From Candidatus Thiodiazotropha sp. (ex Codakia rugifera) (GTDB taxonomy: Bacteria; Pseudomonadota; Gammaproteobacteria; Chromatiales; Chromatiaceae), in NCBI GenBank assembly GCA_025656675.1, contig JAHXHN010000002.1, forward strand, positions 475,302-539,301: DNA of 64,000 bases, written 5' to 3'. Positions 1 to 64,000 of this stretch are shown piece after piece. The translations under genes and the position numbers were made by a program. The first letter of the stretch is position 1; every line of letters starts with the position of its first letter. The notes beneath the pieces are model-generated. The model saw nothing but the letters and a program-made list of their open reading frames with translations. It ran no database searches and had not been told where the DNA came from.

Positions 1-3000
1 GGCCCACAACAGCATCAGGCCACGATAGACAAGCAATGGCGCAGAGATTACTGTGGCCTGGGGAAAGTGGTCAGCTACCCTGTCCTGATACCAGTTCATC
101 TGATAGGCGGAGGAGGCATTGCCTTCGATCTGCATGGAGGGCAGGCCAAGCAGGCCCTGTTGCACTGACCAAAACAGAATACCGATAAAGACAATGGTCA
201 GTAACACGACCCCGATTTGAGTGATATTAAATCGGTCCGCTTTGTGAGAGGGGTCTATCTTGCTTCGGTAATGGAGCAGGAAGAACCAGGCAACTACAGC
301 CAGGCTTGAGATGATGGAGACCTGGGTCAACCCAATCCCCAGCAGGAACCATGATCCGGTTGAAAGTGGCAGGAAGCTGGCGGTCGTTCTGCCCAATAGT
401 AGGGCGGCGATTAAAACCACCACTAGCAGGCTCCAGAAAAGCACTGCAGGACCCATCCGGGGACCCTCAGTCCAGAGTACCCAGCGACCCTGTCCCGGGT
501 TGACGCTCAGGTTCGCATTGACACTCGCTACGCCGAGTGACAGCCCAGGGGTTTCCCAGAAGGATTTGATGCCTTCCCGTTGACGCCAGGCAAGCGTGTA
601 GCGCTGTTCGCCCGGAACCACAGGAAGTGACAGGGTGCCATTTTCCGGCCTGAGTGGTAGTTGGCGATCATCTATTTTCAGCCATTGGAACTCGGCACCT
701 TCAGGTAGTATCAGGTCGTGTTGTCCACCCTGGCTCGCTCTGAGTTTGAAAGACAATTCACTGTTTGTTACCCGCTTACCTGGTTGTACGGAGAGTCTGC
801 TGTGGTTAACGGTCATAACATTGCCGGAGACGCCTTCCGGTCGAAGGATCTCAAGCATCACCTGTTCACCCGGCCAAGGCTGCCAGGTCGGTAACCAATT
901 CCGTTTTGTATCCTGATGATGTACCGGTGGAATGCCGCTATGACGCAAATGCCACATAGGACCGATATCGACGAGCCAATGCTCTATCCATTGATCGGTA
1001 TCACTGGCCTCGAGTTCAATCTGATCATCAATATCCAATTTTGAACGCCATGCCACTTGTCGTTGGCTGGCGGATAGGGAGACGACTGCATGGTTGTTTT
1101 TTACACTGACAGCGTCACTCACCACCGATTCACCCGTCAGTAGTGGTAGGTGTAAGGTGACAGGTATCCCGACCGGTGTGACTCGATGGACAACCGTTGA
1201 GATTGTCCAATCCAATCCCAACTGGATAGTGCGCTCAACCTTGAAAAACGGTGGTAGTGCAGTCCCGGCAATTACAGGTTGCGTGTTATCCTGCGCCATG
1301 GATTTCGAACGGATTCGGGTCAAGGCTATCTGTTCCTGGGGGACACCGTTATGATCAATACCTTCAACAGACCAACCGGCCGCATTCACGATGACACGAT
1401 GGGGTTTCATCGGCAGCGGAATCTGCACCTCATTCAGCCGGGGTAGACCTACCTCCATTTGAATACGAAACACTCCTTTTTGCGCAACTATCCAGAGCTG
1501 ATTGTTTTTTCGAAATAAATGGGGTGTTGCTTGATTGCTCAAGGTGATACTCACCGGTGTTACGTGTCCGGTATCGACAGGCAGCGGTATAGCCACCGAT
1601 TCCAAGGCGTGCACGGTCAAGAACACCTTGTAAGATTGCTCATCCACAGTCAGTGCCATTTCATGAATTGAGGCGCATTCTGGCAGGCAATCCGGAGGCT
1701 GGGTGAGCCGCTGTTCAAGTTCGGCAAGCATTTCTGGGTCAGGGAGTTCAGCATAAGCACTGTCCGATACCGAGGACAATAAGGGCAACGACACGATAAC
1801 AACCATGAGTTTACTCATGGCAGGCAATCGAAGACGGATGCCTTTTTCTCGATCCAGTAGACGCCATCCCAATAGCAGGATTAAACCGATAGAGGTAAAT
1901 TTCAGCAGTGATGTCTGAATCGGTGAGAGTATATAGAGTCCGATGGTTTGATTGGCAGAAACGGGACCGTTCCAGTACAGACTGATTTTAGTCCAAGTCC
2001 AGGCGGGCAATCCCGGGCCTGTCTGTACGACGGCGCTCGGATCCACCTGTTCAAGGGTGCGACGAGAGCGTCCGAGGCGAGCCATCTTGGATCCAGGAAG
2101 TTTCGAATAGAGTTTAGATGAAGCATCTGCTTCCGGTGAGATGGTTTTTCTCTTCTGTTCAACTTCGTCCAGCACAGCGGAGGCTTGCGGTTGTTGACGT
2201 AGCGGCTGGCTTGTGACCAAGGCTTGTGGCGAAATCGTGTATCTCTCCAGTTGCGGGTGCAGTCCGGTACGCGCCTGATGGATGATAAACGGTGCGATGA
2301 TGACAATCAGTGCAAGATAGCCGGCTAAGCGTAATCCGCGAATCCATTTTTCAGCCTTACCGGCAGGTGTTACCCTTGAAATGGCGATCATGGCCAGCAG
2401 ATAGAGCCAGATCATCTGAGGTGCCATGGGTTCATGCCAGGTAAAGAGTAGCGTGAGTAATGCAACGATCCCCCACTGCCAATGCCACAAGCGTGCAATG
2501 ACGATGGTAGCGATGAGGAGCAGAAACAGATCATAGAGGGTCCACATTTGTAGCCATGACTGAGGGACATTGTCTACGCCTGTGGCCGCCAATAATTTCC
2601 AGCCAGGCGGTAGATTCAACTCACCTGACAGCTGGTTGAAATCCCGTCTCCAACCGTTTGCAGGCAACAGCTGACTTTCCCGCTGCAGACGTAGGTCTGC
2701 CACGAGAGAGATCTCGCCTCGTCTGACCTCGACACCGGTTGAATCACCACCGGGTAGGTGGGTTATGAACTGTGGCACACCATTCAATACGGCTCGACCA
2801 AGCTGCAGGGATGAGTCAACATCGAGTCGCCAGTCATGGGTCATGCTGCCGGTGATTCGGTCCTGCAGGGTAAAACCCTGACCATCGAAATCAAGCCAGA
2901 TTGAACGCTTGAGTTGCAGTTGATCCGGTTCCGGTTCTGTATTGCCTCGGCGAATTTCATTGATAGTAAAGTTGTCCAGCGCTCCCATTGTGTAGGCGGG

Positions 3001-4059
3001 AAGTTTGTTCCATCTTTTTGGCAACTTGACCTGGCGTGGGTCAATCTGCTTCGGACCTGAAATTTCAACCATCCTGAGATGGTGTTGAGCCCGAAATGAC
3101 CAGACCTCTTGATCTGGCCATGGCGCTTCCTGTGCATTCAATATGAGCTGATTAACGGGCTTTGGATGTCGACTGGATACCGTCAGTTGCCAGCTGCCGG
3201 GCCTGACCTGGACACGCAGATCCCCATTGGCATCGAGCCGGGCCGGTAATACGCTGGTTATCTTGATCGGTATAAAACCCTCCAATAGAGGTTTACCCAG
3301 TACCATCTCCCGTTGTCTGCCCGAGACTTGTAGATCGATGTGTACTTCCATTTGGAATGGCTGGTCGTCGCTGATTAATCGAAACACACGCAGCGAGAGA
3401 CGTTCTTCAGGTTGCCGTTGCTGATTGACATCACCCTGATCTTTCAGCCACAGGGAACCCTGCTTTATCACTGGATGCAGAATGGACTGGCCATTCAGGG
3501 TCAGACTGACAAGACCGGCTTGTGGTGGGATTGCCAGGGTATCGGGTAACTGATCCCAGCTGAAACGCCCTTCGATGGTGTGCATACCCGGGGTGAGCCG
3601 AATCCCGGGCACTTTAGATTTTGCTTCTGATTTTGAGCTTTGTTGAGCCGATGCGCTGTCCGGGAATGTGGTGACGATAGCCGGGTTTCCATCCACCAGG
3701 ACATGGGTGGGCCAATGACTTACATTGCCGGGCAGTATGACTGTCTCCTCCCTGAAGGTTGTGACTCTATAACTGTACTCGCCTGCTTTCTCAGTGAGAT
3801 GGATGGACAAATCACTACCCCAGACACACTGTTTTACCTCCCCTTGAGTAAGGAAGGGACAGTCGATATCGTCATGTTCCCAAATAGTCCAGGCTATCCA
3901 ATCCTTCAGTGGTAGCGGTACGTCTGCCGGATCGAGTGGGGCAGCAATGAGTATGGATTGACAAGAAAACAGTATGAGTAGGGAAAACAAACAGTAGTTG
4001 AATCTGATCCGTAAGGTGAATAAGCCCTTATTCCCTGTCAAGAGATTCTGCCGCTCCAT
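1..4059 (-). CDS. Very large membrane protein, unknown function (3' end beyond window)
   Basis: Reading the minus strand from ATG at 4059 (a GAGG lies about 10 bases upstream) the frame stays open to base 1, giving at least 1353 codons; I found no in-frame stop in the lines I checked codon by codon. The N-terminus has a hydrophobic signal or anchor (residues ~21-41), then ~450 polar residues rich in beta-type sequence. A multi-span membrane block follows (~500-595), then hydrophobic stretches near 720-770, a second polar domain (~770-1190), and at least four more membrane segments from ~1200 to the edge. This suggests two extracytoplasmic domains held in the inner membrane. I do not recognise the family. 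Gene finders that need a stop inside the window will miss it; shorter frames overlying it are shadows. Confidence 0.85.
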   Translation of the reverse strand, partial: MERQNLLTGNKGLFTLRIRFNYCLFSLLILFSCQSILIAAPLDPADVPLPLKDWIAWTIWEHDDIDCPFLTQGEVKQCVWGSDLSIHLTEKAGEYSYRVTTFREETVILPGNVSHWPTHVLVDGNPAIVTTFPDSASAQQSSKSEAKSKVPGIRLTPGMHTIEGRFSWDQLPDTLAIPPQAGLVSLTLNGQSILHPVIKQGSLWLKDQGDVNQQRQPEERLSLRVFRLISDDQPFQMEVHIDLQVSGRQREMVLGKPLLEGFIPIKITSVLPARLDANGDLRVQVRPGSWQLTVSSRHPKPVNQLILNAQEAPWPDQEVWSFRAQHHLRMVEISGPKQIDPRQVKLPKRWNKLPAYTMGALDNFTINEIRRGNTEPEPDQLQLKRSIWLDFDGQGFTLQDRITGSMTHDWRLDVDSSLQLGRAVLNGVPQFITHLPGGDSTGVEVRRGEISLVADLRLQRESQLLPANGWRRDFNQLSGELNLPPGWKLLAATGVDNVPQSWLQMWTLYDLFLLLIATIVIARLWHWQWGIVALLTLLFTWHEPMAPQMIWLYLLAMIAISRVTPAGKAEKWIRGLRLAGYLALIVIIAPFIIHQARTGLHPQLERYTISPQALVTSQPLRQQPQASAVLDEVEQKRKTISPEADASSKLYSKLPGSKMARLGRSRRTLEQVDPSAVVQTGPGLPAWTWTKISLYWNGPVSANQTIGLYILSPIQTSLLKFTSIGLILLLGWRLLDREKGIRLRLPAMSKLMVVIVSLPLLSSVSDSAYAELPDPEMLAELEQRLTQPPDCLPECASIHEMALTVDEQSYKVFLTVHALESVAIPLPVDTGHVTPVSITLSNQATPHLFRKNNQLWIVAQKGVFRIQMEVGLPRLNEVQIPLPMKPHRVIVNAAGWSVEGIDHNGVPQEQIALTRIRSKSMAQDNTQPVIAGTALPPFFKVERTIQLGLDWTISTVVHRVTPVGIPVTLHLPLLTGESVVSDAVSVKNNHAVVSLSASQRQVAWRSKLDIDDQIELEASDTDQWIEHWLVDIGPMWHLRHSGIPPVHHQDTKRNWLPTWQPWPGEQVMLEILRPEGVSGNVMTVNHSRLSVQPGKRVTNSELSFKLRASQGGQHDLILPEGAEFQWLKIDDRQLPLRPENGTLSLPVVPGEQRYTLAWRQREGIKSFWETPGLSLGVASVNANLSVNPGQGRWVLWTEGPRMGPAVLFWSLLVVVLIAALLLGRTTASFLPLSTGSWFLLGIGLTQVSIISSLAVVAWFFLLHYRSKIDPSHKADRFNITQIGVVLLTIVFIGILFWSVQQGLLGLPSMQIEGNASSAYQMNWYQDRVADHFPQATVISAPLLVYRGLMLLWA

Positions 4060-4353
4060 GATGGATCCTCAACTATTACCATATGTCACAACCATGCTTG
4101 ACCGTTGTCGTGCTGATGTCAAGATGCGTGTACCGCCCATCTTTCACAAGACAGATAGATTCATCGGCAAGCGACAAATAGCCTGTGTTGTTGTAATTTC
4201 ATGGTGGTTTGTTGACGATAGAAAATAACTAATAAATAAATAGTAACAATCGAATATACATATCATTGTTTTGTCTCTAAATTGAAGTTGTGGCCTGTAT
4301 TAAGTGGGCATATTGATTGAAATATCACCGCAACAAGACTGAGGAGACAAGCG
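4060..4353. other. Intergenic region upstream of catalase gene
   Basis: AT-rich 294-base region between the divergent large membrane protein gene and katA. It must hold the promoters of both. I see no clear operator or hairpin; frames on either strand here have no coding character. Confidence 0.6.
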
Positions 4354-5820
4354 ATGAGTAAAAAAAGAGTAATCACCACAGCTGCCGGATGTCCGGTAGC
4401 AGATAATCAAAATAGTATGACGGCGGGTGCGCGTGGTCCTGTGTTGATGCAGGACGTCTACCTGATGGAAAAGATGGCCCACTTCAATCGGGAGCGGGTG
4501 CCTGAGCGGGTCGTGCATGCCAAGGGTGCTGGTGCCTATGGAACCTTCACCGTTACCGGCGATATATCGAACTACACTTGTGCCAAACTGTTTTCCCAGG
4601 TGGGTAATCAGTGTGAAACATTCACCCGCTTCTCCACCGTGGCTGGTGAGCTGGGGTCGGCTGATACAGTGCGTGATCCGCGAGGGTTTGCAACAAAATT
4701 TTATACGGAAGAGGGTAACTGGGATCTGGTGGGAAACAATACCCCGGTGTTTTTTATCCGTGACCCACTGAAGTTCTCCGACTTCATCCACTCACAGAAG
4801 CGCCATCCTGTTACAGGCCTTCGGGATGCTGCCATGCAGTGGGATTTCTGGTCACTCAGTCCGGAATCGTTACATCAGGTCACCTGGCTGTTCGGTGATC
4901 GCGGTATCCCTGCAACACTGCGCCATATGGATGGATTCGGCAGTCACACTTTCAGTCTATGGAATGATAAAGGTGAGCGCTATTGGGTCAAGTGGCACTT
5001 GAAGACACAACAGGGCATCCAGTGCCTGTCGGCCGAAGAGGCGGAAAAGGTGGCGGGTGAAGACCCGGATTATCATCGCCAAGAACTTCATCACGCCATT
5101 GAACGAGGCGAGTGTCCGAAGTGGAGCGTTAAAGTCCAGATCATGCCGGAGAAGGATGCTGAGACCTATGCTATCAATCCATTTGATTTGACCAAGGTAT
5201 GGTCACAAAAAGACTACCCATTGATAGAGGTTGGAGAGCTGGAGATGAACAGAAATCCGCAAAATCATTTTGCAGAAGTAGAACAAGCTGCATTTGAACC
5301 AGGCAATCTGCCACCAGGATTTGGCGCATCACCTGACAAGATGTTGCAAGCGCGTCTGCTCTCCTACCCGGATGCGCATCGTTACCGTATTGGGATTAAC
5401 TATGCGGCACTGGATGTCAATAAGCCACGCTGTCCTGTGCACAGCTACCACAAGGATGGCCAAGCCCGTTTCGATGGTAATGGTGGTGATCAGGTGGTTT
5501 ATCAGCCCAACAGTTTTTCCGGCCCAGTGGATGATGAGCGCTATAAGGAGCCACCTTTACAGATTGATGGCGATGCCGATCGTTACGATCACTGGGTGGA
5601 CAATGAGGACTACTATAGCCAGGCTGGAGATCTGTTTCGTCTAATGAATGCAGATGCTCAGCAACGTCTGATTGATAACCTTGTCGGGGCAATGAAGGAT
5701 GTGCCACATGCGATCCAAGTACGTCAGATCGGCCACTTCCACAAGGCGGATTCTGCCTATGGTGAAAGGGTGGCTCAAGGACTGGGAATTCGTATGGATG
5801 AGGTGAAATCAGCGGCTTGA
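4354..5820 (+). CDS. katA: Catalase (monofunctional, small-subunit haem type)
   Basis: The 488-residue protein has the full small-subunit catalase pattern: catalytic His55 in RVVHAKG, the distal Asn128 in VGNNTPVFF, and the proximal haem-ligand Tyr338 in [12 protein letters not shown]. Length and the absence of a C-terminal flavodoxin-like domain place it among the small haem catalases, which dismute hydrogen peroxide in the cytoplasm. No signal peptide is present. GGAG in the sequence just upstream supports the ATG at 4354. It appears monocistronic, with a hairpin right after the stop, although a 49-codon gene follows. In a sulfur oxidiser living at oxic/anoxic interfaces it would protect against peroxide. 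Confidence 0.97.
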
Positions 5821-5829
5821 TAGTGATTT

Positions 5830-5856
5830 GGCGGAGCACATGTCATGTGTTCCGCC
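5830..5856 (+). terminator. Hairpin after katA
   Basis: A 13-base stem (GGCGGAGCACATG against CATGTGTTCCGCC, one G-T wobble) with one central base lies 9 bases after the catalase stop. No T tract follows, so it may stabilise the mRNA end or act as a weak terminator rather than a classical intrinsic one. Confidence 0.55.
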
Positions 5857-5878
5857 AATCATGATTGGGAGAAGATAG

Positions 5879-6028
5879 ATGAAACATCCAACACAACTGG
5901 CCATGTCAGATCATAAGCCGGGCACAATCCTACCCAATTGGCTGCGACAGGTGACGCTGATCGGCTTCACATTCTTTTTCGCAAAGGGATTACTATGGCT
6001 CGCACTTGCGGTATGGATTATGTTCTGA
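5879..6028 (+). CDS. Small membrane protein, 49 residues
   Basis: ATG at 5879 follows GGGAGA at a good ribosome-binding distance and opens a 49-codon frame. The product starts MKHPTQLAMSDHKPGTIL and continues with an amphipathic stretch NWLRQVTLIGFTFFFAKG and a hydrophobic C-terminus (LLWLALAVWIMF), so it is probably a single-span inner-membrane protein. Small proteins with a comparable layout occur widely in gammaproteobacteria, but no function is known to me. It may be co-transcribed with katA if the intervening hairpin leaks. Confidence 0.6.
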   Translation: MKHPTQLAMSDHKPGTILPNWLRQVTLIGFTFFFAKGLLWLALAVWIMF

Positions 6029-6182
6029 GGTTTTTTCCGGCCAGGTAGAACGCGGCTCTGGTATTTCTGGTACCCAAGCAAAGCGCCACAAAGATAATAG
6101 TTATTATCTGATGCAGGACTTAGTAATTCATACCGCAACATTTAGCAACTGCGCACAAATGTGGCTCGGAAAATGGGTCTTT

Positions 6183-6371
6183 TCAGCAATTGAACAGCCG
6201 GTCAATCGCGTCTAGTCCCTCCTGTACGATTTCATCCAGGTCCTGGGGATCGTCATCATGCTCATAAGCAAGCATGGAGTAGGCTGCCAGGGATTTCAGA
6301 CCCATAGCAATTTTCTCGACATCCGGTAGATTCAGCTCCGCCCCATCTCTCAAACTGCATTCTTCACTCAT
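6183..6371 (-). CDS. Small acidic protein of unknown function
   Basis: A 62-residue acidic, helical product (MSEECSLRDGAELNL...AIDRLFNC) with two cysteines near the N-terminus and one at the C-terminal end. An in-frame ATG at 6404 would add 11 residues, but the ATG at 6371 has GAGG nine bases upstream and is preferred. An FNR-like box lies ~85 bases upstream (6455-6468), hinting at oxygen-dependent control. No family recognised. Confidence 0.55.
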   Translation of the reverse strand: MSEECSLRDGAELNLPDVEKIAMGLKSLAAYSMLAYEHDDDPQDLDEIVQEGLDAIDRLFNC

Positions 6372-6454
6372 CAGAGACACCTCATAGGTACTGCTTGTCG
6401 GCATGCCGATACTTGATCAGAGATGATGAGCTGTCAAAAAATAACGGCTTTTTA

Positions 6455-6468
6455 TTGATGTAAGTCAA
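6455..6468. promoter_or_regulatory. FNR/Anr-like box upstream of the small acidic protein gene
   Basis: TTGATGTAAGTCAA matches the FNR consensus TTGAT-N4-ATCAA at 9 of 10 positions. It lies about 84 bases upstream of the start at 6371, and an FNR-family regulator is encoded 4 kb away. The functional assignment is inference from the match and the position. Confidence 0.45.
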
Positions 6469-6480
6469 ACTTAGGGGCCA

Positions 6481-6556
6481 GTCGGACTTAGGTGGTCGTA
6501 GCGAGGGAAATCTGGCCAAAATGGCTTTTCCGCAGTAGATTCATCCTAAGTCCGAC
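6481..6556. repeat. Inverted-repeat (REP/MITE-like) element
   Basis: GTCGGACTTAGG (6481-6492) is repeated as a perfect 12-base inverted copy CCTAAGTCCGAC (6545-6556), with a 52-base interior holding a smaller TGGCC/GGC symmetry. It sits in the space after the stop of the lytic transglycosylase gene. Its form fits a palindromic repeat element or a long hairpin; copies elsewhere cannot be tested here. Confidence 0.5.
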
Positions 6557-6604
6557 AGACTTCTAGCCCTTCAAAATAGGGCCTGTTAAAAAGGCAATCA
6601 GTAT

Positions 6605-8290
6605 TTAGAGGGTCTGTTCAGTCACATCAACATAGAGTTTAAGCCGTTGACCTGGCTGTAGATATTTACTGTTCAGTGTGTTCCAGCGCTTAAGGTCTGA
6701 AATTGAGACCTTAAAACGTTGTGCGATGCGGGCCAAAGAGTCACCTCGCTTAACTTTATAGTGCAGTTTGCTCTGTGTGCCTGTGGGTTGCAGATCAAGC
6801 AGTGACAGTTTGGATGAGGATGATTTTTTGACCCAGATGACCAGTTTCTGACCAGGCTTCAGCGGATCTCCCGGTGCCATGCCGTTCCAGGCAGCGAGCT
6901 TTCTATGGTTAACATGATGTGCTTTGGCAATCTTCCACAGGCTGTCCCCCGACTTGACCCTGTAGTGTTGTTTTTGGCCGCTACGGGGTCTGTTCTGGAT
7001 TGCGGATCTGCGCTGCTCGGCGCTGTAGGCATATTGATCGAGACTTTTGCTTGAGACAGGGATCAACAGGTGTTTTCCAGCGCGGATTCTGTTTCCTCTG
7101 AGTTTGTTGACCTGTCTGAGTAGTTTGCTTGTGGTGTCGTGTTTTTTGGCGATGACACTCAGCGAATCACCATTTTTTATCTTGTAGCGCTTCCAGGTCA
7201 GACGCTTTTCATTGGGCAGGGCTTCAAGTCTCTCGAGAAATGACTCCACCTTATCAAGAGGAAGAGTCAATTGGTGTGGACCATCCGGATCTGTTGCCCA
7301 GCGGTTGAATCCGGCATTCAGGAGGTAGAGATCCTGAATCGGTAGCTCGGCCATCTCAGCAGCCAGGGCAAGATCGAGCTGAGAGTTGATATCAACAGTA
7401 GTGAAATAGGGTTCATCAGGGAAATGCTGCAGGGTGATCCCATGTATTTGAGCATTTTTGAAAATCTCAGCCAGAGCCAGTAAACGGGGTACATAGGCAC
7501 TGGTTTCATCGGGTAGTTTGAGTGACCAATAGTCAGTGGGTTTGCCACGCTTCTGATTGCGTCGAATGGCACTACGTACGGTGCCGGCGCCGGAGTTGTA
7601 GGCAGCCAACGCCAGTTCCCAATCACCATTGAATTGTTTATTCAAAGCCTGCAGATAGTCCAGTGCAGCATGGGTTGATGCCACGATGTCCCGTCGAGCG
7701 TCATACCACCAGTTTTGTTTGAGTCCGAACTGTTTGCCGGTAGAGGGAATGAACTGCCACATCCCGGCAGCTCGGCCTGGCGAGTAGGCAAAGGGTTGAA
7801 AGGCGCTCTCCACGGCTGGCAATAGTGCAATTTCTGCGGGGATATCGCGTTTCTCGATCTCTTGCAGAATAAAGTGGAGGTAAGGTTCTGCACGCTCCTG
7901 GATACGTTCGATATAGTCCGGGTTGCGGCTATACCATTTCAGCTCACGTCCCATTCGTGGATCATGGGGAATGGCAAGCTTGTAGCCATTCAACATCCGG
8001 CTCCACAGGTCTTCAGGTTGCTCTGGGTCTGGCAGGGTAGCGATGACGACCTGAAGCTGGTCGGCGACCTGGGGCATCTCCTCTGTTTTTATCTGTGCAG
8101 CTTCAACGCTCGGCTGTGTCTGTACGACTTCGGCAACGAGGGGAGAGAGGGGAACACTCTGCAGTGCAGATGGCTCCTCCCCGCTGGGAAGCGTCTGACA
8201 TGCGGTGAAAAGACAGGCGAAGAGTAGATTCATTATCAGAAAAGATAGCTTTGAGTACTGCATTGCATTAGTGAGAGTTGTTTTAGGCAT
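6605..8290 (-). CDS. mltD: Membrane-bound lytic murein transglycosylase D (lipoprotein, three LysM domains)
   Basis: The 561-residue protein begins with a lipoprotein signal ending LFTAC (lipobox Cys ~31). The transglycosylase domain (~115-275) shows the catalytic Glu in LLPAVESAFQPFAYSPGRA followed by GMWQFIPSTG, and the AYNSGAGTV motif. Three LysM modules follow (~365-410, ~440-487, ~510-555), each starting YK/YR-V/I-K-GDSL. It cleaves peptidoglycan glycan strands to 1,6-anhydro-muropeptides at the outer membrane. ATGs at 8290 and 8263 are both possible; neither has a strong ribosome site. It faces away from the yafS-like gene; in E. coli gloB lies between mltD and yafS and is absent here. 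Confidence 0.93.
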   Translation of the reverse strand: MPKTTLTNAMQYSKLSFLIMNLLFACLFTACQTLPSGEEPSALQSVPLSPLVAEVVQTQPSVEAAQIKTEEMPQVADQLQVVIATLPDPEQPEDLWSRMLNGYKLAIPHDPRMGRELKWYSRNPDYIERIQERAEPYLHFILQEIEKRDIPAEIALLPAVESAFQPFAYSPGRAAGMWQFIPSTGKQFGLKQNWWYDARRDIVASTHAALDYLQALNKQFNGDWELALAAYNSGAGTVRSAIRRNQKRGKPTDYWSLKLPDETSAYVPRLLALAEIFKNAQIHGITLQHFPDEPYFTTVDINSQLDLALAAEMAELPIQDLYLLNAGFNRWATDPDGPHQLTLPLDKVESFLERLEALPNEKRLTWKRYKIKNGDSLSVIAKKHDTTSKLLRQVNKLRGNRIRAGKHLLIPVSSKSLDQYAYSAEQRRSAIQNRPRSGQKQHYRVKSGDSLWKIAKAHHVNHRKLAAWNGMAPGDPLKPGQKLVIWVKKSSSSKLSLLDLQPTGTQSKLHYKVKRGDSLARIAQRFKVSISDLKRWNTLNSKYLQPGQRLKLYVDVTEQTL

Positions 8291-8438
8291 ACTTTAAATC
8301 GGAGGAAAATAGTATCAGAGCCGCGTATCATTTCCATGGCCAGTGCTCCCTGTGTGCGGTAGTTCGCAATAGTCTGTGGATCCAGGCAGCACAGATTACC
8401 TGACAGTTGTATCGGTAGCAAAGTCCTTACCTTGATAT

Positions 8439-9203
8439 ATGAAAGAAAACAAGCTGTTAAAATTGGGATCTTGTCAGCAGAATCATCTGCAGACCTGGTT
8501 TGAGAGTCACTTGGGCAGGATTCTGGCTGAGCAGGAGGCGGTTTGCCTGCAGTCACGGATCGCCACCCTTTTTGGTTACCATGTTGTACAGGTGGGGAAT
8601 CCCTACCGAAATCAGCAACTGTTGCGAATGAGCCCCGCCCGGAATAGGGTCATAACCGGTGTAGGTGGTACTGGAAGTGGCTTTGATCTGCAAGCAGATC
8701 CCCATTTTCTGCCCCTGGCAAGCGACAGCGTTGATGGCATCGTATTGCCCCATACCCTCGATTTCTCAACCGATCCTCATCAGGTACTGCGGGAGGTGGA
8801 GCGGGTACTCATCCCGGAAGGTAAGGTATTGCTCAGTGGTTTCAATCCTTGGAGTATGTGGGGGTTATGGCACCTTCTGCGTATCCGCTCAGCCACAATG
8901 CCCTGGTGCGGGCACTTTTTTAGTTGTAAGCGAATCCAGGATTGGTTTTCACTACTTGGCTTTGAGTTGGAAGAGGTGGTTTATCTTAACTACAGACCTC
9001 CATTGGCCAGCTATCCTATCATGCAGAAACTGGCCTTTATGGAGAAGTTGGGTAAAAGAATCTACCCGATATTTGGCGGTGTGTATGTCATACTCGCAGT
9101 CAAACGGGAGGTGACCCTAACACCCATTCGCCCCAAGTGGCGGGTCAAAAAACGGGTCATGCCAACTGCAGTAGAACCTACAACGAGAAATGGTATTCAA
9201 TGA
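8439..9203 (+). CDS. YafS-like SAM-dependent methyltransferase
   Basis: A 254-residue class I methyltransferase-like protein. Motifs seen include [26 protein letters not shown] (acidic loop and post-II region) and [28 protein letters not shown], typical of the YafS group. The canonical glycine-rich motif I is not obvious, as in many YafS relatives. The position directly before rnhA and dnaQ repeats the E. coli order yafS-rnhA-dnaQ. Its stop overlaps the rnhA start (ATGA), indicating translational coupling. The substrate is unknown. Confidence 0.8.
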
Positions 9204-9640
9204 CGCAACAGGTAGAAATATATAGCGATGGTGCCTGTAAAGGTAATCCGGGACCGGGAGGCTGGGGTGTGGTATTGCGCTTTGGGCAACATGAAAAGCA
9301 TCTGTTTGGTGGTGAACATGAGACAACCAATAACCGGATGGAGCTTATGGCGGTTATCCGCGGTCTGCAGAGTCTCAAAAGAGAGAGCCAGGTAAAAGTG
9401 ACGACAGACTCTCAATATGTAAAGAACGGTATTACGCAATGGATTCACAACTGGAAGCGCAATGGGTGGAAGACGGCTGCGAAGAAACCGGTTAAGAATG
9501 CCGACCTTTGGCAGGCCCTTGATGCTGAGGTGGTCAATCACCAAGTAGAGTGGGCATGGGTAAAAGGTCACTCCGGCCATGCTGAGAATGAACTTGCTGA
9601 TGAGTTGGCAAATAGAGGTATTGAGGGTTTGAGCAGCTGA
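9200..9640 (+). CDS. rnhA: Ribonuclease HI
   Basis: The 146-residue protein begins [21 protein letters not shown] and carries the DEDD-type catalytic set: Asp in [13 protein letters not shown], Glu in [10 protein letters not shown], Asp in TTDSQYV and the late Asp in NELADELA. It degrades the RNA strand of RNA-DNA hybrids. The start at 9200 overlaps the upstream stop by four bases; a longer frame upstream lies inside the methyltransferase gene and is not used. The stop overlaps the dnaQ start (TGATG). Confidence 0.97.
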
Positions 9641-10338
9641 TGCGACAGATAGTCCTCGATACCGAAACCACAGGCCTTGAACCTAAGCAGGGCCACAAGA
9701 TCATTGAAATCGGTTGTGTCGAAATGGTGGATCGCCGATTGACCGGTAATAATTTTCATCAATACCTGCAACCGGAGCGGGATATCGATGCGGCAGCGAT
9801 TGAAGTGCACGGTATTACCAATGAGTTTCTGGAGGATAAACCTAAATTCAGGGATGTGGCGAACGACTTCATCGACTATGTGAATGGCGCCGAATTGATT
9901 ATCCACAATGCGCCATTTGATGTCGGGTTTCTTGATCACGAGCTACTACTGATCGACAATCCAGCACGGGTGGATACCCTCTGTGCTGTAACTGACACCC
10001 TGGTTATGGCAAAAAAGATGCATCCGGGGCAGAGAAACAGCCTCGATGCTCTCTGTAAGCGCTATGACATCGACAACTCCCACCGTGAACTGCATGGCGC
10101 TCTACTGGATGCTGAGATACTGGCAGATGTCTATCTTTTGATGACAGGGGGACAGGCTGCACTGGTTCTCGACAGCGCATCGGAGGATGTGAGCGGTGGG
10201 CTTTCTGTCGATGGGATACGGCGACTCCCCGAAAACAGACCACCGTTGAAGGTTGTCTGCGCAAATAAGCAGGAGCTGAAAGCCCATAATCTGCAATTAG
10301 AGGGCATGGGTGAGGGGTGCGTCTGGTTAAAAAACTAA
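9640..10338 (+). CDS. dnaQ: DNA polymerase III epsilon subunit (3'-5' proofreading exonuclease)
   Basis: The 232-residue protein has the DEDDh exonuclease motifs: LDTETTG at the N-terminus, HNAPFDVGFLDHEL in the middle and HGALLDAEILADVYLLMTGGQ toward the C-terminus. Length is normal for the family, with a C-terminal tail for binding the alpha subunit. It proofreads during replication. It is coupled to rnhA by overlap (base 9640) and its end overlaps the convergent fnr gene by four bases. Confidence 0.97.
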   Translation: MRQIVLDTETTGLEPKQGHKIIEIGCVEMVDRRLTGNNFHQYLQPERDIDAAAIEVHGITNEFLEDKPKFRDVANDFIDYVNGAELIIHNAPFDVGFLDHELLLIDNPARVDTLCAVTDTLVMAKKMHPGQRNSLDALCKRYDIDNSHRELHGALLDAEILADVYLLMTGGQAALVLDSASEDVSGGLSVDGIRRLPENRPPLKVVCANKQELKAHNLQLEGMGEGCVWLKN

Positions 10339-11102
10339 ATGCGTGACTGGCTTGATTTTGCGCTGTCAGTGCCTTGCACAATGTCGTATAGCCTTGGTAT
10401 GTCCAGCAACTGGACATGCTTTCTCTCTACATGAAGCAGATTTTCATCTTGAAAGCGTGTGAAAAGACGGCTGACAGTCTCAACGGCAAGTCCCAGGTAG
10501 TTGCCAATTTCATGGCGGGACATGCTAAGAAAAAAATCGCTTGCAGAAAAACCACGCTGTTTGAATCGTTCAGAAAAGCTGAGCAGAAAGGTAGCCAGGC
10601 GCTCTTCGGCACTCTTTTTACCGAGTAAGGTCAACATCTCTGTCTCCTGACCGATTTCACGGCTTAGCAGACGGTACATTTGATGCTGTAGGCTAGGCAT
10701 GATGCAACTTAGAGATTCCAGCTGAGAGAAAGGGATCTCACATACCGCTGTCGTCTCCAGGGCGATCGCGGAACAGGTGTGATTATCATCCTGAATGGCA
10801 TCAAGACCGATTAACTCTCCCGGCAAGTGAAATCCCAGGACCTGTTCACCGCCATCTTCATTCGGTGAGTAGGTTTTGACAGAGCCGCTGGTGATCACAC
10901 GAAGACTATGGAACTTGTCTCCACCGCGATAGAGATGGTCTCCCCGATGGTAGGGGCGGCCGCGTTTTATTATGCCATCAAGGCGCTCCACATCATCCGG
11001 AGTCAACCCCATGGGTAGACACAGTGTCGCGAGACTGCAGTTTTTGCAGGCAACCTTGATGTTTTCAAATGTGACAACTTTTCTGCTAGTCAAAAAATCC
11101 AC
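10335..11102 (-). CDS. fnr: FNR/Anr-family oxygen-sensing transcriptional regulator
   Basis: The 255-residue protein has an N-terminal cysteine cluster (Cys19, Cys22, Cys28) plus Cys110, the four ligands expected for an oxygen-labile [4Fe-4S] cluster. A cyclic-nucleotide-binding fold and a C-terminal helix-turn-helix with ETVSRLFTRFQ follow; E-SR matches the FNR recognition helix for TTGAT half sites. The frame opens with GTG at 11102, but GGAG abuts it directly; the in-frame TTG at 11093 has GGAG 8 bases upstream and may be the real start. A perfect FNR box lies ~63 bases upstream, so autoregulation is likely. Confidence 0.95.
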   Translation of the reverse strand: MDFLTSRKVVTFENIKVACKNCSLATLCLPMGLTPDDVERLDGIIKRGRPYHRGDHLYRGGDKFHSLRVITSGSVKTYSPNEDGGEQVLGFHLPGELIGLDAIQDDNHTCSAIALETTAVCEIPFSQLESLSCIMPSLQHQMYRLLSREIGQETEMLTLLGKKSAEERLATFLLSFSERFKQRGFSASDFFLSMSRHEIGNYLGLAVETVSRLFTRFQDENLLHVERKHVQLLDIPRLYDIVQGTDSAKSSQSRI

Positions 11103-11164
11103 TCCAGCATGACGAGGGCTTTGTTGCCAGGGGCTAGCTCATCTGTCTAATCTTCCAGACTTTC

Positions 11165-11178
11165 TTGATGCGGATCAA
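11165..11178. promoter_or_regulatory. Perfect FNR/Anr box upstream of fnr
   Basis: TTGATGCGGATCAA is an exact match to TTGAT-N4-ATCAA. It lies about 63 bases upstream of the fnr start and downstream of the sulfur-globule protein terminator, so autoregulation of fnr is the simplest reading. Confidence 0.75.
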
Positions 11179-11218
11179 GTCATTTTAGGCTTTTTATTAC
11201 CCGAGATCATGGTGCATT

Positions 11219-11249
11219 AAAAAAGCCGGCCAAAAGGCCGGCTTTTTTT
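11219..11249 (-). terminator. Intrinsic terminator of the sulfur-globule protein gene
   Basis: A stem AGCCGGCC / GGCCGGCT with loop AAAA is flanked by A and T tracts on both sides, so it can work in both directions. It lies about 20 bases after the stop of the gene ending at 11271. Confidence 0.9.
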
Positions 11250-11270
11250 AGCGCTACTAGGCTGACTTGC

Positions 11271-11636
11271 TTATTTGGCAGGTGCAGCTGGAGCGGCAGG
11301 CGCAGCAGGCGCACCTGGATAGCCATAAGGTGCTCCGTAAGGGGCACCATAACCATAAGGGGCACCATAACCATATGGAGCGCCATAGCCACCGTAAGGA
11401 CCGCCATAACCGTAACCATCGTAGCCACGGTAGTAGTTGTTACCGCGACCATAACCGGAACCACGGGCGTTGCCACTCATGCCAAAGCTGAAATCACCAG
11501 AGCCATCGCCCCAGCCATCGCCCCAGCCGTCGTTGTTCCATCCACGGTTACCACCACCTGGACCCCACCACGCAGATGCGCTAGTGGACACGGCTACGAG
11601 AGCGGCGACACTCAGAACTTTAGCAAATTTAGTCAT
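11271..11636 (-). CDS. sgp: Sulfur globule protein (SgpA/SgpB type)
   Basis: The 121-residue precursor has a signal peptide cleaved near [10 protein letters not shown]. The mature protein is almost entirely Gly, Tyr, Pro and Ala, with [21 protein letters not shown] followed by tandem [12 protein letters not shown] repeats and an Ala-Pro tail ([12 protein letters not shown]). This matches the structural proteins that coat periplasmic sulfur globules in purple sulfur bacteria (CV1/CV2 family). It implies that this organism stores elemental sulfur outside the cytoplasm; the dsr operon at 33-47 kb then oxidises it. It stands alone, with its own terminator and a long upstream region. Confidence 0.9.
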
Positions 11637-14443
<2,807 letters not shown>

Positions 14444-14498
14444 GCCTGTAATGACCATTTTACCAAACATGGCCTTGGCTACACTCAATTATATTTAA

Positions 14499-15806
<1,308 letters not shown>

Positions 15807-15815
15807 TCACCTGTC

Positions 15816-16112
15816 GTGCGACTCGTTATCGCCATATTAATTGGATTGCTGCTGTTTCTGCAGTATCGGTTATGGGTGGGTGAGGGCAGTCTGGCTGAGG
15901 TCAATAATCTCAAGCATGAGATCAGTCAGCTGCAACAGGAGATGATTGGATTGCGTGAGCGGAATCGTGCCTTACAGGCGGAAGTTGAAGATCTACGAAC
16001 GGGCCAAACTGCCATTGAAGAGCGGGCGCGTAGTGAACTGGGGATGATCAAAGAGGGCGAGACCTTCTATCAGGTCATCGCTCCTTCTGATGAAGACGGT
16101 GATGAGCGATAG
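15816..16112 (+). CDS. ftsB: Cell division protein FtsB
   Basis: The 98-residue bitopic protein starts with GTG and reads MRLVIAILIGLLLFLQYRLW, one membrane helix, followed by a coiled coil (~30-75) and the short conserved tail RSELGMIKEGETFYQV. It is part of the FtsQLB divisome complex. Its place between eno and ispD is the classical gammaproteobacterial order. Confidence 0.95.
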   Translation: MRLVIAILIGLLLFLQYRLWVGEGSLAEVNNLKHEISQLQQEMIGLRERNRALQAEVEDLRTGQTAIEERARSELGMIKEGETFYQVIAPSDEDGDER

Positions 16113-16812
16113 CTGCTGGGCAGTCGTCCCTGCTGCTGGTGTTGGGCAGCGTATGGGCAGCGAAATACCCAAGCAGTATCTGCAATTATCCGGACGCCGG
16201 GTTATTGATCACACCTTGGCGCGCCTCCTGAGTCACCCAAAAATCGAGGGTGTCTATGTTGCGCTATCACCGCAGGACAATCATTGGCAGGCATGTGATT
16301 ATGCCGATGATCCTCGGGTTGTGAGGGTGGATGGCGGAGAGCAGCGTTGTCACTCGGTACTCAATGCTTTACACCAGTTGCAACAGCACCAGGCTGCACA
16401 GGAAGCGTGGGTTCTGGTCCACGATGCGGCACGACCCTGCCTCTCCCATGCAGACCTTGATAACTTGATCGTGACACTCATAAATCACCCGGTTGGTGGT
16501 CTGCTTGGGATTCCAGTGCGTGATACACTGAAATCCGTCAATGCTGATGCCGAGGTTGAGGCCACTGTTTCACGTAAGGGATTATGGCATGCATTAACCC
16601 CGCAGATGTTCCGTCTCGGTATATTGACTCATGCCCTTGAAGACGCTATCAGCAAAACTAAATGGGTGACTGATGATGCGAGTGCCATGGAGTTGGCAGG
16701 CTACCGTCCAAAGATGATCGAGGGCGAGGCAGGCAATTTGAAGATTACCCGCCCGGAAGATCTACTGTTGGCATCTGATATGCTCAGTCGTCCTGATTCC
16801 AACCAAAGTTAA
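16102..16812 (+). CDS. ispD: 2-C-methyl-D-erythritol 4-phosphate cytidylyltransferase
   Basis: The protein carries the nucleotidyltransferase signature VVPAAGVGQRMGSEIPKQY and VHDAARPCL, followed by ALTPQMFR and the C-terminal KITRPEDLLLA. It uses CTP, supplied by PyrG, in the non-mevalonate isoprenoid pathway. An in-frame ATG at 16090 is possible, but the ATG at 16102 fits the family start better (MSDSCWAVVPAAG). It overlaps the end of ftsB. Its stop codon lies at the edge of an inverted-repeat element. Confidence 0.95.
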   Translation: MSDSCWAVVPAAGVGQRMGSEIPKQYLQLSGRRVIDHTLARLLSHPKIEGVYVALSPQDNHWQACDYADDPRVVRVDGGEQRCHSVLNALHQLQQHQAAQEAWVLVHDAARPCLSHADLDNLIVTLINHPVGGLLGIPVRDTLKSVNADAEVEATVSRKGLWHALTPQMFRLGILTHALEDAISKTKWVTDDASAMELAGYRPKMIEGEAGNLKITRPEDLLLASDMLSRPDSNQS

Positions 16813-16963
16813 ACCTAGAAACAGCAGTTGAGCGCTTTGAGTAACTGGCAAATGATGGGTTTAATGGGGGTTGCGGACAATCAAGCAATCACCCATTGGG
16901 TGAATGCCCTTACGATCACCAAGAGATGCACACCGGAGGTTGTTCAACTGCCGTTTCTAGGTT
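16812..16963. repeat. MITE-like element with 20-base terminal inverted repeats
   Basis: Left terminus 16812-16831 (AACCTAGAAACAGCAGTTGA) and right terminus 16944-16963 are inverted copies matching at 19 of 20 positions, enclosing 112 bases with no coding frame. The element fills the space between two convergent genes, and the stop codons of ispD (16810-16812) and of the HDOD gene (16962-16964) lie in or next to the repeats. No target-site duplication is evident. It could fold into a long hairpin and end transcription from both sides. Confidence 0.7.
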
Positions 16964-18215
16964 AAAGCGCTAACAGTTCGCGCAGTTCCCGGATCCGCTC
17001 CTTAGCATTCTCAAGAATGCCAATGGAGTGTCGCGGTGTCAGTTTGCCCAATGCCAGTTTGTGAAAAGCCGGGACCAGGTCCAGGCGTGGTAGATCGGAC
17101 ATTTTAGGTGTGCCGATATAAGCATGCAGTTGTGCAATCACCACAAGGTCGACATAGTCGGGATCGTGGTTGATATCTTCCATCCAATCCTCTGCATGCA
17201 ATGCAGCCTGGACAAAATAGTCAGGAAATTGCCATTTGCGCAGTACCATGGCACCCACTTCGGCCTTCAGATTGTTAATGATCTGATCGAGTAATTGGGG
17301 ATTTTCCGACAAACCGGGATTGCTGCGGGCCGCACCCAGGATCGCAAGTGCGCCGATATCGTGTAAAAGCCCGCATAGCATGGCTTGATCGGGTGCTAGG
17401 CCTGGCGTGACCTGTGCCAATTCGTGGCAGATGGGTGCCACATAGCTGAGGTGCCTCCAGAGATGGATCATACGATTCTGCAAGGGTTTTGAACGGCTGT
17501 GAAACAGTTTGCCCAAGGCAAAGCTGATGACCAGATTGTGGGTAACCGATCGTCCCAGGCGTGTGACAGCATCGGGGAGATTGTCGATCTGTTGTTTACC
17601 TCGATAAGCAGCACTGTTAACCACGTTGATAATACGTGCCGCCACGGTAGGGTCAGCCTGTACTACCTGGGCAATCTCCTCGCTGTCGGTATGCGTATCA
17701 TTGATCACTTTTGCGATACGCATTGTGATATCCGGCATGCTTGGAAGCTCTAACGAATCGTTTTGTATCGCTTCATAGAAATCCCAATAAAGCTTAGCCT
17801 CAGGGCCGCTGCTGTCTATCAGTTCGATGGGTTGACTGGAGCGTTTATTGACGACCGGAGGAAGACGGGAGATGGCTTCAAACAACTCCCGGGGTATACA
17901 GAGCAGATCCACTGCAGTAGCTGCGAGAATATCAACCTTGTTAGGCGTGCCATCCACCAATGGCAATAGACTGCAGTCCTGTTCGGCTAGGCAGTGTATT
18001 TGTCTCCCTTCCTGGGTTGATTTCACTACATCCCCTTCCAGCAGATAATAGATTTGGTTGTCTGTCTCGCCTATATTGGCGATCTTTGAACCCGCATTTT
18101 TGTGCTCAATATGGGTCTCGGCGAGGATGTAATTCAGTATCCTTTTAGGTAACCCGCGTAGAATCGATATTTTCTTGACTCTGTTAGCGCTGACGGCGGT
18201 TACTCGTTGAATCAT
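16962..18215 (-). CDS. Cyclic-nucleotide-binding-like / HDOD domain signalling protein
   Basis: The 417-residue protein has an N-terminal cNMP-binding beta-barrel fold (~20-125, GETDNQIYYLLEGDV) followed by an HDOD domain (~150-350). HDOD features seen are LPSMPDITMRIAKVIND, VVQADPTVAARIINVVNSAAY, the AVTRLGRSVTHNLVISFAL stretch and GLLHDIGALAILG. HDOD domains are HD-like helical modules usually lacking hydrolase activity and act in signalling. No HTH or output enzyme is visible. The last codons run into the inverted-repeat element. Confidence 0.85.
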   Translation of the reverse strand: MIQRVTAVSANRVKKISILRGLPKRILNYILAETHIEHKNAGSKIANIGETDNQIYYLLEGDVVKSTQEGRQIHCLAEQDCSLLPLVDGTPNKVDILAATAVDLLCIPRELFEAISRLPPVVNKRSSQPIELIDSSGPEAKLYWDFYEAIQNDSLELPSMPDITMRIAKVINDTHTDSEEIAQVVQADPTVAARIINVVNSAAYRGKQQIDNLPDAVTRLGRSVTHNLVISFALGKLFHSRSKPLQNRMIHLWRHLSYVAPICHELAQVTPGLAPDQAMLCGLLHDIGALAILGAARSNPGLSENPQLLDQIINNLKAEVGAMVLRKWQFPDYFVQAALHAEDWMEDINHDPDYVDLVVIAQLHAYIGTPKMSDLPRLDLVPAFHKLALGKLTPRHSIGILENAKERIRELRELLAL

Positions 18216-18358
18216 CTTGATTGGTGCTCAGGTAGTGATTAGGGTGATAGGTAACTGAGGTATCTATTAAAGGTACCTTGATGTTCAATATTCTGTATTC
18301 TCATGGGATACATTAGCGACCCAAAGAGCAAACTCTTTACAAGTGCTGGAGACTACGC

Positions 18359-18442
18359 ATGACCCTGAAGCGACAAATTCAGGTGAACTGGAATAGTCGC
18401 TATCCGACAATCCTGTGTGTAAGTTCAATCTTGGTATTTTAA
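18359..18442 (+). CDS. Possible 27-residue leader peptide coupled to ispF
   Basis: ATG at 18359 has GGAG 7 bases upstream and opens a 27-codon frame ([16 protein letters not shown]..., hydrophobic end) whose TAA overlaps the ATG at 18442 (TAATG). The overlap would allow reinitiation into ispF. It may instead be a relic or chance frame; nothing but position and ribosome site supports it. Confidence 0.25.
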
Positions 18443-18936
18443 TGGTGAATGGCATGCGTATTGGACAGGGCTTTGATGCCCATTGTTTTGAGACTGGCTC
18501 CCGTTTGATATTAGGGGGTGTAGAAATACCCCATAATCAGGGACTGAAAGCTCACTCAGACGGGGATGTATTGATTCATGCCTTGTGTGATGCCCTGCTA
18601 GGGGCTGCAGGCCTTGGCGATATCGGCCGACATTTTCCTGACACTGATTCAACCTATGCTGATATCGACAGCAGGGTGTTACTGCGTCACGTAGTCGAAC
18701 TTCTTTTTTCAACGGGTTGGCAGTTGGTCAATACGGATCTTACTGCGGTTGCACAACAACCCAAGCTGGCGCCCTACATCGCCGCTATGCGACAACATCT
18801 GGCCGAGGACCTGCGGGTAGGGCCCGAGCGGGTGAACATTAAGGCCACTACCACTGAAGGAATGGGGTTCACAGGGAGGGAGGAAGGCATTGCTGCGTTT
18901 GCCATAGTCTTATTGGAGGAATGTCAGGTTGATTGA
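18442..18936 (+). CDS. ispF: 2-C-methyl-D-erythritol 2,4-cyclodiphosphate synthase
   Basis: The core reads [25 protein letters not shown] with the metal ligands Asp-x-His, [29 protein letters not shown], and the C-terminal [22 protein letters not shown]; complete for the family. It follows IspD in the non-mevalonate pathway. Starts at 18415 (GTG), 18442 and 18454 are all in frame; 18454 gives the usual family N-terminus, while 18442 overlaps a short upstream frame in a TAATG junction. The end overlaps truD by eight bases. Confidence 0.95.
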
Positions 18937-19969
18937 GTATCCCTGGACACCGCTCCAGGAGATGCCCTGTGCCATGGGTGATCCGGTAGGCGAGGCGTTG
19001 ATGCGTGCAACAGCAGATGATTTCCAGGTCGATGAGGTGCTTGGATTTGATCCGGATGACGAGGGTGAGCACCTACTCCTGCATATCAGAAAACGGGATA
19101 CCAACACCCATTGGCTTGCCGGTCAATTGGCCAAACTTGCAGGCATTCCCAATCGGGATGTCAGTTATGCCGGTATGAAGGATCGGCATGCGGTCACGAC
19201 CCAGTGGTTTTCGCTGCGATTGGTCGACAAACCTGAGCCGGACTGGCGATCCCTGGACCCTGAACTGATCCAAATATTGGCTGTGCATCGACACCGACGG
19301 AAATTGCGTCGAGGAAGCTTACAGGGTAATCGTTTCTGCATACGGCTCAGACAACTGAATGCTGATTCGAAGCAGATCGAGCAGAGACTGCAACAGTTAC
19401 ACGATGGGGGTATGCCTAACTATTTCGGTGAACAGCGCTTTGGTCGTGATTACAGCAATCTTACCCAGTCGGATCAGCTCTTTTCAGGTAAGAGACATCG
19501 TATTGACCGGCAGTTGCGTGGACTGATGATCTCCGCAGTACGTTCCCAACTGTTCAATCAGGTATTAGCGGAAAGGATACGCATGGCGTCGTGGCACATG
19601 CCTTTGCAGGGTGACTATTATATGCTGGAGGGTAGCCGTTCAGGGTTTGTGGATGATACTGAGGACCCGCATCTGGCAACACGATGCCAACAGCAGGATA
19701 TACACCCGTCGGGGCCTCTGTGGGGGCGTGGTCGCTCTCCGGTCAGTGGCGAGACAGCTGCCTTGGAAACCCGAGTGCTGCAACCTTTTGCTGATTGGCG
19801 GGACGGACTGGAGCATGTCGGACTGTCTCAGGAGCGCAGATCACTACGGGTAAGGCTGAAAAGTCTGGAATGGCGCTTTACGCATGAGGGTGACCTGGTG
19901 TTGGATTTTTTCCTGCCCGCCGGCTGCTTCGCTACAGTACTGCTTCGTGAGCTGATTTCCCCTGTTTAA
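18929..19969 (+). CDS. truD: tRNA pseudouridine(13) synthase TruD
   Basis: The 346-residue protein begins at TTG with GGAGGA upstream and overlaps ispF. The TruD catalytic motif is [16 protein letters not shown] (catalytic Asp in KDRHA), preceded by [10 protein letters not shown] and followed by [14 protein letters not shown]. It modifies U13 in tRNA-Glu. The ispF-truD order is standard for gammaproteobacteria, but surE, which normally follows, is absent here. Confidence 0.96.
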
Positions 19970-20068
19970 TGGGGGTGGTAAAAGGCGTCTACAGGGATAG
20001 GATTGGCTACAGGCATTGTGTGGAAATGTATCATTGAAAAAGCGTACCAAACGGTAGAGACAGTCAGT

Positions 20069-21112
20069 ATGAAAGGCTCACTTCACCATCTATGTTGTGC
20101 GGTTCAACGGAATTGCCATATTTCGGACGCTCGTCATGGCACCGATTACGGCCTTTGCACCTATCTGTTGAAAATGCGCGAATATTATCGCTGGGAGAAC
20201 GGGCTGGATTATGGTGCTTCACTGACCAACGAGTCGGTAGGGGAGTGGCTCACTGAGAGAGAGGAGCTTTGGGACTCCTTGAGTGAGGATGATTTTGTTT
20301 CGTTGCCGCTGCGTGATCAAGTGTTCGACCCCTTTGATGTGGATACAATCAATGATCACCTTGAGCCGCTTGGTTTGGTCTACAGTGCGGGCTATGGTTC
20401 GAAGAACAAACCCCTCTTTTTTTTAGGCCACCTGGAACGACGAGAAGAGCCTGGCGGTGCGTCGGTATGGGTTGCGGGACGCGAATTGGCTCGTGACCTG
20501 ATGGCGCCTGCCGCAATGTGTCAGGGTGACCGTATTTTTATTCGCCGTGAATCCTTCAGACGCCTGTTATGGGAAAAGCTGGAAAGCTGGCGTTGGCAAC
20601 GCCCAGACAATGCGCTGGGCCGTGCCTTTGCCAACTACAATTTTGAAGATGATCTGGAAGCGGCACTCGATAAGATGGTTGAAAAGGAGTTGGATGTTGT
20701 ATTGCTGCATGAGCAGGGTGAGTATTTGGCAGGGCAGCAACTGGGAGAAATCTGGAACCGGATGATATTAGATCTCGGCCATTCCCCGGCAGAGTTGATG
20801 GCACGTGCAGTGCGTGATCATTGGGCCGATTGCCAAGTCACTCTACCAGGTCTACTGGAGATTGAGGATCAAGCATCGGTACATTTTTACATCGGAGGGC
20901 TGGGCGGCATGCGCAAGGTTATCTTTCCAAGTCTTATTGCTGCTTACGAGGCATGGTCTAAAGAGGATGATTGGGAGCCCTTAAAAAGGATTATTGAACA
21001 GGGAGAACGACATTGGTCAGCATTGGCTAAGCAGCTGGTAGTGATGTACAAGGAACATCCAGATGAAGCATTGAGTGGGATCAAATCACTCATAGAGGCC
21101 AATACACTTTGA
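20069..21112 (+). CDS. Conserved protein of unknown function
   Basis: A soluble, acidic protein of about 347 residues (MKGSLHHLCCAVQRNCHISDARHGTDYGLCTYLLKMREYYRWE...). A TTG at 20003 would add 22 unconvincing residues, so ATG 20069 is chosen. A compact N-terminal region with cysteines and histidines (CC, NCHISDARH) is followed by alpha/beta sequence; no known catalytic motif is visible. I have a weak recollection of similar proteins in other sulfur bacteria under a family name derived from Syntrophobacter (Sfum_1244), but cannot verify it. It occupies the slot where surE lies in relatives. Confidence 0.75.
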   Translation: MKGSLHHLCCAVQRNCHISDARHGTDYGLCTYLLKMREYYRWENGLDYGASLTNESVGEWLTEREELWDSLSEDDFVSLPLRDQVFDPFDVDTINDHLEPLGLVYSAGYGSKNKPLFFLGHLERREEPGGASVWVAGRELARDLMAPAAMCQGDRIFIRRESFRRLLWEKLESWRWQRPDNALGRAFANYNFEDDLEAALDKMVEKELDVVLLHEQGEYLAGQQLGEIWNRMILDLGHSPAELMARAVRDHWADCQVTLPGLLEIEDQASVHFYIGGLGGMRKVIFPSLIAAYEAWSKEDDWEPLKRIIEQGERHWSALAKQLVVMYKEHPDEALSGIKSLIEANTL

Positions 21113-21201
21113 GCCTGATCCGACAAGCCGTTGCAGATGCAACATGATTGATTGCCGTGTCACATCAGGGCTTAACCTGAACTCACCGTCACGGATTCAT
21201 T

Positions 21202-21519
21202 TTAATTAAATTGAGTCTCTTCCGGTTCGCCATTGTTATCGATAATCACTTGTTTGACACCGTTCATACGAGAAAGAATATATCCACCCATCATCAGGGC
21301 AAGCTTTTCGTTGTTGGTTTCGAGGGCAGCCAACAGTTTACTGGCTGCCAGTTGACATCGTTGAATTTGATTGGGATGACTAATCCACTTTTGACCCATT
21401 TGCCAGCCCTCATCCATGTCTTTGTCCATTTTGATAAATGAGTTGCTCATGGCCTGTATGTATTCCGAAGTAACCTCCAGGTCCATTGACCAGTCATCAA
21501 TAATCAGATTTAGTTGCAT
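21202..21519 (-). CDS. Hypothetical protein, 105 residues
   Basis: A helical acidic protein (MQLNLIIDDWSMDLEVTSEYIQAMSNSFIKMDKDMDEGWQMGQ...) with a C-terminal stretch SRMNGVKQVIIDNNGEPEETQFN. A short ribosome-like GGAG lies close to the ATG. No signal peptide or membrane segment. Family not recognised; codon use and amino-acid content look genuine. Confidence 0.65.
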   Translation of the reverse strand: MQLNLIIDDWSMDLEVTSEYIQAMSNSFIKMDKDMDEGWQMGQKWISHPNQIQRCQLAASKLLAALETNNEKLALMMGGYILSRMNGVKQVIIDNNGEPEETQFN

Positions 21520-21706
21520 GCTCCGAAAATCCTCAGTTGATCGCTATATGTGTTGTGTCGTTAGGGTTGAAAAATGAGCTTATTCAGTAATGAAGCTACA
21601 CACCTGAGGGTTTACCAACCTGTGTTCGGGGTGGTCATGATAATACAAAAGCTGCTCAGGAATTCAGTTGTTTATAATCAAGCCCAATAGAGGCAAAATC
21701 AAGCTT

Positions 21707-22108
21707 ATGGACGATCGGGAATTACTTGTATTGGTTGAATTAGGCGGCTATCCCAATTTTGTACCGCTCTATCAGCGTATGGGTTATCGGGTGGAAATGG
21801 TCAACTCAGTACGTAAAGCCCAGACCTGGCTTAAAAAGCATAGTCCGTCGGTAGTGGTTGCCGAGTTTTATGCTGATCCTCAGTTTCGAGATCGACTCAG
21901 TAACCTTGAATCCTTGTTAGCTACCCTGCAACGCTATGATATCGAAGCAAAAGTTATCGTATTTATCGATAGCAAATACCTGGAGAATCTACAAAAGGTA
22001 AAGACACGGTATTCAGTGCATGCCGTGTTGACCTTTCCTATTGATGAGAAGAATTTACAAGCTGCATTAGAAGCAGTTGAAGGAGCGTCGGATGCTGGTG
22101 GAGATTGA
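21707..22108 (+). CDS. Hypothetical protein, receiver-like fold
   Basis: About 133 residues starting MDDRELLVLVELGGYP; a TTG start at 21668 would add 13 residues. The alternating beta/alpha pattern (ELLVLVEL, SVVVAEFYADP, KVIVFIDS, AVLTFPIDEKNLQAALEAV) resembles a response-regulator receiver. The acidic triad is not convincingly present, so this would be a pseudo-receiver. The end overlaps the start of the dioxygenase gene, so the two are probably co-translated. Confidence 0.65.
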   Translation: MDDRELLVLVELGGYPNFVPLYQRMGYRVEMVNSVRKAQTWLKKHSPSVVVAEFYADPQFRDRLSNLESLLATLQRYDIEAKVIVFIDSKYLENLQKVKTRYSVHAVLTFPIDEKNLQAALEAVEGASDAGGD

Positions 22109-22766
22109 AGGTTTTCTGCAGCAGGCACAACTAAACAAGATCGATGAGGTATTGTCACAGGCGAACTTTGTCGATGGTAAATTGACTGCTGGCAAAGCGG
22201 CCCAGCGGGTCAAGAACAACCAGGAACTGAATGGTGAGCCAAAGCAGATGGAGTTGCTGATCCGAATACTCACCAGTGCGATGGCACATAACGCCACTTT
22301 TCGCTCAGCAGTCCTGCCCTATCGAATGGCTGACCCCATTTTTGCACGTTATCAACCGGGAATGACCTATGGGAAGCATGTAGATGATCCGCTAATGGGA
22401 CTCAGCGGGCAGCGATTCCGCAGTGATGTATCGATGACGATTTTTCTCCGGGACCCCGATACCTATGAAGGGGGTGAATTGGTTGTTCGTACAACTTTTG
22501 GTGAAAAACGGGTCAAATTGAAGGCAGGTAGTGCAGTCATTTATCCCTCTTCAAGCCTGCATCAGGTCGCTGAAGTGAGTGGTGGTGAACGTCTGGTGGC
22601 ACTTGCATGGATTCAAAGTTATGTACGAGACCCGGCACAGCGTGAGTTGCTGTATGAACTGGATCTGGCTCGTGAACATTTGTTGGCTACAGCAGCAGAT
22701 GATGAGACTACCGGCCTGGTAGATAAGTCTTATGCGAATCTATTGCGGATGTGGGCGGATGTATAG
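22092..22766 (+). CDS. piuC: Fe(II)/2-oxoglutarate-dependent PKHD-type hydroxylase, PiuC/YbiX-like
   Basis: The 224-residue protein reads MLVEIEGFLQQAQLNKIDEVL and contains the iron-binding His-x-Asp in YGKHVDDPLMG, the distal His in SSSLHQVAEV and the oxoglutarate-contacting Arg in GGERLVALAWIQS. These match the PiuC/YbiX family, which is often iron-regulated and linked to siderophore uptake; no receptor gene is nearby. The start at 22092 has AAGGAG seven bases upstream, overlapping the previous gene. Confidence 0.9.
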   Translation: MLVEIEGFLQQAQLNKIDEVLSQANFVDGKLTAGKAAQRVKNNQELNGEPKQMELLIRILTSAMAHNATFRSAVLPYRMADPIFARYQPGMTYGKHVDDPLMGLSGQRFRSDVSMTIFLRDPDTYEGGELVVRTTFGEKRVKLKAGSAVIYPSSSLHQVAEVSGGERLVALAWIQSYVRDPAQRELLYELDLAREHLLATAADDETTGLVDKSYANLLRMWADV

Positions 22767-23333
22767 GAATGGCATGGCCACACCCTACTGAATTCACCAG
22801 GTGTACGGGTATGCCACATCGAAGAATAACGACGATAGACGTAATGCATTACAACAAAATCAGTAACTACCTAACACTAGAATACAGACAGGCATTTGAC
22901 TGATACGTGCCTTGCACCACTACCTGTCAACAGGCAAGCAGGCCTATTTTAACTGACTACGGTGGGCTACCCCCCTATAAATCTACTGCTGCCCTGATGG
23001 AAGAGACTGTGGGCCAGTTTACCGGGAGTGACGGAAAGAGGGGGTTAGAGAGGGCGATATATCGGTGATGGAAGTGTAGTTCAGTAAGAATTGCATCCTA
23101 CATTCCATAATCTGTGCTTCCATGTACCACTACTCGTGGCGCCAATACCCATGCGTTTTATGGAAGGAACGGTAATGTTTCCAATGTATTGATGGCTATG
23201 GGGAGCCTCGGATGAAACTGACAAAATGGCCATTATGCGACTTATACTCGCTATGACTGTTGCTGGTTCGATTATTGATTGTAAGAGCTAGTGACAATAA
23301 GCTGTTTACCGATTTTCTATTGATGAAGATTAT
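22767..23333. other. Gene-free region, 567 bases
   Basis: No supportable frame is present on either strand. Short signal-like scraps (for example 23226-23291, encoding MAIMRLILAMTVAGSI then a stop) may be decayed coding sequence. It marks the left border of the AT-richer kinase/sigma-factor island. Confidence 0.55.
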
Positions 23334-25358
23334 TTAAAAACCCCCAATAATTGGTTTTCTTGAAGGTCGTTGTTTCTGTTGTGCCACTATCTCATTGAGT
23401 CGTTGATTGACAGAATCGTATAGAGTTCGGAGTTGATTATTTTCAGGATGATCATCCAATACCCGTGCAATATCAGCCGCTAATTGATTTCCATGGTTGG
23501 ATTGTGCTTTAAGGTTTCCAGTACTAACTCGCCACTGAGAGTTTCTTTCTTGTAGTTGATTGATTTGTAAGTGAAGTTTTTCTAAACGCTGTCGCTCTAT
23601 TTTTTTTTGCGCAAACGTTACTTTCGCTGTTGTAATATCATCAGCCGACGTTTGTAATTGTTCATGTATTGGATCAACGCTCCGTAAATCCTTTAGTAGC
23701 GATTCTGCCAATGAAAAATCGTTGTTTGAGATGGCGGTCTGAATTTGTGCGATCAAGGCTTCAGCGATTTGTGATAAGCCGTGCTCAGCTGTTTGATTTT
23801 TTGATTCTAACAATAGGACTTTTTTGAAGTAATTCAGTGCACTGTCATTTTGTGGTTTTAAGTATTGACCTGCAATCATAGATGAAGTGGCGGCTTGTAG
23901 GTATTGGTTGATTTTCCTCTGTTTAGCGGCATCTGCCGCTGCCAGGTTTCGCGCTTCAATACGTTGGCGGGATTTCGCAATTTGATCTCTCAATTGTTTA
24001 AGCTGTTCCTCGTCCGGCCATAAGTTGTTTAGAGCATCCAATTGTTGGTTGGCTTCATCCAAAGATTGAGTCAGTATGAGTTGTTCCACTTCTAACACAA
24101 GTCGCTGCAGAATGCTTTGTTGGCCGTTATTCGCGATGATGTTACCGCTGTCTTGATCCAAAACTTGCCGGTATAGGGCTAGGGCGTTGCTATCCTCCGG
24201 TGCTACCAGTTTATCTTGTTCAAAAAGTTGATTTGCTCGTGTCAAGGTTTCCTGCCAGGGAGGTGTCTCTAGATCTTGAGAAGTAATTACTGAATTGGGA
24301 TTGTTACCAGTTTGGCTTGTTGGAATTTTATCGCTATCGGTATTAGGGGGTGAGCTAGTTGCATACCAGGTACCTATACCTAGTGCAGCAATAAGACTAA
24401 CGGCCGCTGTTCCGGCAATCAACCAGGTTTTGCTGGATTTTTTCTTTGTGTTTCTAGCTTGTCCCAGTTCTCTAGTAAAATTCGTGCTGCTGTTTATTTC
24501 CGGGACATTTTCCGGCCATAGTGATATTAGTGGAGCTGTTAATTTTTCTGGCAGGTCTATTATACTTCGTAGCTCATTTCCTAAGGCTTCCGCGCTGGTT
24601 ATACGATCATCTGGGTCCTTGGCCAACAGCTGATCGATAAGATATTGCAGTCGGGAGGTTGCTTTTGGTAAATGTGGTATGTCGGCACTGATGTGTTGCA
24701 TTGCTACGTTCATCATGCTTTCGCCGCGATAGGGATGGTAACCCGTCAGTAATTCAAACAAGGTAATACCAAGGGAGTATATGTCGGCACGACCATCCAA
24801 GGTTCTGCCGGAAATCTGTTCCGGGCTCATGTAAGCCGGCGTGCCGAGCATGGCGCCCGTCACTGTCATATGCGTAAGGGACTCGGCTTGTCGAGCGATA
24901 CCAAAATCGGTCAATACGGCATGCTTTGGATTACGATACAAAATGTTGGCGGGTTTGATATCTCGGTGTATAAATCCACGGTCGTGTGCTACTTGCAGGG
25001 CCTGCGTTATCTGCAAAATGACTTGCAGCAAATCCTTGAGCGTGAGTTGTTCAGCCTGAGATCGTAAATCACCGCCGCTTAGGTATTCCATGGCCATGAA
25101 ATACTGGCTATTGAATTCCCCAATATCGTAGACAGGAATAATATGGGGGTGATTGAGTTGAGCAATGATGCGACCTTCCCGTTTAAAACGTGCACCGAAT
25201 TTTGGGTCTGAGGTGAGTATCCCCTTGACCAGCTTAAGTGCCACGCGACGATTAAGGTTTTGCTGAACGGCAAGATAAACATCAGCACTGCCTCCGGACC
25301 CAACCTTGCGGATAATTGTGTAACCGGGAATTGGAGTACCAGGATTTAGAGTGGCCAT
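23334..25358 (-). CDS. Transmembrane Ser/Thr protein kinase (PknB/PknT type)
   Basis: With ATG at 25358 the protein has about 674 residues; an upstream in-frame start at 25457 seems too early. The kinase domain (~10-280) shows the G-loop KVGSGGSADVYLA, ATP-binding Lys in VALKLVKG, HRDIKPAN and DFGIAR, with GTPAYMSPEQ in the P+1 loop: a complete active Hanks kinase. A single membrane helix (~307-328) precedes a long glutamine-rich, alpha-helical extracytoplasmic part with TPR-like repeats (ALNYFKKVLLLESKNQTAEHGL). This is the layout of a sensor kinase facing the periplasm. It lies 3 kb from a kinase-linked ECF sigma gene. Confidence 0.92.
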   Translation of the reverse strand: MATLNPGTPIPGYTIIRKVGSGGSADVYLAVQQNLNRRVALKLVKGILTSDPKFGARFKREGRIIAQLNHPHIIPVYDIGEFNSQYFMAMEYLSGGDLRSQAEQLTLKDLLQVILQITQALQVAHDRGFIHRDIKPANILYRNPKHAVLTDFGIARQAESLTHMTVTGAMLGTPAYMSPEQISGRTLDGRADIYSLGITLFELLTGYHPYRGESMMNVAMQHISADIPHLPKATSRLQYLIDQLLAKDPDDRITSAEALGNELRSIIDLPEKLTAPLISLWPENVPEINSSTNFTRELGQARNTKKKSSKTWLIAGTAAVSLIAALGIGTWYATSSPPNTDSDKIPTSQTGNNPNSVITSQDLETPPWQETLTRANQLFEQDKLVAPEDSNALALYRQVLDQDSGNIIANNGQQSILQRLVLEVEQLILTQSLDEANQQLDALNNLWPDEEQLKQLRDQIAKSRQRIEARNLAAADAAKQRKINQYLQAATSSMIAGQYLKPQNDSALNYFKKVLLLESKNQTAEHGLSQIAEALIAQIQTAISNNDFSLAESLLKDLRSVDPIHEQLQTSADDITTAKVTFAQKKIERQRLEKLHLQINQLQERNSQWRVSTGNLKAQSNHGNQLAADIARVLDDHPENNQLRTLYDSVNQRLNEIVAQQKQRPSRKPIIGGF

Positions 25359-25492
25359 GATAAGATGTGAGAATTCTCTAAACGGGTCAGTGTACGATTC
25401 TAAGCATTGTATATTTTGTGTTCCAGACTGACCACAATCAATACCGTAAATTGTCACTGTAGAATCGTAGAAGAGGATTATTAGGGGGTTTT

Positions 25493-26251
25493 ATGAAAGA
25501 ACGCTTGCTACTGGTGGGTGTCATTTGGTTAATATCGACTGCGCTATGCGCGCAGGAGAATCAGAAAGTGGGCTACATGGGCAGTGTCGCCTTTGGTTAT
25601 ACTAATTTGGACTTTGATGCCAAGCTCGATTCCACACCAAGTTTTCAGTCCATAGTGGTGACTGGTGGCTTGATGTTTGAAAGCTATTATGTGAATTTGA
25701 GTTACGCTGATTCAGTTGGTAATACATCAATCTCAGAAGAAGAAGATGTTGGTGATGCAGGGCGCACCGATTTGGACTTGACGTTTGGATATCGAGTGAG
25801 TGATGCTTTGAGCGTTTTTCTGGGTTACAAGGACAGTGAAACTGATATCGATTTTAAATTGCGTGATGATGATGTGGTACGTAAGGAATATTATCGCAAG
25901 GACGGTTGGTTTGCTGGTGCCACGTACAATATAGGTTTGAAGTCTGCTGGTACCTTAAGTCTTAGTCTTGGCTATGTGGATTTGAAAACGGATGATTTAT
26001 TCAAAGCTGATGTGGAAGATGATGATGAACCCGATGTAAATGATTTCGATGACCTCACCGGTCGCCACAAGGGCGATGCGGATGGTTGGAGTTATGGCAT
26101 CAACTGGCTGGTGCCGGTAAACAATAATTTGTTTATCAATACCACTTATAAAATTAATGACTATGATGAGGAGATTAAGTTTGAGGGTAAGAAGTATTCT
26201 GCCGATCAAAAACTCACTTTTTTTAATGTAGGTGTAATTTATCTGTTTTGA
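25493..26251 (+). CDS. Predicted outer-membrane beta-barrel protein
   Basis: The 252-residue precursor has a signal peptide ending near STALCAQE. Alternating hydrophobic/aromatic strands run throughout (GSVAFGYTNLDFD, YYVNLSYADS, DLDLTFGYRVSDALSVFLGYKDS, SLSLGYVDLKTDD), and the chain ends in FNVGVIYLF, the terminal-Phe signal for outer-membrane assembly. Acidic loops (DVEDDDEPDVNDFDD) suggest cation or calcium contact. It is divergent from the transmembrane kinase, sharing a 134-base promoter region; it may be a target or sensor partner. It lacks the local sigma-factor motif. Confidence 0.8.
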   Translation: MKERLLLVGVIWLISTALCAQENQKVGYMGSVAFGYTNLDFDAKLDSTPSFQSIVVTGGLMFESYYVNLSYADSVGNTSISEEEDVGDAGRTDLDLTFGYRVSDALSVFLGYKDSETDIDFKLRDDDVVRKEYYRKDGWFAGATYNIGLKSAGTLSLSLGYVDLKTDDLFKADVEDDDEPDVNDFDDLTGRHKGDADGWSYGINWLVPVNNNLFINTTYKINDYDEEIKFEGKKYSADQKLTFFNVGVIYLF

Positions 26252-26283
26252 TGCTTACCTGTTTTGTAAATATTACAAATTAT

Positions 26284-26305
26284 CATTCCCTTGTTTGCGG
26301 GAATG
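26284..26305. terminator. Hairpin between the beta-barrel gene and the sigma-factor gene
   Basis: CATTCCC (26284-26290) pairs with GGGAATG (26299-26305) around an 8-base loop, ~33 bases past the beta-barrel stop. T tracts are weak. It probably helps end transcription of the convergent genes. Confidence 0.4.
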
Positions 26306-26379
26306 GCGGTTGAGCCACTCAGCCAGCATGATATGTATACTACCAACGGTAACTATATCGTGTAGATTGCTTTTTTCTG

Positions 26380-26967
26380 CTATTTCTTGCTAACTGGATT
26401 CCCCATCTCTTTTGCAAGCCACGCCTTGGCGATTTTAATATCTTCAAACAAAGTGGTTTTTGACACGCATAATACTTCCCCTGTCTCATCATAGGTCAAA
26501 CCGCCAAAAAACATCAGTTCAATGGCTTTAGCGCCACGTTCATCAAATTCAGCCAGTCTTTGCAGGGCTTCGTCCAGCTCGATGACAGCATCTTGGTTGT
26601 TGTCACTGACATACACCGAATCGTCCAGTGTGATTTGTTTCAAGCTACCGCCACGTTTGCCTCTTTTTTTAGAGCGGGCGTGGTCCACCAAAATTCGGCG
26701 CATGGTTTGAGCGGCCAGCGCAAAAAAGTGTACTCGATCCTGGGCTTGTGTTTCTTTGCCCGCCAAACGCAAATAGGCTTCATTGACCAAGGCCGTAGCC
26801 TGCAAGGTGTGATTATAACGCTCCTTGCGCATGTATGACGCCGCCAGGCGGCGCAATTCGTCGTAAACTTTTGATAGCAACTGGTCATGTGCATGTTGGT
26901 CACCATTTCTGACTGCGGCGAGCAATTGTGTCACTTCATTTTCAGAATCAAACATGGTTTTTCCCAT
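26380..26967 (-). CDS. ECF-type RNA polymerase sigma factor of the Ser/Thr-kinase-linked group
   Basis: The 195-residue protein has sigma region 2 (RLAASYMRKERYNHTLQATALVNEAYLRLAG...FFALAAQTMRRILVDHARSKKRGKRGG) and region 4 with GLTYDETGEVLCVSKTTLFEDIKIAKAWL. The TLQATALVNEAYLRL sequence replaces the acidic core-binding motif of normal ECFs and is typical of the kinase-associated groups (ECF43 and relatives). In Vibrio EcfP/PknT, kinase phosphorylation of a region-2 Thr supplies the missing negative charge; Thr54 or Thr58 here are candidates by position. No anti-sigma gene is nearby, but two kinases are. ATG 26955 is an alternative start. Confidence 0.88.
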   Translation of the reverse strand: MGKTMFDSENEVTQLLAAVRNGDQHAHDQLLSKVYDELRRLAASYMRKERYNHTLQATALVNEAYLRLAGKETQAQDRVHFFALAAQTMRRILVDHARSKKRGKRGGSLKQITLDDSVYVSDNNQDAVIELDEALQRLAEFDERGAKAIELMFFGGLTYDETGEVLCVSKTTLFEDIKIAKAWLAKEMGNPVSKK

Positions 26968-27017
26968 ACAGGGTATCAGTTGGGTGAATGGTACTTGAGC
27001 TATACCACCCGGTAAAT

Positions 27018-27053
27018 ATTTTTACCGAACGATCAGGTTGTGAATAGCGCTTT
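27018..27053 (+). promoter_or_regulatory. Shared bipartite promoter motif, copy 1
   Basis: ATTTTTACCGAACGA (27018-27032), 15 bases, then CGCTTT (27048-27053), about 60 bases before the ATG at 27116. GAAC is the usual ECF -35 core. Copies with identical spacing precede both lipoprotein genes (29839-29868 and 29997-30032). Confidence 0.75.
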
Positions 27054-27115
27054 ATCCAGTAGCAGGCAAATTAACCTGACTTTAACCGTTACAACCATTG
27101 AAGAAGGAAAGTACC

Positions 27116-28045
27116 ATGAATAAAGTGATCAGTTTTCTATCTATCACAACCATATCTATTTCCACTGCCGCCGTGAATCCAGCGGTCCATGCACAGGGTA
27201 GTGTACAATTTAATCTGGAGTCCCGTGGACCTGGCGCTGGCTATAACCATACCATGATGGACCGACGTGTGGCTCAACCCAAGAGTATTTTAAAAGGCAG
27301 TGTGGCCAACCGGGCTATACACAATGAACAGCGTTTTTTACGTCAGCTGGGCCCGAATGTTCGCGACGACATGCGCCATCGCGGCGATGTGGTCAGACAC
27401 ACCCGACAGAATGGGAAAATCAAAGCGACCCTGAGTCAGAAAGCTCGAATACCGAGGACCCGCTACGATGTGCGTAAGTTGTCTCCTGAAGTGCGTCAAA
27501 ATCTTAATAAACGCGGTAATGTGGCCAGACAGGCGCGGGTAAATAGCCATATGAGCGGTGCAGCCAGTTCCAAAACGCAAACACCAAGAGTTCGATTTGA
27601 AACGAGACTTCGCGTCCGTGGCGCCAGTTACAGTCCTAGCTCTCCTCGTAACAGAACCACCAAACCAAAAGGTATCCTCAAAAACAAAAACACCCTAAAT
27701 ACCGTGAAAAGAGGTAGGAAGTTACGTACCTTGGGTAAGGTCGCCGCGGGCGGTGTGATGGTCGCGGGTGCTACAGTAGTGGCTGAAACAGCCTTGGGTG
27801 TCGACATCCCCGATGCGATCGACGCTGTTGAGTGGACCTACGGTACTTTTAAGGATCCACGTAAGGCACCTCGGCGATTTAACAAATTGGGTAGAGATTC
27901 CTTGCGTACACTGGACAAGGCGGGTCGTTCCCTGACCAATCCGAACAAAATGGCTAAAAATCTGGAAAATGGCGCTAAAAAAGCCGCAAAATCGATCAGT
28001 AAAGCTGGCTGTTCCGTTGGTAAGTTGTTTGGTGCCAAATGCTAA
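27116..28045 (+). CDS. Exported, highly basic protein of unknown function
   Basis: The ATG at 27116 has AAGGAA seven bases upstream and gives a 309-residue precursor (a TTG 18 bases earlier is less likely). A signal peptide ends near NPAVHAQG. The mature chain is rich in Arg, Lys and Asn with loosely repeated units (NRAIHNEQRFLRQLGPNVRDDMRHRGDVVRHTRQNGKI and later RKLSPEVRQNLNKRGNVARQARVNSHM), a glycine/alanine hydrophobic stretch (KVAAGGVMVAGATVVAETALG) and a lysine-rich end with two Cys. It could bind nucleic acid, lipid A or peptidoglycan. The sigma-type motif upstream puts it in the island's regulon. Family unknown. Confidence 0.75.
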   Translation: MNKVISFLSITTISISTAAVNPAVHAQGSVQFNLESRGPGAGYNHTMMDRRVAQPKSILKGSVANRAIHNEQRFLRQLGPNVRDDMRHRGDVVRHTRQNGKIKATLSQKARIPRTRYDVRKLSPEVRQNLNKRGNVARQARVNSHMSGAASSKTQTPRVRFETRLRVRGASYSPSSPRNRTTKPKGILKNKNTLNTVKRGRKLRTLGKVAAGGVMVAGATVVAETALGVDIPDAIDAVEWTYGTFKDPRKAPRRFNKLGRDSLRTLDKAGRSLTNPNKMAKNLENGAKKAAKSISKAGCSVGKLFGAKC

Positions 28046-28077
28046 TCACGCCCTTATTAGATCCTTTCGAAACCACT

Positions 28078-28103
28078 AAAATCCGCGCTATGCGCGGGTT
28101 TTT
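28078..28103. terminator. Bidirectional intrinsic terminator
   Basis: CCGCGC (28083-28088), loop TAT, GCGCGG (28092-28097) flanked by AAAA and TTTTT. It lies between the convergent basic-protein and kinase genes; the kinase stop lies in its T tract. Confidence 0.9.
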
Positions 28104-29166
28104 ATGTTTGAATCAATGCTCGAATCTGCATGCTCAATTCCGTGCAGGACTGCAAGCGCTTGTGTTGATCCTTCACCAGCAACTGATCAACAATGGTTTG
28201 GACCGGTGCCAGTTTGTAACCATCGCAACTGGTTGTGGGTAGCGGCGGGGGTTCTTCTGTAAGCACTTTTTTTGCTACCGCTAAGCGGTCTAGCGCAATA
28301 AAAGGCTTGTTGGTTGTAAATAATTCAAACATCAGTATTCCCAGAGACCATAGATCGGTTCGGTAATCTACGCCCCGGCCGTGCCACTGTTCTGGTGACA
28401 TATAGCTTGGTGTTCCTAAAATTTGACCAGTGGCTGTCAGCTTTGTATCGGCAAACTTGGCAATACCAAAGTCAATCAACTTAATTTGCTCGTGTTGATC
28501 GAGTAATACATTGTTGGACTTGATATCCCTATGCGCCAGACCTTGAGCATGTGCCTGGGCCAGTACATCGCTGAGATTGAGGATGATATTCAGGCATTGG
28601 GAAAAGGGCAGGGGTCCTTGATTGAGGTATTCATCTAGGCCATTGCCATCAATAAATTCCATGGCAATGGCGGCATATTCTTCAGTGTTAAAGGACTCAA
28701 ACAGGTGACACAAAGCAGGGTGGTCTAGGCTGGTCAAAACCTTGGCTTCCAGCATAAAGCGACGTTGTGCATCTTCAGCAGCTACGGTAAAGCGAGGAAG
28801 AAGCTTGAGTGCAACTTTACCGTATTGCGGATGCTCGGCAAGGTAAACCACACCCATTCCACCGCGACCTAATTCTTCGAGTATCTGGTATTCGCCTACT
28901 GTTTGCGGGCGTTGTAACTCTTTGGCTGCCTGCAGGACTGGCGTGACAATGTCCTGATTCCCTTGCTCCAGCTGGTCGTGGGATTCCAACAAGGCTTCTA
29001 TTTCCCGGCGTAATTCGTTGTTTTCCTCACACACCATGTCAAGATAATCGCGCCGGTGACTGGGGTTTTTATCCACCAGGTGGCGAAAAATACTTTGTAT
29101 TTGTTGCCAGCGATGTTTGTCCACGAAAGCTTTTCCATGTGCCTTTTGTAAACTGACAAGCCACAT
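28102..29166 (-). CDS. Cytoplasmic Ser/Thr protein kinase with ECF-linked N-terminal extension
   Basis: ATG at 29166 gives about 354 residues; an in-frame GTG at 29199 is an alternative. The first ~90 residues (HRWQQIQSIFRHLVDKNPSHRRDYLDMVCEENNELRREIEALLESHD) are the helical extension seen on kinases that partner ECF sigma factors. The kinase domain has GRGGMGVVYLAE, the Lys in KVALKLL, AHRDIKSNNVLL, DFGIAKF and GTPSYMSPEQ, so it should be active. The chain ends with the kinase fold and has no membrane helix, unlike its neighbour at 23.3 kb. It is the best candidate to phosphorylate the local sigma factor. Confidence 0.9.
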   Translation of the reverse strand: MWLVSLQKAHGKAFVDKHRWQQIQSIFRHLVDKNPSHRRDYLDMVCEENNELRREIEALLESHDQLEQGNQDIVTPVLQAAKELQRPQTVGEYQILEELGRGGMGVVYLAEHPQYGKVALKLLPRFTVAAEDAQRRFMLEAKVLTSLDHPALCHLFESFNTEEYAAIAMEFIDGNGLDEYLNQGPLPFSQCLNIILNLSDVLAQAHAQGLAHRDIKSNNVLLDQHEQIKLIDFGIAKFADTKLTATGQILGTPSYMSPEQWHGRGVDYRTDLWSLGILMFELFTTNKPFIALDRLAVAKKVLTEEPPPLPTTSCDGYKLAPVQTIVDQLLVKDQHKRLQSCTELSMQIRALIQT

Positions 29167-29273
29167 CTTGATCAAGGGTATTCTTAATGCCCTGAACACG
29201 ACATATTAGGTTGCCGGGTTGATTACGGTTAAATTCCAATGTCGATAGTTTACAGGATCTATTCGGATAGGGT

Positions 29274-29298
29274 GAAAAAAGGGCGGCACAAGGCCGCC
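29274..29298 (-). terminator. Intrinsic terminator of the minus-strand lipoprotein gene
   Basis: On the minus strand GGCGGC, loop CTTGT, GCCGCC is followed by CTTTTTT (plus-strand A tract 29275-29280). It lies ~43 bases after the stop of the gene ending at 29341. Confidence 0.85.
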
Positions 29299-29340
29299 AA
29301 TTGGAGAAAAAAGTGTTTTTTTAGGATTAGTAGGCCCTTC

Positions 29341-29778
29341 TCATCCCCAGGTCAGTCGACGCAATTGAATAACCAGGTTACGTTTGTCGTTGCTATGCCA
29401 TTCACCGTTGTGAATGGTAGTGAATTCATAGGTCATGCCTTTGGATTGGTACAGATTGGGGCCAATTTTGGTGTAGATAACAGGTTTGCCATTATTGGGG
29501 GTCACCATGATGCCGTCGTATGTGTGGCGGATGCGGTTGATGCGACTACCGTGGCCCAACAGCTGCCAGTTTCCGGTTAGGTCGATTTCTTCAAAATTAT
29601 TGCCGTAATTACCAGTTTCAACTTCTTGGGAGCGGCTGTTGTAACGATCATTGATGTCTTGGATTGTTGCCCAGATATCTGGATTATTGAGGTTACGCTC
29701 CAAGTTGGTGGCGATGGAGGAGCATCCGGTAGAAGCCGTTAACAACAGTATCAGATATACCAAGTTAATTTTGTTCAT
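29341..29778 (-). CDS. Lipoprotein, paralogue of the lipoprotein at 30.1 kb
   Basis: The 145-residue precursor has a lipobox LTASTGCSS (Cys ~19). The C-terminal ~80 residues (DLTGNWQLLGHGSRINRIRHTYDGIMVTP...GPNLYQ...WHSNDKRNLVIQLRRL) align along their length with the protein encoded at 30096-30563 (NLSGSW...FQKTYTGYHVIP...GENLYQ...WRSNDRRNLEIEL). It should sit in the envelope. The same bipartite promoter motif lies 60 bases upstream. Function unknown; likely a small beta-sandwich induced by the island's sigma factor. Confidence 0.8.
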   Translation of the reverse strand: MNKINLVYLILLLTASTGCSSIATNLERNLNNPDIWATIQDINDRYNSRSQEVETGNYGNNFEEIDLTGNWQLLGHGSRINRIRHTYDGIMVTPNNGKPVIYTKIGPNLYQSKGMTYEFTTIHNGEWHSNDKRNLVIQLRRLTWG

Positions 29779-29838
29779 GTGTCTTCTCCAGTAGAGTTTA
29801 TGTGTGATTACCCGCTATTTCGAGCGGTTCTACTAGTT

Positions 29839-29868
29839 AAAGCGAGCTTCGTACCGCATTCGTTCAGA
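29839..29868 (-). promoter_or_regulatory. Shared bipartite promoter motif, copy 2
   Basis: On the minus strand CTGAACGA ends at 29860, then 15 bases (29859-29845), then CGCTTT (29844-29839), 60 bases before the ATG at 29778. The element is preceded by a T tract, exactly as in the other two copies. Confidence 0.75.
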
Positions 29869-29996
29869 AAAAATAAATAATAATTACCTTATTAAAATAA
29901 TAAGTAACAAGAAGAAATTTTATCCGCAATTCGTGAAATTCGAAGAGTCCAACTAAGTTGGATAGGTTGTGGCAGGTGCGAATCGAATATTTCTAT

Positions 29997-30032
29997 ATTT
30001 TTTCCGAACGATTTTGATAGAGGTGACGCTTT
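29997..30032 (+). promoter_or_regulatory. Shared bipartite promoter motif, copy 3
   Basis: TTTTTTCCGAACGA ends at 30011, followed by 15 bases and CGCTTT (30027-30032), 63 bases before the ATG at 30096. Spacing and both boxes equal those of copies 1 and 2. Confidence 0.75.
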
Positions 30033-30095
30033 CATAAGTGAGAGCAATACATTCATTATAAATGACATTGTAAATACTCAAATTGGAGAACAGTC

Positions 30096-30563
30096 ATGAA
30101 ATCTATCAAATACATTGCCGTCACCACCCTGTTACTTGTCTCTTTCTCAGCCTGTGCAGATCTTGAAAAAGGCCGTGCTTTTCAAGCCTTCTTTAGTGCG
30201 ATTGCCAAAGTGGCCGATCAACAACAAGCCCAATCTGGTGGTTATCAGCAAGGTTTTTACGAAGGCGAGTACTACGACAATGGTTATCAGGAGGTGGGAT
30301 ACAATAAGCAAGGTCCTGTTATTTTTAATCTAAGTGGTAGCTGGGGTATGCGTGGTGGCAAAAAGAACCGCTTCCAAAAAACCTACACCGGCTACCATGT
30401 AATTCCGGTGGGGCGTGGTAAAGGCGTACACTACAACGAAGTTGGTGAAAATCTTTACCAAGATGCCAATAGCTCAGGCACTTATGAGGTTATTGATCGT
30501 GACTACATGATTTGGCGCAGCAACGACAGACGAAACCTGGAGATTGAGTTGTTTCGTCAGTAG
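30096..30563 (+). CDS. Lipoprotein, paralogue of the lipoprotein at 29.3 kb
   Basis: The 155-residue precursor starts MKSIKYIAVTTLLLVSFSACADLEKG, a lipobox with Cys ~20. A Gln/Gly/Tyr-rich linker (QQQAQSGGYQQGFYEGEYYDNGYQEVGY) leads to the conserved ~75-residue domain shared with the neighbour (NLSGSWGMRGGKKNRFQKTYTGYHVIP...WRSNDRRNLEIELFRQ). A GGAGAA ribosome site precedes the ATG. The two genes are divergent, each with its own copy of the bipartite promoter motif. Function unknown. Confidence 0.8.
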   Translation: MKSIKYIAVTTLLLVSFSACADLEKGRAFQAFFSAIAKVADQQQAQSGGYQQGFYEGEYYDNGYQEVGYNKQGPVIFNLSGSWGMRGGKKNRFQKTYTGYHVIPVGRGKGVHYNEVGENLYQDANSSGTYEVIDRDYMIWRSNDRRNLEIELFRQ

Positions 30564-30976
30564 TGTTCCAAACGATATTCTCCCCAACACTAGTTTACGA
30601 TTAACTTAATTCCTGGGTAGTGTAACTAATAAATACACTGGACAAATTTGTTTTAAAAATATAGACGTCAAGTGGTTGTGTATTTTACAGTCCTGGTAGA
30701 CATTTGGATTTGTGCAGCAAGAATTTGAGGATTACCTTGCAAGGAACCGTCTGAAAAGTACAGTTTTCTGCGAGTGCGCTGTTGCTCCTGTCCTAGATGT
30801 GGTACAAGTTGGCCGCCACGATGGGCAGCCCGGCTCATCAAGGTAGCGAAGTAGACCAGATATGGATGTAGAAGGGTGTACAGCTGTGGCAGAGCCACAG
30901 CCTACTTAATTTACCTAGGGTGCGGCTATGCCGCACCTATGATAATGACACCAGTCGTTTCTAAATTTCAAAGGAA
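30564..30976. other. Intergenic region with degraded sequence and hairpins
   Basis: A 413-base region separating the kinase/sigma island from the dsr-linked operon. One plus-strand frame (30700-30790) reads FVQQEFEDYLARNRL, faintly like the N-terminus of IS91-type transposases, but soon loses similarity. Two hairpins follow at 30883-30937. No intact gene is visible. Confidence 0.5.
30883..30937. repeat. Tandem hairpins (REP-like)
   Basis: CTGTGGC-AGA-GCCACAG (30884-30900) and GGTGCGGC-TAT-GCCGCACC (30919-30937) stand 18 bases apart, just after the stop of the minus-strand operon. They may end or stabilise its mRNA; neither has a long T tract. Confidence 0.6.
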
Positions 30977-31321
30977 TCAATAACCACCCTTACGCTTTGT
31001 TTCAGGTAATCCGGCTACCTTACTGGCCTGCTTGGCCGGGCCTTTCGGGAAGTGGATATAGAGGGCTTTTGCATCTACTTTGCCTTCATCAGTCCACACG
31101 CCTTTGAAATGTTTAACCATGTGGCGTTCGTTAGGTTGATTGCCGCCATTGTTCAAATATTCATCACGCAGGTAGTTGATGATTTCCCAGGCTTTTTCCG
31201 ATAGGTTGATACCTTCTGCTTCTGCAATGACCTTGGCCACATCTTCATTCCAATCACTCTGATTGGCCAGATAGCCATTAGCATCGGCCTCAATTTCATT
31301 ACCATTTACTTCATATGCCAT
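30977..31321 (-). CDS. DsrC/TusE-family protein lacking all cysteines (RspA-like)
   Basis: The 114-residue protein shares the DsrC fold sequence: N-terminal EVNGNEIEADANGYLANQSDWNEDVAKVIAEAEGI, central LSEKAWEIINYLRDEY and KALYIHFPKGPAKQASKVAGLP. DsrC carries one catalytic Cys at the position of Ser in KQASKVAGLP and another at the penultimate residue; here the tail is ETKRKGGY and no cysteine exists anywhere. It cannot carry sulfur the way DsrC does and fits the cysteine-free group called RspA, for which regulatory or binding roles were proposed. It is last in a four-gene operon divergent from dsrA. Confidence 0.88.
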   Translation of the reverse strand: MAYEVNGNEIEADANGYLANQSDWNEDVAKVIAEAEGINLSEKAWEIINYLRDEYLNNGGNQPNERHMVKHFKGVWTDEGKVDAKALYIHFPKGPAKQASKVAGLPETKRKGGY

Positions 31322-31383
31322 TGATCTCTCCTTACAAAAAAATACGAGGCAAGCGGCCTCGCCAAAAAACTTTGCGCGATATC

Positions 31384-32043
31384 TTAAACAGTCTTGTGTG
31401 GAATAAACAAGCCGAAACCTCTACTTCGTAGTGGACCTAGTCCCTGTTCCTGCAATATGACAGCGTCATCCAGCGTTAAGCCTGCAACCATCAGGCTTTG
31501 GGTCGATAAGGCGCCCTGCGGCGTTGAGAAGGTGGTCCCCTTACCGCATAGTACCTTCTTGAAACCAAGACCAAGCGCTTGTAGTTGTTCGATGGCGATG
31601 TGCAGGAATTCCTCTTCGGCCTGATCTTTTTCAGCCACCATGTGACGACAATAGAGGGTTGTGGTCATGCTAAGCAAACGGGTATGGGCCTCACCAACCT
31701 GCAATTCACTACCGGGAATGTCGAGTGTTCTACCTGTGAGCGTGCGGGCGTCTTCGACTCGCTCCTTGGGTAAGCGTAAAATCAATGGTGTGCGACGTGA
31801 TAGGTAGAGGGGTTCGGTACCCTGCGAAGGGCGCTCCCAGCCATTACCGGAATCGGCGCCATAGATGAGATGTATGCCTGTCTGGGTCTCCTCAGGAAAC
31901 CAGGGCAACCGCTGATGAATCGCTTCTGAAAGCGCCCAGGCATGATCAACCGGAAGGGCAGGACACTTGATCTTGAAGATCATGTCAACCACGGTATCCG
32001 GTACCCGAAACTGTGCTTCGTCTACCTCTTCCTGCCAGAACAT
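31384..32043 (-). CDS. Cas6/Cmx6-like RAMP protein, stand-alone
   Basis: The 219-residue protein resembles the Cas6/Cmx6 family named for type I-MYXAN CRISPR systems: HAWALSEAIHQRLPWFPE, SGNGWERP, LYLSRRTPLILRLPKERV, VLCGKGTTFSTPQGALSTQSLMVAGL, and the C-terminal glycine-rich RAMP loop GLGPLRSRGFGLFIPHK. Cas6 proteins cut RNA at hairpins. No CRISPR array or other cas gene is in the window, and the gene sits tightly in an operon with a DsrC-like gene, so a role outside CRISPR is likely. A catalytic His is not certain; His in YCRHMV is one candidate. Confidence 0.8.
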   Translation of the reverse strand: MFWQEEVDEAQFRVPDTVVDMIFKIKCPALPVDHAWALSEAIHQRLPWFPEETQTGIHLIYGADSGNGWERPSQGTEPLYLSRRTPLILRLPKERVEDARTLTGRTLDIPGSELQVGEAHTRLLSMTTTLYCRHMVAEKDQAEEEFLHIAIEQLQALGLGFKKVLCGKGTTFSTPQGALSTQSLMVAGLTLDDAVILQEQGLGPLRSRGFGLFIPHKTV

Positions 32044-32055
32044 TGCTTATTCCAC

Positions 32056-32766
32056 CTATACATTTTCTGGGATCTTACTGCGTAATTGATCTCGATCGAA
32101 CCACCACTCATCTTCGACAATCAGATCCAGGATTTTTGCCAGGCGAGGTAGAAATTTTTTGGGGTCATCCAGTTCCATCCGCTCTACCCAGAAGTCAAAG
32201 ATCTCTTGTTCCTCCACCTGACTGTGACGTCTTGCTACCTGGCCCAGGAGTTGATTGGTAAAAAACTTCAGGTCTTCTCTATCGGTATCCTCGGTCCGGA
32301 TATCGACGATGTAACAAGCTGTCACAGCAGCTACGGCTGCACCATCTGAGTTGTCCGGTGTTTCATCAATCAAGTGCTGCAGCATCGCTACACTGAGTTC
32401 AGGATCAATGGGGAAGGTCACCCCTAGCCAGATACCCTGTGCCAGTGCTTTGATGGAATCATCCTGTTCAGATTGATAGAGGATGTCGCAGGACTCAACC
32501 GCTCGAAGCCACAAGTCTTCCTCCAAAGCTTGTTTGAGAACAGCTTTGGCGAGCGGCCATGCTTCTGTATATCGGTTTAAATCAAGCAGGATATAGCCGC
32601 ATGCAAGGTTGAGTTCAAGGCGTTTATCGATAGGAGCGTCCACGGGGAGTTCTGCGATTTCGTCGCGCTTCTCCTGCAGACGGATCTCAAGAAGCTTGCT
32701 CGATTTAACAGCATCTTCTGAGCATTCGTTATCGCCGATGTAGGTTTCAGATTCCAGGTACTTCAC
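32056..32766 (-). CDS. Helical-repeat (TPR-like) protein of unknown function
   Basis: The 236-residue acidic protein starts with GTG and consists of helices with a repeat-like pattern (LELNLACGYILLDLNRYTEAWPLAKAVLKQALEEDLWLRAVESCDILYQ), suggesting a protein-protein scaffold. No signal or membrane segment. It lies 12 bases from the Cas6-like gene and 17 bases from the 58-residue gene, so all are one transcript. No family recognised. Confidence 0.75.
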   Translation of the reverse strand: MKYLESETYIGDNECSEDAVKSSKLLEIRLQEKRDEIAELPVDAPIDKRLELNLACGYILLDLNRYTEAWPLAKAVLKQALEEDLWLRAVESCDILYQSEQDDSIKALAQGIWLGVTFPIDPELSVAMLQHLIDETPDNSDGAAVAAVTACYIVDIRTEDTDREDLKFFTNQLLGQVARRHSQVEEQEIFDFWVERMELDDPKKFLPRLAKILDLIVEDEWWFDRDQLRSKIPENV

Positions 32767-32783
32767 AGGATTACTCGTCTTGC

Positions 32784-32960
32784 TTAGGTAAAGGCCGCTT
32801 CAAGGCGGTCTTCCCAATTGTCAGGTGTGTCAGAAAAGGGAGGTTTAACGTCGATGCGGAAAAAAAGCTCCGACTTTGATCGCTCTTTGATGACATCCAG
32901 TAATTTGTCGAAGTTATCGACCTCAGGATGTTGCATCATTACTTCGCTCAGGTACAGCAT
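32784..32960 (-). CDS. Small protein, 58 residues, first gene of the dsr-divergent operon
   Basis: ATG at 32960 opens a 58-codon frame: MLYLSEVMMQHPEVDNF, then KLLDVIKERSKSELFFRIDV and KPPFSDTPDNWEDRLEAAFT. The composition is that of a folded soluble protein, and the tight spacing to the next gene supports it. It is the first gene read leftwards from the dsrA promoter region. No function known to me. Confidence 0.7.
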   Translation of the reverse strand: MLYLSEVMMQHPEVDNFDKLLDVIKERSKSELFFRIDVKPPFSDTPDNWEDRLEAAFT

Positions 32961-33438
32961 GATTTAGTAGGTTCGCTATATTGTCTATTGGGGGAAAATC
33001 CACAGTAAATTACTTGGTTATTCCTATTGAACACCATGTGCAGCAGATGATCAAGCCCTGTTGTGCAATATTTAATATTTAAATCATCCCTTATAGGAAG
33101 TAGGGTATCACATCGAACATTAGTATTTAATTATAAGTCTTATATCTTTGTATTTTAAGGATATTAAAGTGCTGTAATGGCTGTTTTTTTGCTGATTTCA
33201 CCTGTCTGCATATCCCATATGGGATAGTCCGTTCTATCTCTCTACACCCCATCGGAAGGATATAGGTCTGCATTAGGAAACTCTAAACTTTCGCTCCAGT
33301 AGAAACAGGATATTTGCCTGTATAAGGTTTAGATTGCGGGTCGGACGACCATATTCAAAAGCCTTGGTCTTTAGCCAAGTGATATCAGAATATGTGTCAG
33401 CTGATGACCTAGATAAACGACCATTGGGAGAAAGAGTG
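32961..33438. promoter_or_regulatory. Divergent dsr promoter region with two related palindromes
   Basis: This AT-rich 478-base region serves dsrA (+) and the four-gene operon (-). A perfect 16-base palindrome TATCCCATATGGGATA lies at 33211-33226, and a related imperfect copy CATCCCTTATAGGAAG at 33085-33100 (about 12 of 16 bases equal). Both have the form of an operator for a dimeric regulator. No FNR box is present. An in-frame upstream extension of dsrA lies here but is not coding. Confidence 0.6.
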
Positions 33439-34683
33439 ATGGCAAAACAGATGCATGATACCCCCATGCTTGATCAGCTGGAGAGTGGCCCATGGCCCTC
33501 GTTCGTCACCGGCCTCAAGCGCCTCGCCAAAGATAACGACATGATGGTTGACCTACTGGGTCAGCTCGAGACTTCCTACGAAACCCGTAAAGGCTACTGG
33601 AAAGGTGGTACTGTCGGTGTTATCGGCTATGGCGGCGGTATCATCCCCCGTTTTACCGAACTCAAAGGTGATGATGGCAAGGCCTTGTTTCCTGCAGCCG
33701 CCGAATTTCATACGTTGCGTATCATGCCGCCTCCAGGCATGCACTACGACACCAACACTATCCGCAAGATGTGTGATATCTGGGAAAAATACGGTTCAGG
33801 CCTGATTGCATTCCATGGCCAGTCCGGCGACATCATGTTCCAGGGCTGTTCAACAGATAACGTCCAGCCTGCTTTTGATGAGCTGAATGAAATGGGCTTT
33901 GATCTTGGTGGTGCTGGTCCGGCTGTACGCACCGGCATGTCATGCGTAGGCGCTGCCCGTTGCGAGAACTCATGCGTTGACGAAGGTCGTACCATGCGTA
34001 TGCTGGTCAATAATGCCCTGGATGATATGCATCGTCCTGCGTTGCCTTATAAATTCAAATATAAAGTTTCCGGTTGCCCCAACGATTGCATGAACTCTGT
34101 GCAACGTGCTGACCTGGCTACCATCGGTACTTGGCGCGACGACATGAAGGTTGACCAGGAAGAGGTCAAGAAGTTTGTTGCAACACGTGGTCGCAAGTAC
34201 ACCATCGACAATGTCATCACCCGTTGTCCGACTAAGGCTCTGTCTCTGAATGACGACGATACCCTGTCAGTGGACAACCCATCATGTGTGCGTTGCATGC
34301 ACTGTATCAATGTGATGAACAAGGCACTTTCTCCTGGTGACGACAAAGGTGTCACGCTGCTGTGTGGTGGTAAGCGCACATTGAAGATCGGTGACCTGCT
34401 GGGCACAGTGATCGTTCCCTTTATGAAATTAGAGACAGATGAGGATTTTGAGACGCTGGAAGAGCTGGCTACAGAAATCCTCGATTTCTTTGCAGAGAAT
34501 GCCCTTGAGCACGAACGTACCGGAGAGATGGTAGAACGAATCGGTCTGGTCAACTTCCTGGAAGGTGTTGGCTTAGAGATCGACCCTAACATGATCGAAC
34601 GTCCGCGCATGAATCCTTACGTCCGAATGGATGGTTGGGATGAAGAAGCAGCCAAATGGGCTGAGCACAAGACAGCTCAATAA
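33439..34683 (+). CDS. dsrA: Reverse-type dissimilatory sulfite reductase, alpha subunit
   Basis: ATG 33439 with GGGAGA upstream gives 414 residues (MAKQMHDTPMLDQLESGPWPSF), the usual DsrA length; the frame extends upstream without coding character. Sirohaem/[4Fe-4S] ligands appear in MSCVGAARCENSCVDEG and KVSGCPNDCMNS, and a ferredoxin-type insert in CVRCMHCINVMNKA. With DsrB it forms the cytoplasmic alpha2beta2 enzyme that oxidises DsrC-bound sulfur to sulfite. It heads the complete dsr operon. Confidence 0.98.
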   Translation: MAKQMHDTPMLDQLESGPWPSFVTGLKRLAKDNDMMVDLLGQLETSYETRKGYWKGGTVGVIGYGGGIIPRFTELKGDDGKALFPAAAEFHTLRIMPPPGMHYDTNTIRKMCDIWEKYGSGLIAFHGQSGDIMFQGCSTDNVQPAFDELNEMGFDLGGAGPAVRTGMSCVGAARCENSCVDEGRTMRMLVNNALDDMHRPALPYKFKYKVSGCPNDCMNSVQRADLATIGTWRDDMKVDQEEVKKFVATRGRKYTIDNVITRCPTKALSLNDDDTLSVDNPSCVRCMHCINVMNKALSPGDDKGVTLLCGGKRTLKIGDLLGTVIVPFMKLETDEDFETLEELATEILDFFAENALEHERTGEMVERIGLVNFLEGVGLEIDPNMIERPRMNPYVRMDGWDEEAAKWAEHKTAQ

Positions 34684-34716
34684 ACCAATGTTCTCTGCTG
34701 ATTAACAGCAGGATGT

Positions 34717-34750
34717 AAGGGGGGCACCGGGATAGCCCGGCTGCCCCTTA
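34717..34750 (+). promoter_or_regulatory. Hairpin in the dsrA-dsrB spacer
   Basis: AAGGGGGGCACCGGG pairs with GCCCGGCTGCCCCTT around ATA, an imperfect but GC-rich stem, 33 bases after the dsrA stop and 38 before dsrB. With no T tract it is more likely an RNA-processing or stability element than a terminator. Confidence 0.65.
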
Positions 34751-34787
34751 AAAACGAATCAATTACCCTATTTTTTTGGAGGTAGGT

Positions 34788-35858
34788 ATGTCGGAACCTC
34801 GTATGCAGATTGAGAGTGGTGTCCCAGAGATGGAGGCCTACTTACACCCCGTCCTGAAGAAGAACTATGGCCAATGGGCTTGGCACGAACGTCCTCGTCC
34901 CGGTGTTCTGCATCATGTTGCTAAAAGTGGTGATAGCATCTGGACAGTGCGTGCAGGCACTCAACGTCAAATGGATCTCTATACCATCCGTAAGCTGATG
35001 GATATTGCTGACGAATTTGCCGAGGGCTATGTCCGCTTCACCATTCGTTCCAATATCGAGTACATGGTGAGTGAAGAGTCTAAAGTACAACCTTTGATCG
35101 ACAAGCTGGGGTCTGAAGGCTTCCCGATCGGTGGTACCGGCAACTCTGTATCCATGATCTCTCACACCCAGGGTTGGTTACACTGCGATATCCCGGGTAC
35201 CGATGCATCCGGCGCGGTCAAAGCGTTGATGGATGATCTCTATGACGAGTTCGTCAAAGAGGAGATGCCTAACCGCGTGCGTATCACCACCTCCTGCTGT
35301 CAGATCAACTGTGGCGGTCAAGGTGATATTGCCATCAATATCCAGCACACCAAGCCGCCGAAGATCGATCACGATCAGGTCGCCAATGTCTGCGAACGTC
35401 CTTCCGTGGTGGCACGCTGCCCGGTTGCGGCTATCCGCCCGGCAATGGTCAATGGTAAGCCTTCCCTGGAAGTCGATGAGAAAAAATGTATCTGTTGCGG
35501 TGCCTGTTTTCCACCATGTCCACCGATGCAGATCAACGATCCCGAACACTCCAAGTTTGCAATCTGGGTGGGAGGCAAAAACTCCAACGCCCGTTCCAAG
35601 CCAACGCTGCATAAATTGGTAGCGGCCGGTGTGCCAAACAACCCACCCCGCTGGCCTGAAGTCTCTGCAGTCGTGAAGCAGATTCTGGCTGCCTATAAGG
35701 CAGATGCGAGGGACTGGGAGCGTATCGGCGAATGGGCTGATCGAATTGGATGGCCAAAGTTTTTCGAGAAGACCGGTTTGCCGTTTACCAAATATCACAT
35801 CGATAACTGGCGTGGTAGTCGTAACAACCTGAATACCTCTGCGCATATCCGTTTCTAA
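34788..35858 (+). CDS. dsrB: Reverse-type dissimilatory sulfite reductase, beta subunit
   Basis: The ATG at 34788 follows GGAGGT closely and gives 356 residues. Catalytic sirohaem-cluster Cys motifs are TTSCCQINCGGQGDIAI and CERPSVVARCPVAAI, and a ferredoxin motif KKCICCGACFPPCPPM lies in the middle. It pairs with DsrA. Sequence features are intact. Confidence 0.98.
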   Translation: MSEPRMQIESGVPEMEAYLHPVLKKNYGQWAWHERPRPGVLHHVAKSGDSIWTVRAGTQRQMDLYTIRKLMDIADEFAEGYVRFTIRSNIEYMVSEESKVQPLIDKLGSEGFPIGGTGNSVSMISHTQGWLHCDIPGTDASGAVKALMDDLYDEFVKEEMPNRVRITTSCCQINCGGQGDIAINIQHTKPPKIDHDQVANVCERPSVVARCPVAAIRPAMVNGKPSLEVDEKKCICCGACFPPCPPMQINDPEHSKFAIWVGGKNSNARSKPTLHKLVAAGVPNNPPRWPEVSAVVKQILAAYKADARDWERIGEWADRIGWPKFFEKTGLPFTKYHIDNWRGSRNNLNTSAHIRF

Positions 35859-35903
35859 AAAAATCCGGACAACGTAAAGGTAAGTAACAGGAAGGTCTAA
35901 CTG

Positions 35904-36296
35904 ATGAAATTCGCGATTCAGGTTAATGAAGGTCCGTACCAACATCAAGCTGCGGACTCGGCATACCAGTTCACCAAAGCGGCACTGGAAGCAGGGCATG
36001 AAATCATGCGCATCTTCTTCTACCACGATGGGGTGAACAACGGTACAAATTTGACAACGCCGCCGCAGGACGACCGCAATATCGTCAACCGCTGGTCGGA
36101 ACTCGGCAAGCAATATGATCTCGATATGGTGGTCTGCGTAGCAGCAGCACAACGTCGGGGTATTGTTGACGAAGGCGAAATGCAGCGTAATGGCAAAGAT
36201 GCACAAAACATCGCAGATGGTTTTCGTATCTCCGGTCTTGGCCAATTGATCGAGGCGGGCATCCAGTCGGAACGTCTTGTGGTTTTCGGTGATTAA
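35904..36296 (+). CDS. dsrE: Sulfur-relay protein DsrE
   Basis: The 130-residue protein is of the DsrE/TusD family with the active Cys at exactly position 78 (DLDMVVCVAAAQRRG), as in Allochromatium. It passes persulfide sulfur to DsrC within the DsrE2F2H2 complex. AGGAAGG precedes the start. Confidence 0.97.
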   Translation: MKFAIQVNEGPYQHQAADSAYQFTKAALEAGHEIMRIFFYHDGVNNGTNLTTPPQDDRNIVNRWSELGKQYDLDMVVCVAAAQRRGIVDEGEMQRNGKDAQNIADGFRISGLGQLIEAGIQSERLVVFGD

Positions 36297-36311
36297 GCAC
36301 AGGGGTTGATC

Positions 36312-36722
36312 ATGTCTGAACAGATAAAAAAATTCATGTACATCAATCGTCGTGCACCCTATGGCACTATCTATGCCTGGGAGTCGCTTGAGGTTGTATT
36401 GATTGGGGCAGCGTTTGACCAGGATGTCAGTTTGGCATTTATGGATGATGGTGTATTTCAGCTGGTGAAGGGGCAGGATACTGCCGATGTGGAGATGAAA
36501 AACTTTTCGCCCACGTATAAAGCGCTGGGTGATTATGACGTAACCAAGCTCTACGTTGAAAAAGAGTCGCTTGAGGAGCGTGGTCTGACACTTGAAGATC
36601 TGATGCCTCTGACTTATGAAGACGAAGATGATGATTGGGCAGAAAAGGATTCCATTCGCCTGGTGAGCCGTGCAGAGATGGCGGACATCATGGATGAACA
36701 GGATGTCTTTTTCAGTTTCTAA
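36312..36722 (+). CDS. dsrF: Sulfur-relay protein DsrF
   Basis: With ATG 36312 the protein has 136 residues, the usual DsrF length (TusC family). The sequence MSEQIKKFMYINRRAPYGTIYAWESLEVVLIGAAF is typical, and no cysteine is present, so it is a structural part of the DsrEFH ring. A TTG two codons upstream is not preferred. Confidence 0.96.
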   Translation: MSEQIKKFMYINRRAPYGTIYAWESLEVVLIGAAFDQDVSLAFMDDGVFQLVKGQDTADVEMKNFSPTYKALGDYDVTKLYVEKESLEERGLTLEDLMPLTYEDEDDDWAEKDSIRLVSRAEMADIMDEQDVFFSF

Positions 36723-36737
36723 GTCGGAGTAAAGAAC

Positions 36738-37043
36738 ATGGCTACCCTACACACAGTCAATAAATCACCTTTTGAAAAGTCTTCTCTGGATAGCTGCCTG
36801 GCTTATGTCAAAGATGGTGGTTCTGTCCTGATGTATGAAGACGCTATCTATGGTGCTATCAAGGGCACTGCCTACGCCGAAAAGGTCGCGGCAAAAGGCA
36901 ACGTAAATTTTTTCGTGCTGGGTGCAGACCTGAAGGCACGTGGTGTCTCAGAAGATAAGGTCATTGATGGCATCGAAATCGTGGACTACGCCAAATTTGT
37001 CGCGCTCGCTGCAGAGAATGACAATGTACAGGCCTGGGTCTGA
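36738..37043 (+). CDS. dsrH: Sulfur-relay protein DsrH
   Basis: The 101-residue TusB-family protein has its single cysteine at position 20 (SSLDSCLAYV), the position known in DsrH. It completes the DsrEFH heterohexamer and follows dsrF by 15 bases. Confidence 0.96.
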   Translation: MATLHTVNKSPFEKSSLDSCLAYVKDGGSVLMYEDAIYGAIKGTAYAEKVAAKGNVNFFVLGADLKARGVSEDKVIDGIEIVDYAKFVALAAENDNVQAWV

Positions 37044-37085
37044 TTGGCTTACTGAACAACATTCAACTCTATTTGGAGAGAAAAT

Positions 37086-37418
37086 ATGGCTATCGAAGCA
37101 AATGGTAAAACCTTCGAAACTGACGAAGAAGGCTACCTGACTAACCTAGGCGAGTGGGAACCTGCTGTTGCCGAAGTTATGGCTAAAGAAGATGATCTCG
37201 AATTGACCGAAGAACACTGGGAGATTATCAATTTCCTGCGTGAGTACTATGAAGAGTACCAGATTGCTCCAGCTGTACGTGTACTAACCAAAGCTGTAGG
37301 TAAAAGACTGGGTAAGGAAAAGGGTAACTCCAAATACCTCTATGCGCTGTTTCCATATGGCCCGGGTAAGCAGGCTTGCCGCTTTGCCGGTCTGCCGAAA
37401 CCGACAGGTTGTATCTAA
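37086..37418 (+). CDS. dsrC: DsrC, sulfur carrier and DsrAB substrate protein
   Basis: The 110-residue protein has the two essential cysteines: Cys in GKQACRFAGLP and the penultimate Cys in the flexible tail PKPTGCI. It carries sulfur as a persulfide/trisulfide between DsrEFH, DsrAB and the DsrMKJOP complex. Compare the cysteine-free paralogue at 31.0 kb. GGAGA upstream is a strong ribosome site. Confidence 0.98.
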   Translation: MAIEANGKTFETDEEGYLTNLGEWEPAVAEVMAKEDDLELTEEHWEIINFLREYYEEYQIAPAVRVLTKAVGKRLGKEKGNSKYLYALFPYGPGKQACRFAGLPKPTGCI

Positions 37419-37430
37419 CAACCGAGCACT

Positions 37431-37460
37431 CGGTGGGTGGCTTTTTAAATCCACCCACCG
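37431..37460 (+). terminator. Hairpin between dsrC and dsrM
   Basis: A perfect 10-base stem CGGTGGGTGG / CCACCCACCG with a 10-base loop (CTTTTTAAAT). Only internal T residues are present. It may stop part of the transcription or protect the 3' end of the abundant upstream mRNA. Confidence 0.7.
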
Positions 37461-37493
37461 GGATTCAGATTATTTATTGAGGGACGCAGGAAC

Positions 37494-38216
37494 ATGTCAT
37501 CTGTCTACGCGTTGCTGTTTATCGTAGCGACCATCGTTCTGGTAATTGGCTTGGCAAGAAAGATTGCCCAGTATGCCAAGGCACCTGCACCACTTAAGAT
37601 TCCTACTACACCGGCGCCTGTGACACAGACCGGTGTGGTTTTGCGACTGTTCCGTGAAGTGGTGTTCTTTGAAAGCCTTTTCAAGAGCACCAAATGGACC
37701 TGGTTATTCTCCTGGCTGTTCCACTTCGGGATGTTCCTGGTTCTGTTAAGGCACCTGCGTTATTTTATCGACCCGGTCTGGCTACCCATTCAGTTGATAC
37801 AACCTTTTGGCAAGTATGCGGCATTTGCCATGGTGGCAGGCCTTGCTGGATTGCTGATCCGAAGAATTTTTGTTGATCGCGTCCGCTACATCTCTGCACC
37901 ATCTGACTACCTGTGGTTGCTGTTACTGCTTGCTATTGGTGTGAGTGGTGCAACGATGACTTTTGTTATTCATACCGATGTGGTTGCGGTCAAACAATTT
38001 TTCACCGGTTTCTGGACTTTCAGCATGGGTGATCTGCCGATGGACCCCGTCCTGTTAGTGCACCTGACCCTGGTTGCTGTACTGATGTTACTGTTGCCTG
38101 TCAGCAAGTTATTACACATACCCGGTATCTTTTTCAGCCCCTCCCGTAACCAAGTGGACAATCCGCGCGAGAAACGTCATTTGGTTGAGTGGGCTAGAAA
38201 ACTTGAAGATTCCTAA
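37494..38216 (+). CDS. dsrM: DsrM, membrane cytochrome b subunit of the DsrMKJOP complex
   Basis: The 240-residue protein has about five membrane helices and resembles NarI-type cytochrome b. Candidate haem-ligand His lie in WLFHFGMFLVLLRHLRYF and in LVHLTLVAVLMLLLPVSKLLHIPG. It links cytoplasmic DsrK to the quinone pool. Confidence 0.96.
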   Translation: MSSVYALLFIVATIVLVIGLARKIAQYAKAPAPLKIPTTPAPVTQTGVVLRLFREVVFFESLFKSTKWTWLFSWLFHFGMFLVLLRHLRYFIDPVWLPIQLIQPFGKYAAFAMVAGLAGLLIRRIFVDRVRYISAPSDYLWLLLLLAIGVSGATMTFVIHTDVVAVKQFFTGFWTFSMGDLPMDPVLLVHLTLVAVLMLLLPVSKLLHIPGIFFSPSRNQVDNPREKRHLVEWARKLEDS

Positions 38217-38244
38217 TTTATCGCTTGGCCGATGAGGGCTACAA

Positions 38245-39783
38245 ATGGCTAAAGCTGAATTTAAAACACCGGAACTGAGCGAATACATCGAAGTTCCCGA
38301 TCTGGTCGAAGGTACCATGGAGCATATTACCTGCTTTGTGGCTAAACCTGAGCATCAGGAAGCATTGGGCTTCCCCGGTGAAAAGAAAGAAAACTGGAAA
38401 GAGGTTGCCATCGATAAGATGGGTGACCTGTTGAGCCGCTACCGCTCCTTCCGGGTCTACTTGGATGCCTGTGTGAAATGCGGGTCCTGTACCGACAAAT
38501 GTCACTATTTCCTGGGGACCCAGGATCCAAAGAATATGCCGGTAGGCAGACAGGATCTGTTACGCAAGGTCTATCGCCGTTACTTCACCTTTGCTGGAAA
38601 GTACTTTCCCAAACTGGTTGGTGCGGTTGACCTCAGCGAAGAGATCGTCGATGACTGGTACAGTTACTTTCATCAGTGCTCTCAGTGTCGCCGCTGCTCT
38701 GTATTCTGCCCCTACGGCATTGATACCGCAGAGATCTCAATGGCAGCACGAGAGATACTCGATGCCATCGGGATCGGACAGAAGTATTGCAATGAGATCA
38801 TCGGCAAAGTACATGCTATTGGCAATAATCTGGGGCTACCCGGGCCTGCCATCCTCGATACCCTTGAAGGGTTGGAAGAGGATGTCTGGGAAGAAACGGA
38901 TGTGGCGGTTAAATACCCCTTGGATGTAAAGGGTGCGGACATCTTGTTGGTCACACCGTCTGCAGACTTTTTTGCGGAACCCCATGTTGACGGTCTGATT
39001 GGTTACGGTAAGGTCTTCCATGAGGCAGGCGTCAGCTGGACACTGAGTACAACGGCCTCGGAGGCCGGAAACTTTGGTATGTTCATCGGTAGCTACGAAA
39101 ACATGCGCCGTGTCTCGCTACGTATTCGCCAAGCAGCGTTGGAACTGGGTGTAAAACGCATCGTATTCGGTGAGTGCGGTCATGCTTGGCGTATCGCCTA
39201 CAGTTTTCTGAATACCCTTGCCGGCCCATTTGACTTTCTGGACCCCGATTATCCGGTGCCTCAGCATATTTGCGAGTTCACACTCAATGAGATTGAGAAG
39301 GGAACACTGGAGTTCGACAAATCAGAAAATGATGACATGTCGATCACTTTTCATGACTCCTGCAATGTAGCTCGTGCCTCCCGTATGGGTGACAAACCGG
39401 GGGGGCAGTTTGAGATTCCCCGTAAAGTCATCAAGTCAGTGGTCAACAACTATCACGACATGGAGTGGGATACCATCCATGATCGTACTTTTTGCTGCGG
39501 TGGCGGTGGTGGCATATTGACTGATGATCTGATGGAGGTCCGCGTCAAGGGAGCGAAACCCCGTATGTCCGCCTTCAAGAATGTGATGGAAGAGAAGGGT
39601 GTAACCCATCTTGCAGCTATCTGCGCGATCTGCAAAAGCCAGTTCACAAAAGTGTTTCCCTACTACGGCATGGATATGTTCCAGATCGTTAGTGTTCATC
39701 AACTCGTCAGTAATGCGATTGTCATGAACAGGAAGACACCACCGGAAGAAGCGCCGGGTTACGGCGAGGATGATGACGAATAA
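38245..39783 (+). CDS. dsrK: DsrK, HdrD-like catalytic iron-sulfur subunit
   Basis: The 512-residue protein has two [4Fe-4S] sites (CVKCGSCTDKCHYF and CSQCRRCSVFCPYG) and the C-terminal CCG domains (FGECGHAWRI, FHDSCNVARASR, TFCCGGGGG, AICAICKSQF). It is related to heterodisulfide reductase subunit D and is thought to act on the DsrC disulfide/trisulfide at the inner membrane face. Confidence 0.97.
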   Translation: MAKAEFKTPELSEYIEVPDLVEGTMEHITCFVAKPEHQEALGFPGEKKENWKEVAIDKMGDLLSRYRSFRVYLDACVKCGSCTDKCHYFLGTQDPKNMPVGRQDLLRKVYRRYFTFAGKYFPKLVGAVDLSEEIVDDWYSYFHQCSQCRRCSVFCPYGIDTAEISMAAREILDAIGIGQKYCNEIIGKVHAIGNNLGLPGPAILDTLEGLEEDVWEETDVAVKYPLDVKGADILLVTPSADFFAEPHVDGLIGYGKVFHEAGVSWTLSTTASEAGNFGMFIGSYENMRRVSLRIRQAALELGVKRIVFGECGHAWRIAYSFLNTLAGPFDFLDPDYPVPQHICEFTLNEIEKGTLEFDKSENDDMSITFHDSCNVARASRMGDKPGGQFEIPRKVIKSVVNNYHDMEWDTIHDRTFCCGGGGGILTDDLMEVRVKGAKPRMSAFKNVMEEKGVTHLAAICAICKSQFTKVFPYYGMDMFQIVSVHQLVSNAIVMNRKTPPEEAPGYGEDDDE

Positions 39784-39862
39784 TAGTTCTAAGACTAGCG
39801 CAAACAATAACGCCTACCTTGGGTAGGGCACGACCAAGACAAGTACCGAAAGGAGACTGAGA

Positions 39863-41809
39863 ATGGCAACTCCTAGTGAAGAGATGAAAAAACCGATTAC
39901 CTGGCGTCGTTTTGAGGACGGCGAAACTGAGTGGGACGCTTGGGGTGAAATGATCTTCCAAGAAGATACTTCTCACAAGTGCCCAACCTACATCAATCGT
40001 ACGCCACCCTGTCAGGGTAGTTGCCCTTCCGGGCATGATATTCGTGGTTGGTTAGCGATCGTGCGTGAAGAAGAGAAGCCCTCTGAGGGGTTGGATTGGC
40101 AACAGTATGCTTTCGAGCGTGCGGTTGAGGCCAATCCCTTTCCTTCTATGATGGGACGCGTCTGTCCAGCTCCCTGCCAGGACGGTTGTAACCGTAACGA
40201 AGTTGAAGATTTCGTCGGCATCAATGCGGTTGAGCAATACATTGGTGATATTGCCATTGAGAAAGGCTACAAGTTCACCCCAGGGGCAGATACCGGTAAG
40301 AAGGTCGCTGTGATTGGTGGTGGGCCTGCCGGTATGGCAGCTGCTTTTCAACTGCGTCGTATGGGGCATGGCGTCACAGTGTTCGAGAAAGATCCTGAAC
40401 TTGGCGGCATGATGCGTTATGGCATACCCAACTACCGTATCCCACGTGACAAGTTACAGGCGGAGATCCAACGTATCCTCGATATGGGTGTAGAGGCCAA
40501 GACAGGCGTGAAAGTCGGTGTTGATTTCCCCGTTGCGGATATTGAGAAAGAGTACGATGCCATTCTTTGGGCGCTGGGCTGCCAGACAGGACGCGGTTTA
40601 CCCATCGATGGTTGGGAAGGTACACCCAACTGTGTGTCCGGCGTGGCATACCTGAAGGCCTTTAATGAAGGCCGGATGAAAGTTACCGGTAATAAAGTTG
40701 TCTGTATCGGTGGTGGTGATACATCTATCGATGTCATCTCCGTAGCCCGTCGTATTGGTTGCGATGAGGCGGCTGGCAATCCAGAGGATGTTGTACTTGA
40801 TTTGAATATGAATCAGGATGACTCACTCTCTGCTTCAGCAAAACCTGCTGCTGCAACCCTGACCTCGCTGTTCACCAAGGACAAGATGTTTGCCGCAGAG
40901 CATGAGATTCACGATGCACTGCATGAGGGTTGTGAAATTCTCGATGGTGTGATGCCGCTGGAAGTGATTGTAGGTGCAGATGGTCGTGCAACAGGCCTAA
41001 AGGTCTGCGATTGTACAATGGATGGCATGACACCAATACCGACTGAAGGCACAGAACGTGTGCTGGATGCAGATATCATTGTCTCCGCTATCGGCCAGGG
41101 CGGTGACATGGAAGGTCTTGATGATCTTGCCAACGATCATAGTCTGATTGATGCCGATAAGTTCTACCAGGTGCCAGGTAAGCCCGGTCACTTTGTCGCA
41201 GGTGATATTGTTCGCCCACATCTGCTCACAACGGCTATCGGTCAAGCAACCGTTGCCTGCGAGAGTATCAATGCCTACATCAGTGATGAGAAGATGGCTA
41301 AACGGCCGAAGGTGGATGTACACCACTTCGATCTGCTGACTAAGCTGAAAGAGGTCCATCTCGAACCTGAGACATATGATAAAACTCAGGGTGATCAACG
41401 TGGCACCGCATCAGCAAAATTTGCTATACACAATTATGAAGACCGTTCTCATCAGGAAGTGATTTCTGCCGATGAACTGTTTCTCGGTCACTTCTCGTTC
41501 ACACCGCGTCTACTTCGCTCAGAAGATGTACCTACTGCAGATGAAGTGTTACACCACTTCAAAGAGCGCATGTCCGGGCTTAACGATGAGCAGGTTCAGG
41601 ATGAAGCCAAGCGCTGCATGAGCTGTGGAATGTGTTTTGAGTGCGACAACTGTGTGATTTTTTGCCCACAGGATGCCGTGTTCCGTGTCAAACGTAACGA
41701 GTCGACGACTGGCCGTTATGTGGATACGGACTATAGCAAGTGTATCGGTTGTCACGTCTGCACCGATGTTTGTCCTACGGGTTATATTCAGATGGGGTTG
41801 GGTGAATAG
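39863..41809 (+). CDS. dsrL: DsrL, NAD(P)-linked iron-sulfur flavoprotein
   Basis: The 648-residue protein resembles the glutamate synthase small subunit: N-terminal Cys cluster (PPCQGSCPSGHD, CPAPCQDGCNR), FAD site GGGPAGMAAAFQLRR, NAD site IGGGDTSIDV, AIGQGG. A C-terminal extension carries ferredoxin motifs (CMSCGMCFECDNCVIFCPQDA and CIGCHVCTDVCPTG), typical of DsrL in sulfur oxidisers. It passes electrons from DsrAB to NAD. An AAAGGAGA ribosome site precedes it. Confidence 0.97.
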   Translation: MATPSEEMKKPITWRRFEDGETEWDAWGEMIFQEDTSHKCPTYINRTPPCQGSCPSGHDIRGWLAIVREEEKPSEGLDWQQYAFERAVEANPFPSMMGRVCPAPCQDGCNRNEVEDFVGINAVEQYIGDIAIEKGYKFTPGADTGKKVAVIGGGPAGMAAAFQLRRMGHGVTVFEKDPELGGMMRYGIPNYRIPRDKLQAEIQRILDMGVEAKTGVKVGVDFPVADIEKEYDAILWALGCQTGRGLPIDGWEGTPNCVSGVAYLKAFNEGRMKVTGNKVVCIGGGDTSIDVISVARRIGCDEAAGNPEDVVLDLNMNQDDSLSASAKPAAATLTSLFTKDKMFAAEHEIHDALHEGCEILDGVMPLEVIVGADGRATGLKVCDCTMDGMTPIPTEGTERVLDADIIVSAIGQGGDMEGLDDLANDHSLIDADKFYQVPGKPGHFVAGDIVRPHLLTTAIGQATVACESINAYISDEKMAKRPKVDVHHFDLLTKLKEVHLEPETYDKTQGDQRGTASAKFAIHNYEDRSHQEVISADELFLGHFSFTPRLLRSEDVPTADEVLHHFKERMSGLNDEQVQDEAKRCMSCGMCFECDNCVIFCPQDAVFRVKRNESTTGRYVDTDYSKCIGCHVCTDVCPTGYIQMGLGE

Positions 41810-41817
41810 GAGCTGTG

Positions 41818-42282
41818 ATGCGTAGTTCTCTCATCAGCAACAGGTATCTCATTTTCCTTCTGGCAGGTTTTTTCATCCCTGCCATGCAGGCCTATGGTGA
41901 GAGTGCCTATGTAACCGAAAATTCTAAGGCTGCTTCCATGGACAGCTGTGTGGCACCGACTGACCTGATACGTCGCAACCATATGGATTACCTCCAGCAT
42001 GGAAGAGACGACACAGTAAGGGACGGTATACGCGGCCTGAAATACAGTCTGTCGGAGTGCATCGATTGTCACGCCTCTACGGATGCCAACGGAGAAGGCT
42101 TGTCAGTCACCAGTGAAGGTGAGTTTTGTCAGGCCTGTCATGGTTACGTTGCGGTGAGCCCCGCCTGTTTTCAGTGCCACCGTACTAAGCCGGTCGGCAA
42201 TGCAAAGGGAAATTCGCTTGGTTATCGTTTTGATGAGCATTCCCATGCCGGTTTAGACAGAGAGGCTGATCATGAGCAATAA
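41818..42282 (+). CDS. dsrJ: DsrJ, periplasmic triheme cytochrome c
   Basis: ATG 41818 (AGGAG upstream) gives 154 residues with an N-terminal signal anchor (YLIFLLAGFFIPAMQAYG) and three CxxCH haem sites: CIDCH, CQACH and CFQCH. A separate Cys in MDSCVAP is the candidate unusual haem ligand reported for DsrJ. Overlaps dsrO by 11 bases. Confidence 0.97.
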   Translation: MRSSLISNRYLIFLLAGFFIPAMQAYGESAYVTENSKAASMDSCVAPTDLIRRNHMDYLQHGRDDTVRDGIRGLKYSLSECIDCHASTDANGEGLSVTSEGEFCQACHGYVAVSPACFQCHRTKPVGNAKGNSLGYRFDEHSHAGLDREADHEQ

Positions 42283-43024
42283 GAGTGACCAGCTAAGCGT
42301 GAAGCGCCGCCAATTTATAGGTGGAACCGTAGCGGCTGCTGGGGCATTAACCATTGCACCTGGTGTGATATTACATGCTGCTACTGAAGGTGATAAGGCG
42401 AGTGCGGGTGCATCCAGCGAATATCGCTGGGGAATGGTTATCGATAGCAACAAATGTGCTGAAGGTTGCAGCGCCTGTGTTGATGCCTGTAATAACGAGC
42501 ATGATCTGGAAGGTCATGACAGGCCTGAGACAGATGCAGTTTGGATTCGTGCAGTCAAGTTGAAGGATAAGCAGACCGGGCACGTCAACCGACTGGTAAT
42601 GATGTGTCAGCATTGTGAACACCCACCTTGTGTCGATGTTTGTCCGACAAATGCCTCCTTCAAGCGGGATGATGGTATTGTGCTGGTTGATCGTCATCGT
42701 TGTATCGGTTGTCGATATTGCATGATGGCTTGCCCGTACAAGGCCCGTTCCTTTGTCCATGAGGCACTAACTGATCAATCCGTGAATGCACCTAGAGGTA
42801 AGGGGTGTGTTGAGTCCTGTACCCTCTGTGTTCATCGTGTCGATGCCGGAGTGATGCAGACGGCTTGTCAGGAGGCCTGTCAAAAGGAAGGCCATGCAGC
42901 GATTATCTTTGGCGATTTAAAGGATCCGAATAGTGAGATCAGTCGGGTTCTTAAGTCACACAACTCAGTACAGATCCGGGCCGACCTAGAGTTGAACACC
43001 GGTGTCCGCTATCTCAACTTGTGA
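42272..43024 (+). CDS. dsrO: DsrO, periplasmic iron-sulfur protein
   Basis: The 250-residue precursor starts with a twin-arginine signal (SVKRRQFIGGTVAAAGALTIAPG). Four ferredoxin-type clusters are expected from CAEGCSACVDACN, CQHCEHPPCVDVCPTNA, CIGCRYCMMACPY and CTLCVHRV with further Cys. It joins DsrJ and DsrP on the periplasmic side. Confidence 0.97.
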   Translation: MSNKSDQLSVKRRQFIGGTVAAAGALTIAPGVILHAATEGDKASAGASSEYRWGMVIDSNKCAEGCSACVDACNNEHDLEGHDRPETDAVWIRAVKLKDKQTGHVNRLVMMCQHCEHPPCVDVCPTNASFKRDDGIVLVDRHRCIGCRYCMMACPYKARSFVHEALTDQSVNAPRGKGCVESCTLCVHRVDAGVMQTACQEACQKEGHAAIIFGDLKDPNSEISRVLKSHNSVQIRADLELNTGVRYLNL

Positions 43025-43046
43025 TCTGTAGGGAGCTTGGATTCAG

Positions 43047-44234
43047 ATGAGTAAACTATATTACCGCGAGCTCTACTGTGGCACACCCGTGCGTTTTTGG
43101 ATGGGTTTGGCCTTACTTGGCTCCTTTATCGCCATCGGATTAGGTGCTGCATACTATATGGAACATAACGGTCACTGGGTGACAGGTATGTCCAACCAGA
43201 TTGTGTGGGGTTTACCCCACGTCTTTGCGATCTTCCTGATCGTAGCCGCATCTGGTGCACTCAATGTGGCCTCTATCGGTTCAGTATTTGGTGGTCCGTT
43301 GTATAAACCGCTGGGTCGATTTTCCAGTCTGTTGGCAATTGGACTGCTGGCAGGTGGCTTGATGGTCCTGGTACTCGATCTGGGGCGACCTGATCGACTG
43401 ATCGTGGCAATGACAGAATATAATTTCAAATCGATATTTGCATGGAATGTTATTCTTTATAGTGGTTTCTTTGCTATTGTCGGTGTCTATCTATGGACCA
43501 TGATTGACCGGAGTGTGGCTAGATACAAGCGAACTGTCGGATTTGCTGCCTTCTTTTGGCGTATAGCGCTGACGACAGGTACTGGTTCAATCTTTGGTTT
43601 TCTGGTTGCCCGTGAGGCCTATGATGCAGCGATAATGGCGCCGATGTTTGTCATTATGTCATTCAGTTACGGTTTGGCGTTTTTCATTATTACTCTGATT
43701 GCAGCCTATATCTGGGGTGATCGTGAGCTTGGCGACCTTCGCTTGACCAGGCTGAAAAATCTGCTTGGTGTATTTGTTGGGGCTGTCCTTTATTTTACCC
43801 TGGCTTACAATTTGACCAATCTCTATGTTACCCAACATCACGGTATCGAACGCTTTGTTCTGCTTGATGGTGGAATTTATACCCAGATGTTCTGGATTGG
43901 CCAGATTCTCATCGGCAGTATCGTGCCATTATTCCTGATCTATTCACCCGCTTTTGAAAAATCCCGTTGGGCAATTGCGGTGGCCTCGGTTGCCGTGTTG
44001 ATCGGTGGCTTCTTCCAGATATATGTGATTGTCATAGGCGGTCAGGCCTATCCAATGAATTTATTCCCAGGAAAAGAGGTCATTGAGAGTGGCTTCTATG
44101 ATGGTCAGGTTATAAGTTATATGCCGACAGTGCCGGAAGCAGCCCTGGGTATCGCAGGTATTGCGGTTGCTCTGGCCATGGTTGCTGTGGGTGCACGCGT
44201 ATTTAAAGTTTTTCCTGAGACTCTTGAAGACTGA
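43047..44234 (+). CDS. dsrP: DsrP, NrfD-type integral membrane subunit
   Basis: The 395-residue protein has about ten hydrophobic helices in NrfD arrangement, with ALNVASIGSVFG and LDLGRPDRLIVAM typical of the family. It is the quinone-interacting membrane anchor of DsrJO. A terminator follows its stop. Confidence 0.96.
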   Translation: MSKLYYRELYCGTPVRFWMGLALLGSFIAIGLGAAYYMEHNGHWVTGMSNQIVWGLPHVFAIFLIVAASGALNVASIGSVFGGPLYKPLGRFSSLLAIGLLAGGLMVLVLDLGRPDRLIVAMTEYNFKSIFAWNVILYSGFFAIVGVYLWTMIDRSVARYKRTVGFAAFFWRIALTTGTGSIFGFLVAREAYDAAIMAPMFVIMSFSYGLAFFIITLIAAYIWGDRELGDLRLTRLKNLLGVFVGAVLYFTLAYNLTNLYVTQHHGIERFVLLDGGIYTQMFWIGQILIGSIVPLFLIYSPAFEKSRWAIAVASVAVLIGGFFQIYVIVIGGQAYPMNLFPGKEVIESGFYDGQVISYMPTVPEAALGIAGIAVALAMVAVGARVFKVFPETLED

Positions 44235-44256
44235 CTGTTCCCATCAAAAATTATTC

Positions 44257-44294
44257 AAAAAAATCCATCATCGCTTGTCGGTGGTGGATTTTTT
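44257..44294 (+). terminator. Intrinsic terminator between dsrP and dsrN
   Basis: An A tract plus ATCCATCATCG pairs (with G-T wobbles) with CGGTGGTGGAT followed by TTTTTT, loop CTTGT. It splits the cluster into dsrA-P and dsrNRS transcripts or attenuates the latter. Confidence 0.8.
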
Positions 44295-44366
44295 ATTTAC
44301 AGGGTAGGATGAGATTTCACTTTTTACTGAACAGGGTTAGTGTTTAGACTCTATTGATGGATTCTT

Positions 44367-45761
44367 GTGTCTGCCATTTATTTATCTGCTGCCCATAAAT
44401 CCTCCGGTAAGACTACCCTTGCCATCGGTCTTGTCAGGGCATTTACCGAACGTGGCATCGCTTTGCAAGCTTTCAAAAAGGGCCCGGATTACATCGATCC
44501 ACTGTGGCTATCCGCAGCTTCAGGTAAGGCCTGCTATAACCTTGATTTTTATACTCAGAGCCGGGAAGAGATACGCAATAGCTATACCTCCTACCTCACA
44601 GGTAAGGAGATGGCCCTGATTGAAGGCAATAAAGGCTTGTTCGATGGGGTGGATATAGAAGGTTCAAACAGCAATGCAGCTATGGCTGCCTTTTTGAACG
44701 TGCCCGTTATTTTGGTCATAAATTGCCGAGGAATGACAAGAGGTATCGCCCCTTTACTGCTTGGCTATCAGGCGTTCGATCAGGGGATTGAAATCGCGGG
44801 TGTGATTCTCAATCAGGTAGGTGGTGACAGGCATCAGTCCAAGCTGGTGCAAGTTGTTGAACACTATACAGAAATACCCGTTCTAGGGGCTATACAGGCA
44901 GATAAAAAACTGCAGATTGATGAACGCCATTTAGGTCTGATTCCCAGTAATGAAAGTGAATTATCAGAGCAGATTATCGTTCAGTTGGCTGAAACTGTTC
45001 GCCATAACATCGATCTGGAAAAGGTTATTGAGATTGCGGATAGATCCCCTCTGCCTATCACCACATCCACACAAAAATCGCAGTATCCGCCACTGCCAAT
45101 TCGACTTAAAATCGCAATTGCCCGTGACCAGGCTTTCGGATTCTACTACCCGGATGATCTTGACAAGTTTCGTGAATTAGGTGTTGAGCTGGTTGAGATT
45201 AATACCCTAATCGATCAGGAACTACCTGAAATTGATGGATTATTTTTAGGTGGAGGGTTTCCAGAAACAGCCATGGAAGCATTGGAGTTAAATCACGGTC
45301 TGCGAAAGGCGATAGCAGATTATATCGAACAGGATGGTCCGGTCTATGCGGAGTGCGGTGGCTTGATCTATTTAACCAGGAGCCTTACCTGGGGCGGTAA
45401 AAAATGTAGAATGGTAGGTGTCATACCGGCTGACACCCTGATGCATGACAAGCCTCAAGGGAGAGGCTATGTGCGTCTACGAGATCGTGGTCAGGGACCT
45501 TGGCCAATGTTGGGGGAAGGGACCTCTCAGAAGATGATCCATGCTCATGAGTTTCATTACTCATCGTTAGCTGCGCTAACTTGTGATGAGAGTGATTTTG
45601 TTTATGAAGTGGAGCGGGGGACCGGCATCGATGGTAAGCATGATGGTTATACCTATAAGAACCTACTGGCAAGTTATACACATATGCGCAGTGTAGGCGG
45701 CAATAACTGGGTTGAACGCTTTGTGGCACAGGTTTGTGCTTGTAAACAGCGTCAAAGCTAA
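44367..45761 (+). CDS. dsrN: DsrN, cobyrinate a,c-diamide synthase-like sirohaem amidase
   Basis: The 464-residue protein starts at GTG (AIYLSAAHKSSGKTTLAIGLVRAF P-loop) and ends in a class I-like amidotransferase domain (DGLFLGGGFPETAMEAL, GPVYAECGGLIYLTRSL with nucleophile Cys). It is homologous to CobB/CbiA and in the dsr cluster is assigned to making sirohaem amide for DsrAB. Confidence 0.96.
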   Translation: MSAIYLSAAHKSSGKTTLAIGLVRAFTERGIALQAFKKGPDYIDPLWLSAASGKACYNLDFYTQSREEIRNSYTSYLTGKEMALIEGNKGLFDGVDIEGSNSNAAMAAFLNVPVILVINCRGMTRGIAPLLLGYQAFDQGIEIAGVILNQVGGDRHQSKLVQVVEHYTEIPVLGAIQADKKLQIDERHLGLIPSNESELSEQIIVQLAETVRHNIDLEKVIEIADRSPLPITTSTQKSQYPPLPIRLKIAIARDQAFGFYYPDDLDKFRELGVELVEINTLIDQELPEIDGLFLGGGFPETAMEALELNHGLRKAIADYIEQDGPVYAECGGLIYLTRSLTWGGKKCRMVGVIPADTLMHDKPQGRGYVRLRDRGQGPWPMLGEGTSQKMIHAHEFHYSSLAALTCDESDFVYEVERGTGIDGKHDGYTYKNLLASYTHMRSVGGNNWVERFVAQVCACKQRQS

Positions 45762-45895
45762 TACGGTATCGTTGGTTAGCAGATTGATCCCATTGAGAGG
45801 CTTTTTTTTGATAAAAGGTCCTTGCATGCTAAATGGCTGCATTCTCAACGTATAGGTCTGTCTACTAATGATCCTGATAGTCAAACAGGTGACTG

Positions 45896-46216
45896 ATGTT
45901 TAAGATAACACCGCGAGCAGCACAACAGATTCTACAAGCAGCTAAAATGGGCGGTACCGAAGGTATGGCATTGCGATTTGCCGCTCAAATGAAAGGAGAC
46001 GGTAGTTACGACTACCTGATGGGTTTTGATGATGCCAAGGATGATGATATCCAGTTCGACTCCGAGGGTATAAGTGTCATCATGGAACCCGAGCACTTTT
46101 CATTACTCGATGAGACCACGATGGACTTTGCTGAATTGGACGATGGTGAGAGTCAATTTATCTTTATCAATCCAAAAGATAGCAACTACTCGCCTCCACA
46201 AGAGCCCATCCAGTAG
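45896..46216 (+). CDS. dsrR: DsrR, A-type scaffold-like protein without cysteines
   Basis: The 106-residue protein has the IscA-like fold sequence (MFKITPRAAQQILQAAK, GMALRFAAQ) but lacks all three cluster-binding Cys, as known for DsrR, which influences dsr expression after transcription. Its position between dsrN and dsrS is canonical. Confidence 0.95.
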   Translation: MFKITPRAAQQILQAAKMGGTEGMALRFAAQMKGDGSYDYLMGFDDAKDDDIQFDSEGISVIMEPEHFSLLDETTMDFAELDDGESQFIFINPKDSNYSPPQEPIQ

Positions 46217-46239
46217 CTGTAAAGGCTTCAGTAATTGAA

Positions 46240-47367
46240 ATGAATCTTTCAAGCGAAGATGCATTGCGCTTGAATGTGCTGCTGGCGAATAATCCGCAAG
46301 CAATCCGTATTGATGAGTCTTCCATGACCCTGTTTGGACTCTCAGACAAGGGTGAAGCCAAGATAAAGCTCAATCCTAACTGCCGGGATGATCGCTATCT
46401 GCGTAAAGTTCGTGAGGTGCTTTCAGGGCATGTACAGGGCTCTCCCGGTGGCTATCCCGTCTATCTCAAACGATGGAGTCGAATGGGGCAGACTCGCGAT
46501 GAGAATCTCGAGCAACTTTTGTTGTTAGGTGAACCTGAAGCTGTGGTTGCCTTTACCTGTGCCCACGGTATAACCGATGAATTGGCGCGTCGTGCCTGGT
46601 GGACAGCTCAGGATCCTGACAATGCTCGGCGGATGCTCGATAATCCTCAGATTGTGAACGGAAAAATGGGGCCTGAGTTAGCACGGTTTCTGATTGAATA
46701 TCTCCCCTTTGAAACAGATCCAACAGTCACTATCGAGAGTCTTAGGCTGGCGCTTCAGCCTGGCCTGATAAGCAGGGAGGATAGAGTTGGATTATGGAAA
46801 CGCTGCCAGCGCAGGCCAACCTATTATCTCGGTTTTCTTGCTGCACTACCTGATGACCTACCTGAGGCTGTAGCTGCAAGAGCATTATCAGATCAGGAAT
46901 TATCCGATTTACAGCTTCTGGCATCGAGAGAGAATCCGTTCGCTTCACAACTGTTACGCATTTACTCGCCGTCCGGTCAGGGATTTCTTAAAACTGTCTT
47001 GCGGGTGATGGAAAAACCGGCCAATCAGGACGTGGTGACGCTGCTGCTGGATGTACTTCGCGACTATCTTGTATCGCTCCGGCCGACAGGCACTCCTGAC
47101 TTGACGTTGGCAGAACTGCAAGCTGAGGCACAGGTTTTGGATAGCGATCTGTTTGAGGCATGTCGCAGTGTAGTCAGTGACAAGGAATCTGAACTGCGCA
47201 CACTCTATCTATTGTCCGGCCTAGGGTATGGGGTTGTCAGACCGGTGTTTAATAAAACAGATGCAATCGGAACCCTGATGCGCAAAAAGCTTGAGCCGAT
47301 TATTGAGCCTTTGAAACAGCAATTAATGCATTTACAGGGTAGTTCGACGGATAAATCATCAGCGTAA
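46240..47367 (+). CDS. dsrS: DsrS, accessory protein of the dsr operon
   Basis: The 375-residue soluble helical protein is last in the operon, the standard DsrS position and length. No catalytic motif is recognised. In Allochromatium DsrS affects production of other Dsr proteins. It is convergent with a cysteine-rich hypothetical gene. Confidence 0.92.
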   Translation: MNLSSEDALRLNVLLANNPQAIRIDESSMTLFGLSDKGEAKIKLNPNCRDDRYLRKVREVLSGHVQGSPGGYPVYLKRWSRMGQTRDENLEQLLLLGEPEAVVAFTCAHGITDELARRAWWTAQDPDNARRMLDNPQIVNGKMGPELARFLIEYLPFETDPTVTIESLRLALQPGLISREDRVGLWKRCQRRPTYYLGFLAALPDDLPEAVAARALSDQELSDLQLLASRENPFASQLLRIYSPSGQGFLKTVLRVMEKPANQDVVTLLLDVLRDYLVSLRPTGTPDLTLAELQAEAQVLDSDLFEACRSVVSDKESELRTLYLLSGLGYGVVRPVFNKTDAIGTLMRKKLEPIIEPLKQQLMHLQGSSTDKSSA

Positions 47368-47373
47368 GAGAGA

Positions 47374-47826
47374 TCATTTATTGCCACGCTGTCTGCCTTT
47401 ATAGGCAGAAACCTGTTGGATGAGGATTTGATAGGGAAAGTTGTCCAGTTTTTCATAGGTCTCTTTAGCCTGATTGATCAGTCCAAAGACATCGTCAATA
47501 GCATCGGGTATTTGCTGATCAGGGTAAAGAGCTGAAAAGAGTCCACGCAATCCGCCCACCTGGAGGCGCATCGCCTTACCATGAGGAAGGACCTCGTTGT
47601 CATTATTGGATTTCAAAGCAAAACGGGCTTGATGACGTAGTGTTTCCAGTAATTCCAGACACTGTTGTTGAGCTTCATCCGAAATACAATGTACTCCTTC
47701 ACGCTCAGCGATACAGATCTTTTTGGCTTGAGAACAATTGCAGTGACGGGTCATGAGACTCTTTTCAAAAGCACAATGACGCTCATTCATCTCTCGATAG
47801 GTACGACGAAAGGCATCCTGATCCAT
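47374..47826 (-). CDS. Cysteine-rich conserved protein of unknown function
   Basis: The 150-residue protein has eight Cys in the first ~60 residues (RHCAFEKSLMTRHCNCSQAKKICIAEREGVHCISDEAQQQCLELL), which could bind zinc or an iron-sulfur cluster. The rest is helical (GLRGLFSALYPDQQIPDAIDDVFGLINQAKETYEKL). It follows hslR by six bases and is probably co-transcribed with grxC-hslR. Family not recognised. Confidence 0.75.
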   Translation of the reverse strand: MDQDAFRRTYREMNERHCAFEKSLMTRHCNCSQAKKICIAEREGVHCISDEAQQQCLELLETLRHQARFALKSNNDNEVLPHGKAMRLQVGGLRGLFSALYPDQQIPDAIDDVFGLINQAKETYEKLDNFPYQILIQQVSAYKGRQRGNK

Positions 47827-47832
47827 GGTTGT

Positions 47833-48243
47833 CTATTCTGATTTTCCAGTGAAACGGTGAATCATGCGCCTCTCCCTCTTGTTGGGCCTGCCCTGAGATG
47901 AGCGAGGTGTGAGCGAACGCTCCAGTCGTAACACATCAACCATCTTCTCGCGTTGCTCGATGCTTGCTGGCAGCTCTTCATAGAAGTCGCGTGCCTCAGC
48001 GGCGGGTCTCCGTTGTGTTGCCGCAACCCGTACTATGATCTCCCACTCCAAAGCCCCTTTGTGGATACGTAGATGTGACCCTGCTTTGATCTCTTTGCCT
48101 GGTTTTGTGCGCTGACCATTGAGGTGGACCTTACCACCATTGATGGCTTCAGTTGCAACCTGACGGGTCTTGAAGAAGCGAGCTGCCCATAACCATTTAT
48201 CCAGGCGGACTTTATGTGATTCATTTTCAACAGGGTGGTTCAT
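47833..48243 (-). CDS. hslR: Ribosome-associated heat-shock protein Hsp15 (S4 domain)
   Basis: The 136-residue protein has an S4 RNA-binding domain (VRLDKWLWAARFFKTRQVATEAINGGKVHLNGQRTKPGKEI) and a basic C-terminal tail (GRPNKRERRMIHRFTG) as in Hsp15, which rescues stalled 50S subunits. The start overlaps the grxC end by four bases. Confidence 0.93.
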   Translation of the reverse strand: MNHPVENESHKVRLDKWLWAARFFKTRQVATEAINGGKVHLNGQRTKPGKEIKAGSHLRIHKGALEWEIIVRVAATQRRPAAEARDFYEELPASIEQREKMVDVLRLERSLTPRSSQGRPNKRERRMIHRFTGKSE

Positions 48244-48503
48244 TCGTCCACTCTACCTAGTAGCGTGTCGAGCTGTCCGGATATTTCCATTGAGGCCAGG
48301 TCATCGTAGCCACCTACGTGAAAATCATCGATAAATATTTGCGGGACAGTATGGCGGTTGCTGCGGCGCATCATCTCTTGCATCACATCATGGTTGTGCT
48401 CGATGCGAATCTCTTCAAATGCAACACCTTTATTATCCAGCAGGTGCTTTGCCCGGACACAGTAGGGACAGATTGCGGTTGAGTACATAACGACTTGTGG
48501 CAT
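48240..48503 (-). CDS. grxC: Glutaredoxin 3
   Basis: The 87-residue thioredoxin-fold protein has the dithiol site CPYC (MYSTAICPYCVRAKHLLD), the cis-Pro TVPQIFIDD and the GGYDDL glutathione-binding motif. It reduces protein disulfides with glutathione in the cytoplasm. Confidence 0.96.
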   Translation of the reverse strand: MPQVVMYSTAICPYCVRAKHLLDNKGVAFEEIRIEHNHDVMQEMMRRSNRHTVPQIFIDDFHVGGYDDLASMEISGQLDTLLGRVDE

Positions 48504-48850
48504 AAAACGGTGTTCCTCGACTGCAGTTCAGAATTATAATATTTCTAACTAATTGTAAAGTAGAGAAAAACGGACTTAGTTATTTTCTCTCTATCCTAGC
48601 AGCAGTGGGAGATGACTTCCATGTCAGCAAACGACTAAGGTGGATTTCTCTGGTCAACTCCATGGGAAATTCCATCTTATCTGTTGGCACAATTAGATAT
48701 TTACACGGTCGAGTTAATTTACCCGCAGGTCTTATTGTCATAGTCTGCTGATTAGTTATTGTTCGCGGAAAATTGAGCGTCACCAGATGACTGACTAGCC
48801 TACGATCGGGTTAGTATGTTTTCCGAGACCTTTAGATTATAGGAAAACTG
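48504..48850. other. Divergent intergenic region between grxC and pepN
   Basis: A 347-base AT-rich region holding the promoters of both genes. A 67-codon minus-strand frame (48580-48783) has no ribosome site or clear coding character. I see no operator. Confidence 0.5.
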
Positions 48851-51511
48851 ATGCGAACTGAGAATGCCAAGACCATCCACTTGAAAGACTATCGCCCACC
48901 GAGCTATTTAATAGATCGTGCGGAGCTGGTTTTTGACCTCTGTGGTGAGGCCACACAGGTCACAACGCATCTGCAGGTACGAAAGAATCCAGCTTGCACC
49001 TTATCTGATCCGCCATTGCAACTGGATGGTGAAGCTCTGCAACTCCTGGCACTATCATTGGATGACCGTCCACTGCAGGGTGATGAGTATCAGGTCGATG
49101 AAAAATCCCTGACTATTCCTAACGTACCTGAGAAATTCACCCTTATGACAAGGGTAGAGATCTTCCCGCAGAAGAACACAGCCCTGGAAGGGCTCTATCG
49201 TTCAGGAGGACTTTATTGTACCCAGTGTGAAGCTGAGGGGTTTAGGCGCATCACCTATTATATTGACCGACCGGACGTGATGGCCATTTTTTCAACGACG
49301 CTTATCGCTGATAAGGGGGCGTACCCTGTGCTGCTCTCAAATGGTAACTGTATTGAGGTGAAGGATCTTACCGATGGACGCCATCAGGTGCATTGGGTTG
49401 ACCCCTTTCCTAAACCCAGTTATCTGTTCGCACTGGTGGCGGGTGATTTGCGGTATCAGCAGGATAGCTTTACCACGTTGTCTGGTAGAACAGTCGATCT
49501 GCGTATCTATGTGGAACCGGAGAATATCGACAAATGCGATCATGCCATGGTCTCATTGAAAAAAGCGATGGCTTGGGATGAGCAATACTATGGGCGTGAG
49601 TATGATCTGGATATATTCATGATCGTGGCGGTTAACGACTTCAATATGGGAGCGATGGAAAATAAGGGTCTCAATATATTCAATTCCAAATATGTCCTGG
49701 CTCGTTCTGACACAGCAACCGATATCGATTTTCAAGGTATAGAGGGTGTCATCGCCCATGAGTATTTCCATAATTGGACTGGGAATCGCATTACTTGCCG
49801 CGACTGGTTTCAGCTTAGCCTCAAAGAGGGGCTGACCGTTTTTCGTGACCAGGAATTCTCCGCTGATATGGGTTCCCGAGGGGTAAAGCGTATCAATGAT
49901 GTGCGTCTTTTGCGTAGTCACCAGTTCGCTGAAGATGCAGGACCAATGGCGCATCCTGTACGGCCTGAAAGCTACATTGAGATCAATAATTTCTATACTG
50001 TAACAGTCTATGAGAAAGGTGCCGAGGTAGTGCGTATGCAGGCCAACCTGCTTGGTCCTGAACGCTATCGTAGGGGTACCGACCTCTATTTTGAACGTCA
50101 TGACGGTCAAGCGGTTACCACGGATGATTTTATTCAGTGCATGGAGGATGCCGGGAATCGGGATCTTGACCAGTTTCGTCTCTGGTACAGTCAGTCAGGT
50201 ACGCCTGTCGTTGATGTGGAGGCTGACTATGATCAGACACATGGAAGTTACCGCCTCAGTTTCTCGCAGCACTGTTCCGATACGCCAGGGCAGCAGGATA
50301 AAAAACCCTTCCATATCCCGATTGCCATCACGCTGCTGAATAGTGATGGAAAAGAGATTCCATTGCAGCTGGAAGATGAGTCGGAACCTGAGGGCACGCG
50401 ACGTGTCCTCGAGCTTCGAGATCCGAATCAAACATTTCGCTTTATTGGTTTGAAAGAGAGACCGATACCCTCGTTATTGCGTGGTTTCTCTGCTCCGATA
50501 AAACTTCGATACCATGCAAGTGATGAGGATCTGATGTTTTTGATTGCCAGGGATACGGATGATTTCAACCGTTGGGACGCAGCCCAGACCCTCTCCCAGC
50601 GTACCTTGTTGAAACTGGTGACTGCCTACCAGGCGGGTGAACCGCTTACTCTGCCGGAGGGACTCGTCCTTGCTTTTCACAATGCCCTGTCTAACGAAGA
50701 TGCCGATAAAGCACTGCTGAGTGAGATGTTGGCGCTTCCTTCGGAATCCACGCTGGGTGACCAAATGCAAGTGGTCGATGTGGATGCGATTTATCATGTG
50801 AGACAGTGGCTAAAGCATGCTGTTGCCAGCCGGCTTCGCCAACTTCTGATGTCAGTCTATCAGCGTAACAAGCAGGCATCACCTTATGATATAAGCGCTG
50901 CTTCGATTGCCAGGCGCAGGCTGAAAAATCTGGTCCTCGATTATCTCATGCAGTTAGGTGAACCTGAGATCAACGCACTCTGTATGAAACAATTTGAGAC
51001 ATCAGACAATATGACAGATGTGATGGCCGCACTGGGTTGTCTGGCGAATAGGGATTGTGCTGAAAGAGTACGTGCTTTGGCAGCATTTGAAGCAAAATGG
51101 CAGAAGGACACACTTGTTATGGATAAATGGTTTTCAGTACAGGCAATTTCACGATTACCTGGGGCTCTCCAGAGAGTGAGGGAGTTGATGAATCATTCAG
51201 CTTTCTCATTGCGTAATCCCAATAAAGTAAGGAGTTTGATTGGTGTTTTCTGTAGTGCGAACCTATCGGAATTTCATGCAGCCGATGGCTCAGGTTATGC
51301 ATTTCTTACTGATCAGGTACTGGAGTTAGATGGACTTAATCCACAAATAGCGGCACGATTAATGCGTATCATGAGCCGCTGGCGACGTTATGATGATGAA
51401 CGTCAGGCATTAATGTGTGCAGAATTTGAAAGAGTACTGTCACATGCCAATATTTCCAAGGATCTGTTTGAGATTGCCACGAAATGTCTGGCTGATCCAT
51501 CGGCTGCCTGA
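48851..51511 (+). CDS. pepN: Aminopeptidase N
   Basis: The 886-residue M1-family metallopeptidase shows the exopeptidase motif GAMENKGLNIF and the zinc site HEYFHNW (His ~303) with the downstream Glu in LKEGLTVFRDQEFS. Length equals the E. coli enzyme. It removes N-terminal residues from peptides in the cytoplasm. Confidence 0.97.
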   Translation: MRTENAKTIHLKDYRPPSYLIDRAELVFDLCGEATQVTTHLQVRKNPACTLSDPPLQLDGEALQLLALSLDDRPLQGDEYQVDEKSLTIPNVPEKFTLMTRVEIFPQKNTALEGLYRSGGLYCTQCEAEGFRRITYYIDRPDVMAIFSTTLIADKGAYPVLLSNGNCIEVKDLTDGRHQVHWVDPFPKPSYLFALVAGDLRYQQDSFTTLSGRTVDLRIYVEPENIDKCDHAMVSLKKAMAWDEQYYGREYDLDIFMIVAVNDFNMGAMENKGLNIFNSKYVLARSDTATDIDFQGIEGVIAHEYFHNWTGNRITCRDWFQLSLKEGLTVFRDQEFSADMGSRGVKRINDVRLLRSHQFAEDAGPMAHPVRPESYIEINNFYTVTVYEKGAEVVRMQANLLGPERYRRGTDLYFERHDGQAVTTDDFIQCMEDAGNRDLDQFRLWYSQSGTPVVDVEADYDQTHGSYRLSFSQHCSDTPGQQDKKPFHIPIAITLLNSDGKEIPLQLEDESEPEGTRRVLELRDPNQTFRFIGLKERPIPSLLRGFSAPIKLRYHASDEDLMFLIARDTDDFNRWDAAQTLSQRTLLKLVTAYQAGEPLTLPEGLVLAFHNALSNEDADKALLSEMLALPSESTLGDQMQVVDVDAIYHVRQWLKHAVASRLRQLLMSVYQRNKQASPYDISAASIARRRLKNLVLDYLMQLGEPEINALCMKQFETSDNMTDVMAALGCLANRDCAERVRALAAFEAKWQKDTLVMDKWFSVQAISRLPGALQRVRELMNHSAFSLRNPNKVRSLIGVFCSANLSEFHAADGSGYAFLTDQVLELDGLNPQIAARLMRIMSRWRRYDDERQALMCAEFERVLSHANISKDLFEIATKCLADPSAA

Positions 51512-51612
51512 TCTTGTACAGAACGGCTCTGCTGAGGATTTAAGGTGCAAGAACCTCCCGACAATTTTGTTCGATGCTATCCTGTGCCCCATCTGGAGAA
51601 CCGCTAACAGCC

Positions 51613-52710
51613 ATGCAAGAACGCTATATCGACACCCCCGGTCAATTGCAGGATCTGTGTGAGCAGATCCGTCACAGTCCCTGGCTGGCATTGGACACCG
51701 AATTCGTACGAGAGAAGACCTACACGGCGAACCTCTGCCTGGTGCAACTGTGCAACGGTGAACTGGCTGCCTGTATCGACCCATTGGCTTTCAGGGATCT
51801 GAGCCCCCTATTGGAGATCCTGATCAATCCACAGATGGTCAAGATTTTCCACGCAGGTCATCAGGATCTGGAGATCTTCTACCAGCTTTGGGGTCAACTG
51901 CCGAAACCACTGTTCGACACTCAAATCGCCGCCACGTTACTGGGTTACGGGGAGCAGATTGGCTATGCCAATCTGGTTCAACAACTGCTTGGACGGGAAT
52001 TGGAGAAGGGTCATACCCGTACAGACTGGTCCCGTCGCCCTTTGCACGCGGCCCAACTCCGCTATGCCTTGGATGATGTCATCTACCTGGGAGAGATCTA
52101 TTTGACTATAGAAAGTCAGATACGAGAACGTCAGCGAGAAAGCTGGTTACAGGAAGAACTCAAGAAACTGAGCGATCCCATCACCTACGTCAATTCACCA
52201 GATCAGATGTGGAAACGTATACGTGGGCAACGCCATCTCAAGGGAGCACAAAGGGTCGTGCTACAGGCACTGGCTGCCTGGCGGGAAGACGAAGCACAAC
52301 GAGCCAATCGACCCCGTCGCTGGATCCTCAAAGATGCCGTCCTGCTGGAACTGGCTCGTCGACAGCCAACGGATATTACCCGGTTGGAAAGCATCAATGG
52401 CCTTGAGTCTGGGACTGTCCAGCATTGGGGAAGCAGGTTGATACAGTTGATCGCCAACAGCAAGACACTACCAAAAACCCAGTGGCCGCTCAACGATGTG
52501 CGTCCACCTCAGCTTTCCCAAGAGCAGGGGGCACAGATGGATCGGTTGTTGGACCATCTGCACCAAACAGCGGAAGATGAAGCTATTCCCCCTACACTGC
52601 TCACCAATCGTCGTGATCTGGAACGATTGGTGGCAGGTGAGCGGGAACTCCCGATCCTGCGGGGCTGGCGGCGAACACTAGTCGGGGAGAAACTGCTGGA
52701 GATGTTGTAA
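51613..52710 (+). CDS. rnd: Ribonuclease D
   Basis: The protein of ~365 residues has the DEDDy exonuclease motifs LALDTEFVREKTY, FHAGHQDLEIFYQLWG and the later YALDDVIYLGEIY, then an HRDC domain (~210-290). It trims tRNA 3' ends. ATG 51613 is chosen over 51574. Confidence 0.95.
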   Translation: MQERYIDTPGQLQDLCEQIRHSPWLALDTEFVREKTYTANLCLVQLCNGELAACIDPLAFRDLSPLLEILINPQMVKIFHAGHQDLEIFYQLWGQLPKPLFDTQIAATLLGYGEQIGYANLVQQLLGRELEKGHTRTDWSRRPLHAAQLRYALDDVIYLGEIYLTIESQIRERQRESWLQEELKKLSDPITYVNSPDQMWKRIRGQRHLKGAQRVVLQALAAWREDEAQRANRPRRWILKDAVLLELARRQPTDITRLESINGLESGTVQHWGSRLIQLIANSKTLPKTQWPLNDVRPPQLSQEQGAQMDRLLDHLHQTAEDEAIPPTLLTNRRDLERLVAGERELPILRGWRRTLVGEKLLEML

Positions 52711-53181
52711 AGGTATTCGAATAGGGTGCTTCAGCACAGCGGCAGCGGATGCTGGGATATCCAGCTGAGACTACCTGCTGAACAACGATCATATCAATAT
52801 CGGCAGTGTGTCCTATGTCCTGTATCAGGGTGGGGGTATTGAGGGATGAATAAGTCGTGATCAAAGAGAATACAAGTAATTCATAACTCAAAATCCTCCT
52901 CCCCCTTCGATATCAAACGCTCCGCATACATCCCCCTTGCCATAGCCTCGCTTAGACCGTCCCTTGGCGTTCAAGCTCACAGGTTGGGTACCGGTTCAAC
53001 CAGTTCTCCGGGTTTCAGATTGGGAGATTTTTGAAATAATTTATCATTCGAATTTGTCTCATTCATCCAGGTCAGTTACTCTCATGTTTTTGTTTATCTA
53101 GTGTCGGCTCTGAAACGCTACCGACAACCATATGCCATCATGCAATGGTGTTTCTGCGCACTAACTATCTAGGACTACTCC
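52711..53181. other. Intergenic region, 471 bases
   Basis: No supportable gene. A 29-codon minus-strand frame (52977-53066, ending KPGELVEPVPNL) looks like a remnant or chance frame. No repeat seen. Confidence 0.5.
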
Positions 53182-54735
53182 ATGGCACTGAATGCAATAT
53201 CCTATTTGCTACCCGAGGGGCTCGACCTTGGTGGGCTCAAGAAAATTCTTGCTGAATCAAATCACTTTTCAGAGGATGCGCCTGTGACAGTCAAGCAAAC
53301 CTATTATGATAGCTTTGATTGGCGTATCTGGCAGGCAGGCGGGGAGCTGGTTCATGGGCTGGATCAGCCGAATCAACTCTGTTGGATGGATCGAAAAAAA
53401 TTTAGCGTTGTAGTCTGCCAGGGAGTCGATTCCACTCCCGGGTTTGCTGACGATATTCCTGATGGTCCATTAGCCGATAGATTAACAGCCGTGTTGGCGA
53501 TGCGGGTATTATTGCCCAAGGTCAATATCATTCAGAAAAAACATACGCTGCGTATTCTCGATAGTGAAGAGAAAACTGTTGTACGCGTGGTGTTGGAGAA
53601 AAACCGCTATACCGCTGTCAGGGGTAAGCAGAAGGGTGAACTGGAAGGCAGGGTAGTACTAAAACCGCTAAAAGGGTATGAGGATCAATTTTTCAAGTTC
53701 AAGCAACAGCTGGCTGCATTGAAGCTAAGACCCGCTGAACAGAGTCTGTACGAAGATGCATTGGTAGGTATTGGTCAAAAACCAGGGGACTATAGCTCAA
53801 AATTGAATTACCGGCTCGACCCGGATGCGCCGGCCGATGCTACTGCACGTCAGATCATGATTGGTCTATTGAATACGCTGGAGGCGAATATCAGTGGTAC
53901 CAAGGCTAATCTGGATAGTGAATTTTTGCATGACTTACGGGTTGCCACAAGGCGTACCCGATCGGCAATGAGTCAGATAAAGGGTGTCTTCGATCCGCAG
54001 CAATTGGAGCCCTTTAAACAAGGTTTCGGATGGATAGGTAAAGTGACAGGAGAGACACGGGATCTTGATGTCTATCTTCTTCACTACCCAGACTTTCGGG
54101 CAGGGCTACCCAAGGTAATACAAGATGATCTTGACCCCTTTCATACCTTTCTGCAGCAACACCATAAAAAAGCGCAGGCTGAACTAGTAAAAAAGATCAA
54201 CTCACCCCATTTTAGAAAAACCCTTAAGGCGTGGCGTAGTTGGTTGCAATCGTCCCCTACAAAAAGTGGGCATGCACCCAATGCCTCACGTGCTACAGCA
54301 CAATTGGCTGACCAGCGGATTAGCAAACTCTACAAACGAGTACTTAAGAACGGATTGGCTATTGGCCCCGATTCGCCGGCCGAGCAGCTGCACGACCTAC
54401 GTAAACAGTGCAAGAAATTGCGCTATCTGATGGAGTTTTTCCAAAGCCTCTATCCGAAACCGGCTATCCGCGAACCGATTAAGGCACTGAAGATCATTCT
54501 CGACAACCTGGGTGAGTTCCAGGATTTAGAGGTTCAGGCTCAGTCATTGGAAGACTTTGGTGATCAGATGTTGAAGGAGGGTGCACCGGCCAGTTCTCTG
54601 ATGGCGATGGGCATACTCGTTGGCCAGTTGTTGGAAAAGCAGGTACAGGCCCGAGAGGCATTTGTCGAGTTGTTTGCAGGTTTTAGCAATGAGTCGAATC
54701 GACAGGCATTTAGAAAACTGTTTGGAGGCGCATGA
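53182..54735 (+). CDS. CHAD domain protein with CYTH-like N-terminal region
   Basis: The 517-residue protein has an N-terminal CYTH-like part (TYYDSFDWRIWQAGGEL) and a C-terminal CHAD domain (~225-500) with the conserved His and basic residues FLHDLRVATRRTRSAM and LHDLRKQCKKLRYLMEFF. CHAD domains bind inorganic polyphosphate. It overlaps the ParA-like gene by four bases (ATGATG), so the two are coupled. Confidence 0.92.
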   Translation: MALNAISYLLPEGLDLGGLKKILAESNHFSEDAPVTVKQTYYDSFDWRIWQAGGELVHGLDQPNQLCWMDRKKFSVVVCQGVDSTPGFADDIPDGPLADRLTAVLAMRVLLPKVNIIQKKHTLRILDSEEKTVVRVVLEKNRYTAVRGKQKGELEGRVVLKPLKGYEDQFFKFKQQLAALKLRPAEQSLYEDALVGIGQKPGDYSSKLNYRLDPDAPADATARQIMIGLLNTLEANISGTKANLDSEFLHDLRVATRRTRSAMSQIKGVFDPQQLEPFKQGFGWIGKVTGETRDLDVYLLHYPDFRAGLPKVIQDDLDPFHTFLQQHHKKAQAELVKKINSPHFRKTLKAWRSWLQSSPTKSGHAPNASRATAQLADQRISKLYKRVLKNGLAIGPDSPAEQLHDLRKQCKKLRYLMEFFQSLYPKPAIREPIKALKIILDNLGEFQDLEVQAQSLEDFGDQMLKEGAPASSLMAMGILVGQLLEKQVQAREAFVELFAGFSNESNRQAFRKLFGGA

Positions 54736-55478
54736 TGCATATTATCGGTGTCTACAACATTAAGGGAGGTGTTGGTAAAACGGCAACAGCGGTTAACCTG
54801 GCTTACCTGGCGGCAAGACAAGGGTACCGAACACTGATTTGGGATTTGGATCCGCAAGCTGCTGCAACATTCTATTTCCGCATACAGCCAAAGGTGAAAG
54901 GGAGTAAGAATAAACTGATTGCCGGTAAAGTTGACTTGGACAAGGTGGTAAAGGCCACTGATTTTGAAAATCTGGATATGCTTCCAGCTGATTTTTCCTA
55001 CCGCAATATGGATCTGCGCCTGGAGGTTGCGAAAAAGCCAACTAAACAGCTGCTCTCACTGTTGCGCCCATTGTCTCATTCCTATGATTATGTGTTTCTC
55101 GACTGTCCACCAAGCATCTCGCTGGTCTCTGAAAATATATTTCGTGCAGCTGAGGGATTACTGTTACCGATGATACCCACAACGCTCTCTTTGAGAACCT
55201 ATAAACAGCTACTTGATTTTCTCGAAGGTCATCGCATTACCGGATTGGAGATAATGCCTTTTTTCTCAATGGTTGACCGGCGTAAGCGTATGCACCTGGA
55301 TGTCATGGAGAGTCTACAAGCAAGTTCTGGCGAGCTGTTGAAGGCACAAATACCCTATGCCAGTGATGTAGAGAAGATGGGCATACACCGTATGCCAGTG
55401 GAGGCATTCGCACCAAGAAGTTTTGCCGCTAGTGCCTACCAGGCCTTGTGGATGGATGTGCAGGAGCGGCTTAGGTAG
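54732..55478 (+). CDS. ParA/MinD-type ATPase
   Basis: The 248-residue protein has the deviant Walker A motif YNIKGGVGKTATAVNLA, WDLDPQAAATFYF and YDYVFLDCPPSISL. It is of the ParA type used to position cargo on DNA or membranes. No parB or parS is nearby, so chromosome partition is unlikely; coupling to a CHAD gene suggests placement of polyphosphate granules. Confidence 0.92.
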   Translation: MMHIIGVYNIKGGVGKTATAVNLAYLAARQGYRTLIWDLDPQAAATFYFRIQPKVKGSKNKLIAGKVDLDKVVKATDFENLDMLPADFSYRNMDLRLEVAKKPTKQLLSLLRPLSHSYDYVFLDCPPSISLVSENIFRAAEGLLLPMIPTTLSLRTYKQLLDFLEGHRITGLEIMPFFSMVDRRKRMHLDVMESLQASSGELLKAQIPYASDVEKMGIHRMPVEAFAPRSFAASAYQALWMDVQERLR

Positions 55479-55485
55479 TACTGAT

Positions 55486-56418
55486 GTGTCTGCGCTTGTT
55501 ATTGAAAACTTATTCAAGACCTACCGGAATGGCTTTGAGGCCCTTAAAGGCATCAGTCTGAATGTTGAAAGGGGGGATTTCTTTGCCTTGTTGGGTCCCA
55601 ATGGCGCGGGTAAGTCAACGGCAATCAGTATCATCGCTTCGCTGGTCAGCAAGAGTTCAGGAAATGTTTCAATCTACGGTCATGATATCGACACAGAGAA
55701 GGAGAAAGCCAAATGCCTGATCGGCTTGGTGCCCCAGGAATTTAACTTCAATGTTTGGGAGCCGGTGGTGGATATACTGGTCAACCAGGCGGGTTACTAT
55801 GGGATTCCCCGTAAAGAGGCCTTTATCAGGGCCGAAGCTTCCCTTAAACAGCTCGATCTGTGGGAGAAACGTAATACCCAGGCTCGCCAACTATCCGGTG
55901 GGATGAAGCGCCGATTAATGATCGCCCGTGCTCTGGTGCACAGACCCAGACTCCTTATCCTCGATGAGCCAACAGCTGGAGTCGATATCGAGATCCGGCG
56001 TTCAATGTGGCACTTTCTACGCGAAATCAATCAACAGGGAACCAGTATTATTCTCACCACTCACTATCTGGAAGAGGCGGAGAGTCTGTGCCGGAATATA
56101 GCAATCATTCACCACGGACGTATTATCGAACAGACCAATATGTCCAAACTGTTAAGCCAGCTGAACGCTGAAATTTTTGTGCTCAATCTGAAGTCGTCAC
56201 TCACTGCACCACCTGATCTACCCGGCTATCAGGTGAGTCCAGTGGATAGTAAAACCCTTGAGGTTGAGGTACAACGCGAACAAAGTATGAATGGGCTGTT
56301 TGCACTGCTCTCTGAACAAGGTATTGAAGTAATCAGCATGCGCAATAAACAGAACCGCCTGGAACAGTTATTCATCGGGTTGGTGGATCGCTCAAAAAGG
56401 CAGAAAGAAACGTCATGA
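55486..56418 (+). CDS. ABC transporter ATP-binding protein (ABC-2 exporter)
   Basis: GTG at 55486 gives 310 residues. Walker A is LLGPNGAGKSTAISII, the signature ARQLSGGMKRRLMIARALV, Walker B LLILDEPTAGVD. It powers the permease encoded next; the genes overlap by four bases. A longer in-frame extension lies inside the ParA gene. Confidence 0.94.
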   Translation: MSALVIENLFKTYRNGFEALKGISLNVERGDFFALLGPNGAGKSTAISIIASLVSKSSGNVSIYGHDIDTEKEKAKCLIGLVPQEFNFNVWEPVVDILVNQAGYYGIPRKEAFIRAEASLKQLDLWEKRNTQARQLSGGMKRRLMIARALVHRPRLLILDEPTAGVDIEIRRSMWHFLREINQQGTSIILTTHYLEEAESLCRNIAIIHHGRIIEQTNMSKLLSQLNAEIFVLNLKSSLTAPPDLPGYQVSPVDSKTLEVEVQREQSMNGLFALLSEQGIEVISMRNKQNRLEQLFIGLVDRSKRQKETS

Positions 56419-57191
56419 ATACCTGGCGGATCTACAGGATTGCATTTCAGACAATCGTTACCAAAGAGGTATTGCGCTTCTTGCGTATCTGGGTACAGAC
56501 TATTCTGCCACCTGCCATTACAACAACGCTCTATTTTGTCATCTTTGGTAAGTTGATCGGAGATCGCATTGGAGAGATGGATGGTTACAGGTACATCGAT
56601 TTCATCGTACCAGGTCTCATTCTGATGTCAGTGATCCAGAACTCCTATGCGAATGTGGTCTCTTCCTTCTTCGGTACCAAGTTACAACACTATATTGAAG
56701 AGTTGTTGATCGCACCTGTACCCAATTGGGTGATATTGAGCGGCTACGTAGTGGGGGGTGTGGCACGAGGGACTTTGGTAGGGATTGTGGTGACGATAGT
56801 GTCTCTCTTTTTTACCGATTTGAAAATCAACAGCTATGCCTTGACCTTGCTCGTGTTTGTTCTGACGTCCGTGTTGTTTGCACTTGCTGGATTCATTAAT
56901 GCAATCTATGCAAAGAGCTTCGACGATATCTCAATCGTACCAACCTTTGTGCTGACCCCGCTGACCTATCTGGGTGGGATTTTCTATTCGATACAGTTAC
57001 TGCCGGAGTTTTGGCAGAAGCTCTCCCTGGCCAACCCTATCCTGTACATGGTCAACACTTTTCGTTTTGGCATACTTGGGGTCTCGGATATCGATGTCAC
57101 AGTTGCGTTGGTGATAATTCTGGGTTTCATCATCCTATTAACCACTTTTAGCTTGAGATTGCTGTCACGTGGTGTTGGTATCAAAGATTGA
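56415..57191 (+). CDS. ABC-2 type transporter permease
   Basis: The 258-residue membrane protein has six helices and the ABC-2 signature region (PTFVLTPLTYLGGIFYSIQLLP, ANPILYMVNTFRFGILG). It partners the ATPase before it; exported substrate unknown (drug, lipid or polysaccharide). Confidence 0.93.
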   Translation: MNTWRIYRIAFQTIVTKEVLRFLRIWVQTILPPAITTTLYFVIFGKLIGDRIGEMDGYRYIDFIVPGLILMSVIQNSYANVVSSFFGTKLQHYIEELLIAPVPNWVILSGYVVGGVARGTLVGIVVTIVSLFFTDLKINSYALTLLVFVLTSVLFALAGFINAIYAKSFDDISIVPTFVLTPLTYLGGIFYSIQLLPEFWQKLSLANPILYMVNTFRFGILGVSDIDVTVALVIILGFIILLTTFSLRLLSRGVGIKD

Positions 57192-57373
57192 TGAGGCACA
57201 AAGCGTGGATGGTCATTTTGTAGGGTATGGCCCTGTCTCGCCAAGTGCCTGGCCCTTCAGAGTCATGGTAATAAGGTGATGGTTAAAAGCTATCAATCAT
57301 TGCCTCAATCGGTATGACACAATGATATGTGTAGCAGGGAGACATCATACTGATAGGATCAATCTTAATGGTT

Positions 57374-57399
57374 ATCATATGTTGGGTAACCCATATGAT
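57374..57399. terminator. Palindromic hairpin in the intergenic region after the permease
   Basis: ATCATATG (57374-57381) and CATATGAT (57392-57399) are perfect inverted copies around TTGGGTAACC. It may be a weak terminator or an operator. Confidence 0.4.
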
Positions 57400-57436
57400 G
57401 AGAGAGTCCTGTCATCAGGGGACAAGCATCAGTGCT

Positions 57437-58420
57437 TCAACGTTTTATTTTACGTAGTGTTTTTTCTGTCCAAAAAGAGTTTTTTCTATTGCTGTTATAT
57501 TCAACGACTTTTTGTGGTATTACGGCCCAGCTTTCCTGGCCTGTTCTGAGGTCCAGGCCATACCAGTACTTCCAGAACAGTGCGCGTGGATCACCATCCT
57601 GATCACTATTGACCCGTCCCCAATCTCTATCGATGACTTTGATCAGTTCATCGTTCTTATAATAGAGTGTGCGGTAGTCGGCAAAACTTGTGGTATCGAC
57701 ATAACTGATACGATAGTCATACCACCAGTATTTAAACTTGGTTGTACTCTTTAGACCGTAAACCTCCTTGTTGATGTGTCGGCAACTGCGTTCTGGCAGC
57801 TGGCCAGAGTATCTGAAGTGCTTTCCCTCCAGTGAGTTGATAGTGCCTAGGCAGGTCCGGAATTGTTTTTTCCCAATGATTTCATGGGTTTCATCTTCTG
57901 GTTTTCTTAACGTAACATCACCAAAGGTGAAGGCACTCCCACCCCAGGCATCATCATGCCTAGGCTCTGAAAAACGTCGGATTTTGCGTAGCGATGGAAG
58001 CCAGATCATATAATCCTTGTTTTTTGTATCGTCGCTGTACTCTGTAACCAGCATTCCGGTACCTTTCATTCTTCCGGAGTGAAAAATCGCAAGATCCTTG
58101 GATATGACCGAACTTGTTTCATCATCTTTGTAGTTGTTGTTGAGATGACGCTCAAGGCTGGTTGCGGTCTCTTTTCCGCTTTTGGAGCGATTGATTAATA
58201 CCGTCATGGTACGACCGCGACGACGTATGGAGAAGTTTTTGAATGCATAGAAATGGTTAGCAAAATAGACCTGACGAGCAACTTCATTGGCATCAGGCGG
58301 TGTCCCTTTTGCTGGTAGTGCAAGATCGTGACTGACAGCGGCCATGCTGCTACAGGAGAAGAGGCAACAGGCAATAAAGCTGAGCCTGTTCGAGATGAGT
58401 GGTATACGAAAAGTGGTCAT
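57437..58420 (-). CDS. LolA-like outer-membrane lipoprotein-sorting protein
   Basis: The 327-residue exported protein has a signal peptide (LSFIACCLFSCSSMAAVS) and the typical LolA_like region DYMIWLPSLRKIRRFSEPRHDDAWGGSAFTFGDV. Related proteins often stand beside RND or ABC exporters and are thought to carry lipids across the periplasm. It is downstream of and convergent with the ABC exporter, probably the same system. A second exported gene precedes it. Confidence 0.85.
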   Translation of the reverse strand: MTTFRIPLISNRLSFIACCLFSCSSMAAVSHDLALPAKGTPPDANEVARQVYFANHFYAFKNFSIRRRGRTMTVLINRSKSGKETATSLERHLNNNYKDDETSSVISKDLAIFHSGRMKGTGMLVTEYSDDTKNKDYMIWLPSLRKIRRFSEPRHDDAWGGSAFTFGDVTLRKPEDETHEIIGKKQFRTCLGTINSLEGKHFRYSGQLPERSCRHINKEVYGLKSTTKFKYWWYDYRISYVDTTSFADYRTLYYKNDELIKVIDRDWGRVNSDQDGDPRALFWKYWYGLDLRTGQESWAVIPQKVVEYNSNRKNSFWTEKTLRKIKR

Positions 58421-58474
58421 TAGTCTCTACTCTTCAATTTACGCAGTGATAGATGATTGAAGTCAGTTGGCCTA

Positions 58475-58873
58475 TTATTTTTTCTTAATATCTCGCGAAT
58501 ATTTAAAGATATTATTCTTAATGTGATCTAGATTGCCTGTCGCAAGGTATTCTTGATGCAATCGTTTTTTATAAACCTCGGGTAGTTTGGTATAGAAAAT
58601 ATAACTACCGGGTGACTTATCTTGCAAAAATTTGGAAAAGTCCTCCAACTCTACCAGTAGTTCACCACTGGTTTTTGACTGGTTGTCTACCGTACCTATC
58701 CAGGATGAGTCAGCGGGTGGTTGAAACTCACTGGTTGTAAATTCCGCAACATCCGCTTTTACCGCTTCAATGTATCCGTTTTCGGCTGCTTCTACAGAAA
58801 ATACAGGTATACAACAGGCAAGCAGCAGTTGCGACATAGGATAAATTGCAATTTTGATGAAAGACTTGTCCAC
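58475..58873 (-). CDS. Exported protein of unknown function
   Basis: GTG at 58873 with AAGGAA nine bases upstream gives a 132-residue precursor (a TTG at 58909 opens the frame). The signal peptide ends near IPVFSVEA-AENG. The mature protein is small, charged, and ends in a Lys-rich tail (FKYSRDIKKK). It lies 55 bases before the LolA-like gene and is probably co-transcribed. No family recognised. Confidence 0.7.
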   Translation of the reverse strand: MDKSFIKIAIYPMSQLLLACCIPVFSVEAAENGYIEAVKADVAEFTTSEFQPPADSSWIGTVDNQSKTSGELLVELEDFSKFLQDKSPGSYIFYTKLPEVYKKRLHQEYLATGNLDHIKNNIFKYSRDIKKK

Positions 58874-59237
58874 TGGCACGTTCCTTGAAAGATTATGTGT
58901 GCATGACAAACTTATAGTGGCCTTGTTACGAAGATCATCTGGCTGTATAAGCTTTCACTCGGAGTACTACATTTATTCAAAGCTTGTAAGATTGGTACCC
59001 TGTTTCAGGAGCAGACACGCATCTCTAGCTACCTACACCACCAAACTATTATTTAAACTGTATCGGCCCGGTCAGTCATGTTTAGCGGGGTAGTGATATG
59101 AATCAAATTATATTTTCACCAATCAATAAATTTCATGTTATATGTTGCACTCATTTTTTCAGTCAGCTTCATCATTTTAAGCGGCTATGGCAACAACCCA
59201 GAGGCCCTGGTAAAGCTGGAAACTGATGTGGGATCGT
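58874..59237. other. Intergenic region, 364 bases
   Basis: AT-rich; holds the promoter for the minus-strand pair. A plus-strand frame from 59135 starts with a hydrophobic stretch but runs antisense into the rhodanese gene and is not supported. Confidence 0.5.
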
Positions 59238-59666
59238 TCAACATTGCTCCCAAGGTAATCCGTGGTAGCGCCATCCTCCCTGGCTACTGCGATGATGGTC
59301 ATCATCGAGATCACCTTCAAACCCTTCATCAATATGAAAAACACGAACAAATCCTTCGTCAAGCAGTGCTTTTCCTGCTTCAAGGGAGCGCTTACCACTT
59401 CGACATATAAGAATGACCGGTGCGCAGCCTTCATCAATGGTACAGATGCTGCCGCCAAGCAATAGTTTTCTTATATCAGTGACAAAATGAGGGTTGACTG
59501 TCCAGTCAGGCTCGTCAATCCAGGGAACATGAACAGCACCTTTAGGATGACCAACAAAGAGGAATTCCATACTGGAACGGATATCCACTAAGACGCTACG
59601 AGGGTCGTCCTGCATCAATTTCAAAGCCTGTTGCGGGGTGAGATTGTGGAGTTGATTCTCACTCAT
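59238..59666 (-). CDS. Single-domain rhodanese-like sulfurtransferase
   Basis: The 142-residue protein has the rhodanese pattern LVDIRSSMEFLFVGHPKGAVHVPW and the active-site loop ICRSGKRSLEAGKAL with catalytic Cys. It transfers sulfane sulfur in the cytoplasm; no signal peptide. It could serve sulfur relay, but the gene stands alone and far from dsr. Confidence 0.93.
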   Translation of the reverse strand: MSENQLHNLTPQQALKLMQDDPRSVLVDIRSSMEFLFVGHPKGAVHVPWIDEPDWTVNPHFVTDIRKLLLGGSICTIDEGCAPVILICRSGKRSLEAGKALLDEGFVRVFHIDEGFEGDLDDDHHRSSQGGWRYHGLPWEQC

Positions 59667-59816
59667 TGAAATAATCCTATTGTTTGGTTTTGATTTGTAC
59701 TCTACATGGTAGATGGTTTGACACTGAAATCAATCTTATAGAGCACTACTGCTAGGGTTATTGTGAAACTGATACGAATTCAGGCTGAAGTATCTTTTTG
59801 TGTACAATCACTACCC

Positions 59817-60701
59817 ATGCCATCACAACTCATATTTAAAATCTTGCGCTTACTTGGCTATATACCGCTTAAGTGGTTACATGCGCTGGGCAAAACGATA
59901 GGCTACTTTTACATATGGTTTCCCAACCGCGAGCGACATATCACTGAGATTAATCTGCGGCTCTGCTTTCCAAAATTATCAGAAGAGAAGCTCATCCAGT
60001 TGCGTGATGAAAACATTAAGCAGCTTGGCTGTACATTGATGGAAATGGCGACCATCTGGTTCACACCAATAGAAACAGTAAGTGGTTTGATCAGAGAGGT
60101 TAGTGGAGCAGAGTTGCTTGAGAGAGAGGAAGGGCAGGGCTTGATCGTTCTTCTTCCTCATCTTGGCTGCTGGGAGATCATTGGTCTGGAACTGCCGATC
60201 CATGAGCAAGTGACCTCTCTTTATCGTCCCCCACGAAAGCGTGATTACGAAACGGTCGTTAAGCAGGCGCGGGAGCGTAGTGGTGCTGTGTTGGTTCCTA
60301 CTGATACCTCGGGCGTCAAACAAATCTACCAGGCACTGAAACTGGGTGGAGTGACCTGTATTCTACCTGACCAACAACCCAAGTCTGATAAGGGTGCTGT
60401 ATTCGCCCCTTTCTTCGGTATCTCCGCATTGACGATGTTGCTGGCTAATCGGCTGACCCGGAAGACGGGAGCAAAAGTTATTTTTGCCTATGCCGAGCGA
60501 CTTGCCGGTGGCAGGGGATATCATATCCACTATTTACCCGCGCCTGATACTATCGCCGACCAGGACCCAGTTAAGGCGGCAACCGCCTTGAATCAAGGGG
60601 TTCAGTCCCTGGTGCAGTCTCTGCCGACTCAGTACCAGTGGTCCTATAAACGCTTCCATATCCAGCCTGAGGGAGAGCAATCCCCTTATCGCAAAAGGTA
60701 G
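59817..60701 (+). CDS. Lipid A biosynthesis lauroyl/myristoyl acyltransferase (LpxL/HtrB type)
   Basis: The protein has the LpxL motifs HLGCWEIIGLEL (catalytic His-x4-Glu) and RPPRKRDYETVV, a membrane-facing N-terminal region and YHIHYLPAPD. It adds secondary acyl chains to lipid A. A GTG at 59763 would add 18 residues; the ATG at 59817 (MPSQLIFKIL) is preferred. Confidence 0.9.
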   Translation: MPSQLIFKILRLLGYIPLKWLHALGKTIGYFYIWFPNRERHITEINLRLCFPKLSEEKLIQLRDENIKQLGCTLMEMATIWFTPIETVSGLIREVSGAELLEREEGQGLIVLLPHLGCWEIIGLELPIHEQVTSLYRPPRKRDYETVVKQARERSGAVLVPTDTSGVKQIYQALKLGGVTCILPDQQPKSDKGAVFAPFFGISALTMLLANRLTRKTGAKVIFAYAERLAGGRGYHIHYLPAPDTIADQDPVKAATALNQGVQSLVQSLPTQYQWSYKRFHIQPEGEQSPYRKR

Positions 60702-60842
60702 TGCATCTCCTCAAATATGAATATCCGCTCGGGTAACCCGATGGGAATTAAAGAGCTATCCATGTCAGCCGATAAGCAGGTGAGGAGATTTTTCCAAATC
60801 TCTGATGATGACTCTAATCAGTAGAGCTAGGATGATCTAGGA

Positions 60843-62696
60843 ATGAGTAAAGGAAAGGCCTGGATAGTTGTTGCGCTTGTGTGGATGGCGATCTGGTGCA
60901 GTCAGTTGCAAGGGGCGGATGAGAAGACCGATCTGCGGATTCTTATTGATGTCTCGGGTAGCATGAAAAAGAATGACCCAAAAAATCTCAGGCGTCCCGC
61001 ATTGCGCCTGCTGGTTGGGCTCTTGTCTTCCCAGACCCGGGCTGGCGTATGGACATTCGGACAGTATGTCAATATGCAGATACCTTTGGGGCAAGTCGAC
61101 AGTGCATGGAAGGCTAAAGCCCGTAAGAGCTCGAAATCGATCGGTTCTCCCGGACAGTTCACTAATATCGAAGATGCTCTAAAACGTTCAACTGAGGACT
61201 GGAGTGGAACACCAGGACCCTATCGCCGCAGTGTCATCCTGTTAACCGATGGGATGGTGGATATATCAAAAGATAAGTCAAAGAATGCGGCTTCGAGAAC
61301 ACGTATTCTGAATAAGACCCTGCCACACTTAGTTGGGCAAGAGGTCACTGTTCATACCATTGCCCTGTCAAAAAATGCCGACCATGTATTGATGCGTGAA
61401 CTGGCAACATCCACAGGCGGCTGGTACGAACAGGTGGAGAATGCCGATCAATTGCAGAAGGTTTTTCTAAGAATCTTTGAAAAAGTAGGTAAGCCGGATG
61501 CAGTGCCGCTGAAGGATAATAAATTTTCTGTTGATGAGAGTATCACTGAAGCCACACTGCTGGTTTTCCACAAGCCTGGTGCCCAGGAAACAGAGGTTGT
61601 CCCGCCGAGTGGCAAAGCATTCAACGCCAATAGTGCTCCCTCCTCAGTCAGTTGGCACCGGGATGAAGGTTACGACATGCTTACCATCTCAAATCCACAG
61701 GCGGGTGAATGGAAGATCCGGGCAGAGGTTGATCCCGATAATCGGGTTATGGTGGTAACCGACCTGAAAATGCAGACAACAGATCTGCCAAATCGTTTGA
61801 TTCAGGGACAATCACTACCCATGATGGTCAATTTTACCGATCACGGTAAGTTGATTCAAAAGCAGGAATTTTTAAAAGTAGTCAATATCTCAGCCACCCA
61901 GGAAGACAGCGCTGGTCCCTCTGAGGCCCGGCCATTGATGGATGATGGTCGGGAACCGGATAAGATGGCAGGAGATGGACTGTTCTCCATCTCATTTGGC
62001 GGGGAGTCACTGGGTAGCGGATTGGGTGAACTGGTCCTCAATGCCTCTGGACCAACCTTTGTCCGTGAAAGAAGAATGACGTATGAAGTGGTGCCGCCGG
62101 TTAATTTAGAGGTCTCTCCTCGCAGTGATGGTCGGTCACTGGAGGTTAAGATTTCCGCTGACTCAGATTTGATCGAACCATCAAGTTTACATCTTGAAGC
62201 CTGGCTGGAGGATGCTGAGGGAGCGCAGTTTCGTCTACCCCTCGCTAGCCAATCAGGCAGTCAGGGCAGTAGTGGTGAGATTGATCTAATGAGTTTCTCC
62301 GGCACACGACAGATTGCCGTTAAAGCTGCTGCCAAATCCAAAACCGGCACAATGATTGATTATTTTGATACGCCTGTTGAAGTGGAAGGCATGAAAATGC
62401 CTGAGCCGATAGCTGTAGAAGAGCCTAAGTCACCACCACCCCCACCCACACCGATAGAATCCGAAGCTGTATCTGCCCCGGAACCCGTGGTTGAACCGGA
62501 GCAGGATGAAAGCGAAGTCGAAGATACTGGTTGGCTATCGGCTGCAATCTGGTTTGGAGTGATCAACTTACTGATTATAGTTGGCGGCGGCGGAGCCTTC
62601 TGGTGGATTCGTCGACGAAATCAACGCAACATGATCAGCCTGGTCGATGAAACAGACACAGCGGCTGTTGAGATTGATGAGGAGAAGGGCGCATGA
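60843..62696 (+). CDS. von Willebrand factor A domain membrane protein
   Basis: The 617-residue protein has an N-terminal signal peptide, a VWA domain with complete MIDAS (LIDVSGSMKKND, TNIEDAL, LLTDGMVD), beta-rich domains, a Pro-rich linker (PPPPPTPIE) and one C-terminal membrane helix (~565-585) with a short cytoplasmic tail. The layout resembles the TIGR03503 family. Its stop overlaps the next gene. It probably binds a metal-dependent protein ligand in the periplasm. Confidence 0.85.
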   Translation: MSKGKAWIVVALVWMAIWCSQLQGADEKTDLRILIDVSGSMKKNDPKNLRRPALRLLVGLLSSQTRAGVWTFGQYVNMQIPLGQVDSAWKAKARKSSKSIGSPGQFTNIEDALKRSTEDWSGTPGPYRRSVILLTDGMVDISKDKSKNAASRTRILNKTLPHLVGQEVTVHTIALSKNADHVLMRELATSTGGWYEQVENADQLQKVFLRIFEKVGKPDAVPLKDNKFSVDESITEATLLVFHKPGAQETEVVPPSGKAFNANSAPSSVSWHRDEGYDMLTISNPQAGEWKIRAEVDPDNRVMVVTDLKMQTTDLPNRLIQGQSLPMMVNFTDHGKLIQKQEFLKVVNISATQEDSAGPSEARPLMDDGREPDKMAGDGLFSISFGGESLGSGLGELVLNASGPTFVRERRMTYEVVPPVNLEVSPRSDGRSLEVKISADSDLIEPSSLHLEAWLEDAEGAQFRLPLASQSGSQGSSGEIDLMSFSGTRQIAVKAAAKSKTGTMIDYFDTPVEVEGMKMPEPIAVEEPKSPPPPPTPIESEAVSAPEPVVEPEQDESEVEDTGWLSAAIWFGVINLLIIVGGGGAFWWIRRRNQRNMISLVDETDTAAVEIDEEKGA

Positions 62697-63850
62697 TTGA
62701 AGTCAGCTCTCTGGTAGCCCTCATTGTGGCTGAAGTGTTGGTTGGTCTAGTGATACTGAGTGGCCTGTTGGTTTTGTTTACCCTGTTACGCAAAGGGCGT
62801 ATTCGTAAAGCTGCACATCATCTGGCTGAACGTGTTAAGAACGACAAACCAAAGCGCGTTGAACGGCTCAAGACGCTTTTACAGGATCGTTTTCAATATA
62901 AAGATACTGAGCTGGATCAGGCATTGCACAATATCATGCAGTCAGAGATGTTACTTTATCAGAATGTCATTAATGGCTTTCTGAAAGATGATCAAGTGCA
63001 TTTGCAGCAGATTGATGTCGATGTGGAAAACCTAGTACTCAATTATCAAGGACTGACATTGCCGGAAGGTACCGGCACCTCGCCAACCGCTAATGCAGCA
63101 TCAACGGCTAGTGGAGGTGATGAGATAGACAACCTCAAGGCAGAGAATGAGAGGCTTTCTGATGAGCTGCGAGTGACCATGGATACCATGGGCAGAATGC
63201 TCAATGAATACTCATCCATGTTTTCAGGTGGTGAAGATAGCGCTGAAGGCCTCAAATCACAGGTTGCTGAAACGGCTGGTACAGAGATGGACGCAGAACC
63301 TGAGTCCATAGACACTCAGCAACCCGCTCAAATTGATGAACAACCGTCAACTGATCAGGCGATGGCTGAGCAGGATTTGGTGAATTTGGGCCAATTAGCT
63401 GAAGAGGATGTACCTCAACCTGACGTGGGCACAGAAATACCGGATATGACGGTGGAGGAGCTTCAGGAAACGTCCTATCTGGAAGAAGAGAGTGGGGATG
63501 TTGTGGAGCAGAGTTCGGAACCGGGGTCCACAGCAGAATCTACAAGCATGGATGAAGATGCAGTAGAGGTGGATGAGGAAGTCTCAGAGATTATTGACGA
63601 AGTCATGGAGATTGCCGATGAGATGATCCATGAGTCGGAACCTTCAACGACTGCCGAGCAATCTGATCTGGCTGGGGAGTCACTGGTTGATGATCTGGAC
63701 AAGATTGATATAGAAATACCCGATGTGGATGATGCAGTGTCCGAAACTGCCGAGTTTGAAGCAGGTTCATTGGAGGAGGAGTGGGCCAAGTTACTGGAAG
63801 AAGATGCGGCTGATGGAATAGAAAACCAACCTGAAAAAGACCAAGAGTAG
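62693..63850 (+). CDS. Acidic membrane-anchored protein of unknown function
   Basis: The 385-residue protein has an N-terminal membrane helix (LVALIVAEVLVGLVILSGLLVLFTLL), a basic helical segment, a short coiled coil (IDNLKAENERLSDEL), and a long, very acidic, low-complexity tail rich in Glu, Asp and Ser. It overlaps the VWA gene and is co-translated, so the two probably form an envelope complex. Followed by a strong terminator. Confidence 0.82.
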   Translation: MIEVSSLVALIVAEVLVGLVILSGLLVLFTLLRKGRIRKAAHHLAERVKNDKPKRVERLKTLLQDRFQYKDTELDQALHNIMQSEMLLYQNVINGFLKDDQVHLQQIDVDVENLVLNYQGLTLPEGTGTSPTANAASTASGGDEIDNLKAENERLSDELRVTMDTMGRMLNEYSSMFSGGEDSAEGLKSQVAETAGTEMDAEPESIDTQQPAQIDEQPSTDQAMAEQDLVNLGQLAEEDVPQPDVGTEIPDMTVEELQETSYLEEESGDVVEQSSEPGSTAESTSMDEDAVEVDEEVSEIIDEVMEIADEMIHESEPSTTAEQSDLAGESLVDDLDKIDIEIPDVDDAVSETAEFEAGSLEEEWAKLLEEDAADGIENQPEKDQE

Positions 63851-63890
63851 GATGCCGTTAACAACACTTATTGCTTAAATATATGTCAAT

Positions 63891-63923
63891 AAAAAAAGGA
63901 CGCTCAGAAGCGTCCTTTTTTTT
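63891..63923 (+). terminator. Intrinsic terminator after the VWA operon
   Basis: GGACGC, loop TCAGAA, GCGTCC, with seven A residues before and eight T residues after. Bidirectional in form. Beyond it to the right edge I see nothing coding. Confidence 0.92.
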
Positions 63924-64000
63924 GGCTGGTGGTTTTTCTCCCGTTTTACAAGGAGAACTGACAGCCTCTCTATATCATTGACTCCATAGTCAACGACTAC

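Follow-up and report, generated by a model that had tools for sequence, protein, structure and literature searches.

A likely promoter of a kinase-linked ECF sigma factor at three exported-protein genes of a Candidatus Thiodiazotropha symbiont

Introduction

The described systems most similar to the one analyzed here are those of two ECF43 sigma factors that are linked to protein kinases. According to the published reports, EcfP of Vibrio parahaemolyticus, the partner of PknT, has no acidic DAED motif, carries a Thr at the phosphorylated place, lies near a Ser/Thr kinase gene, and controls polymyxin resistance (PMC8999054, PMC13147305). EcfK of Xanthomonas citri has a Thr in the corresponding motif, QATE, and controls a type VI secretion system; its partner PknS is a transmembrane receptor kinase (PMC13147305). 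The phosphorylated Thr site of both sigma factors is placed in region sigma-2.2 by the same papers (PMC13147305, PMC8999054). In the literature surveyed, we found no kinase-activated ECF sigma factor whose promoter sequence was given, though the main primary paper on EcfP (Iyer et al. 2020) may provide one.

Here we describe a candidate for such a promoter in Candidatus Thiodiazotropha sp. (ex Codakia rugifera). The window is the whole 64,000-nucleotide stretch of contig JAHXHN010000002.1 that was analyzed.

Results and Discussion

A promoter element shared by three genes

A motif scan of the window located exact copies of GAACGA-N15-CGCTTT at 27027-27053 (plus strand), 29839-29865 (minus strand), and 30006-30032 (plus strand), in each case with CC or CT in front and a T-rich stretch ahead of that. 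With these flanks, the putative promoter elements span 27018-27053 (plus) for a basic exported protein gene, where the T-rich stretch is followed by CC, GAACGA, N15, and CGCTTT; 29839-29873 (minus) for lipA, again with the T stretch upstream of the two boxes; and 29997-30032 (plus) for lipB. All three are assigned on the basis of the exact match and orthologous sites. An earlier note on this DNA had described the shared element as a T tract, C(C/T)GAACGA, 15 bases, and CGCTTT, some 60 bases before each ATG. The scan confirms the three copies, and the measured distances from the end of CGCTTT to the ATG are 62, 60, and 63 bases for the basic protein gene, lipA, and lipB, respectively.

The element is rare. 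The genome scan proposed in the note returned three exact copies in the whole 4.65-Mb genome, all within the cluster and each before an exported-protein gene, and the reversed pattern used as a control has none. The claim that other gene starts in the island lack the motif holds for exact copies. When one mismatch is allowed, five further matches appear in the genome, all within open reading frames (ORFs), versus eight for the reversed control. At up to two mismatches, the window contains eight matches against 3.9 expected, a number reached by 2 of 100 shuffles. All five inexact matches among them are intra-ORF, and hence the signal sits in the exact copies.

The element is organized like an ECF-type promoter: at 15/15 sites, counting the related genomes considered below, the GAAC-like -35 box is separated from a second box by a constant distance of about 17 bases. 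GAAC is a common -35 core of ECF sigma factors. In addition, a conserved AGT lies 5-7 bases past the second box. Any conserved upstream element could instead be an operator, through which a DNA-binding activator or repressor acts on housekeeping promoters. We regard this as quite unlikely, given that two asymmetric boxes, a diverged spacer of exactly 15 bases, a near-constant distance to the ATG, the GAAC core, and the AGT are promoter-like, and that the sigma factor was the sole regulator matched among the eight neighboring proteins searched.

Among the three promoters of the window, 13-14 of the 14 box positions, counting CC or CT, are in agreement, versus 36% agreement outside the boxes and 4-5 of 15 positions in the spacer. 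This contrast bears on whether the shared sequence is a relic of duplication rather than a working element. The lipA and lipB genes are paralogues (32% identity, E 2e-17) with divergent starts, and their T-rich upstream stretches are alike at 14 of 20 positions; as a result of the paralogy, their two promoters may share ancestry. A mere relic would nevertheless be hard to reconcile with boxes that agree far better than their surroundings and are retained in five diverged genomes, and we consider it very improbable.

Conservation and wider occurrence

Four genomes of the same genus carry the same gene block and retain all three sites with exact spacing, as determined by the comparison of relatives that the note had suggested. 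The 15 sites (five genomes, three genes) all fit GAAC-N17-CGCT(T/C)T. In the relatives, the site of the basic protein gene reads GAACGA-N15-CGCTCT (4/4) and that of lipB GAACGA-N15-CGCTTT (4/4), while the lipA site begins with GAACGA in two genomes and GAACAG in two, followed by CGCTTT in all four. Spacers have diverged between genomes while the boxes are kept at all three orthologous positions. When a scoring matrix trained on the four relatives only was applied to the window, the three sites scored 47.6, 36.3, and 36.3 bits; the next best place scored 1.9, and the highest score in 50 shuffles was 21.6 bits. With lipB omitted from training, the lipB site of the window scored 17.2 bits, less than the best shuffle score obtained with the full relatives-only matrix (21.6). 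The promoter of the basic protein gene is also less distinct from its flanks, with 6 of 124 sequence windows equally conserved.

Near-perfect matches (at most one mismatch) in the five block-carrying genomes fall within the cluster in 13 of 13 cases, and no further convincing sites were found in these genomes. Off the cluster, there are 18 two-mismatch matches, and the reversed control gives 22 in all. We inspected 13 of the 18, plus L027 and L048 from the scan across the genus; of the other five, three have no locus and two (L127, L132) are letter-identical to the inspected L121 and L135. All inspected matches but one are inside mechanical ORFs of at least 60 amino acids, and the exception, L134, has no ORF starting within 300 bases downstream. 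L124, which falls within a small ORF, also precedes a 416-residue ORF by about 250 bases; it was not counted as a member of the regulon because its first box is CAACGA.

These distributions are also informative about whether a different ECF sigma factor, for example an RpoE-like one, reads the element and its linkage to the local sigma gene is incidental. The commonness of GAAC as an ECF core would accommodate this. An expressed RpoE was reported in a Ctena symbiont in 2019 (PMC6712303). Many genes should belong to an RpoE-like regulon, yet the near-perfect sites are confined to the cluster in five genomes. Furthermore, the 17 genomes of the genus without the local sigma factor, which also lack the targets, show background only (12 matches versus 14 for the reversed pattern). 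Reading by another sigma factor thus appears improbable, and the local sigma factor is preferred as the reader.

A 42-position matrix built from the 15 sites and run on 20 distant sigma loci detected nothing above shuffle level. Likewise, GAAC-N17-CGYT is not enriched outside ORFs in these loci (one at N17, zero to four at other spacings); applied to the four relatives, this count gives nine at N17 of 12 known sites, the other three being missed because mechanical ORFs cover them. As the element is absent at the distant loci, the link between sigma factor and promoter rests on one genus. No copy of the element was found at the sigma gene or the kinase genes, and autoregulation, which is common among ECF sigma factors, is therefore not seen.

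The sigma factor and two kinases

The sigma gene (26380-26967, minus) encodes an ECF protein with sigma-2 and sigma-4 regions that matches TIGR02999 at 205.9 bits (cut-off 126) and PF07638 at 194 bits; it is the single TIGR02999-type sigma factor matched in the genome. A phmmer search at 0.01 found no PDB match, and an OTU protease match under the Pfam cut-off was ignored. In region sigma-2.2, DAED is replaced by uncharged residues and Thr (QATA, Thr58, codon 26794-26796) in 5/5 orthologues. Of 22 sigma factors aligned, 21 have Thr at the position that the published descriptions give as phosphorylated in EcfP and EcfK (PMC13147305, PMC8999054). No anti-sigma family was matched among the eight neighboring proteins searched. 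On the basis of its TIGR02999 type and of Thr58 at the EcfP/EcfK phosphosite, activation of the sigma factor by a kinase is likely. Since the acidic motif is absent and Thr58 stands there, the protein is probably idle until phosphorylated.

Two predicted Ser/Thr protein kinases of the Hanks type, both identified by profile match, neighbor the sigma gene. In kinase 1 (28102-29199, minus; the true start may be inside the ORF), no membrane span is evident. Kinase 2 (23334-25457, minus), which is co-inherited with the block, has one hydrophobic span at about residues 345-365, and its C-terminal part is 340 residues long. Both match PF00069, have intact HRD and DFG motifs, and have orthologues in the same five genomes. 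The N-terminal domain of kinase 1 is also present in 9 of 13 kinases beside related sigma factors. We rejected co-transcription of kinase 1 with lipA; a terminator-like hairpin (29282-29298, minus) lies between them, 3' of lipA, and a feedback loop is consequently not claimed. Another hairpin (28078-28102, plus) follows the basic protein gene. Both are weak by count, as such hairpins are barely commoner in the region than in shuffles (7 versus 5.0 expected).

The target genes

The probable targets are the gene for a basic exported protein of 309 residues and pI 11.6 (27116-28045, plus), lipA (29341-29778, minus; 145 residues, lipoprotein-like), and lipB (30096-30563, plus; 155 residues), an exported paralogue of lipA with a small C-terminal beta domain. 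The note had called the latter two lipoproteins. This stands for lipA, which has a lipobox Cys in all five genomes, but not for lipB as a trait of the lineage: its lipobox-like Cys occurs in this genome only, with His at that position in all four relatives.

None of the three proteins has a Pfam match at 0.001 or an NCBIfam match, and Pfam searches at E up to 1 gave only weak, chance-like matches. No PDB sequence match was obtained for lipA or lipB, and Foldseek returned no significant match; the non-significant fold matches of the beta-domain proteins include potempin E and PliC. The structure model of the basic protein (mean pLDDT 41.5) was too poor for use. The kinase-linked type of the sigma factor, the two kinases of the block, and the paralogy of two targets are observations beyond the earlier note.

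A co-inherited cassette

Five of the 22 genomes of the genus, always the same ones, contain the sigma factor, the kinase 1 orthologues, the C-terminal part of kinase 2, the basic protein, and lipA/lipB. From sequence comparison, we consider it likely that the sigma factor encoded at 26380-26967 reads the element as its promoter and that, once activated by a kinase, it would drive the three exported-protein genes. The note's claim of a regulon of the local ECF sigma factor with its own promoter is accordingly supported at the sequence level by the asymmetric GAAC element, its fixed spacing, its conservation, and the co-occurrence of sigma factor and targets. Linkage and co-distribution point to this sigma factor as the reader; we infer both its activation by phosphorylation and which kinase acts.

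In the proposed mechanism, GAAC(GA), following T-rich sequence and CC, would serve as the -35 box and CGCTTT as the -10 box, with transcription probably starting near the conserved AGT. Having Thr58 in place of the acidic motif by which region sigma-2.2 holds RNA polymerase, the sigma factor would probably be idle until it is phosphorylated by a kinase of the cassette, namely kinase 1, perhaps alongside the receptor-like kinase 2. Once active, the sigma factor would switch on three separate promoters, one for the basic exported protein and one for each of the two beta-domain paralogues, which are also exported.

The predicted regulon is unusually closed and lineage-restricted, with the element confined to three genes as far as searched. 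A bolder and rather doubtful extension is that two kinases, one phospho-activated sigma factor, and a three-protein whole regulon form a closed, co-inherited cassette of lucinid-clam symbionts, in which the beta-domain proteins could work at the host interface, for example by inhibiting host lysozyme or proteases, an idea prompted by their non-significant fold matches to potempin E and PliC. A small signaling cassette and its likely promoter can be read from sequence alone in some clam symbionts. The element ties three genes that match no family into a single response, and the conserved promoter and its three apparent targets would provide a clean reporter for phosphorylation-driven sigma activation.

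Comparison with known systems

The present sigma factor resembles EcfP, as known from its published description, in lacking DAED, in its Thr, and in the nearby kinase gene; in contrast to EcfP/PknT, a clear membrane span is missing from kinase 1 and the block contains a second kinase. Whereas EcfP reportedly acts on polymyxin resistance, the likely targets here are three exported proteins. It resembles EcfK in being a kinase-linked ECF sigma factor with a Thr in the motif, which reads QATA rather than QATE, but among the eight neighbors searched no secretion gene was matched, including any of a type VI system such as EcfK controls. TIGR02999-type sigma-kinase pairs of other bacteria are alike in the sigma factor itself (39-53% identity) and in the kinase gene, present in 15 of 17 loci. 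Those 17 loci differ in having no homologue of lipA, lipB, or the basic protein, and the 20 distant loci scanned differ in having no copy of this promoter. This sigma factor, which protein kinases probably activate, belongs to an already-known kind of system, here with an unusually closed predicted regulon.

The probable promoter element in the source genome and its relatives

The two-box element GAACGA-N15-CGCTTT is present as an exact match ahead of the basic-protein gene (27116-28045, plus strand; element at 27027-27053, plus), lipA (29341-29778, minus; element at 29839-29865, minus) and lipB (30096-30563, plus; element at 30006-30032, plus), as the earlier note had claimed. A scan of the 4.65-Mb genome, also proposed there, recovered these three exact copies and no others; the reversed pattern, used as a control, gave none. 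These counts are partly circular because the motif was picked after viewing these very sequences; independent genomes provide a better test.

Five of the 22 genomes in our genus set, which includes the source genome, encode the ECF sigma factor (26380-26967, minus strand). The gene content and order of the block are identical in all four relatives, each of which carries the three sites at unchanged spacing. GAACGA-N15-CGCTCT precedes the basic-protein gene and GAACGA-N15-CGCTTT precedes lipB in all four. At lipA, the alignment places CGCTTT in all four relatives, with a first box of GAACGA in two and GAACAG in two. The consensus GAAC-N17-CGCT(T/C)T fits all 15 sites (three genes in five genomes). 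With the G of GAAC numbered 0, positions -6, -5 and +33 are likewise T, and position -2 is C, in every one of them; the A and G preceding the T at +33 are each found in 14 of 15. In an ungapped comparison of the five genomes, invariant core columns numbered 11/12 for the basic-protein gene, 12/12 for lipB and 10/12 for lipA, and windows of the same shape were equally conserved in 6/124, 1/124 and 4/124 cases, respectively. Conservation stands out best at the lipB promoter; the basic-protein region is generally well conserved.

Specificity of the element

With at most one mismatch, TTNNCCGAACGA-N15-CGCTYT matched 13 times in the five genomes, always in the cluster. Two mismatches added 20 matches, comprising the two GAACAG sites and 18 off-cluster positions; the reversed control gave 22 matches in all. 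Among 13 off-cluster matches inspected, 12 fall within mechanically called ORFs and one is followed by no ORF in the next 300 bases. The looser pattern GAACGA-N15-CGCTYT matched 15 times in the sigma-bearing genomes (13 in the cluster, two inside ORFs; reversed control, five) and 12 times in the 17 genomes that lack the sigma factor (reversed control, 14).

With a matrix derived from the four relatives' 12 sites, the three window sites scored 47.6, 36.3 and 36.3 bits, against 1.9 bits for the next best place in the 64 kb. Maxima in 50 shuffled windows, a control run for this matrix alone, averaged 7.7 bits and reached 21.6 bits. When matrices were built from two promoter families and applied to the third, the left-out window site scored 28.2 (basic-protein gene), 17.2 (lipB) or 22.5 bits (lipA), ranking third behind the two training sites, and all remaining places scored 5.8 bits or less. 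No promoter sequence for ECF43 is given in the available portions of PMC13147305, PMC8999054, PMC8103513 and PMC6653060, a scope that does not extend to the EcfP study of Iyer et al. 2020.

Genes of the block and their products

The sigma factor, basic protein and lipA/lipB occur in the same five of 22 genomes. Kinase 1 (28102-29199, minus) has relatives of 73-75% identity over almost its full length in those genomes only; all other matches reach at most 38%, chiefly in the kinase domain. The C-terminal part of kinase 2 (23334-25457, minus) likewise has 54-60% matches in those five only, with partial matches of 20-29% elsewhere. Among 369 genomes of the class, a sample without the four relatives, lipA/lipB relatives were found in the source genome only. 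Available portions of the lucinid-symbiont papers PMC6712303 and PMC11168628 do not mention the sigma factor.

The basic protein has a pI of 11.6, with 63 Lys/Arg versus 18 Asp/Glu. Its counterpart in one relative, G019 (L023:8449-9525, minus), is longer and repeats a stretch of about 30-50 residues, as if by internal duplication. LipA and LipB are paralogues (32% identity). The earlier description of both as lipoproteins fits LipA, which has a lipobox-like Cys in 5/5 genomes; in LipB the trait is not conserved, since that Cys is found in the source genome alone. An AlphaFold2 model of LipB contains a small all-beta domain from about residue 80 onwards (block means 62-83; remainder unreliable). 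The best Foldseek match, potempin E (E 0.36), is non-significant, as is PliC (E 1.3), and the modelled fold likeness is a lead only.

Between the sigma factor and kinase 2, the gene at 25493-26251 (plus) encodes an outer-membrane beta-barrel-like protein that is conserved as part of the block, with 72-75% identity; its OMP_b-brl and Porin_4 matches are weak and under Pfam cut-offs, and no copy of the element was found at this gene. Two ORFs adjoining the block (33334-35858, plus) are 94-95% conserved in the relatives and, by eye, resemble the pair of dissimilatory sulfite reductase subunits that a sulfur-oxidising symbiont would be expected to encode.

Proposed regulation and comparison with known sigma factors

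In our best reading, a signal would act on a kinase, the kinase would phosphorylate the sigma factor, and the phosphorylated form would direct three single-gene transcripts. Separate transcripts would agree, if weakly, with the terminator-like hairpins that follow the basic-protein gene and lipA. The matrix scan of the window detected no further site above 2 bits near the sigma or kinase genes, and thus gives no sign of feedback via this promoter. The putative link between sigma factor and element rests on position and co-occurrence within one genus; neither element nor targets were found at the loci of sigma relatives with 39-53% identity.

The sigma factor matches TIGR02999 and PF07638, and is the sole match to itself in its own genome at E 0.001. 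A kinase gene was detected at 15 of 17 distant sigma loci, the exceptions being L100 and L107. Kinase 1, rather than kinase 2, is the likelier partner by descent, because its N-terminal domain can be recognised in 9 of the 13 kinases compared from such loci (E < 0.01 in a 14-sequence search), whereas kinase 2 gives no such match (E 0.66). No clear membrane span is apparent in kinase 1, whereas a single hydrophobic span lies near residue 345 of kinase 2.

In an alignment of 22 sigma factors (five orthologues and 17 distant), a motif with Thr at its third place occupies the position of DAED in ordinary ECF sigma factors; that Thr is present in 21, the exception being the Ala of the sigma factor at L105. 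A linker Thr within a TL motif also recurs in most of the 22 (ITLDD here, VTLHE-like at L095-L108), and might correspond to the linker phosphosite T106 of EcfK. EcfP and EcfK are reported, in the portions available of PMC13147305 and PMC8999054, to be phosphorylated at the third motif place, and it is by this published description of the two proteins that we equate the motif Thr with their phosphosite.
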